38,128 bases of DNA from Arenimonas sp. (GTDB taxonomy: Bacteria > Pseudomonadota > Gammaproteobacteria > Xanthomonadales > Xanthomonadaceae): contig JAPLSJ010000074.1 in NCBI GenBank assembly GCA_026398695.1, positions 1 through 38,128 on the forward strand, in the 5' to 3' direction. Shown here one piece after another: positions 1-38,128 of the stretch. Made by a program: the position numbers and the translations under genes. The notes under the pieces are model-generated. The model ran no database searches, was not told the DNA's origin, and saw nothing but the letters and a program-made list of their open reading frames with translations. How positions within the stretch are numbered: the first letter of the stretch is position 1; each line of letters begins with the position of its first letter.

Positions 1-1119
1 GCGGCCCACCGCGTCGTCGGCCACGTGGCCGCTGACGTCGATGAAGAACGCGTACTGCCAGCGCCCGGCGTGCGAAGGCCGCGATTCGATGCGGTTCATG
101 CTGACGCCGTGGCGCGCGAACGGGCTGAGCACGTTGTAGAGCGCGCCCGGCTGGTCGCGCACGTACACCAGCAGCGAGGTGCGGTCGTGGCCGCTGGGCG
201 AGAACAGCTCGCGCCCCAGCACCAGGAAGCGGGTGGTGTTGTCCTGGCGGTCCTGGATCGGGCCCGCCACCACTTTCAGGCCGTAGACGTGCCCGGCGCT
301 TTCACCGGCGATGGCCGCGGCGTCGTCGGCCGTGCGGGCCCGGCGCGCGGCCTCGGCGTTGCTGGCCACCGCGATCTTCTCGGCCTTGGGCAGGTGCTGG
401 CGCAGCCAGGCCTTGCACTGGGCGAGCGACATCGGGTGCGAATAGACGCGCTCGATGTCCTCAAGACGGCCGGTGCGCGACATCAGGTGCTGGTGCACCG
501 ACAGCTCGACTTCGCCGCAGATCTTCAGCGGCGAGGTGAGGAACATGTCCAGGGTGGACTGGATGGTGCCCTGCCCCGAGTTCTCCACCGGTACCACGCC
601 GAAGTCGGCGTTGCCGGCCTCCACTTCCTGGAACACTTCCTCGATGCTGGCCAGCGGCAGGCCCTTGGCCGAATGGCCGAAGTGCTTGTGCAGCGCCTGC
701 TGCGAGAACGTGCCCTCGGGGCCGAGGTAACCGACCTTCAGCGGCTCCTGCTGGGCCAGGCAGGCGGACATGATTTCGCGGAACAGCCGCAGCAGCACTT
801 CGTCGCTGAGCGGGCCGTCGTTGCGGTCCAGCACCTGGCGCAGCACCTGCGACTCGCGTTCGGGGCGGTAGTAGTCCACCGCGGCCTTCAGCGGGCCCTT
901 GGCCTTGCCGACCTGCTGGGCCCAGCGCGCGCGCTCGGCGATCAGGGCCTGGATCCGCAGGTCGATGCCGTCGATGTGGCCGCGCACGTCCGACAGCAGC
1001 GGCGCGGCCTCGGCCTGGGGCTTGGCCTTGGCGGCTTTCGGCTTCGCGGGCTTCGAGGGCTTGGCGGGCTTGGCGTCAGCCTTGCCGGGTTTTGCAGCGG
1101 TTTTCTTCCGGGTGGCCAT
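1..1119 (-). CDS. pheA: Bifunctional chorismate mutase / prephenate dehydratase (P-protein), 3' end cut by window edge
   Basis: The 373 codons visible here encode the cytoplasmic enzyme that turns chorismate into prephenate and then phenylpyruvate for phenylalanine synthesis. After an unusual Lys/Ala/Pro-rich leader (residues 1-39) comes an AroQ-type chorismate mutase domain (about 40-125, with RIQALIAERARWAQQVGKAK). The prephenate dehydratase domain starts at GYLGPEGTFSQQA (about 130) and carries the TRF motif at 296-298. An ACT domain follows, with GALYNVL and ESRP at 345-348, the usual phenylalanine-binding element. Only the last few tens of residues should be missing. The ATG at 1119 lies 3 bp beyond the serC stop, so serC and pheA form one transcription unit, the usual order in gammaproteobacteria. 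The basic leader is not part of the family core; whether translation really begins at 1119 or at a later codon is the main uncertainty. Confidence 0.95.
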   Translation of the reverse strand, partial: MATRKKTAAKPGKADAKPAKPSKPAKPKAAKAKPQAEAAPLLSDVRGHIDGIDLRIQALIAERARWAQQVGKAKGPLKAAVDYYRPERESQVLRQVLDRNDGPLSDEVLLRLFREIMSACLAQQEPLKVGYLGPEGTFSQQALHKHFGHSAKGLPLASIEEVFQEVEAGNADFGVVPVENSGQGTIQSTLDMFLTSPLKICGEVELSVHQHLMSRTGRLEDIERVYSHPMSLAQCKAWLRQHLPKAEKIAVASNAEAARRARTADDAAAIAGESAGHVYGLKVVAGPIQDRQDNTTRFLVLGRELFSPSGHDRTSLLVYVRDQPGALYNVLSPFARHGVSMNRIESRPSHAGRWQYAFFIDVSGHVADDAVGR

Positions 1120-1122
1120 CGC

Positions 1123-2208
1123 TCATCCGTTCCGTCGTGAGAAATCAGCCATGAAATCGACCAGCGCCTGCACGCCGGCCTCGGGCATCGCGTTGTAGAT
1201 CGAGGCGCGCATGCCGCCCAGGGCACGGTGGCCCTTGAGCCCCAGCAGCCCGGCCGCGACCGCTTCGGTGAGGAAGGGCTTGTCGAGCGCCGGATCGGGC
1301 AGGAAGAACGGCACGTTCATCCGCGACCGGGCGGCGGGCGCGACGGGATTGCGGTAGTAGCCCCCCGAGCCGTCGATGGCCGAATACAGCAGCGCGGCCT
1401 TGCGGCCGTTGCGCTCGCCCATGGCGGCGGCGCCGCCTTCGGCCCTGACCCACTGCAGCACCAGGCCCAGCATGTACCAGGCGAAGGTGGGCGGCGTGTT
1501 GAACATCGAGTCGTTGTTGGCCTGGTTGGCCAGGTCGAAGATCGGCGGCAGGTCGCGGCCATGCCTGCCCAGCAGGTCCTTGCGGATGATGGCCAGGGAC
1601 AGGCCGGCGGGGCCGAGGTTTTTCTGGGCACCGCCGTAGAGCACGCCGAAGCGGCGCACGTCGATCGGCCGGGACAGGATGTTGGACGAAACGTCCGCCA
1701 CCAGCGGCACGTCGCCCACGTCGGGGATGTCGTGGAACTCCACGCCGTGGATGGTTTCGTTGGGCGTGTAGTGCACGAAGGCGGCGCCCGGGGTCAGGCG
1801 CCAGCTTTCGCGCGCCGGGACCGAGGTGTAGCCGCCGTCGTGGCTGCTGGCGGCGATGTGGGCGTGCAGGGACGGCCGGGCGTTCTCGAGGGCCTTCTCG
1901 CCCCAATGCCCCGTGATCACGAAATCGGCGGACTGGCCCGGGCCGGCCAGGTTGAGCGGCAGCAGGGCCGCCAGCGTGGTGGCGCCGCCCTGCAGGAAAA
2001 GCACGTGGTAATCGTCGGGGATCGCCATCAGGTCGCGCAGGTCGCGTTCGGCGGCGGCGGCGCAGTCGATGAAGGCCTGGCCGCGGTGGCTGACCTCCAT
2101 CACGGAAGCGCGTTCGCCCTTCCACTCGAGCAGTTCTTGCTGGACCTGGCGAAGGACCGGTTCGGGCAGCGTGGCCGGACCGGCGCTGAAATTGAAGGCG
2201 CGGGACAT
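1123..2208 (-). CDS. serC: Phosphoserine aminotransferase
   Basis: This 361-residue protein is the full family length. It is the PLP enzyme that transaminates 3-phosphohydroxypyruvate to phosphoserine, and 3-hydroxy-4-phosphohydroxythreonine in pyridoxal phosphate synthesis. The N-terminus FNFSAGPATLPEPVL is the family signature, and EVSHRG follows near residue 40. The PLP Schiff-base lysine is K196 in GVLYGGAQKNLGPAGL; E. coli K198 is equivalent. Phosphate/PLP-binding FLQGGATT lies near residue 71. The start is ATG with GAGG 9 nt upstream. It is the first gene of serC-pheA; the 67 bp to the end of the GGDEF/EAL gene must hold its promoter, but I see no convincing -35/-10 pair there. Confidence 0.97.
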   Translation of the reverse strand: MSRAFNFSAGPATLPEPVLRQVQQELLEWKGERASVMEVSHRGQAFIDCAAAAERDLRDLMAIPDDYHVLFLQGGATTLAALLPLNLAGPGQSADFVITGHWGEKALENARPSLHAHIAASSHDGGYTSVPARESWRLTPGAAFVHYTPNETIHGVEFHDIPDVGDVPLVADVSSNILSRPIDVRRFGVLYGGAQKNLGPAGLSLAIIRKDLLGRHGRDLPPIFDLANQANNDSMFNTPPTFAWYMLGLVLQWVRAEGGAAAMGERNGRKAALLYSAIDGSGGYYRNPVAPAARSRMNVPFFLPDPALDKPFLTEAVAAGLLGLKGHRALGGMRASIYNAMPEAGVQALVDFMADFSRRNG

Positions 2209-2275
2209 CGATGAAACCTCGGGGATTTACTGCAGTCGCAGGCTAGCACGGCGGCGCCGCGCCTCGAAAGTTGGC

Positions 2276-5200
2276 TCAGCCGACGATGCGCGCACTGCCC
2301 AGGAGTATTTGCTCGAAGTCGTTCGGCGCCACCGGTTTCGAGAACAGGTAGCCCTGGCCATAGCGGCAGCCCAGGGCCTTGAGCAGGGCCTGCTGCCCCT
2401 CGGTCTCGATGCCTTCGGCGGTCAGCGCCAGGGACAGTTCGTCGGCGAAGGCAGTGATGGTGCGGACGATGGCGCGATGGCGCGGGTTGGTCTCGATGTC
2501 GCGGATGAACACCTGGTCGATCTTGAGCGCGTCGAACGGCGAGGCCGCGAACGATTCCAGCGACGAATAGCCGGTGCCGAAATCGTCCACCACCAGGCCC
2601 ACGCCCAGCGCCTTGAGCGACAGCAGCCGCTGCTCGGCCTGGCCGCGCCCGGCGCGGAAGGCGGTTTCGGTGACCTCCAGCCGCAGGCTGGCCGGCGGCA
2701 GCCGGTGCGCCTGCAGCAGGCTGAACACTTCCTCGACGATCTCCGGGGAAAGCATCTGGCGCTCGTCCACGTTGACGTTCATCGTCAGGCCGGCATGCTC
2801 CGGGAAGCGCGCGCGCCAATCCGCCAACTGGCGGCAGGCCTCGCGCAGGCCCCAGGCGTCCATGTCGACGATCAGGCCGGTTTCCTCGGCCACCGCCAGG
2901 AACGCCGACGGCGGCAGCAGGCCGCGCACCGGATGCTGCCAGCGCACCAGCGCCTCGGCGCCCACCAGCCGGCCGGTGGCCAGTTCGATGATGGGCTGGT
3001 AGTGCAGCCTGAATTCGAGGCGCTCCACCGCCAGCCGGAAATCGGTTTCCAGCTGCAGGCGGCTCAGCGCCTCCTGGTGCATCGCCTCGTCGAAGATCAC
3101 GAAGCCGGACTTGCCCGCGGCCTTGGCCCGGTACATGGCCGTGTCGGCGTCGCGCAGCACCTGGTCGGGTGATTCGTATTCGGTGCTGCCGATCACGATG
3201 CCCAGGCTGGCGGCGGAGAACACCTGCTGGCCGGCGATCTCGAACGGCTGCTCGAACAGCTTGAGCACGCGGCGCGCGATGTCCACCGCACGGTCGTGGC
3301 CGCAGTCGCCGTCGGGCAGCAGGGTGAATTCGTCGCCGCCGTAGCGGGCGATCATCACGTGCTCGAGCAGGCTGTCCTCCAGGCGCCGCGCGATCTCCAC
3401 CAGCAGGCGGTCGCCGGCGCCGTGGCCCAGGCTGTCGTTCACCCACTTGAAGCCGTCCAGGTCCAGGAACAGCACGGCATAGCGGCGCCGGCGCCGGTCC
3501 TGCCCCTGCGCCGACTGCACCATCGCCTCGGCCAGCCGCTGGTTGAACAGCATGCGGTTGGGCAGGCCGGTCAGCGGGTCGTGCGTGGCGTGGAAGCGAA
3601 GCCGCTCCTCGGCCTCGCGCTGGCGCGTGATGTCGAGCACGGTGCCGGTCATGTGCTCCACGCCGTCCAGCGCCACCGGCCCGATGCTTACCCGCACGTG
3701 CACCCGGCGGCCGTCCTTGTGCAGCAGGCAGGATTCGAAATCCGGCGCCACGTGGAGGCCGGCCAGGCGGTCACGGTCCCGCTTCTCGGACACCAGCAGC
3801 GCGTCGGGCGCCATGATGTCCTTGAAGCTCACGCCCACCAGCCCGGTGTCGTCCCGGCCCAGCATCGCCGCGAACGCGTGGTTGGCGTAGGTGTACTGGT
3901 CGCCCTGCATGATGAAGACACCCACCTGGCTGTGCTCGACCAGGGTGCGGTACTTGCTTTCCGAGCGCAGCAGCGCCAGCTGCATGTCGTGGCGCTGGTC
4001 GATGTCGAGCACCGAGCCGGTGAAATGCATCGGCTGCCCGTTCTCGTCGCGGATCAGCAGCACGCTGGCGCTGACCCACTTCAGGCGCCCGTCGCGGGTG
4101 TGCACCTGGGTTTCGTAGTGGTTGAAGGCGCCGTCGCGCAGGGCCAGCTCCACCAGCTTCGCCCGCTCGTCGATATTGGCGTACACCTGGTTCATCCCGG
4201 TGACCGCCGCCTTGAGGTCCTCGGCGCTGTCGTAACCCAGGATGCCGGCCAGCATCCGGTTGGCCTCCATCACCTTGCCGTCCAGCGACGTGCGGAACAG
4301 GCCGGCGGGCGAGTTTTCGAACAGCTCGCGGTAGCGGCGCTCGGCCTCGGCCACGTCGCGCTGCCGGCGCCGGTCCTCGGTGACGTCGCGCAGGGTCCCG
4401 GTGGAGGCGATGTCGCCCTGGTACTCCACGGCGTCGGCGCGCACCTCGCACAGGATGCGCGAACCGTCCTTGCGCCGCAGGTGGATCTCGTACACCTGCG
4501 GCTCGCGCGAACCCGCCTCGCGTTGCTCCCGCCGCCCGGCCTGGGCGCTGCGGTCGTCGTCGTCCACCAGCGCCATGTAAGGCGTGCCCAGCAGTTCGCC
4601 CGCGCCGTAGCCCAGGATCCTGGCCATGGCCTCGTTGGCGAAGATGACGGCGCCGCGCTGGATCAGGAACACGCCATCGCGGCTGTTTTCCACCAGCACC
4701 TGGTAGAGGGCCTTGGACTCGCCCAGCGCCTGCTCGGCCTCCACCTGGGCGGTGATGTCCACCAGCGAGCCCTCGAACACCAGGGCCTCGCCGTTGGCGT
4801 CGAGGATGCCACGGGCGTTCTGGCTGACCCAGATGATGCGCCCGTCGCGCCGGTAAACCCGCGCCCGTTCCCGCTCCAGCCGCCCGCCGTCGAGCAGTAC
4901 CGCGTTGGTCCGCGCGACATGTTCCGGGTCGGCATACAGGGCCGTGGAGCTGCGGCCCAGTTCGCTCAGCAGCTGCTGCGGCGAGTCGTAGCCCAGGATG
5001 CGCGCCATGGCCGGGTTCACGTTCAGGAATCCACCGCCGGGAAGGCTGCGGTAGATGCCTTCCGACGCCGCCAGGTAGAGGGAACGATAAAGCAGGTCGG
5101 TGCCCGGCTGCTTGGGCAGCTCCTCGCCCTCGGTCAGGAAGTGCACCAGGCAGAACAGCCGCGATTCGCCCTCCTCGTACACCAGTTCGACGCTGATGTG

Positions 5201-5509
5201 GCCATCGCGCTCCCGGCCGTCGGCGCAGACCACGGCCAAGGGCAATTGCGTCACCCGCTGGTCGGCACGCAGCAGGCTCCAGATGCGGGCACGAAACTCG
5301 GGGTCGGGCCACAGCCCCACTTCGATCGGCAGGCGGCCTATCACCTGGTCACGACGATAGCCGGTGCTACGCTCGAAGGCGGGATTGACGCCCAAGAACA
5401 CGCCGTCGCTGGCACGGAGCACAGCAACCACGCTTTCCGACGCTTCGAACGCGTCAACCAGGCGCATCCATTTCCCCGGTGGCTCCCTCTCTGGTTTGAG
5501 TATAGCCAT
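2276..5509 (-). CDS. Five-PAS, GGDEF and EAL domain cyclic-di-GMP signalling protein
   Basis: This protein of 1077 residues is predicted to sense signals through PAS domains and to make and/or degrade cyclic di-GMP. Five PAS-like repeats are visible at about 20-130, 140-255, 265-380, 390-505 and 515-630. Several have the N..ARILGY pattern and end in DIT/DVT before a linker. The GGDEF domain (640-805) has an intact RYGGDEF (GGDEF 724-728), but the position of the RxxD inhibitory site reads LEHV, so product inhibition is probably absent. The EAL domain (815-1065) keeps EALVRW, LRLEVTET, DDFGTGYSSL and TAEGIET, so it looks catalytically competent. There is no membrane segment or signal peptide, so it is probably cytosolic. 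I chose ATG 5509; ATG 5467, behind AGGGAG, is the alternative (1063 residues). The frame stays open further upstream but there overlaps msrP. It is divergent from msrP with only 39 bp between starts. Confidence 0.93.
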   Translation of the reverse strand: MAILKPEREPPGKWMRLVDAFEASESVVAVLRASDGVFLGVNPAFERSTGYRRDQVIGRLPIEVGLWPDPEFRARIWSLLRADQRVTQLPLAVVCADGRERDGHISVELVYEEGESRLFCLVHFLTEGEELPKQPGTDLLYRSLYLAASEGIYRSLPGGGFLNVNPAMARILGYDSPQQLLSELGRSSTALYADPEHVARTNAVLLDGGRLERERARVYRRDGRIIWVSQNARGILDANGEALVFEGSLVDITAQVEAEQALGESKALYQVLVENSRDGVFLIQRGAVIFANEAMARILGYGAGELLGTPYMALVDDDDRSAQAGRREQREAGSREPQVYEIHLRRKDGSRILCEVRADAVEYQGDIASTGTLRDVTEDRRRQRDVAEAERRYRELFENSPAGLFRTSLDGKVMEANRMLAGILGYDSAEDLKAAVTGMNQVYANIDERAKLVELALRDGAFNHYETQVHTRDGRLKWVSASVLLIRDENGQPMHFTGSVLDIDQRHDMQLALLRSESKYRTLVEHSQVGVFIMQGDQYTYANHAFAAMLGRDDTGLVGVSFKDIMAPDALLVSEKRDRDRLAGLHVAPDFESCLLHKDGRRVHVRVSIGPVALDGVEHMTGTVLDITRQREAEERLRFHATHDPLTGLPNRMLFNQRLAEAMVQSAQGQDRRRRRYAVLFLDLDGFKWVNDSLGHGAGDRLLVEIARRLEDSLLEHVMIARYGGDEFTLLPDGDCGHDRAVDIARRVLKLFEQPFEIAGQQVFSAASLGIVIGSTEYESPDQVLRDADTAMYRAKAAGKSGFVIFDEAMHQEALSRLQLETDFRLAVERLEFRLHYQPIIELATGRLVGAEALVRWQHPVRGLLPPSAFLAVAEETGLIVDMDAWGLREACRQLADWRARFPEHAGLTMNVNVDERQMLSPEIVEEVFSLLQAHRLPPASLRLEVTETAFRAGRGQAEQRLLSLKALGVGLVVDDFGTGYSSLESFAASPFDALKIDQVFIRDIETNPRHRAIVRTITAFADELSLALTAEGIETEGQQALLKALGCRYGQGYLFSKPVAPNDFEQILLGSARIVG

Positions 5510-5548
5510 CGAACCCGTCCCGAAAGGGGCGAAAACCGGAGCCACCCC

Positions 5549-6520
5549 TTGAACAACCCGATCCCGCAGGACATCCCCGCCTCCCAGATCACGCCCGAGG
5601 CCGTGTACCGGGCGCGAAGACAACTGATCGGCTTCGGCCTGGCCACGCCGCTGCTGGCCCTGGCCGGCTGCGCGGGTGCCGAGGAAACACCGCCCCCGGC
5701 GGCCGCGGCGGCAAAGCCCTCGGACTCGAAGGACGGTTTCCGGACCGCCGACGAGCCCACGCGATTCGAGGACGCCAGCCAGTACAACAACTTCTACGAG
5801 TTCGGAACCGGCAAGGACGATCCGGCCCGCAACGCCCACACCCTCAGGACGTCGCCGTGGTCGGTGGTGGTGGGCGGCGAAGCCGAGGTCACCGGCACCT
5901 TCGCGCTGGACGACTTCCTGAAGCCGCACGCGGCGCAGGACCGGATCTACCGACTGCGCTGCGTCGAGGGTTGGTCCATGGTCATCCCGTGGCAGGGAGT
6001 GTCGCTGGGCGACGTGCTGCGACGCTTCAAGCCCACCTCGCGCGCAAAATACGTGGCTTTCACCACCCTGGCCGATCGCGGCCAGATGCCAGGCATCCGT
6101 TTCCCGGCGCTGGACTGGCCCTACCGCGAGGGCCTGCGGATGGACGAAGCGATGAACCCGCTGACCCTGCTGGCCACGGGCATGTACGGCAAGCCGCTGC
6201 CGAACCAGAACGGAGCGCCGCTGCGCCTGGTGGTGCCGTGGAAGTACGGCTTCAAGAGCATCAAGTCCATCGTGCGCATCGATTTCACCGAGCAGATGCC
6301 GGTGACCAGCTGGAACCAGTCACAGCCCGAGGAATACGGCTTCTATTCGAACGTGAACCCGGACGTGGACCACCCGCGCTGGAGCCAGCGCACCGAGCGC
6401 CGCATCGCCGGCACGGCCAGCAAACTGTTCGCCGAACGCATCGCCACCCTGCCCTTCAACGGCTACGCGGCGCAGGTGGCATCGCTCTACAAGGGCATGG
6501 ACCTGCGCCGGTGGTTCTGA
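5549..6520 (+). CDS. msrP: Periplasmic methionine sulfoxide reductase catalytic subunit MsrP
   Basis: This is the molybdopterin-dependent subunit (323 residues; E. coli about 334) that repairs oxidised methionines in periplasmic proteins, taking electrons from MsrQ. The start is most likely TTG 5549, since no ATG fits: it gives an N-terminal region with twin arginines R23-R24 followed by a hydrophobic stretch ending LALAGC, consistent with Tat export. The molybdenum-ligand cysteine is C138 in LRCVEGWSMVIPWQG. Further family blocks are FTTLADRGQMPG, PYREGLRMDEAMNPL and VPWKYGFKSIKSIVRI, followed by TSWN. The Cys at 41 sits in a lipobox-like context, but a Tat cleavage site is more likely for this family. 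msrQ starts inside the last codons of this gene, so the two are translationally coupled. The start codon is the only weak point. Confidence 0.94.
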   Translation: MNNPIPQDIPASQITPEAVYRARRQLIGFGLATPLLALAGCAGAEETPPPAAAAAKPSDSKDGFRTADEPTRFEDASQYNNFYEFGTGKDDPARNAHTLRTSPWSVVVGGEAEVTGTFALDDFLKPHAAQDRIYRLRCVEGWSMVIPWQGVSLGDVLRRFKPTSRAKYVAFTTLADRGQMPGIRFPALDWPYREGLRMDEAMNPLTLLATGMYGKPLPNQNGAPLRLVVPWKYGFKSIKSIVRIDFTEQMPVTSWNQSQPEEYGFYSNVNPDVDHPRWSQRTERRIAGTASKLFAERIATLPFNGYAAQVASLYKGMDLRRWF

Positions 6521-7143
6521 CCCGCAAGGCGCCGGACTGGCGCTGGATCGGCCTCAAGGCCCTGGCCCACGCCCTGGCGCTGCTGCCGCTGGCGCTGCTG
6601 GTGCGCGGCGTGCTGGACAACACGCTGGGTGCCGACCCGGTGGCGGCCATCACCCACCAGACCGGCGATTGGGCGCTGCGCCTGGTGCTGCTGGGCCTGG
6701 CGATGACGCCGCTGCGGCGCCTGCTGGGGCAGCCATGGCCCATCCGGTTCCGGCGGCTGGTGGGGCTGTATGCCTTCTTCTACGCCACGCTGCACCTGGC
6801 CACCTACGTGGTGCTCGACCTGGGGCAGTACTGGCAGCAGATCCTGGAGGACATCGTGAAGCGGCCCTACATCACGGTGGGCTTCGCGGCGTGGCTGATG
6901 CTGGTGCCGCTGGCGCTCACGTCCACCCGGGGCTGGATGCGCCGGCTGGGCCGGCGCTGGGGGCAGCTGCATCGCCTGGTCTACGCGGTGGGCGCGCTGG
7001 GCGTGCTGCATTTCCTGTGGCTGGTGAAGTCGGACCTGCGCGAACCGCTGGTCTACGCCGCCGTTCTGGCGCTGCTGCTGGGCCTGAGGCTGTGGTGGAA
7101 GCTGCGCCGCCCGGCCGGTCAGGCGCCCATGCGCGGGGCGTAG
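6511..7143 (+). CDS. msrQ: MsrQ, haem-b membrane subunit of the MsrPQ system
   Basis: This 210-residue inner-membrane haem protein passes quinone-pool electrons to MsrP. The GTG at 6511 overlaps the end of msrP by 10 nt and gives almost exactly the E. coli length of 211. The ferric-reductase-like fold is visible as about six hydrophobic helices. Haem-ligand histidines lie in FFYATLHLATYV and in QLHRLVYAVGALGVLHFLWL. The basic loop TPLRRLLGQPWPIRFRRLVGLYAF is a family signature. Its last 25 bp overlap, tail to tail, the last codons of the opposite-strand FHA gene; both genes end in similar short sequences there. Identification is firm from gene order and motifs. Confidence 0.94.
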   Translation: MVLTRKAPDWRWIGLKALAHALALLPLALLVRGVLDNTLGADPVAAITHQTGDWALRLVLLGLAMTPLRRLLGQPWPIRFRRLVGLYAFFYATLHLATYVVLDLGQYWQQILEDIVKRPYITVGFAAWLMLVPLALTSTRGWMRRLGRRWGQLHRLVYAVGALGVLHFLWLVKSDLREPLVYAAVLALLLGLRLWWKLRRPAGQAPMRGA

Positions 7144-7988
7144 ATCAGCAGGGCCGTCATGGCTGCCGCCAGCACGGTGGCGGCAGCGATCAGCCACCAC
7201 AGCGCCACCGGGTCGCGCTTGGTCGTGGACGCGACAGGCTCGGGCTGGGCCGGCGCCGGATCGTTGGCCACGGGCACGCGCACGGCCTTCATGGTCTGGG
7301 TGTGGGTGGTGACGACGGGCTTGAGCCCGCCCAACTGGCCGCGCAGCGGCAGGCCGGGCGCCTCGAGCACGAACCGGTGCTGGTCGATGGAAATCTGGTC
7401 GCCCGGGGCCAGCACCGCGTCCCGCACCGGCACGCCGTTCACCTGGCTGGCATCGTTGCCCATGGCGCGCAGGACCACGCGATCGGCATGCAGTTCCACC
7501 ACGGCGTGGCGTTCGGCGACGGCCACGTCGTCGAGCCGGATGTCGGCCGAGGCGGCGCGGCCGATCAGGCGCGGCTCGGTGAGGGTGTAGGTGCGGCCGA
7601 AATGCTGGCCCGACAGCCCGCGCAGCACCACCCGCGACGCCGCGACGCGCTGCGCCTCGTTCATCGCGCCGGGCTGGGCCGGCGGGATGCGGCGGTCGAT
7701 CTCGGGTTCGTCGTCGGCGCGCACCACCAGCCGCAGCTTGTCCAGGCACACCAGGTCGCCCGGCCGCAGCTGGGCCAGGCGGCGCACGGGCCGGGCGTTG
7801 AGGTGCACGCCATGGGCGCCGGCGGGCACGCGCAGCCAGAGGCCGCGACGGTCCTGCTGGAAACTGGCGTGGTGCGGCGCCAGCCCCTGGTCGGGCAGGC
7901 AGACCCGGCTGCCGGCGCGGCTGCCCACGGTCACTTCGCCCTGCAGGGCCACGCTGGCATGTTCACCGTTGGGAAACGTCAGTTGCAT
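7119..7988 (-). CDS. Membrane-anchored tandem FHA-domain protein
   Basis: The protein has 289 residues. Two forkhead-associated-like modules are visible. The first spans about 15-90 (VGSRAGSRVCLPDQGLAPHH, and N64 in HLNARPV). The second, clearer one spans 130-210 (LIGRAASADIRLDDVAVAERHA, and N184-G185 in QVNGVPV). Both keep the G-R and R/H-H and N positions, but the phosphothreonine-contacting Ser before RH is Ala, so phosphopeptide binding may be weak or altered. A linker rich in Ala/Pro follows, then one membrane helix at 260-283 and a five-residue tail, which suggests tail-anchoring with FHA modules in the cytosol. The start at 7988 has GGAGG 7 nt upstream; the frame extends 15 codons further without a comparable site. 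No kinase or phosphatase partner is seen nearby. Confidence 0.85.
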   Translation of the reverse strand: MQLTFPNGEHASVALQGEVTVGSRAGSRVCLPDQGLAPHHASFQQDRRGLWLRVPAGAHGVHLNARPVRRLAQLRPGDLVCLDKLRLVVRADDEPEIDRRIPPAQPGAMNEAQRVAASRVVLRGLSGQHFGRTYTLTEPRLIGRAASADIRLDDVAVAERHAVVELHADRVVLRAMGNDASQVNGVPVRDAVLAPGDQISIDQHRFVLEAPGLPLRGQLGGLKPVVTTHTQTMKAVRVPVANDPAPAQPEPVASTTKRDPVALWWLIAAATVLAAAMTALLIYAPRMGA

Positions 7989-8037
7989 CCGGGATCCTCC
8001 GCCGGGGAATCTAGCATGGCCGAAGACCGGCACGCCC

Positions 8038-8066
8038 TTGGTGGTTACGGCGAATCAACGCAGAAT
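8038..8066 (+). promoter_or_regulatory. Putative sigma-70 promoter for the PHA-granule-region gene
   Basis: TTGGTG and CAGAAT are separated by 17 bp and lie just upstream of the strong AGGAGG-type ribosome site of the gene at 8087. The match is partial in both boxes, so this is a candidate only. Confidence 0.4.
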
Positions 8067-8086
8067 AGGCCGCCGAGGAGGGCGCC

Positions 8087-8362
8087 ATGTCCCAGATCGA
8101 TATCCGTCGCAAACATTCCCGACCGCTCAAGGACGCGCGCGCCGCGATCGAGCGCGTGGCCGAACACATCGCCGAGAAGTTCGACGTCGAGTACGGCTGG
8201 AACGGCAACAGCATGGAGTTTTCGCGCGGCGGAGTGGACGGGCACATCGCCGTTTCCGCCAAGGAAATCCACGTCACCGCCACGCTGGGCTTCCTGCTGG
8301 GGGCCATCCGCGGCCCTATCGAGCGCGAGATCCTGCGCTACCTCGACGAGGAGTTCGGCTGA
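8087..8362 (+). CDS. Polyhydroxyalkanoic acid system / granule-region small protein
   Basis: This 91-residue protein resembles the PHA_gran_rgn family (polyhydroxyalkanoic acid system protein). Those genes sit near PHA genes, but their biochemical role is not settled. Features recalled for the family are an N-terminal RRKHSRPLKDARAAIERVAEHIAEKFDVEYGW, then a beta-rich middle (MEFSRGGVDGHIAVSAKEIHVTATLGFLLG), then PIEREILRYLDEEFG at the end. There is no signal peptide or membrane helix. GAGGAGG lies 6 nt from the ATG. The last 47 bp overlap tail to tail with the opposite-strand gene at 8316. Nearby patatin and phasin genes support a role at a lipid or polymer granule, but no PHA synthase is in view. 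Confidence 0.8.
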   Translation: MSQIDIRRKHSRPLKDARAAIERVAEHIAEKFDVEYGWNGNSMEFSRGGVDGHIAVSAKEIHVTATLGFLLGAIRGPIEREILRYLDEEFG

Positions 8363-9065
8363 CGCCCTCGCCGAACGGGTCGGAATCGCCGGCAAACAGG
8401 CGCGCCGACACCTGGCGCTCGCGATGGCCGATGGCCTCCAGGAATTCGCCCGCGCCGTCCAGCGCCTCGAACGCACCGAACCCGCGCTCCAGGAAGCCCT
8501 GCAGCTCGGACAGCCCGGCCGCACGCGCCGGGAACCGCGACGCCCGCAGCAGCTTGAAGACGCCGTGCTTGCGCACCGACGCATCCAGGGTCCAGCCCAC
8601 GCCCAGCACGAGTTCGATCTGGTGGCGGCGCAGCCGCGGGCAGCCGACCGCGCGGTAGGCCACGGCGTAGTCCTGCACGCTGATGGCCGCCATCGGCTCG
8701 GGCCGCTCCGCCAGCGCCCGCGCCATGCGCAGGTCGAAGGCGTGGCTGAGCACCGCCAGCTCGATGGCGTCGGTGGCCGCGGCGATCAGCGATTCAGGCA
8801 GCAGCCGCGACATGATCGGCATGATCCGGGCCACGTCGCGGTCCCGGGCCGAGAAGTCCCGGTCACCGTACAGGTCGGTGAGGAAGAACTCGGCGGCCGG
8901 CCGCATGCGCGGGTTGGCCAGGAAGTCCTTGAAGCCGTCGGCCAGGCGACGGGTCTGCCAGGCGCGCAGCAGCTTGAGCGTGGGCAGCCGGTTCATCGGC
9001 TGGCGCACGGGGTCATGGATGGCCTGCTGCCAGGCCAGGCGGTGGGCCAGCCGCTGGCGGCTCAC
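8316..9065 (-). CDS. Uncharacterised FFLxDLYG-motif protein
   Basis: The protein has 249 residues, is predicted soluble and mostly helical. A striking segment at 59-70, FFLTDLYGDRDF, followed by SARDRDVARIMP, matches a conserved motif I recall from unnamed proteobacterial proteins (FFLEELYG type). I know no assigned function. The rest shows paired helices (LIAAATDAIELAVLSHAFD, ALDGAGEFLEAIGHRE) and no catalytic signature. The likely start is the GTG at 9065; a later ATG (MNRLPTLKLLRAW) would shorten it by 23 residues. The C-terminal 16 residues lie in the overlap with the convergent gene and look low in complexity. The intergenic spacer to the divergent patatin gene is 107 bp. Its place among granule-associated genes hints at lipid metabolism; that is inference. 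Confidence 0.7.
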   Translation of the reverse strand: MSRQRLAHRLAWQQAIHDPVRQPMNRLPTLKLLRAWQTRRLADGFKDFLANPRMRPAAEFFLTDLYGDRDFSARDRDVARIMPIMSRLLPESLIAAATDAIELAVLSHAFDLRMARALAERPEPMAAISVQDYAVAYRAVGCPRLRRHQIELVLGVGWTLDASVRKHGVFKLLRASRFPARAAGLSELQGFLERGFGAFEALDGAGEFLEAIGHRERQVSARLFAGDSDPFGEGVSRTPRRGSAGSRAR

Positions 9066-9114
9066 GCCGGTCCCGCCCGGCGGTGGAGAATGTGGGGTTC
9101 GTGATGGGCCACGC

Positions 9115-9142
9115 TTGTCCGGAGTCGTCCGCGGGCTACAAT
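9115..9142 (+). promoter_or_regulatory. Sigma-70-like promoter of the patatin gene
   Basis: TTGTCC and TACAAT are spaced 16 bp apart, 31 bp upstream of the ATG at 9173. The -10 box matches 5 of 6 consensus bases and the -35 box 4 of 6. The position fits a short leader containing AGGAG. Confidence 0.6.
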
Positions 9143-9172
9143 CGCCGCGCCTTTTAGGAGTTGACCCATAGC

Positions 9173-10435
9173 ATGCTAGTTCTGCAGCCCGCCCGGAAGC
9201 GCCGCCAGCCCAGCCAAGGCCGCATCGGCCTGGCCATCGCCGGCGGCGGGCCCATTGGCGGCATGTACGAACTGGGCGCGCTGCGCGCCCTGGACGTGGC
9301 GATCGAGGGCCTGGACCTGACCCGGCTGGAGGTTTACGTCGGCGTGAGCTCGGGCGCCTTCCTCGCCGCCGGGCTGGCCAACCGGCTCGATACGGCCGAA
9401 ATGTGCCGCATCTTCATCACCGGCGACAGCGACCAGGTGCGCTTCCGCCCGGAAGTTTTCCTGCGCCCGGCGTTCCTGGAGTACTTCAAGCGGGCCGCCA
9501 GCCTGCCCCGCCTGGCCTTCGACTGGTGGAAGGGCGTGGTCACCGACCCCACCGGCTCGCACCTGAGCGAACTGATCAACCGGTTCGGCGGCGCCATTCC
9601 CACCGGCCTGTTCGACAACCGCGGCATTGAGCGCTTCCTGCGCCACGTGTTCACCATCCGCGGCCGCAGCAACGACTTCCGCGAGCTGGCGGCAAAGCTC
9701 TATGTGGTGGCCGTGGACCTCGACAGCGGCCACGCGGTGCGTTTCGGCAGCCAGGGCTGGGACGACGTGCCGATCTCGCGCGCCGTGCAGGCCAGCTCCG
9801 CCCTGCCCGGCCTGTATTCGCCGGTGGACATCCGCGGCCATCATTTCGTGGACGGTGCGCTGCGCCGCACGATGCACGCCTCGGTGGTGCTCGACCACGG
9901 CATCGACCTGATGCTGGGCATCAACCCGTTCGTGCCGTTCAACGCCAGCCTGGGCGGCCGCCCGCCCGATGGCCTTGAAAAGCTGTCCCATGGCGGCCTG
10001 CCGATGGTGCTGTCGCAGACCTTCCGCACCATCCTGCAGTCGCGCATGCAGGTGGGCCTGGCCAAGTACGCCCAGCAGTACCCCGACACCGACCAGGTGG
10101 TGTTCGAACCCAACGAAGACGACGGCGAGATGTTCTTCACCAACGTCTTCAGCTACTCCTCGCGCCAGCGCGTGTGCGAGCACGCCTTCAACTCCACGCT
10201 GGCCGACCTGCGCAGGAAACGCGAGCAGCTGGCGCCGGTGCTGGCCAAGCACGGCCTGCGCCTGCGCGCCGAAGTGCTCGACGACCCCAAGGCGTCGATC
10301 ATGGACGGCCTGGGCCTGGCGCCGAAACCGACCGACACCACGGCGCGCCTTCGCGTGGCCCTGGACGACGTCGACGCGTTGATCAAGAAGCGCCGCGGCA
10401 CCCCGCGCCGCCGCCCTGCCGCGAAGCAGAAATAA
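9173..10435 (+). CDS. Patatin-like phospholipase / lipid acyl hydrolase
   Basis: This 420-residue protein of the patatin family is a serine acyl hydrolase acting on phospholipids, acylglycerols or polyesters. The oxyanion-hole glycine run AGGGPIGGMYELGALRAL is at 23-40. The nucleophile is S59 in GVSSG, and the dyad aspartate is D227 in FVDGALRR, so the site is intact. No signal peptide or membrane helix is present, so it should act in the cytosol, perhaps on the surface of inclusions. The C-terminus is basic (KKRRGTPRRRPAAKQK). I chose ATG 9173, 12 nt after AGGAG; a TTG at 9161 abuts the same AGGAG and is too close to use it. It lies between granule-associated genes and 104 bp before the phasin gene. 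Substrate unknown. Confidence 0.9.
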   Translation: MLVLQPARKRRQPSQGRIGLAIAGGGPIGGMYELGALRALDVAIEGLDLTRLEVYVGVSSGAFLAAGLANRLDTAEMCRIFITGDSDQVRFRPEVFLRPAFLEYFKRAASLPRLAFDWWKGVVTDPTGSHLSELINRFGGAIPTGLFDNRGIERFLRHVFTIRGRSNDFRELAAKLYVVAVDLDSGHAVRFGSQGWDDVPISRAVQASSALPGLYSPVDIRGHHFVDGALRRTMHASVVLDHGIDLMLGINPFVPFNASLGGRPPDGLEKLSHGGLPMVLSQTFRTILQSRMQVGLAKYAQQYPDTDQVVFEPNEDDGEMFFTNVFSYSSRQRVCEHAFNSTLADLRRKREQLAPVLAKHGLRLRAEVLDDPKASIMDGLGLAPKPTDTTARLRVALDDVDALIKKRRGTPRRRPAAKQK

Positions 10436-10539
10436 GCGCCGGCCGCCGCCGCTGTCTGGTGTGAAAACTCTAGACAGGCGGGGCAGATTGGCGTCACTCG
10501 GGCACGCTGCCCAACCCACTTAGACCGGAGTACCGTTCC

Positions 10540-11187
10540 ATGGCCAAACTCAAGAAGAACGTCCGCGCGAAGTCGGGTGCCAGCAAGCCGCGCAGCGCCA
10601 AGTCCAACCCCGACCTGCAGGCGAAGGCCGAGCAGATGTCGCGTTCGCTGGTCGAATCGGCCCAGCAGATCTGGATGGCCGGCGTCGGCGCCTTCACCCG
10701 CGCCCAGGGCGAAGGCTCGAAGCTTTTCGAAGCGCTGGTGAAGGAAGGCATGACCATCGAACAGACCACCCGCAAGCTCGCCACCGGCAAGGTTGACGCC
10801 GTGCGTGACGCCGTCGAGGACCGCGTGGGCGTCGTGCGCGAACGCGCCGTCGACACCTGGGACCGCCTCGAGACCGTGTTCGAGACCCGCGTGCAGCGCG
10901 CCCTGAACCGCCTCGGCGTGCCGGCCCGCGAAGACCTCGCCGAGCTGACCACCCGCGTCAACGAGCTCAACGCCGAACTGCGCAAGATCACCAAGTCCGC
11001 GCCGGCCAAGGCCGCCCGCAAGACCGCCGCCGCCAAGCCCGCCAAGCCCGCCAAGAAGGCCAAGGCCGCCAAGGCCCCGGCCCGCAAGCCGGCCCCGGCG
11101 AAGAAGCCGGTCGCCAAGAAGGCCAAGGTCGCGCGCAAGCCCGCCCTCCCGAAGGCTCCCAAGCCGGTGGCGCCGCAGGCCGACTGA
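10540..11187 (+). CDS. Phasin-family granule protein with histone-H1-like tail
   Basis: This 215-residue protein resembles the poly(3-hydroxyalkanoate) granule-associated phasins (PhaI/PhaF type), which coat inclusions and, in the tailed members, tie them to the nucleoid. Residues 25-150 are amphipathic helix and coiled-coil: LVESAQQIWMAGVGAFTRAQGEGSKLFEALVKEG is the typical phasin core, then VRDAVEDRVGVV and a heptad-like segment to RKITKS. From about 155 the protein is almost only Ala, Lys and Pro (AKPAKPAKKAKAAK repeats), a DNA-binding H1-like tail as in PhaF. The start has CGGAG upstream. A terminator follows at 11272. Because no PHA synthase is visible, it could equally coat wax-ester or triacylglycerol bodies. 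Confidence 0.88.
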   Translation: MAKLKKNVRAKSGASKPRSAKSNPDLQAKAEQMSRSLVESAQQIWMAGVGAFTRAQGEGSKLFEALVKEGMTIEQTTRKLATGKVDAVRDAVEDRVGVVRERAVDTWDRLETVFETRVQRALNRLGVPAREDLAELTTRVNELNAELRKITKSAPAKAARKTAAAKPAKPAKKAKAAKAPARKPAPAKKPVAKKAKVARKPALPKAPKPVAPQAD

Positions 11188-11195
11188 TACCGTTT

Positions 11196-11260
11196 ATGTC
11201 CGCCAGCCAGTAACGAAGTCCGTTCGCTCCCTCCCCTTGCGGCTTCCGGCTGGCGGACAT
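11196..11260. repeat. Intergenic inverted-repeat hairpin element A
   Basis: ATGTCCGCCAGCC at 11196-11208 is perfectly complementary to GGCTGGCGGACAT at 11248-11260, enclosing a 39-nt loop. The loop carries AGTCCGTTCGCT at 11217-11228, which recurs with a CC insertion in the hairpin element at 30404-30481. It lies between the phasin stop and its terminator. It looks like a REP-type mobile palindrome rather than a terminator, since no T-run follows. Confidence 0.65.
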
Positions 11261-11271
11261 CTTCTCCAGGC

Positions 11272-11298
11272 AAGGCCCGGCCCTCGAAGCCGGGCCTT
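11272..11298 (+). terminator. Rho-independent terminator after the phasin gene
   Basis: AAGGCCCGGC and GCCGGGCCTT form a 10-bp stem with a 7-nt loop, followed by a modest T-rich stretch (CTGCTTT). Confidence 0.75.
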
Positions 11299-11374
11299 CT
11301 GCTTTGTGGGGCCGGGGCACCGGGTATTCCGCGTTATCCTGATACGGTAGCCCCTGCCCCCCGGAGCCCGCTGG

Positions 11375-12397
11375 ATGTTTGGCCTTTCCCCCCTGATCGC
11401 CGCCATCGTGGCGACCCTCGCCGCCTTCCTCACCAGCACCTGGTGGTTCGGCGTGCTTCGCCGCCGGATCGCCGAAACCAGCGCCGGCATCCGCGCGCTG
11501 GCCGGCATGAAGTGGCGCGAATGCGCCGGGCTGGTGCTGCAGGCATTGGGCGAAAAGGGCTTCGTGGAAATGCCGTCCAGCCGCCAGCCTGGCGACGGCG
11601 GCACCGAATTCCTGCTCACCAAGGGTGAAGAACGCTGCCTGCTGGGCTACAAGCACGGCACCGCCTACCGTCTCGGCGAAGCCAACGTGCGCGACTTCGC
11701 CAATGCCGTGCAGCTGCAGGGCGCCAGCAGCGGCATCCTGGTCACGCTGGGCACCGCCGAATCGTTCGCCCGCGACCTCGCCCGCCGCTACGGCGTGGAG
11801 CTGATCGACGGCCGCACCCTGTGGCCGCAGGTGGAGCCGTTCGCACCGCCGAACCTGGTGGAAGCCATCCGCAGCGAAGCCGCGGCGGAAATCCGCCGGG
11901 GCCAGCGCCTGGGCATCGTCGCCAGCCTGGTGCTGGGCGTCGTGGTTTACGTGTTGGGCCTGATGAACCAGCCGGCCACGCCGCTGGCACCGCTGCCGCC
12001 GGTCGCCGCCGGGGCCGTCGCGGCCGACGGCGCGACGGCCGCGACGCCGGCCCCGGCCACCAACGCTGCGCCGGTGTACCAGGACCCCGCCTCGCTGGAA
12101 GCCAACAAGGCGATGAAGGCGCTGGAGGAAGTGGCCAAACTCACCGACGAGCAGCGCGTCCAGCGCCGCCTGATGGCCGCCGCGCGCGTGGCCGACCTGC
12201 CCCAGGCCACCAACGCCCTGTGGTCCACCCAGTCCACGCTGGTCATCAGCCTGGTCAGCGGCGACGGCATCGACAGCGGCATCGTCAACGACGCCTGCGC
12301 GATCCTGGTGGAGTACGAGGAGCTGCGCTTCTCGCGACTGCAGCTCGAGCCGCCCGCCGGCGCCAACGTGCCGGTGCGCTGGCGCCAGTGCCAGTGA
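11375..12397 (+). CDS. Membrane-tethered Mrr-like restriction-endonuclease-fold protein
   Basis: The protein has 340 residues. Order of parts: an N-terminal membrane helix (5-27); a domain at 44-150 that resembles the Mrr_cat fold (MKWRECAGLVLQALGEKGF, then QPGDGGTEFLLTKGEERCLLGYKHG, then ILVTLGTAES and ARRYGVELIDG); a second membrane helix (178-198); an Ala/Pro linker; and a C-terminal region from 230 without recognised motif. In active Mrr-type nucleases I expect G-D-G-G-x-D and Q-x-K; here the metal-binding Asp position is E78 and the Gln before the lysine is Tyr (Y92-K93). Activity is therefore uncertain. Both termini would face the cytosol if the two helices form a hairpin. No methylase is nearby, so it is not an obvious restriction system. 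The ATG is preceded by CCGGAG. Confidence 0.75.
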   Translation: MFGLSPLIAAIVATLAAFLTSTWWFGVLRRRIAETSAGIRALAGMKWRECAGLVLQALGEKGFVEMPSSRQPGDGGTEFLLTKGEERCLLGYKHGTAYRLGEANVRDFANAVQLQGASSGILVTLGTAESFARDLARRYGVELIDGRTLWPQVEPFAPPNLVEAIRSEAAAEIRRGQRLGIVASLVLGVVVYVLGLMNQPATPLAPLPPVAAGAVAADGATAATPAPATNAAPVYQDPASLEANKAMKALEEVAKLTDEQRVQRRLMAAARVADLPQATNALWSTQSTLVISLVSGDGIDSGIVNDACAILVEYEELRFSRLQLEPPAGANVPVRWRQCQ

Positions 12398-12406
12398 GGC
12401 CATGAA

Positions 12407-12432
12407 AAAGCCCGGACCTGGGTCCGGGCTTT
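12407..12432. terminator. Bidirectional terminator between the Mrr-like gene and the fatty acyl-CoA reductase gene
   Basis: AAAGCCCGGACC at 12407-12418 and GGTCCGGGCTTT at 12421-12432 form a 12-bp palindrome, with A-rich sequence on the left and TTT on the right, so it can serve both convergent genes. Confidence 0.85.
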
Positions 12433-12496
12433 GCACGTCACGCCATCGGTTGCATCCCCACGGCCTGCCTTGCGCAGGCCGTGTCCGTTCCGGGCC

Positions 12497-14485
12497 TTAC
12501 CAGTGCACGCCGCGCATGAGCGCCGCGAAGGCCACCTGTTCGTTGGTCGGGGCTTCTTCCTTGAGCGCCTTGCGGTCGCCCTTGGCCGCGGCCGAGTCCG
12601 GGAACATCTCGAAGGCCGTGTTCATGATCACTTCGTAGGCCTTGGGCACCAGGGCATTGAGCGTGGCGGCGAAGATGCCCATGCGGGTGGCGACGCGGCT
12701 GGGGCGCTCGATGATCGCCTTGACCACGAGGTCGGCGGCTTCTTCGGGCGTCAGCGTGGGCACCGAGTCGTACATCTTGGTGGGCGCGATCATCGGGGTC
12801 TTCACCAGCGGCATGTTGACGGTGGTGAACGCGATGTTCTTGCCGCTGAACTCGGCCTGGGCGCAGCGGCTGAAGGCGTCCAGCGCGGCCTTGGAGGCGA
12901 CGTAGGCCGAGAACCGCGGCGAGCTGGCCAGCACGCCGATCGAGCTGATGTTGACGATGTGGCCGCGGCGGCGCTGGGTCATGGCCGGCAGGAAGCCCAT
13001 GATCAGCCGCAGGCAGCCGAAGTAGTTGAGCTGCATCGTGCGCTCGTAGTCGTGGAAGCGGTCGTAGCTGGCCTCCACCGAGCGGCGGATCGAGCGGCCG
13101 GCGTTGTTCACCAGCACGTCCACGTGCTTGTGCTCGGCCAGCACGGTCTTGACCAGTTCGTCGCAGCTGGACAGTTCGGTGAGGTCGCAGGTGTAGGCCC
13201 AGCACTTGCCGCCGGCGGCGATGATTTCATCGCGCGTCTCGAACAGCTCCTTCTCGCCGCGGGCCACGATGATGACCTTGGCGCCGGCTTCGGCGATCTT
13301 GAGGGCCGAGGCCTTGCCGATGCCCGACGAGCCGCCGGTGATCAGCACCACCCTGTTCTCGACCTTGCCGCGCAGGGAGCGGTCGACGAACAGGTCCGGG
13401 TCGAGGTGGCGCTCCCAGTAGTCCCAGATCCGCCAGGCGTAGCTTTCGAGGTCGGGCACGGAGATCTTGCTGCCCTTGAGCGCGCGCTCCACCACGCGGG
13501 TGTCGAAGCGCGTGGGATAGGTGATGAAGGCCAGGGTGGCCGGCGGGATCTTCAGGTCGCGCAGCACCATCGAGGTGAAACGCTTCACCGGCGGCAGGTT
13601 CAGCACCGCGCCGCGCACCGCGCCCGGCACCACGGCCAGCATGCGGGCGTCCAGGCGCATGGTCATTTCCGGCGCGTGCGCGGCGCGGCAGAAGGTGTTC
13701 ATCAGTTCGCCGAAACGCATCGGCTCGGGATCGACCAGGTGGAAGCACTGGCCGTCCAGCCCCTTCTTGTGGGCGATGTGGTCCATGGCGTCGGCCACGA
13801 AGTCCACCGGCACCACGTTGAGCCGGCCGCCCTCGATGCCCAGCGTGGGCACCCACTGCGGCAGGGTGGAGCGGATCTTCTTGATCAGGCCGAACAGGTA
13901 GTACGGGCCGTCGATCTTGTCCATCTCGCCGGTCTTGGAATGGCCGATGACCATGGACGGGCGGTAGATGCGGAATGGCACCTTGCACTCCTTGCGCACG
14001 ATGCCCTCGGACTCGTGCTTGGTGCGCAGGTAGGGATCGTTGAGCCCCTCGGCCTCCTCGAACATGTCCTCGCGGAACACACCCGGGTACAGGCCGGCGG
14101 CGGCGATGGAACTGGTGTGGTGGAAGCAGCCGGCCTTGATGGCCGCCGCCAGCTCGAGGGCATGGCGGGTGCCGTCGATGTTGGCGACCTGCTGGGACGC
14201 GGCGTCGGCGGACATGTCGTAGATGGCGGCCAGGTGGAAGAAGTGCTGCACCTTGCCCGCCAGCGTCTTCACCTGGGCCGCCGTAAGCCCCAGCCTGGGC
14301 TTGGACAGGTCACCGGTGACCGGGATGATGCGCTTGCGGTCCCAGCCCATGCTGGCCGCGATGGCCTCGAGCTTCTTCTCGGAACCCTTGCGCACCAGCA
14401 CGTGGACCGTGCCCTTGCGCTTGAGCAGGTTGCTGACCAGATAACGGCCGATGAAACCGGTTGCGCCGGTGACGAAATAGCTCAT
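12497..14485 (-). CDS. Alcohol-forming fatty acyl-CoA (or acyl-ACP) reductase, two SDR domains
   Basis: This 662-residue protein closely resembles, from memory, the 661-residue Marinobacter reductase Maqu_2220, which makes fatty alcohols from acyl-CoA/ACP by two NADPH-dependent steps. The N-terminal extended SDR domain starts MSYFVTGATGFIGRYLV (dinucleotide motif 6-13) and has S125-S126 with Y152-x-x-x-K156 in DPYLRTKHESEG. The blocks EDMFEEAE, PFRIYRPSMVIGHS and ALPxWVP-like TLPQWVPTLGIEGGRLN also match. The C-terminal classical SDR domain has TGGSSGIG (383-390), NNAG (460-463), NISS and Y528-x-x-x-K532. Both active sites are intact. AGGGGAGAG precedes the ATG. It is divergent from acyl-CoA-binding protein and TetR genes, which fits regulated handling of long acyl-CoA. 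In wax-ester producers the alcohol is esterified by WS/DGAT; none is seen here. Confidence 0.92.
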   Translation of the reverse strand: MSYFVTGATGFIGRYLVSNLLKRKGTVHVLVRKGSEKKLEAIAASMGWDRKRIIPVTGDLSKPRLGLTAAQVKTLAGKVQHFFHLAAIYDMSADAASQQVANIDGTRHALELAAAIKAGCFHHTSSIAAAGLYPGVFREDMFEEAEGLNDPYLRTKHESEGIVRKECKVPFRIYRPSMVIGHSKTGEMDKIDGPYYLFGLIKKIRSTLPQWVPTLGIEGGRLNVVPVDFVADAMDHIAHKKGLDGQCFHLVDPEPMRFGELMNTFCRAAHAPEMTMRLDARMLAVVPGAVRGAVLNLPPVKRFTSMVLRDLKIPPATLAFITYPTRFDTRVVERALKGSKISVPDLESYAWRIWDYWERHLDPDLFVDRSLRGKVENRVVLITGGSSGIGKASALKIAEAGAKVIIVARGEKELFETRDEIIAAGGKCWAYTCDLTELSSCDELVKTVLAEHKHVDVLVNNAGRSIRRSVEASYDRFHDYERTMQLNYFGCLRLIMGFLPAMTQRRRGHIVNISSIGVLASSPRFSAYVASKAALDAFSRCAQAEFSGKNIAFTTVNMPLVKTPMIAPTKMYDSVPTLTPEEAADLVVKAIIERPSRVATRMGIFAATLNALVPKAYEVIMNTAFEMFPDSAAAKGDRKALKEEAPTNEQVAFAALMRGVHW

Positions 14486-14509
14486 GAGCTCTCCCCTGCC
14501 CTAGGACCA

Positions 14510-14531
14510 GACCGGGCCGTGATGGCCGGTC
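14510..14531. promoter_or_regulatory. Candidate operator between the reductase and the acyl-CoA-binding protein/TetR genes
   Basis: GACCGG and CCGGTC lie as outer arms of an inverted repeat (inner GCC/GGC, 5-nt centre) in the divergent intergenic region. Its size suits a TetR-type dimer site, and a TetR gene sits at 14901. Binding is inferred only; GC-rich palindromes occur by chance here. Confidence 0.3.
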
Positions 14532-14578
14532 GTACCCGCCTAACTTGCCAGAGCCACGGCGCGTCGGCAAACGTCGCG

Positions 14579-14607
14579 TTGACCGTCCCGGGGCCGCGTG
14601 ATATCAC
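14579..14607 (+). promoter_or_regulatory. Sigma-70-like promoter of the acyl-CoA-binding protein / TetR operon
   Basis: TTGACC and TATCAC are separated by exactly 17 bp and end 27 bp before the ATG at 14634. The -35 box matches 5 of 6 consensus bases and the -10 box 4 of 6. Confidence 0.55.
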
Positions 14608-14633
14608 CCACGCTCCACCCGGGGGATCGATCG

Positions 14634-14891
14634 ATGGCCGATTTGAAAGAACAGTTCCAGAAAGCAGCCCAGGACGTCATGAGCCTGGTGGACCGTCCTG
14701 ACAACGACACCATGCTGAGGCTCTATGGCCTCTACAAGCAGGGGTCGGAGGGCGACGTGAGCGGCCCCAAGCCCGGTTTCTTCGACTTCGTGGGCACCGC
14801 GAAGTACGAGGCCTGGGAAAAGCTGGCCGGCACCAAGCCCGAGGACGCGATGAAGAAGTACGTGGACCTCGTGAAGAAGCTGCGCGGCTGA
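14634..14891 (+). CDS. Acyl-CoA-binding protein
   Basis: This 85-residue protein has the full four-helix ACBP fold, which binds medium- to long-chain acyl-CoA esters in the cytosol and protects or delivers them. Recognised segments are LKEQFQKAAQDV, then LYGLYKQGSEGDV (the conserved YxLYKQ core), then PGFFDFVGTAKYEAWEKLAG, and KPEDAMKKYVDLVKKL. I chose ATG 14634 because the family begins here; the frame opens 12 codons earlier at 14598, and GGGGGA lies upstream of 14634. It is followed 9 bp later by a TetR gene and is divergent from the fatty acyl-CoA reductase. Inference: it may supply acyl-CoA to the reductase or buffer the ligand of the regulator. Confidence 0.95.
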   Translation: MADLKEQFQKAAQDVMSLVDRPDNDTMLRLYGLYKQGSEGDVSGPKPGFFDFVGTAKYEAWEKLAGTKPEDAMKKYVDLVKKLRG

Positions 14892-14900
14892 CGCCGCCCC

Positions 14901-15527
14901 ATGGCCCGCCAGACCCGCCAACGGATCCTCGACACCGCCCTGGGCATGTTCAACCTGCAGGGCGAGCCGAACGTCACCACCAACCACATCGCCGACGAGC
15001 TGGAGATCAGCCCGGGCAACCTCTACTACCACTTCCGCAACAAGGACGACATCATCGAGCAGCTGTTCGCGCGCTATGAAGAGCGCATGGACACGGCCCT
15101 GGTGTCGCCCGAGGGCCGGCTGCGGGACCTGGAGGACATCTGGCTGCAGCTGCACCTGGTGTTCGAGTGCATCTGGGAATACCGCTTCCTGTACCGGGAC
15201 CTGGTGGACATCCTGAGCCGCAACCGGCGCCTGCGCCTGCGTTTCGCCCGCATCCTCAAGCGGGCCGCCGAGGGCGCCTCGTCGGGCATGAAGGGGCTGG
15301 TGCAGGCCGGCGTGATGCGGGCCTCGGCCGCCGAGGTCGAGGCCACGGCCACCAACATCCTGGTCATCGCCACCTTCTGGATGAACTACGCCAGCGTGCG
15401 CGGCGACAAGGACGAAAACGAAGCCATCCGCAGCGGCATCGTCCAGGTGATGATGCTGCTCTCGCCCCTGCTGCGGGACGCCGAGCGGGTGCACCTGAAC
15501 AACCTCACCCAGGCCTACCTGCACTAG
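14901..15527 (+). CDS. TetR/AcrR-family transcriptional regulator
   Basis: The protein has 208 residues. The N-terminal DNA-binding domain is clear: TRQRILDTALGMFN, then helix-turn-helix VTTNHIADELEISPGNLYYHFRNKDDII at about 25-52. The C-terminal part is all helical and forms the ligand and dimer region, of the TetR subtype seen with long helices (FECIWEYRFLYRDLVDILSRNRRLR). It is encoded 9 bp behind the acyl-CoA-binding protein gene, in the same operon and divergent from the acyl-CoA reductase gene. An acyl-CoA ligand and local targets are therefore a reasonable guess, but nothing in the sequence proves it. Confidence 0.9.
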   Translation: MARQTRQRILDTALGMFNLQGEPNVTTNHIADELEISPGNLYYHFRNKDDIIEQLFARYEERMDTALVSPEGRLRDLEDIWLQLHLVFECIWEYRFLYRDLVDILSRNRRLRLRFARILKRAAEGASSGMKGLVQAGVMRASAAEVEATATNILVIATFWMNYASVRGDKDENEAIRSGIVQVMMLLSPLLRDAERVHLNNLTQAYLH

Positions 15528-15567
15528 GGCTGGGCCCCGGCCCCGGCTGGCCGGACAAGGGCTTGTA

Positions 15568-15596
15568 TTGCAAGCGGATTTTGGCTGGTCTATAAT
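15568..15596 (+). promoter_or_regulatory. Strong sigma-70 promoter of rpmJ
   Basis: TTGCAA and a perfect TATAAT are separated by 17 bp, 38 bp before the ATG of rpmJ. Confidence 0.8.
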
Positions 15597-15634
15597 CCCG
15601 CTTCTTTATCGCCCCAATTACCCAAGGAACTGCC

Positions 15635-15760
15635 ATGAAAGTGCTCTCGTCCCTGAAGTCGGCGAAGACCCGCCATCGCGACTGCAAGGTCGTGCGCCGC
15701 CGCGGCAAGGTCTTCGTGATCTGCAAGTCCAACCCGCGTTTCAAGGCTCGCCAGCGCTGA
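15635..15760 (+). CDS. rpmJ: 50S ribosomal protein L36, zinc-free form
   Basis: This 41-residue protein reads [20 protein letters not shown] and then continues basic to NPRFKARQR. It is a component of the large ribosomal subunit near the peptidyl transferase region. The classic zinc-binding form has C-x-x-C, C and H; here only two cysteines remain (C17 and C30), the first Cys is replaced in KTRHRDCK, and the His of PRHKQRQ is Phe. It is therefore the C-minus, zinc-independent type normal for Xanthomonas relatives. A strong promoter and AAGGA ribosome site precede it, and a terminator follows, so it is a monocistronic unit away from the spc operon. Confidence 0.96.
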
Positions 15761-15787
15761 GCGCAGGCGGCAAGGGTTGCAGCGAAG

Positions 15788-15810
15788 ACGCCGGTGAAAG
15801 CCGGCGTTTT
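15788..15810 (+). terminator. Terminator after rpmJ
   Basis: ACGCCGG and CCGGCGT form a 7-bp stem with a 6-nt loop, followed by TTTT. Confidence 0.75.
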
Positions 15811-15828
15811 CCGTTGCAGGGCGCGGAC

Positions 15829-16031
15829 ATGGCCAAGCCCGGCCGGTCGCGTTTGGCGCCCCGCAGGTCAAGCACGCCGCCATCAGCGGCCCGAACAACC
15901 GCCGCGCCAACCCGCCGATCACCCGCTGGGACTACGCCGGCTTCTCGGTCTACTTCGAGTACAACCACGTCGTCGACGCGGTGGCCAACAAGTCCAGCCC
16001 GAACGAGATCGGCCCCAAGCCCGTCCAGTAA
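15829..16031 (+). pseudogene. Small ORF with apparent one-base frameshift near its start
   Basis: A reading frame ending TAA 16029-16031 encodes KHAAISGPNNRRANPPITRW then DYAGFSVYFEYNHVVDAVAN and PNEIGPKPVQ, a Trp/Tyr/Phe-containing, non-random sequence of about 55 residues. That frame is open from 15798 but has no ATG, GTG or TTG before it. An ATG at 15829 opens in another frame (MAKPG), offset by two. One extra C in the run GGCCGG at about 15841 would give MAKPGPVAFGAPQVKHAAIS, a plausible intact protein of 67 residues. So this is a small gene broken by a one-base deletion, or a sequencing or assembly error in a GC-rich run. Function is unknown. It ends 3 bp before aguA starts, so it may head the agmatine operon. 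Confidence 0.5.
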
Positions 16032-16034
16032 CCG

Positions 16035-17066
16035 ATGCCCAGCCACCTGCGCTTCCCGGCGGAATGGGAACCCCAATCCGCCGTCCTCCTCGCCTGGCCG
16101 CATGACGGCACCGACTGGGCCGAGCGCCTGGCCGGCGTCGAGCGGACCTACGTCGCGCTGGTCGCGGCCATCACGCGTTTCCAGCCCGCGCTGGTCTGCG
16201 TGGCCGACGCGACGCTGCGCGAGCGCGCCCGCGGCCTGCTGGCCGATGCCGGCGCCGCGATGGAGCGCGTGCGCTTCTTCGAGGTCGATTACGACGACAC
16301 CTGGCTGCGCGACTCGGGCCCGATCACGCTGCGCGAAGGCGAAGGCCTGCGGCTGCTCGACTTCCATTTCACCGCCTGGGGCGGCAAGTTCGAGGCCGGG
16401 CTGGACGACCAGATCGTCGCCAAGCTGCATGCCTCCGGACTGCTGGCCGAGGCCGCGCACCAGCGCATTGATTTCGCGCTCGAGGGCGGCGGCATCGAGA
16501 CCGACGGCGCCGGCACCCTGCTGAGCACCTGGCACTGCCTGCACGAGCGTCATCCCGACCTCAGCCGCGGGCAGGTCACCGCCACGCTGGAGGGCGCCCT
16601 GGCGCAGTCCCGCACGCTCTGGCTGGACCACGGCTACCTGGAAGGCGACGACACCGACGCCCACATCGACACCCTGGCGCGCTTCGCCGCGCCCGATGCG
16701 ATCGTGTTCCAGGCCTGCGACGACCCGGCCGACGGCCACTACGCCGAGCTGCAGGCCATGGCGGCCGAAATCGCCGCGCTGCGCACCGCCGACGGCCAGC
16801 CCTACCGCCTGTTCCCGCTGCCCTGGGCCGCGCCGGTGCTGGACGAGGGCCGCCGGCTGGCCGCGTCCTACGCCAATTTCCTGATCATCAACGGCGCCGT
16901 GCTGATGCCCGCCTACGGCGATGCCAAGGACGACGCGGCCGCGGCCGTGCTCGCCGGGGCCTTCCCCGGCCGCGAGATCGTGCAGATCGACTGCCGCCCG
17001 CTGATCTGGCAGAACGGCAGCCTGCACTGCGTCACCATGCAACTTCCCGAAGGCCTGCTGGCATGA
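16035..17066 (+). CDS. aguA: Agmatine deiminase
   Basis: This 343-residue enzyme of the agmatine/peptidylarginine deiminase family converts agmatine to N-carbamoylputrescine and ammonia, the first step from agmatine to putrescine. Family landmarks are FPAEWEPQSAVLLAWPHDGTDW at the N-terminus, DTWLRDSGPI near 95, EGGGIETDG near 152, and LDHGYLEGDDTDAHIDTLARF. The nucleophile is C332 in NGSLHCVTMQLP. All expected catalytic blocks are present. The gene overlaps the next by ATGA, so the two enzymes are translationally coupled. Start ATG at 16035 follows the small frameshifted ORF directly. Confidence 0.96.
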   Translation: MPSHLRFPAEWEPQSAVLLAWPHDGTDWAERLAGVERTYVALVAAITRFQPALVCVADATLRERARGLLADAGAAMERVRFFEVDYDDTWLRDSGPITLREGEGLRLLDFHFTAWGGKFEAGLDDQIVAKLHASGLLAEAAHQRIDFALEGGGIETDGAGTLLSTWHCLHERHPDLSRGQVTATLEGALAQSRTLWLDHGYLEGDDTDAHIDTLARFAAPDAIVFQACDDPADGHYAELQAMAAEIAALRTADGQPYRLFPLPWAAPVLDEGRRLAASYANFLIINGAVLMPAYGDAKDDAAAAVLAGAFPGREIVQIDCRPLIWQNGSLHCVTMQLPEGLLA

Positions 17067-17950
17067 GCCAAAAAACACTTTCCGTCGCGCTCATCCAGGA
17101 CCGCGACCACGGCAGCACCGAAGCCAACCTGGCCAACATCGAGGCCCGCGTTGCCGAAGCCGCAGCGCGCGGCGCGAAGCTGGTGCTGCTGCAGGAACTG
17201 CACAACGGCGCCTACTTCTGCCAGCACGAAGCCACGGCCGAGTTTGATCGCGCCGAAGCCATCCCCGGCCCCAGCACCGAGCGCCTGGGCGCGCTGGCGA
17301 AAAAGCATGGCGTGGTGCTGGTGGGCTCGCTGTTCGAGCGCCGCGCCGCGGGGCTGTACCACAACACCGCCGTGGTCTTTGAAACCGACGGCCGGCTGGT
17401 GGGCAAGTACCGCAAGATGCACATCCCCGACGACCCGGGCTTCTACGAGAAGTTCTACTTCACCCCGGGCGACCTGGGCTTCGAGCCCATCGACACCAGC
17501 GTGGGCCGCCTGGGCGTGCTGGTGTGCTGGGACCAGTGGTACCCCGAGGGCGCGCGCCTGATGGCGCTGGCCGGCGCGGAGCTGCTGCTCTACCCCACCG
17601 CCATCGGCTGGGACCCGGAAGACGCCCAGGACGAAAAGGACCGCCAGCGCGGCGCCTGGATCCTGAGCCACCGCGGCCACGCCGTGGCCAACGGCCTGCC
17701 CGTACTCAGCTGCAACCGCGTGGGCCACGAACCCTCGCCCATCGGCGCGTCCGGCATCACCTTCTGGGGCAGCAGCCACGTGCTGGGCCCGCAGGGTGAG
17801 TTCCTGGCCGAAGCCAACACCGAACATCCCGAAATCCTCATGGCCAACGTCGACCTGGCGCGCAGCGAGCAGGTGCGCCGAATCTGGCCCTTCCTGCGCG
17901 ACCGCCGCATCGACGCCTACCAGGACCTGCTCAGGCGGTATCGCGATTGA
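17063..17950 (+). CDS. aguB: N-carbamoylputrescine amidase
   Basis: This 295-residue nitrilase-superfamily enzyme hydrolyses N-carbamoylputrescine to putrescine, CO2 and ammonia. The catalytic triad is visible: E45 in LVLLQELHNGAYFCQ, K118 in GKYRKMHIPDDPGFYEKFYF, and C155 in GVLVCWDQWYPEGAR. The length is typical and the protein is cytosolic. It overlaps aguA by 4 nt and is overlapped at its own stop by the TraB-family gene, so the three are one operon. Together AguA and AguB make putrescine from agmatine. Confidence 0.96.
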   Translation: MSQKTLSVALIQDRDHGSTEANLANIEARVAEAAARGAKLVLLQELHNGAYFCQHEATAEFDRAEAIPGPSTERLGALAKKHGVVLVGSLFERRAAGLYHNTAVVFETDGRLVGKYRKMHIPDDPGFYEKFYFTPGDLGFEPIDTSVGRLGVLVCWDQWYPEGARLMALAGAELLLYPTAIGWDPEDAQDEKDRQRGAWILSHRGHAVANGLPVLSCNRVGHEPSPIGASGITFWGSSHVLGPQGEFLAEANTEHPEILMANVDLARSEQVRRIWPFLRDRRIDAYQDLLRRYRD

Positions 17951-19161
17951 ACACCACCCCCGAGGCCGGCTACGACGGCCTGCATGACCAGCCCCACGCC
18001 ATCGTCGAACGCGATGGCGTGCGCTACACCCTGCTGGGCACCGCCCATGTGTCGCAGGCCAGCGTCGACGCCGTGCACGCCGCCATGGCGCACGGCGGCT
18101 ACGACACCATCGCGGTGGAGCTGGACGAACAGCGCCACCGCGCGCTGACCGATCCCGACGCACTGTCCAAGCTCGACCTGTTCCAGATCCTGCGCGAAGG
18201 CAAGACCGGCCTGGTGGCCGCCAACCTCGCCCTGGCCGCCTACCAGCGCCGCCTGGCCGAGCAGCTGGGAGTCGAGCCCGGCGCCGAACTCAAGGCCGCC
18301 GCCACCGGCGCCACCGAGCGCGGCCTGCGGCTTTCGCTGATCGACCGCGACGTTGGCATCACGCTCAAGCGGGCGTTCGGCGGCCTGGGTTTCTGGGGCC
18401 GCACCAAGCTGATGACGGGCCTGGCGGCCAGCCTGTTCGCCGACGAGGAAGTCGAGGCGGGCGAGATCGAAAAGCTCAAGCAGGGCGATTTCCTGGAGTC
18501 GAGCTTCGGTGAATTCGCGGCCAGCAGCCCGCCGCTCTACCGCGCGGTGATCGCCGAGCGCGACCGCTTCATGGCCGCCCGCCTGCGCCAGGTGGGCGCC
18601 GATGGCGCGCGCGACGTGCTGGCGGTCGTTGGCGCCGGCCACCTCAAGGGCCTGGCCGAACACCTGCGGCAGGACCAGGATCCGCCGGCTCCGGCGCTGG
18701 ACGAACTCAACGCGCTGCCGGTATCGAGCAACATCCCTTGGTTCACGATCATCGTCACCGTGTTCCTGCTGGGCGGCTTTGCCTGGGGCTTCCACCAGGG
18801 CGGCATCGAACTCGGCGGCGACCTGCTGCTCAAGTGGGCCCTGGTCACCGGCCTGGGTGGCGCGGTGGGCTGCCTGGCGGCCGGCGGCCACCCGCTGAGC
18901 ATCCTGGCGGCGTTCATTGCCTCGCCGCTGACGCCGCTGCACCCGGCCCTGGCCTCGGGCAACGTCAGCGCCGTGGTGGAGGCCTGGGTCCGCAAGCCCA
19001 CCTACGCCGACTTCCTGCGCCTGCGCGACGACACCGCCACGCTCAAGGGCTGGTGGCGCAACCGCGTGGCCCGCGTGCTGGTGAACTTCTTCCTCACCAG
19101 CCTGGGCACCGCGATCGGCGTCTGGACCGCGGGCATCTACATCATCGGCAAGCTGGGCTGA
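17947..19161 (+). CDS. TraB/PrgY-family membrane protein
   Basis: The protein has 404 residues. The N-terminal half carries the TraB signature: YTLLGTAHVSQASV with G31-T-A-H34, IAVELDEQRHRAL with E58-L-D60, an FGGLGFWGRTKLMTGL stretch, and VVGAGHLKGLAEHL before the membrane part. The C-terminal third holds about four membrane helices from NIPWFTIIVTVFLLGGFAWGF onward. Family members are linked to pheromone shutdown (PrgY/TraB) and are thought to be metallo-enzyme-like (GX2H), but function in this setting is not known. The start is TTG 17947, overlapping the aguB stop (TTGA). Its tight link to the agmatine pathway is the only clue to role. A hairpin without a T-run follows at 19173. Confidence 0.88.
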   Translation: MNTTPEAGYDGLHDQPHAIVERDGVRYTLLGTAHVSQASVDAVHAAMAHGGYDTIAVELDEQRHRALTDPDALSKLDLFQILREGKTGLVAANLALAAYQRRLAEQLGVEPGAELKAAATGATERGLRLSLIDRDVGITLKRAFGGLGFWGRTKLMTGLAASLFADEEVEAGEIEKLKQGDFLESSFGEFAASSPPLYRAVIAERDRFMAARLRQVGADGARDVLAVVGAGHLKGLAEHLRQDQDPPAPALDELNALPVSSNIPWFTIIVTVFLLGGFAWGFHQGGIELGGDLLLKWALVTGLGGAVGCLAAGGHPLSILAAFIASPLTPLHPALASGNVSAVVEAWVRKPTYADFLRLRDDTATLKGWWRNRVARVLVNFFLTSLGTAIGVWTAGIYIIGKLG

Positions 19162-19172
19162 CCGGCCCGCCC

Positions 19173-19197
19173 GGTCCCGGAGACGGTGACCGGGACC
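19173..19197. terminator. Hairpin between convergent TraB-family and RND genes
   Basis: GGTCCCGG and CCGGGACC form an 8-bp stem with a 9-nt loop in the 40-bp gap between two convergent genes. No T-run follows on either strand, so termination activity is a guess from position. Confidence 0.4.
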
Positions 19198-19201
19198 AGG
19201 C

Positions 19202-22200
19202 TCAGTCGGGCGTGGCGGCCGCGGGGCGCACGCCGCCGGACGCCCTCGCCCGCCCGCGCCGCATCGCCGCCGACGTCCACTCCCGCAGGTCGTCCATCAC
19301 CGCGTAGATGGTCGGCAGGAACAGCAGGCTGACGATGGTCGAGAACACCAGGCCGCCGGTGATGGCGCGCGCCATCGGGTAATAGGCCGGGCCGTCGCCG
19401 CCCAGTTGGGTGCCGCCGATGCACAGCGGCAGCATGGCCAGCACCGTGGTGCAGGTGGTCATCAGGATCGGCCGGAGGCGTTCGCGGCAGCCGTGCACCA
19501 GCGCCTCAGTGCGCCCCAGCCCGCTGCGCCGCTGGGAATTGATGTGTTCGAACAGCACGATGCCGTTGTTCACCACCACGCCCATCAGCACCAGGCAGCC
19601 GATGAAGGCCATGATGGTGAAGGTGGTGCCCGTGAACGCGAACAGCCAGAACACCCCCAGCGCCGAGAACACGATGCTGCTGACGATGGCCGCCGGGAAC
19701 AGCATCGACTCGAACAGCGCCGCCATCACCAGGTACACCATCACCAGGGCCAGCAGCAGGTTGAACACCATCTGCTGGCCGGCCTCGTCGTCCTGCTGGA
19801 ACGAGCCGCCGAAGCTGTAGCGGTAGCCCGGCGGGAAGGTGGTGCCCTTGAGCACTTCCTCCATCGCCTCGCGCGCCTGCGGCACCGTGACGTCCTTGGC
19901 CAGGTTGGCCTGCAGCGCCAGCGAGGTCTGCCGGTTCTGGCGGCCGATCTGCGAGGCGCCGCGGCGCACCGACACGTCCACCACCGACAGCAGCGGCACG
20001 CTGGTGCCGTCCGCGCGGCGCAGGCTCAGGGCCGACAGGTCTTCGACCCGGAAGTCCTCCGAGCCGGCGAACCGGGCCCACACCGGCACCTCGGCGTCGC
20101 CGCTGCGGAACTCGCGCAGCGGCGTGCCGCGCAGCGCGATGCCGACGTAGCTGGCGATCTCCTGGGCGCTGAAGCCCAGGCTGGCGGCGCGCTCGCGGTT
20201 CACGCTGACCTTGATCTCGCTGTTGGCGTCGCCGGTGTCCACGCGCACGTCGCGGAACTCCTTGCGGGTGGACAGGATCGGGATGAGGCTTTCGGCGATC
20301 TGGTTGAGCGTGTCGGTGGAGTCGCCGTTGAGGAAGACCTGGATGCCGTCGTCGTCCCCGCCGCCGCCACCGCCGGGGCCGCCGCCCTCGAAGCCGATCT
20401 CGGCGCGCGCGGTCTTGGGCAGGTCCTTGCGGATCATCTCCTGCACTTCCTCGGGCGTGAGCAGGCCCGGTTCGGTCTTGCGCAGCAGCAGCCGGTCCCA
20501 GACGCTGGGGTTCGGGTCCACCAGCGTCACCTGCATGCCGGCCCAGCCGCGCTCGCTGAAGTACGAATACAGCTGCTTGATCTGGTATTCGTCCCGGCGC
20601 TGGTTGAGGAAGGTTTCGACCTTGAGCACCTCTTCGCTCATCTGCTCGAGGCTGTAGGCACCCTCCCAGGCGAAGTACATCTCGATGCGGCGGCCGACGT
20701 CGTTCTTGAAGAAGTCCATCTTGGTCATCTGCATCGGGATGATGCTCACCACCACCAGCAGCATCATGCCCAGGATGGCCTTGGCGCGGTTTTCCAGGGT
20801 CCAGCGCAGGAAGCGCGCATAGCCGCGGGTGAGCTTGGGCACGAAGCCGTGCTCGGCGGTGACCGAGGGCGGGGTCTTGAGACGCGCCGAGATCATCGGG
20901 ATCAGGCTCACCGCCACCAGCCAGGAGGCCAGCAGGGAAATGGTGATGGTGATCGCCACCTGGCCCAGGTAGATCGAAATGAAGTTGCGCTCGCCGAACA
21001 GGTTCGGCATGAACACGATGATGCTGGTCAGGGTGCCGGCGCTGATCGCCACCTGCACGCCGCGGGTGCCTTCGATGGCGCAGCGCATCGGGTCGTTGGG
21101 GTACTTCTCGCGCAGCTGGTAGATGCTTTCCACCACCACCACCGCGTTGTCCACCAGCATGCCCACGCCGATCAGCAGGCCCATCATGGACAGCACGTTC
21201 AGCGTGAGGCCGAAGAAGTACATCGCGCCCAGCGTCATCACGATGCAGATCGGGATCGCCAGGGTCACCATCAGCGTCGACGGCCAGTGGCGCAGGAAGT
21301 AGAACAGCACCAGCAGCGACAGCAGCGAACCGACCACGCCGGCCTCCACCAGTTCATTGATCGAGCTGGTGACGCCCTGGGCCTGGTCGCTGATGATGTT
21401 GAGCTGAATGTCGCGGAATTCGGGGTCGGCGTTGATGTCCTGCAGCTCGGCCAGCACCGCCCGCGACACCTCCACCAGGTTGGCGTTGCGCTCGCGGAAG
21501 ATGTCGATGCCCACGGCCGGGCGGCCGTCCAGGCGGCGCCCGTAGTCGACGGCCTGCGGCTTGGCGCGCACGTCGGCGATGTCCGACAGCTTCAGGCCCT
21601 TGTCGTTGAGCACCAGGCCGCGCAGTTCGTCCAGGCTGGCCAGTTCGCCGATGGGCTGCACGCGCAGGCGCTGCCGGCCCTCGTCGATCTCGCCGGCCGA
21701 TACCGAGAAGTTGACCGTGCGCAGGCGCGACGCCAGCTCGTTCAGCCCCAGGCCGTGCGCCGACAGGCGGGTGGCGGAAATGGCGATCTCGATCTCGGGC
21801 GGCGCGGCGCCGGAGATGTCCACCCGGGCCACGCCGGGCACGCGCTCCAGCCGGCGCTGGAACTGGTTCTGGATCAGGGCGTACTCGCTGCGGAAGTCGC
21901 GGTCGCCGGCGAAGCGCACGCGCAGCACCGGCTCGTCGCTGGGCGAGAACTTGAGCACGAAGTAGCGCTGCAGGTCGTCGGGCAGCTCGCTGCGGATCGC
22001 ATCAAGGCGGTCGCGGGCCTCGCTGGCCGTGATCTCGATGTCGCGGTCCCAATCCGAGAACTGGATGAAGATGTTGGCGCCGTCCGGCCGGCTGTTGGAG
22101 TTCATGCGCTGGATGCCGGTCAGCGTGGCCAGCGCCTCTTCTGCCGGCCGCGTGATGGTGCGCTCGACCTCCTCGGGCGTGGACCCCGGGTACGGCAGGT

Positions 22201-22338
22201 CCACCAGGATGAAGGGCACGTTGACCTCGGGGAACTGCTCCAGCGGCAGCCGGAACGCCGCGATCAGGCCGATCACCAGCAGCGAGACGTAGAACATCAC
22301 GGCCGTCACCGGCCGGCGCAGGCTGAGTTCGGCCAGGC

Positions 22339-22342
<4 letters not shown>
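19202..22342 (-). CDS. RND efflux permease (second permease of the operon)
   Basis: This 1046-residue inner-membrane pump subunit has the usual 12 helices and two large periplasmic loops. The N-terminus MSLAELSLRRPVTAVMFYVS is typical. In helix 4 the proton-relay pair is D398-N399 (GMLVDNAVVVVES) instead of Asp-Asp, and the helix-10 lysine position is N925 (VVVNNGIVLFEHI). AcrB uses D407, D408 and K940, so this subunit keeps only one of the three. I recall other RND subfamilies with this VDN/VNN pattern, so it may be natural for the group. The second periplasmic loop carries a glycine/acid run EGGGPGGGGGGDDDG. Its start overlaps the stop of the upstream permease by 4 nt. Substrate unknown. 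Confidence 0.93.
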
Positions 22343-25760
<3,418 letters not shown>

Positions 25761-25764
<4 letters not shown>

Positions 25765-26915
25765 TCGTTGACGGCCTGCGCGACGTCCGCACCGCCCGCC
25801 ACCGGCGCCACGGCCGGGTTGATCACCTCGACCTCGGAACCGTCGCGGATGGCCACCTTGCCCGCGGTGACCACGCTGTCGCCTTCCTTCAGGCCCTTGC
25901 GGATCTCGGCCAGCTCGCCGTTGACATAGCCCAGCTCCACCGGCGTGCGCACGGCCTTGCCGTCCTTGACCAGGAACACGGCCGGCTCGCCTTCGTCATC
26001 GAGCAGCGCGGCGCGCGGCATGGTGAGCGCGTCCTTGCGCTGGTCGTACACGATCTCGATGCGCCCGAACATGCCAGGGCGAAGCGTGCTGCCGCCTTCG
26101 AAGGCGGCGACCACGCGGAAGGTGCCGCTGCCCGAATCCACCACCGGGCTGATGCGGTCGACGCGGCCCTCGAAGGTCTTGCCCGGGATGGCGTCCACCA
26201 GCATGCGCAGCGGCATGCCGGCCTTGAGCGTGGCCAGTTCGCGCTCGGGCACGTTCAGCACGGCCTCGAGCTGCGACACGTCGACGATGCGGAAAGCCGG
26301 TGCGTTGAGCGCGATCAGGTTGCCGGGCTTGATCATGCGCTGGGCCACCACGCCGCTGATCGGCGCGACGATGTTGGTGTTGGACAGTTCGAGCTGCGCG
26401 ATTTCGAAGCTGGCGCGGGCCGATTCCAGGTCGTAGCGGATCTGGTCGCTGGCTTCGGCGCTCACCAGCTTCGAGGCCAGCAGCTCCTGCGAGCGGCGGT
26501 AGTTGTTCTCGAGCTTGCGCATCGTGGCGCGGGCGCGCTCCATTTCCAGGCGCGGGCGGTCGGGATCGATGCGGGCCAGCACCTGGCCGGCGCGGACCGG
26601 GTCGCCCTCTTCCACCAGGATCTGCAGCACCACGCCCGAGGACTTGGCCACCACCTGCGCTTCGGCCGGGGCCTCGAGGCTGGCGGTGCCGCCGTAGCTG
26701 GCCGAGATCGGGCTCTTGCCGACCGTGGCAACCTCCACCGGCACCGCCGGGGCCTTGGTTTCAACCGGCTTGCCGTCCTCGCCGACCGCGACTTCCTTGC
26801 TTCCGGCGGTGCCTTCGGCGGGCTTGTCGCCGCCGCAGCCCGCCAGGGCCAGGGTGATGGCGAGGGTCAGCAGGGTGGCGCCGCGAACCAGGGGTGAGGC
26901 GCTGGAAGTCTTCAT
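25761..26915 (-). CDS. RND efflux periplasmic adaptor lipoprotein
   Basis: This 384-residue membrane-fusion protein would join the two RND permeases to an outer-membrane channel. The start at 26915 places a lipoprotein signal ending LALAGC, with the lipidated cysteine at 27, right at the N-terminus; the frame is open 18 codons further but without a better start. The barrel-sandwich/lipoyl halves are EAQVVAKSSGVVLQILVEEGDPVRAGQVLARID and IVAPISGVVAQRMIKPGNLI. A helical hairpin lies between (RATMRKLENNYRRSQELL to ASFEIAQLELSNT). The beta-barrel and proximal domains follow to the end. It is the first gene of a coupled three-gene operon with 4-nt overlaps. Confidence 0.95.
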
Positions 26916-27041
26916 GAGCGGGGTGATTCCGAGGGGTGTTGTAGTTGAATAGAACAGTACAGGAGGCATGTGAAGGCGCGCATATGCCGGAAGTCTGTAT
27001 GCCTGACGGGGCGACCCGGGAACGTGACGGGCAAACGCCCC

Positions 27042-27071
27042 CTGTCTGCCCAGTGATGCGCAGGCTATAAT
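27042..27071 (+). promoter_or_regulatory. Putative promoter of the cytochrome c pair
   Basis: A perfect TATAAT at 27066-27071 lies 46 bp before the ATG at 27117. The best -35 at 18 bp spacing (CTGTCT) is weak, so an activator may assist or the -35 assignment may be wrong. Confidence 0.5.
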
Positions 27072-27116
27072 TTTGGTTTAGTGCTGCCCGACCGACCCTT
27101 CGAGCCGGAAAAAACC

Positions 27117-27446
27117 ATGATGAAGCGTTCCCTGCTGTCCGCCGCCTGCCTCGCGCTGGCCTTTGCCGCCCTCCCCGCCGCCGCCCAGGGCGACGCCGCC
27201 AAGGGCAAGGCGCTGTTCTATACGTGCACCGGCTGCCACGGCATCGCCGACTACAAGAACGCCTACCCGACCTACCGCGTGCCCAAGGTCGGCGGCCAGA
27301 ACGAGCAGTACCTGGTCATCGCGCTTACGCACTACAAGAAGGGCGAGCGCCCGCACCCGACCATGCGCGCCCAGGGCGAAGGCCTGTCCGACCAGGACAT
27401 CGCCGACCTGGCCGCCTACCTTTCCAGCCTGAAGCCGGCCAAGTGA
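27117..27446 (+). CDS. Small periplasmic cytochrome c (class I)
   Basis: The protein has 109 residues. A cleavable signal peptide (MMKRSLLSAACLALAFAALP, then AAAQG) directs it to the periplasm. Covalent haem attachment is at C37-T-G-C40-H41, and the distal methionine is probably that in HPTMRAQGEGLSDQDI, a normal class I layout. The helix LADLAAYLSSLKPAK closes the fold. It resembles cytochromes c553/c4-type electron carriers. Two ATGs occur in tandem (27117, 27120). The second cytochrome gene begins 11 bp downstream, so they are cotranscribed; each resembles one half of a dihaem c4, which suggests a split pair. Confidence 0.92.
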   Translation: MMKRSLLSAACLALAFAALPAAAQGDAAKGKALFYTCTGCHGIADYKNAYPTYRVPKVGGQNEQYLVIALTHYKKGERPHPTMRAQGEGLSDQDIADLAAYLSSLKPAK

Positions 27447-27457
27447 GGGCCTCTCCG

Positions 27458-27808
27458 ATGATCCTGCGCACCGCCTCCGCCCTCGCCCTGTTCGCCCTGG
27501 CCCTGCCGGCCTTCGCCGCAGGCGTGAAAGGCAACGTCGCCGCCGGCGCCGAAAAGTCCAAGACCTGCGCCTCCTGCCACGGCGCCACCGGCAACGAAAG
27601 CCTGGACGACACCTACCCGCTGCTGGCCGGCCAGCACCCGGAGTACCTGGCCAAGGCCCTGCACGACTACAAGTCGGGCGCACGCCAGAACGCCATCATG
27701 GCCGGCTTCGCCGCCGGCCTGAGCGACGAGGACATCAACGACCTGTCGGCCTACTTCGCGGCACAGAAGGGCGTCATCCACGACCTGAGCGAAATCGACA
27801 AGCGCTGA
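27458..27808 (+). CDS. Small periplasmic cytochrome c (class I), second of pair
   Basis: The protein has 116 residues. The signal peptide MILRTASALALFALALPAFA is followed by the mature chain. The haem site is C37-A-S-C40-H41 in SKTCASCHGATGNES, and the methionine ligand is likely in NAIMAGFAAGLSDEDINDLS. TYPLLAGQHPEYLAKALHDYKSGAR is the familiar c4/c553 block. It probably carries electrons toward a terminal oxidase or peroxidase, but no oxidase gene is close. The frame opens far upstream; the ATG at 27458, which creates the signal peptide, is the right start. A strong bidirectional terminator follows. Confidence 0.93.
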   Translation: MILRTASALALFALALPAFAAGVKGNVAAGAEKSKTCASCHGATGNESLDDTYPLLAGQHPEYLAKALHDYKSGARQNAIMAGFAAGLSDEDINDLSAYFAAQKGVIHDLSEIDKR

Positions 27809-27828
27809 TCACCGCGCCTGCCGCCAGC

Positions 27829-27856
27829 AAAAAGCCCGGCTCACGCCGGGCTTTTT
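27829..27856. terminator. Bidirectional rho-independent terminator
   Basis: AAAAAGCCCGGC and GCCGGGCTTTTT form a perfect 12-bp stem with loop TCAC, flanked by A and T runs. It serves the cytochrome pair and the convergent TonB-like gene. Confidence 0.92.
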
Positions 27857-27883
27857 CGTTGTGGGTTGCCGGGCAAGCGGGCG

Positions 27884-29329
27884 TCAGCGTCCGGGCGGCG
27901 GTTGCACCGGCTTCTTTTCCAGCGGCTTGAGGCAGTTGTATTCATACAGCGCGCGCGTCTCGCGCCAGACCTGCTGGCTGCCGGCGCCGACGATGCGGTC
28001 CCACCAGGCGGCGCACTGCAATGCTTCCTGGGGATTGAGGGTGTTGGGGTCGTTGAGTACGACCACTTCGCCGAAGTTGTTGTCGCGGAAACCGCAGCCG
28101 CCGCCCATGGCCAGCACCGACACGGTGCACACCAGCTTCGTGCCGGGGCTGCCGGGCACGGGGATTTCGACGGTGCCGGTGCTGGCTTCCACGGCTTTTT
28201 CCAGCAGCGACGTCAGGACGTCCTTCTCGGGGATCCAGTACCGGTCGAACTTGGTGGGTTCGTACACCAGCACCGGCTGGCGCTGCATGAACCGGCCCGA
28301 CTCTTCCAGACCCGGCATCTGGTAACCGAACTCACGGTTGCCGCTGGTGGTCTCGCCCATCTTGGCCACCACGTCGTCGGGCAGGTCCAGCGAACCGTCG
28401 GCGTTGAACAGTTTCAGCGGCGCGCCCGGCGGGCCGCCCGAGGGCGGCAGCTCCACGGCCTGCATCGAACCGCGCGGCGAAGAAAGCGCGGGCGCGGACA
28501 GGTCGATGGGGGCCGCGGCGGTGGCGGTCGGGGGCGGCGCGCCGAGCGGGTCTTCGGGCGCGGATTCCGGCGCCGGATCCGGCACCGGTGCCAGCACGGG
28601 CTTGAGCTTGAGCTTCTTGGCCTTGATCGGGTCGAGTTCCACCACGTCGACTTCGGCGCGCTGCGGCGCGGCGTTCGGCAGCGGTTCGGCCACGGGTTGG
28701 ACCACGGGCTTGAAGTCGGGCTTCACCTCGGCCTTGAACTCGGGGCGCGGCGCGGGCTCGGGCACGAACTGCGGCACCGGCTCGGGCTTGGCCACGGGCA
28801 GGCGCACTTCCACCGAATCGGGCAGGGGTTCGGAGGCCGGCTGGGCTTCCGGCTGCGGCTCGGGCTCGGGCTCGGTTTCGGGCTCGGGGGTAGGCTCGGG
28901 CTGCGGTTCGGGTTCGGGTTCGGGTTCGGGCTGCGGTTCCGGTGCCGGCTCGGGCTGCGGCTCTGGCTCGGCTTCCTCGGTTTCCGGCACGGGCTCCTCC
29001 GGTTCCGGCAGCGGCTCGGGCACGGGGATGGGCTCGGGTTTGGGCAGCGGCTCGGGCTCGGGCTCCGGCTCGGGCTCGATGAACACCAGCGTGGTGATGA
29101 CGTCGGGCACCTTGCGGTTCACTTCCAGCGTGCTCAGCTCAACCACCCAGATGACGGCTACGTGCCAGAGCGTGATCAGCGCCCACAGGCCCACGCGCAT
29201 CTGGGGCGACATCTCGATCGGAGGGCGCGGCATGCGCCACCAGGGGAAGCCGGCATTGACCAGCGTTTCCGCCGGATCCGGCAGGTGCTGGGCGTGATCG
29301 GGCGTGGGGCTGTCGTCGATCACGTGCAC
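27884..29329 (-). CDS. TonB-like architecture protein with EP-rich spacer and uncharacterised C-terminal domain
   Basis: The protein has 481 residues. A cytosolic N-terminus of about 45 residues is followed by one membrane helix (46-64, [20 protein letters not shown]). Then comes a long stiff Glu-Pro repeat region (about 84-170, EPEPEPEP with QP variants) and a less regular Pro-rich part with KP and VEL segments to about 310. This is the layout of TonB, whose spacer crosses the periplasm. The C-terminal 170 residues do not show the TonB C-terminal YP motif; they contain four cysteines (LVCTVSV, GGGCGF, LQCAAWW, YNCLKP), and may form disulfides. Start is GTG 29329 or GTG 29323 without a clear ribosome site. 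No ExbB/ExbD or receptor lies nearby. Function unknown. Confidence 0.75.
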
Positions 29330-29373
29330 CGCGGCGTGGGGAAGGGCTGCGCGAGATTAGCGGGGAACGCTGG

Positions 29374-29404
29374 AAAAAATCGGTTAAACCCAACCGTTAC
29401 CGAT
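29374..29404 (-). terminator. Terminator of nfuA
   Basis: On the minus strand ATCGGT and ACCGAT form a stem around a 14-nt loop and are followed by six T residues, 9 bp beyond the nfuA stop. Confidence 0.6.
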
Positions 29405-29412
29405 GGCGACGT

Positions 29413-30000
29413 TCAGCCCCGGGCTATGTAGGGCGCGCTGCCGGTGCTGTGGTCGGTGGCGTCGCGCACGGCGGTGACTTCGGGGAACTTGGCGATCATC
29501 GACTTCTCGATGCCCTGCTTCAGCGTCACGTCCACCATGCCGCAGCCGTGGCAGCCGCCGCCGAAGCGCAGGTACACCACGCCGTCGGCGTCGATCGAGT
29601 CCAGCGCCACCTTGCCCTTGTGCGAGGCCAGCTGCGGGTTGATCTCCGATTCGATCAGCCATTGCACGCGCTCCACCAGCGACGCGTCGCCGGCGGGCTG
29701 GTCGCCCTTGATGCGCGGGGCCTTGATGGAAAGCTGGCCGCCGGTGGCGTTGGACGCAAAATCAATCACGGCCGAATCCAGGAACGGCGCGCTGGGGGCG
29801 TCCACGTAAAGCGTGAAGCCTTCGCATTCGATCGCCCACTCGTCGCCGAGCAGGTCGCCGTTGTCGCAGAACTCCAGGCGCGCATCGGCCTTGGGCGTGC
29901 CGGGATGGATGGCGGACAGGCGGATGCCCACGGCGTCGCCGCCCTGGGACTGGAGCAGGCGCTGGAAATAGGCCTGGGCGCTTTCGGAGATATTGATCAT
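29413..30000 (-). CDS. nfuA: Fe-S biogenesis scaffold/carrier protein NfuA
   Basis: This 195-residue protein carries Fe-S clusters to target apoproteins, particularly under stress. The N-terminal half is a degenerate A-type (IscA-like) domain: [39 protein letters not shown], then DGFTLYVD-like [16 protein letters not shown]. The C-terminal Nfu domain has the cluster-binding CHGCG in [17 protein letters not shown], then [20 protein letters not shown]. The start at 30000 matches family N-termini; an ATG at 30009 would add three residues. It is divergent from phhB with 57 bp between starts. Confidence 0.95.
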
Positions 30001-30057
30001 GGGGCGCATTGTAAACCCGCGACCTATACTGGGCGTGACCATCACGGGAACACTCTC

Positions 30058-30396
30058 ATGACCACGCTCGCCCAACTCGCCGCCCGCCACTGCAAGCCGC
30101 TCAAGGGCGACGCCCACCGCCTTTCCGCCGAGGACGCCGCGGCCCTGCTGTCCGCCCTGCCCGACTGGGAGCTGGTGGAACACGGCGCCGCCATCCGCAA
30201 GTCCTTCAGGTTCAAGGACTACTACCGCACGATGGCCTTCGTGAACGCCCTGGCCTACGTGGCCCATGCGCAGGACCACCACCCCGACCTGGGCGTGTAC
30301 TACGACCACGTGGTGGTGCGTTATTCCACCCACGACGTCGGCGGCCTGAGCGACAACGACTTCATCTGCGCCGCCAAGGCCGACCAGCTGGCCTGA
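30058..30396 (+). CDS. phhB: 4a-hydroxytetrahydrobiopterin dehydratase (pterin-4a-carbinolamine dehydratase)
   Basis: This 112-residue protein recycles the pterin cofactor used by phenylalanine hydroxylase. The active-site segment is complete: [34 protein letters not shown], with the His-His-Pro-Asp core and the TH..G..S..D ending. The ATG at 30058 fits the family; the frame is open far upstream only as GC-driven noise. phhA is not in the window, so cofactor recycling is inferred from family. A long palindromic element starts 8 bp after its stop. Confidence 0.93.
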
Positions 30397-30403
30397 AGCG
30401 CCC

Positions 30404-30481
30404 AGGTACCAGGTACATTTTTCCGGAGTCCGCCTTCGCTACGTAGCTTGGCCCACTCCCGGAAGAATGTACCTGGTACCT
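30404..30481. repeat. Intergenic inverted-repeat hairpin element B
   Basis: AGGTACCAGGTACATT at 30404-30419 is perfectly complementary to 30466-30481. The stem continues after one wobble with TTCCGG (30421-30426) against CCGGAA (30459-30464). The 32-nt apex contains AGTCCGCCTTCGCT (30427-30440) and a small palindrome GCTACGTAGC (30438-30447). It fills the convergent gap between phhB and rluC, and its right arm supplies two bases of the rluC stop codon (30480-30482). The loop core is shared with the element at 11196. It is not followed by a T-run. REP/BIME-like mobile palindrome is the best reading. Confidence 0.75.
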
Positions 30482-31442
30482 AATCCTTCAACCTGTCCAG
30501 CACAGCCTTGAGGTCATCACTGAGCGGCGCCGTGATCAGATAGGGCTTGGCGCCCTTCTCCAGCGCGAACTCGATGGACGCGGCGTGCAGGAACAGGCGC
30601 TTGAGCCCCACCTGCTGGGCCAGCCGCTTGTTGGCCTCTTCATCGCCGTACTTGTCGTCGCCCGCCACCGGATGCCCCAGGTGCGCGGCGTGCACGCGGA
30701 TCTGGTGCGTGCGGCCGGTTTCGATGCGCACCTCGCAGAAACTGTGGCCGCCCAGGCGCTCGATCACCTTGAAGTGGCTCACCGAGGGCTTGCCCGCCGG
30801 GTCGACCCGCACGCGGCGCTCGCCGCCCTGCAGCAGCGACTTTTCCAGCGGCCGGTCCACGGTGAGCGTGCCGTTGGGCAGGCGGCCCACCAGCAGCGCC
30901 AGGTATTTCTTGCCCGGGCCCTCGTCGTCCTCGCCGCCGCGCATCAGCTGCTGCAGCTCCAGCAGGGCCGAGCGCTTCTTGGCCACCAGGATCACGCCCG
31001 AGGTGTCGCGGTCCAGCCGGTGCACCAGCTCCAGCGGCTCGCCCGGCCGGAGCGCCCGCAGGGCTTCGATCAGGCCGTGGCTGATGCCGCTGCCGCCGTG
31101 GGTGGCCAGGCCGCTGGGCTTGTTCACGGCCAGGATGGCCTTGTCCTCGAAGACGATGCTGGCCGCCAGGCGGTCCAGCAGGCCCTGGGGCGTGGGGCGC
31201 ACTTCGCCCGGCTCGTTCAGTTTCACGGGCGGCAGGCGGACCTCGTCGCCCCCCACCAGGCGGCTGTCGGGCTTGGCCCGCTTGCCGTTGATGCGCACCT
31301 GGCCGCTGCGTACCAGCTTGTAAATGAGGCTGCGCGGGGCGCCCTTGAACTGCAGGAGCAGGAAATTGTCCAGGCGCTGGCCGTCCCGGTCCTCGGGGAC
31401 GGTGACCATCTTCACGCCGGTGGAGCCTTCATTTGCCGCCAT
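30480..31442 (-). CDS. rluC: 23S rRNA pseudouridine synthase RluC
   Basis: This 320-residue enzyme isomerises uridines in domain V of 23S rRNA (positions 955/2504/2580 in E. coli). An S4 RNA-binding domain occupies about 20-80 (GQRLDNFLLLQFKGAPRSLIYKLVRSGQVRING). The catalytic aspartate is D144 in ELVHRLDRDTSGVILVAKK. Further family blocks are VNKPSGLATHGGSGI and ETGRTHQIRVHAAHLGHPVAGDDKYGD. The gene is divergent from rne, which is the conserved order in gammaproteobacteria and supports RluC rather than RluD. Its stop codon falls inside the right arm of the hairpin element. Confidence 0.93.
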   Translation of the reverse strand: MAANEGSTGVKMVTVPEDRDGQRLDNFLLLQFKGAPRSLIYKLVRSGQVRINGKRAKPDSRLVGGDEVRLPPVKLNEPGEVRPTPQGLLDRLAASIVFEDKAILAVNKPSGLATHGGSGISHGLIEALRALRPGEPLELVHRLDRDTSGVILVAKKRSALLELQQLMRGGEDDEGPGKKYLALLVGRLPNGTLTVDRPLEKSLLQGGERRVRVDPAGKPSVSHFKVIERLGGHSFCEVRIETGRTHQIRVHAAHLGHPVAGDDKYGDEEANKRLAQQVGLKRLFLHAASIEFALEKGAKPYLITAPLSDDLKAVLDRLKD

Positions 31443-31462
31443 GGGTCCTTCGCCTATACAAT
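31433..31462 (+). promoter_or_regulatory. Putative sigma-70 promoter of rne
   Basis: TTGCCG and TACAAT are spaced 18 bp apart, overlapping the first codons of the divergent rluC gene. It would give a leader of about 345 nt, as expected for rne. Confidence 0.5.
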
Positions 31463-31469
31463 CGGTTCG

Positions 31470-31815
31470 CGAGATAACGTCCTGATTTCTCTAGGGCTGC
31501 CGGCCGAAAGCCAAAGCCCTGCGAATCCTGAAGAACCGCTACCACACCCCACGGGGGTGACCATGTTAGCCGGTCCCGATGGCGGACGGATATCGCCACA
31601 CACCTTACAAGTGTGCGACAGACCGGAAAACGCTCGGCGGTTTCCGGAACCCTAGACCGAACAAAACAAAACAAGCGCTCCCGCGGGTACGCCCGAAGGT
31701 TCAGTAGCGCTGGAAGTTCTGCCCAGGCCGGGACGCGCGGTGCGCGCCCGGTCAGCGACATCAGGGTGCGGACCCCGGCGTTCCTCGCGGTAAGAGCGCG
31801 TGAGGACACCAGACA
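31470..31815 (+). other. Long structured 5' leader of rne
   Basis: No convincing gene is present in the 373 bp between rluC and rne. The leader shows a hairpin CACCCC-ACG-GGGGTG (31545-31559), an A-rich single-stranded-looking stretch near 31661-31675, and a GC hairpin CCGGG..GCGC/GCGC.CCCGG (31728-31751). In enterobacteria the rne leader binds RNase E and lets it cut its own mRNA; the same autoregulation is inferred here from length and layout, not from sequence identity. A 30-codon ORF from ATG 31563 has no ribosome site and is not supported. Confidence 0.5.
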
Positions 31816-34800
31816 ATGAAGCGTATGTTGATCAATGCCACGCAGGCCGAAGAGCTGCGCGTGGCGATCGTCGATGGCCAGAACCTTTACGACATCGACA
31901 TCGAGCAGCCCTCGAAGGAACAGAAGAAGTCCAACATCTACAAGGGCCGCATCGTGCGGCTGGAACCGTCCCTCGAGGCGGCCTTCGTGGAGTACGGCGG
32001 TGAACGCCACGGCTTCCTCCCGCTCAAGGAAATCTCCCGCGACTACTTCGTCCCCGGCGTCGACCCGAACAAGGCCGGCCTGAAGGAATACCTGCGCGAA
32101 GGCCAGGAAGTCGTGGTCCAGGTGGACAAGGAAGAGCGCGGCAACAAGGGCGCCGCCCTGACCACGTTCATTTCCCTGGCCGGCCGCTACATGGTGCTGA
32201 TGCCCAACTCGCCCACCGCCGGCGGCGTCTCGCGCCGCGTCGAGGGTGACGACCGCCAGGCCCTGAAAGAGGCCATGGACGCGCTGACCATCCCCGACGA
32301 CATGGGCGTGATCATCCGCACCGCCGGCGTGGGCCGCGCCGCCGACGAGCTGCAGTGGGACCTCGACTACCTGCTGCAGGTGTGGAAGTCGATCACCGAC
32401 GCCGCGCTTTCCAAGCCCTCGCCCTTCCTGATCTACCAGGAATCGCGCCTGATCATCCGCGCCCTGCGTGACTACCTGCGCGCCGACATCGGCGAGATCC
32501 TGGTGGACACCCAGGAGATGTACGACGAGTCGCGCGACTTCATGCAGTCGGTGATGCCGCAGAACCTGCGCAAGCTCAAGTTCTACGAAGACCCCACCCC
32601 GCTGTTCAACCGCTACCAGATCGAATCGCAGATCGAAGGCGCGTACGAGCGCCAGGTGCGCCTGCCCTCGGGCGGCAGCATCGTGGTGGACCAGACCGAA
32701 GCCCTCACCGCCATCGACGTGAACTCCTCGCGCGCCACCAAGGGCAGCGACATCGAGGAAACCGCGTTCAACACCAACCTGGAAGCCGCCGACGAAGTGG
32801 CCCGCCAGATGCGCCTGCGCGACCTGGGCGGCCTGGTGGTGATCGACTTCATCGACATGGGTTCGGGCAAGCACCAGCGCCTCGTTGAAGAGCGCCTGCA
32901 GAATGCCCTGAAGCAGGACCGCGCCCGCGTGCAGATCGGCCGCATCTCGCGCTTCGGCCTGCTGGAAATGAGCCGCCAGCGCCTGCGCCCGAGCCTGGGC
33001 GAGAGCAGCCAGATCATCTGCCCGCGCTGCGAAGGCCACGGCCGCATGCGCAGCGTGGAATCGCTGTCGCTGAGCATCCTGCGCCTGGCCGAAGAACACG
33101 CCATGAAGGAAAACACCGCGCAGGTGCTGGTGCAGGCCCCGCCGGAAATCGCCAATTACCTGCTGAACGAAAAGCGCCGCGCGCTGATCGAAATCGAACA
33201 GCGCCACGACGCGCCGATCATCATCGTGGCCGACGACCAGCTGGAAACCCCGCACTTCAACATCTCGCGCCTGCGCGAAAACGAAATCGCGGAAGAAGGC
33301 AGCAAGCCCAGCTACCACCGCACCACCCCGCGCAAGCTGGCGGTGCATTCGCTCACCAAGGCGCAGATCAACGTGCCCGACCTGCCGGCCGTCACCGCCG
33401 TGCGCCCGCCGAACCCGGCGCCGGTGCGCGAGGAAGTGGAAGTCGAAGCGCCGCCGCCGCCGGTGTTCTCCAACAAGGCGCCGGCGGCCAAGCCGGGCCT
33501 GTTCGCGCGCATCGCGGCGTTCTTCGCCGGCGAGCCGTCCACGGAAGCCGCGCCCGCGGCCGCCAAGACCGCGCGCCCCGAGCGTTCCGACCGCAACGGC
33601 CGCAGCGAAGGCGGCGGCAACCGTGACCGCGGCGGCCGTGGCCGCGACCGCGACCGTGGTTCGCGCAGCGGCGGCGGTGACCGCGGCGATCGCGGCCCGC
33701 GCCCGGAGCGTGGCGACAAGCCCGCGCAGCCGCCCCAGGCCGGCGGCAAGCCGCCGCAGGGCCAGCCGGCCCAGCAGCAGCAGGCCAAGGCCCCCAAGCC
33801 CGAGCGCACCGAAGACCAGAAGAAGCAGGACGAGCAGCGCCGCATTGAAGGCCAGCAGCGCCGCGAGGAAAACCTGAAGAAGGAAGCCGAGCGCCGCGAA
33901 CAGCAGCGCATCGAAAACCAGAAGCGCGAAGCCGAGCGCCGCGAAGCCCGCGCCGCCCGCCTGGCCGCGCAGGCCGCCGCCAGCGGCGGTGAACTGGTGG
34001 ACGGCGAGCTGCCGATGCCGGTGGCCGTGGACGAAGACGGCCAGGTGATCGAAGGCCTCGAAAACGCGGCACCCGGCACCGACGCGGCCAACGCCGCCGA
34101 AGGCACCGGCCGCCGTCGCCGCGGTCGTCGCGGTGGCCGCCGTCGTCGTCGCCCGGATGAAGCCGGTGGCGAGAACGGTGGCACCGAGGGCAACGAAGGC
34201 AACGGCGCCGACAACGACGCCGATTACGAAGACGACGAGTCCGAGACCGAAGGCAACGCCCCGCGCGCTGCCGCCCCGGCCACGGTGAGCGCCGCCGAGT
34301 CCGACTTCGACGACCTGGGCCCGGCCCCGGTGCGTGCGCCCCGCCCTGCCCCCGTCGCCGCGCCCGTCGCTGCGGTGCTGGCGCCGGTGGTCGCGCCCGT
34401 CGTGGTGCCCGTGGTTGCGCCGGCCCCGGTGGCGGCGCCTGTCGTCGCCCCGATGCCGATGTCCGTGCCGGCCGCCGCCGAAGTGGAAGCGCCCAGGCCC
34501 GCCCCGGCCTACGTCGCGCCGCTGCCGGTGTCGAGCCTGATCGAAGACCGCGCCGTCGTGGCCCCGGCCGCGCCTGCGCCCGTCGCGCCGGTGGAAGTGG
34601 CGAAGGTGGAAGCTCCGGCCGTGCCGGCGTTCGTCGCGCCGATGGCCGAGGTGGAAGCCCCGGCCGCGCCGGCTTACATCGCGCCCGCCCCGGTGGCCGC
34701 GATGGAAGCCGCGCCGGTGGTGGAAGCCGTCGTGGCTCCGGTGGCCCCGGCGCCCGTGGTCGAAGCGCCGAAGCCCGCCGCCGTGGTCCAGGCCGAACCC

Positions 34801-35040
34801 GCGCCGTTCGCGCTGGCCACCCCGGCCTCGCCGCCGGTGCAGGCCAGCCTGATCCCGGAGCCCGCCGCGGCGCCCGCCCCGGCCCCGGCCGCCCCGGTGA
34901 ACCCGTTCCTGCGCACGCAGCCGGCGATCTTCGAGGCCCCGAAGGCCGCCGAGCCCACGCCGCCGGCGCCCGCGCCTTCGGCACCGGACTGGGTGCTGGA
35001 AGACGAAGGTGAACCGCCGCAGGCGGACAAGCCGAACTAA
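31816..35040 (+). CDS. rne: Ribonuclease E
   Basis: This 1074-residue endoribonuclease of the RNA degradosome cuts mRNA and processes 9S rRNA and tRNA. The catalytic half (1-about 510) starts MKRMLINATQAEELRVAIVD and has an S1 domain, catalytic D301 (ALTAIDVNSSRA) and D344 (LVVIDFIDMG), and the zinc link C402-P-R-C405. These equal E. coli D303, D346, C404 and C407. The C-terminal half is a disordered scaffold: a short amphipathic segment GLFARIAAFFAG (561-572) that could touch the membrane, an Arg/Gly/Asp-rich RNA-binding zone (about 585-640), a charged Gln/Glu/Arg coiled coil (about 660-730), an Arg cluster GRRRRGRRGGRRRRRPDE, and a 200-residue Ala/Pro/Val-rich tail ending in acid residues. 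Partner-binding sites cannot be assigned by eye. Confidence 0.96.
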   Translation: MKRMLINATQAEELRVAIVDGQNLYDIDIEQPSKEQKKSNIYKGRIVRLEPSLEAAFVEYGGERHGFLPLKEISRDYFVPGVDPNKAGLKEYLREGQEVVVQVDKEERGNKGAALTTFISLAGRYMVLMPNSPTAGGVSRRVEGDDRQALKEAMDALTIPDDMGVIIRTAGVGRAADELQWDLDYLLQVWKSITDAALSKPSPFLIYQESRLIIRALRDYLRADIGEILVDTQEMYDESRDFMQSVMPQNLRKLKFYEDPTPLFNRYQIESQIEGAYERQVRLPSGGSIVVDQTEALTAIDVNSSRATKGSDIEETAFNTNLEAADEVARQMRLRDLGGLVVIDFIDMGSGKHQRLVEERLQNALKQDRARVQIGRISRFGLLEMSRQRLRPSLGESSQIICPRCEGHGRMRSVESLSLSILRLAEEHAMKENTAQVLVQAPPEIANYLLNEKRRALIEIEQRHDAPIIIVADDQLETPHFNISRLRENEIAEEGSKPSYHRTTPRKLAVHSLTKAQINVPDLPAVTAVRPPNPAPVREEVEVEAPPPPVFSNKAPAAKPGLFARIAAFFAGEPSTEAAPAAAKTARPERSDRNGRSEGGGNRDRGGRGRDRDRGSRSGGGDRGDRGPRPERGDKPAQPPQAGGKPPQGQPAQQQQAKAPKPERTEDQKKQDEQRRIEGQQRREENLKKEAERREQQRIENQKREAERREARAARLAAQAAASGGELVDGELPMPVAVDEDGQVIEGLENAAPGTDAANAAEGTGRRRRGRRGGRRRRRPDEAGGENGGTEGNEGNGADNDADYEDDESETEGNAPRAAAPATVSAAESDFDDLGPAPVRAPRPAPVAAPVAAVLAPVVAPVVVPVVAPAPVAAPVVAPMPMSVPAAAEVEAPRPAPAYVAPLPVSSLIEDRAVVAPAAPAPVAPVEVAKVEAPAVPAFVAPMAEVEAPAAPAYIAPAPVAAMEAAPVVEAVVAPVAPAPVVEAPKPAAVVQAEPAPFALATPASPPVQASLIPEPAAAPAPAPAAPVNPFLRTQPAIFEAPKAAEPTPPAPAPSAPDWVLEDEGEPPQADKPN

Positions 35041-35043
35041 AAG

Positions 35044-35067
35044 AAAGGGCGCCGAAAGGCGCCCTTT
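35044..35067. terminator. Terminator of rne, also usable by the response regulator gene
   Basis: AAAGGGCGCC and GGCGCCCTTT form a 10-bp stem with a GAAA tetraloop, followed by further T residues and preceded by A residues. Confidence 0.92.
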
Positions 35068-35092
35068 TTCTTTGCCTTGCGGCGCGTCACGA

Positions 35093-35737
35093 TCAGATGG
35101 CGTAGGCCGGATCAGAAACGCCGTGCTGCCCAGCCAATCGCGCGAGCGCCACCGTGTCCTTGATGCCAAGCTTTTCGTAAAGACGATACTTGTGTGTCGC
35201 GACGGTCTTGCCACTCAGGCTCAGGCGCCGGCCGATCTCCTCCATGCGCAGGCCCTGGCAAAGCATCCGGGCCACCTCAAGCTCACGGGGCGACAGTGCG
35301 TCGAACGGCGAGTCATCGCCACACAGCCGAGACAGCGCCATGCGCTGCGCAACCTGGCTGGCCAGGTAACGCCGACCTCGCGCCACTTCCCGGACGGCGC
35401 GTATCAACTCGGCCGCATCACAGCCTTTTCCGAGGTATCCGCTGGCGCCGGCTTCGATCAGGCGACGTGGCATCGGCCCCTCCTCCTGCACCGACACGAT
35501 CAGCACGAACGTGCCCAGGTCACTGCGGACGATGCGCTCGGTGATGTCCAATCCGCTGATGCCCGGGAGGTGCAGGTCGCAGATGACCACCTGCGGTTTG
35601 AGGCGCCGGATCATCGGCAAACCTTCCTCGCCGCTTCCCGCTTCGCCGACGATCTCGAATTCCTTTTCCTGCCCCAGGATGAGGCGAAAGCCGGTGCGCA
35701 CCAGCGCGTGGTCGTCCAACAGGAACACTCGGATCAT
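35093..35737 (-). CDS. GacA/UvrY-like LuxR-type response regulator
   Basis: The protein has 214 residues. The receiver domain has acidic D8-D9, phosphoacceptor D54 (VVICDLHLPGISGLD) and the GYLGKG lysine. The LuxR-type helix-turn-helix is SPFDALSPRELEVARMLCQGLRMEEIGRRLSLSGKTVATHKYRLYEKLGI. The linker SPFDALS-RELE and overall length closely match GacA/UvrY, which switches on small RNAs that titrate CsrA/RsmA. Usually uvrC follows this gene; here it stands alone, with a terminator behind it, so orthology is likely by sequence but not by position. GGGGAGAG precedes its ATG. No sensor kinase is in the window. Confidence 0.88.
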   Translation of the reverse strand: MIRVFLLDDHALVRTGFRLILGQEKEFEIVGEAGSGEEGLPMIRRLKPQVVICDLHLPGISGLDITERIVRSDLGTFVLIVSVQEEGPMPRRLIEAGASGYLGKGCDAAELIRAVREVARGRRYLASQVAQRMALSRLCGDDSPFDALSPRELEVARMLCQGLRMEEIGRRLSLSGKTVATHKYRLYEKLGIKDTVALARLAGQHGVSDPAYAI

Positions 35738-35960
35738 TGCGCTCTCCCCAGGGCAGCAGGCTCCAACCTATCGGAAGCGGCCGCCGGGCGATGCCACGAC
35801 GCTCCTAATCAAAGGTAGGAAATACGCCCTGCCTTCAGCTTCGATCCCACCATAGGCGAGAACAACAAAACACGACGCGAGCGGGCGAAGTTTGACCCGA
35901 AACGCTAACAGCGACAGCGCGCTCGATGCGCCCGTGCGCCGCTATGCTCGCGGCATCGCG

Positions 35961-36929
35961 ATGAGAACAGGCGACCACGACGTGCGATTACGAGACCGCG
36001 CCATCCTGCTGGTCCAGTCAATGATGCTGCCGTTGTTGGGCGTCGGCTTGCTGGTGTCGTTCGCGATGGGAACGGTGATGCTTTCGGCCAATGACCGAGC
36101 CATCCTCTGGGCCGAAGGCACGACCGCGCAGCTCGCTGTGATGCAGGACCGGGTCGCCGCCAACCCGTGGTTCAAGCACGGCCGCAGCCGGCCCGCGACC
36201 GCCAGCAACCCCCTGCCGGCAGAATGTGGCGCCGGCGCGCGGGAGTTCTCGTTCGCGTCCCTCGGCGAAGTGGAGGGACAAGCCGCGCGCGAGATCCTGG
36301 AAATGATCGCCGCGGAAGCCGGCGCGCGCGTCTGCCTGTCCAACATCTTCATGATCAACGAACTGCCGGACCGCGACACGCAGAGCTGGAGCCAACTGGC
36401 TGCGTCTGCGGTGCTTGGCACTTCGATGATTCCCTGCGCGGCGGTGCTGTTCGTCTATTTCGCCTTTTCCAACAGGCTTCGCCTGGGCACATGGCTTGGC
36501 GACGACGGCCGGATAGCCCGCTCACTTTCCTGGGGCCTGGGCTCCGGCCTCTTCGCATCCGTGGTCGTGGCGTTGGCAACCCTGCTGGGGCCGACCTACA
36601 ACGACGATCCTCAGGCGACCGCGATGACGGTTGGCAACGTCGGCTACAGCCTTGCCCTGGCGCTGGTGCTGGTCATTCCCGTGATCGAAGAAGTGGCGTT
36701 CCGTGGCTGGATGATGCCGTTGGCGGAGCGTGGTCTCGGCACCATTGCATCCGCCGTGGCGTCATCGGCGCTGTACTCGGCAGCCAGTCTCCCGGCGGAC
36801 GCGTGGAGTGCTGCGGGCTATTTCTGCCTCGGGCTCACTTACGCAATGGTGTACCTGCGCACACGGTCGCTGTTGGCCTGCATCGTCGCGAACGTAACCG
36901 TCAGCGTGTCGTCGTTCTGGCTGGCGTGA
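35961..36929 (+). CDS. CPBP-family (Abi/CAAX-protease-like) membrane protein with incomplete active site
   Basis: The protein has 322 residues. An N-terminal helix (about 14-42) is followed by a periplasmic-looking region (43-140) with two cysteines, then five or six more helices. The CPBP first motif is intact: E243-E244-x-x-x-R248 in PVIEEVAFRGWMMPLAERG. The second motif normally has F-x-x-x-H but reads ALYSAASL, and the third H-x-x-x-N reads C307-I-V-A-N311, so both metal-binding histidines are missing. Proteolysis is therefore doubtful. The start is unsure: ATG 35961 has no clear ribosome site, and a TTG at 35892 would add 23 residues. It sits between a response regulator and an island boundary, and is less GC-extreme than rne. 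Bacterial CPBP proteins include bacteriocin-immunity proteins; no bacteriocin gene is visible. Confidence 0.75.
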   Translation: MRTGDHDVRLRDRAILLVQSMMLPLLGVGLLVSFAMGTVMLSANDRAILWAEGTTAQLAVMQDRVAANPWFKHGRSRPATASNPLPAECGAGAREFSFASLGEVEGQAAREILEMIAAEAGARVCLSNIFMINELPDRDTQSWSQLAASAVLGTSMIPCAAVLFVYFAFSNRLRLGTWLGDDGRIARSLSWGLGSGLFASVVVALATLLGPTYNDDPQATAMTVGNVGYSLALALVLVIPVIEEVAFRGWMMPLAERGLGTIASAVASSALYSAASLPADAWSAAGYFCLGLTYAMVYLRTRSLLACIVANVTVSVSSFWLA

Positions 36930-37130
36930 TCGGGCGCGAGGTTTGTCGCCGAAACTGGCGGAGAGAGTGTCCTCACAACACAAATTCAAATATTTACCAG
37001 CTGGTCCAAGCACCCTCTATTTTTATCAATCTTTTTAGGGTCTTGGAGAAAACAAAATACAAATTAATTGCTAGCAGTTCACCGCCAGCCGCCCTATCAT
37101 GTGGGGAACAATGATGGGAACAGCTGAGCC
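36930..37130. other. AT-richer intergenic boundary before the integrase
   Basis: Base composition drops clearly after about 36965 compared with the rest of the window (for example TTTTTATCAATC and AAACAAAATACAAATTAATT). I see no gene. Short direct repeats of GGGAACA occur at 37104-37122, upstream of the integrase start, and could be arm-type integrase sites. A candidate att core lies at 36956-36969. Confidence 0.55.
36956..36969. other. Candidate attachment-site core (tRNA-Ser 3' end remnant)
   Basis: TGGCGGAGAGAGTG is the reverse complement of CACTCTCTCCGCCA, which has the form of a bacterial tRNA-Ser 3' end including CCA. The adjacent bases do not continue as a T-arm, so only the terminal segment is present. 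It lies exactly where composition changes and 162 bp before a tyrosine integrase of the type that targets tRNA 3' ends. This fits one end of an integrated element; the full tRNA gene should be at the other end, outside the window. Confidence 0.5.
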
Positions 37131-38128
37131 ATGAAGCTAACCGCCATCGCAATCAAGAACGCGAAACCGGGCCGCCACGGCGATGGGAACAACTTATATC
37201 TACTGGTCAAGCGCGATGGCCGCAAGTCTTGGGTGTTCCGGTATCGAGACCGTCTGACCCAAAAGACCCGGGACAAGGGCCTCGGCCCCCTTAGGGACGT
37301 CTCACTCGCGTCAGCGAGGGAAAAAGCAAGGGAGTACAGAGCAGCACTTGCCAGCGGCAAGGACCCAATCGAACTGGAACGCACTGCGCTTCACGCCGCC
37401 CGCAGCCAGTTGGCAAAGCAAGTCACTTTCGACCAATGCGCTAGCCAGTGCATCGCCGCCATCCAACACGAGTGGAAGAACTCAAAGCACAAAGCCCAAT
37501 GGACATCAACGATAACAACGCATTGCCGCCTCATTGGTCCATTACCCGTATCGGAAATTGACGCAGACCTCGTCCATCGCGTTCTGGAACCAATCTGGCT
37601 GAAGCGCACCGAGACCGCATCAAGAGTCCGGAGTCGAATTGAACGAATTCTCGACTGGGCCGCCGGAAAAGGCTTTCGAACCGGGGACAACCCGGCAAGC
37701 TGGAAGGGAAGTCTGAAGAGCCTGCTCGCATCCCCAGCGAAGATTAAGAAAGTCAAACATAGACCCGCCCTACCCCACGCGGACGTGGTCGGTTTTATGG
37801 CTGAACTTCGCCTCCGGAACGATATCTCCTCCGCGGCCCTGCAACTGCAAATTCTGACCGCCACTAGGCCAAGTGAAGCAACGGAAGCAAAGTGGCAGGA
37901 GTTTGACTTCGCGCGTACGCTCTGGACCATCCCCAAAGAGAGGATGAAAAGCAACAGACCTCATGCGGTACCGCTGTCCAAAGAAGCCGTCTCGCTTCTC
38001 CGCTCGATTCCTTCGGGCGTTACTGAGTGCGTATTTGTTGGCCCAAAGGGGAAGCCAATTACCACCGCTGCCGTTTTAAAGACAGTTCACGCGATTCGCC
38101 CGAATTATACGAGCCACGGTTTCCGCTC
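37131..38128 (+). CDS. P4-type tyrosine recombinase / integrase, cut by window edge
   Basis: The visible 332 residues (family about 400) catalyse site-specific integration and excision of a genomic island. The N-terminal arm-binding domain (DUF4102 type) reads KLTAIAIKNAKPGRHGDGNN, then LYLLVKRDGRKSWVFRYRD and DVSLASAREKAREYRAALASGKDP. A core-binding SAM-like domain follows at 95-200. In the catalytic domain R246 is in ILTATRPSEATEAKWQEFDF, followed by TIPKERMKSNRPHAVPLS. The His-x-x-Arg box is H329-R332 (SHGFR) at the very edge; the tyrosine nucleophile lies beyond. Codon use is visibly less GC-biased than in the core genes (GCA, CGA, AAA, ATA codons), a sign of transfer. The start ATG is preceded by GAACAGCTGAGCC without a strong ribosome site. 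Confidence 0.93.
   Translation, partial: MKLTAIAIKNAKPGRHGDGNNLYLLVKRDGRKSWVFRYRDRLTQKTRDKGLGPLRDVSLASAREKAREYRAALASGKDPIELERTALHAARSQLAKQVTFDQCASQCIAAIQHEWKNSKHKAQWTSTITTHCRLIGPLPVSEIDADLVHRVLEPIWLKRTETASRVRSRIERILDWAAGKGFRTGDNPASWKGSLKSLLASPAKIKKVKHRPALPHADVVGFMAELRLRNDISSAALQLQILTATRPSEATEAKWQEFDFARTLWTIPKERMKSNRPHAVPLSKEAVSLLRSIPSGVTECVFVGPKGKPITTAAVLKTVHAIRPNYTSHGFR

Follow-up and report, generated by a model that had tools for sequence, protein, structure and literature searches.

The window, that is, the whole stretch of DNA analysed here (38,128 nucleotides), is the entire contig C22 of an Arenimonas sp. assembly that comprises 2,759,423 bases in 137 contigs and is 89% complete. At its right end the chromosomal genes give way to a tyrosine integrase gene that is interrupted by the contig end, and the following features were assigned there:

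35976..36926, + strand: Rce1/CAAX-type membrane protease gene (Pfam PF02517, 2.5e-15), the final chromosomal gene before the island
36956..36969, - strand: displaced 3' fragment of tRNA-Ser(UGA), its final 14 nt including CCA, forming the att core (exact match to the tRNA 3' end of relatives, on the same side of the CAAX gene)
36956..36962, no strand: presumed core-type half-site TGGCGGA on the chromosomal side (from 48 aligned ends: TGGYGGA, 7 nt, mostly TCCGCC)
36963..36969, no strand: presumed 7-bp crossover (overlap) region GAGAGTG (fragment equal to the target tRNA in six of six complete elements, different between isoacceptors)
36970..36976, no strand: presumed half-site TCCTCAC on the element side (agrees with the inverted repeat TCCGCCA at 4 of 7 letters)
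37104..37122, + strand: tandem pair GGGAACA-N5-GGGAACA, presumed integrase arm-type sites (148 nt from the core, the geometry of relatives)
37131..38126, + strand: P4-type tyrosine integrase, truncated by the contig end after 332 N-terminal codons (Pfam, PHROG and alignment to complete relatives)

The sequence TGGCGGAGAGAGTG at 36956-36969 is present as a single copy in the window, and a second copy was sought across the 2.76-Mb assembly without success. It is an exact match to the complement of a tRNA-Ser 3' end, as the preliminary description had noted, and it occupies the native position of tRNA-Ser(UGA). A similarity search of the assembly with the 90-nt tRNA-Ser(UGA) yielded no whole gene among six matches, namely the CGA gene, the GGA gene, partial matches on the GCT gene, tRNA-Pro and C69 (29 nt), and the 14-mer itself. 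The response-regulator neighbour has a match in 27 of 27 genomes of the genus (own included), and one locus per genome was taken from 20 of the 26 others. ARAGORN located tRNA-Ser(UGA) in all 20 loci, the gene recognised in L084 being borne by an insert that splits the native one. A response-regulator homologue is on the same stretch as the tRNA in 19 of these loci, with the exception of L101, a short contig that was retrieved through the 14-mer alone. Twelve of the 19 (L082-L093) have a CAAX homologue between the response regulator and tRNA-Ser(UGA), and their tRNA is oriented like the window fragment; five of the 12 (L089-L093) are devoid of the exact 14-mer because their tRNA 3' end differs. 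The seven more distant loci (L094-L100) have tRNA-Ser(UGA) opposite to the window fragment and no detected CAAX homologue, indicating that the response-regulator/tRNA neighbourhood has been rearranged within the genus.

The nearest relatives in the genus, as judged by the response regulator, are G206 (97% identical) and G202 (96%). In both, an intact tRNA-Ser(UGA) follows the response-regulator and CAAX-protease genes known from the window, and a search of their fetched loci for homologues of the window integrase was negative at E 1e-4, so that they supply the empty-site comparison that the preliminary description had called for. It had also held that relatives keeping the 14-mer in place without any integrase would speak against an insertion; such relatives exist in the literal sense, but in them the 14-mer ends a whole tRNA gene, and because a whole tRNA gene with that end is the empty site, the insertion is not contradicted. 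The spacer from the CAAX gene to the tRNA is ~270 nt in G206 and ~890 nt in G202, compared with 27 nt from the CAAX gene to the fragment in the window, and the DNA similarity between the window and G206 extends to ~36933 and stops there. The difference in spacing, like the opposite tRNA orientation in the seven distant loci, counts against the insertion reading. At another locus of the genus, L088 (G128:C1:702000-721900), ~14 kb separate the CAAX gene from tRNA-Ser(UGA) and a homologue of the window integrase was not found, so this tRNA site may receive other insertions.

The integrase reading frame matches Arm-DNA-bind_3, Phage_int_M and Phage_integrase of Pfam, in that order, as well as a PHROG integrase family (2.4e-41) and solved domains (the 'CP4-like integrase' PDB 3jtz, plus 3ju0 and 2khv). 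CP4/P4-type integrases represented by these structures have the same three domains in the same order; the window protein differs from them in that its catalytic C-terminus is lost at the contig end and its target is tRNA-Ser. The first arginine and the HGFR motif are present, and the contig end at 38128 falls inside the frame right after HGFR, with the H...Y region of relatives falling past it. The nine nearest relatives are 49-56% identical and extend 60-77 residues further, H...Y region included. A family search returned a match at E <= 1e-40 in 47 of 395 genomes (own included), none of which is among the 20 genus-mates listed, and a class-wide search returned one at E <= 1e-60 in 20 of 369 (own included). 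Named relatives listed from the plasmids, genome_contigs, viral_contigs and phages collections are 22-47% identical, and none is closer than the family and class genomes.

The DNA into which the integrase reads is missing from the assembly. Contig C11 starts at the position matching base 4315 of a G206 contig on which the tRNA ends at 2924, and this one uninterrupted G206 contig aligns with both C22 and C11, the tRNA lying between them; what the assembly lacks between C22 and C11 is thus tRNA-Ser(UGA), ~1.4 kb of flank and the remainder of the island. GC falls from ~0.64 to 0.50 (36900-37199) and then reaches 0.55-0.59, and an Rfam scan of 33000-38128 gave no match at the gathering score. The main elements of the preliminary description, an abrupt GC fall, a P4-family integrase directed into the DNA past the window edge and the left boundary of a genomic island, are all borne out, the first by the GC values, the second by the three domains reading inward from the fragment, and the third by a fragment at the native tRNA locus, the inward integrase and the empty site in relatives. 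It is very probable that an integrative element in tRNA-Ser(UGA), whether a prophage, a satellite or an island, has its integrase-side end in the window; the kind of insertion, an ordinary tRNA-Ser island end, is well supported.

The position of the integrase beside the fragment was compared among relatives. Besides the window's own, the family and class searches listed 71 matches, of which 48 had their loci examined (29 of 50 and 19 of 21, respectively). A tRNA-Ser-type 3' fragment of the pattern TGGYGGAG lies 158-258 nt upstream of where the matched stretch begins in 47 of the 48 related integrases, and only upstream of L195 was a fragment of this type not found; the first fragment pattern covered 26 of the 29, the other three being variants that were read by eye and then by a looser pattern. 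The fragment in the window is 175 nt upstream of the integrase, within the range of the group. Over the 530,296 bp that were fetched, a similar 11-mer was counted 36 times when both strands are taken together, a figure that takes in the fragments and the tRNA genes themselves. The preliminary description regarded it as unusual that the integrase sits beside the remnant and not beside a whole tRNA gene; this is instead the rule among these integrases. ARAGORN detected no intact tRNA-Ser within the 29 loci, whose flanks reach at most 1.5 kb to either side; an upstream tRNA-Arg is present in two of them. Among the other 19, a tRNA-Arg is upstream of the integrase in L187, and L196 has an intact tRNA-Ser(GGA) at 151-241 (- strand), 1.3 kb upstream of the integrase on the fragment side, an arrangement that might be a tandem insertion.

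The far end of the element is visible in six of the nine nearest relatives (G098, G058, G248, G183, G329 and G068, not in G016, G119 and G178), and an intact tRNA-Ser is located at the far end in all six: UGA in G098 and G058, CGA in G248 and G183, and GGA in G329 and G068. Fragment and far-end tRNA share 14-15 nt in these complete elements, which measure 5.6-18.6 kb from core to tRNA. The fragment upstream of nearly every related integrase also bears on the idea that the 14-mer in the window resembles a tRNA end by chance and has no relation to the integrase. When 2 mismatches are allowed, 0.44 chance matches per window are expected, but the match is exact, unique in 2.76 Mb and located where relatives keep tRNA-Ser(UGA), and 16 of the 27 genus genomes (own included) contain its complement, all of which makes coincidence scarcely credible.

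The internal organization of the core was deduced from the 48 aligned ends (window included), whose positions 1-8 follow from the search pattern itself. All 48 have G at position 14 and 47 have C at position 16, positions 9-13 are variable, and positions 15-21 agree with the inverted repeat of the half-site in a mean of 4.9 of 7 letters (a figure with no shuffled control). We infer that the core would consist of a half-site, a 7-bp overlap and a second half-site; one half-site plus the overlap would therefore account for a match of exactly 14 nt. The integrases of G183 and G329 (L167 and L171) are 92.6% identical, yet their elements occupy Ser-CGA and Ser-GGA genes, respectively, and have different 7-nt overlaps, which suggests that elements of this group retarget by changing the overlap.

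The short GGGAACA repeats mentioned in the preliminary description are present near the boundary as a pair with a 12-bp period. Comparison of the window with the elements of its nine nearest relatives, which with it make up the near subgroup, revealed that the 19-nt pair starts 146-148 nt from the core start in all ten (SD 0.7), although the median identity of the core-to-pair spacer is 35%. From the end of the pair to the integrase start codon the distance in the same ten elements is 2-60 nt (SD 19), with 8 nt in the window. GGGAACA was considered as a ribosome-binding or leader motif and rejected, since in this subgroup its position tracks the core and not the start codon. Six of the six complete elements have a second pair, different in 1-4 of 19 letters, whose end is 52-54 nt short of the tRNA 3' end. 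These distal pairs were first spotted by eye, before a scan of the whole 20-kb locus (both strands, proximal 21-mer) in which the best other site ends 51-58 nt from the tRNA in all six; the distal site scores 15-19 of 21, with a margin of one letter in G248 (15 versus 14 for the next best), and the six pairs are not fully independent owing to the close relationship of G183 and G329. An element has the same repeat variant at its two ends, either GGGAACA or TGGGACA. Taken together, the repeats look like integrase arm sites, to which the enzyme would bind at both ends of the element.

Among the next 20 integrases (L125-L144) the pair distances are ~121 nt (n=2), 132-136 nt (n=6), 143 nt (n=1) and 157 nt (n=1), the distance in two loci without a first-pattern core being reckoned with the looser pattern too; the rest have no tandem pair or only unlikely ones. 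Because other distances occur beyond the near subgroup, core-to-arm distances are fixed within subgroups at best. In the window's own assembly the exact pair is found only at 37104, and four other sites have 1 mismatch. Sites with <=2 mismatches number 18 forward and 15 reverse as against 10 and 9 for the backwards control, and with so modest an excess no distal arm pair was singled out on the other contigs. Judging by title, we recognised no published description of this pair among works on GGGAACA and integrases or on arm-type sites of DUF4102 or P4-like integrases, and we do not claim that it is unpublished.

Two further readings are weighed by this geometry. The first is a decayed scar, left after deletion of all of the element but its integrase end. 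The contig does end inside the integrase, but its frame is open up to that end, the first arginine and HGFR motifs are kept, and the core-to-arm distance is within 2 nt of that of relatives; decay of this kind is thus quite unlikely. The second, the joining of foreign integrase DNA to a chromosomal contig by an assembly or binning artefact, might be invoked for so fragmented an assembly with the join near a contig end. It is very improbable, since one would not expect a misjoin to coincide with the att core of the native tRNA-Ser(UGA) or to reproduce the core-to-arm distance of nine other genomes within 2 nt.

We propose that the element was inserted at the junction of the T stem and acceptor stem of tRNA-Ser(UGA), that its integrase would bind the GGGAACA pairs as arm sites at either side of attP plus the 7-nt half-sites, that strand exchange would take place across the 7-bp overlap, and that the tRNA would be rebuilt at the far end, in the stretch absent from the assembly. 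Binding to the arm sites just before the start codon may also allow the integrase to repress its own gene. In the KplE1 study (PMC2951348), the integrase was shown to repress integrase genes that have a promoter overlapping the att region. The window resembles such KplE1/IntS-type autoregulated modules in having an arm-site recombination region directly before the integrase gene, and differs in that the integrase there adjoins the argW tRNA gene while the one in the window adjoins a displaced fragment. Self-repression is plausible because the arm pair ends so close to the start codon; its basis is this position, since a simple scan of 36900-37200 gave no sigma-70-type promoter.

Other known systems share parts of this design. 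Islander (PMC4383910), in the available portion of its text, describes tDNA islands and a junction (J) attP crossover subsite between the T and acceptor stems. Those islands have, like the window, a tyrosine integrase, a displaced 3' tRNA fragment and a crossover near the T/acceptor junction; here the far end and the rebuilt tRNA are absent from the assembly. A further difference is that the integrase here is beside the fragment and not beside the tRNA, the side on which integrases lie not being a subject of that portion of the Islander text. The attP of ICEMlSymR7A (PMC11963761) contains five arm-type motifs with the consensus TGKTGGTATC. It is similar to the window in having several arm-type integrase motifs in attP, upstream of intS in that case, and dissimilar in that the window has tandem GGGAACA pairs and not five TGKTGGTATC motifs.

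The cargo of relatives was surveyed through chosen reading frames only, in five of them (G098, G058, G183, G248 and G068, with G329 left out). The element of G098, in tRNA-Ser(UGA), encodes a resolvase, an HTH protein and a fusion protein homologous to AriAB (PADLOC E 3e-140; Pfam AAA_21 and DUF4435). That of G058, which likewise occupies tRNA-Ser(UGA), encodes a pentapeptide protein, a nucleotidyltransferase and proteins homologous to Hp2 and Hp3 of PADLOC. A Prim-Pol/AAA_25 protein was found in G183, AlpA, AAA_25 and SRAP proteins in G248, and an HTH protein in G068. Two relatives in the same tRNA type as the window therefore carry defence-gene homologues, of PARIS (G098) and of Hp2/Hp3 (G058), and in these two the remark of the preliminary description that such islands often bring defence systems is borne out. 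PARIS has been described from P4-like satellites (PMC9122126), and the G098 element likewise has its fused AriAB homologue beside a P4-type integrase; the likeness is that of G098 and not of the window's element, and the relatives are only putative satellites. The two tRNA-Ser(UGA) elements also have in common a 191-aa protein that is 73% identical between them (L160 7985-8557 and L162 10344-10874, both - strand). Its G098 copy had no Pfam, PADLOC or PHROG match, none of 52 candidate stretches was confirmed for it in viral contigs, and its predicted structure (mean pLDDT 50.7) was too low in confidence for a fold search. A THIHC motif, spotted by eye in this shared protein, might be an HUH-type nuclease motif.

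These gene contents and sizes bear indirectly on whether the element is a complete temperate prophage at the same tRNA site and not a small island or satellite. Integrases ~39-41% identical do occur in phage records, for example in Acidovorax phage Acica. The chosen frames of the five relatives, however, are defence, primase/ATPase, AlpA, resolvase and regulator genes with no virion genes among them, and the six complete relatives are only 5.6-18.6 kb long, which makes a prophage unlikely, if the least so of the alternatives considered here.

Beyond the single locus, the comparison suggests a broader proposal, on which we are evenly divided: that a group of elements spread over many families of the class shares one attP design, in which a half-site of tRNA-Ser is combined with a 7-bp overlap matched to the isoacceptor, with arm pairs in tandem whose distances are constant within each subgroup (~148 and ~53 nt in that of the window) and with an integrase on the fragment side, and that these elements retarget through the overlap and carry interchangeable defence genes, as the window's element would too. 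The comparison of relatives details how this group marks its own ends, and the end geometry helps to find both element boundaries, even in fragmented assemblies without the far end. Since the two nearest complete tRNA-Ser(UGA) elements carry different defence homologues, this tRNA is a good site at which to seek more.

A different kind of insertion is present in L084 (G208:C11) at 3155-6190, where the host tRNA-Ser(UGA) is split in the anticodon loop by a 2.9-kb insert. The split halves comprise nt 32-90 at 3155-3213 and nt 1-39 at 6152-6190, with an apparent 8-nt direct repeat. The genes of the insert comprise a ParA-like one, two small ones and a complete tRNA-Ser(UGA) of its own (5892-5981); an integrase was not recognised among them. 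A 175-aa protein of this locus was detected in a single one of the 395 family genomes and had no match among phage records. The insert resembles tRNA-dependent lysogeny, which has been shown for actinobacteriophages (PMC10865867).
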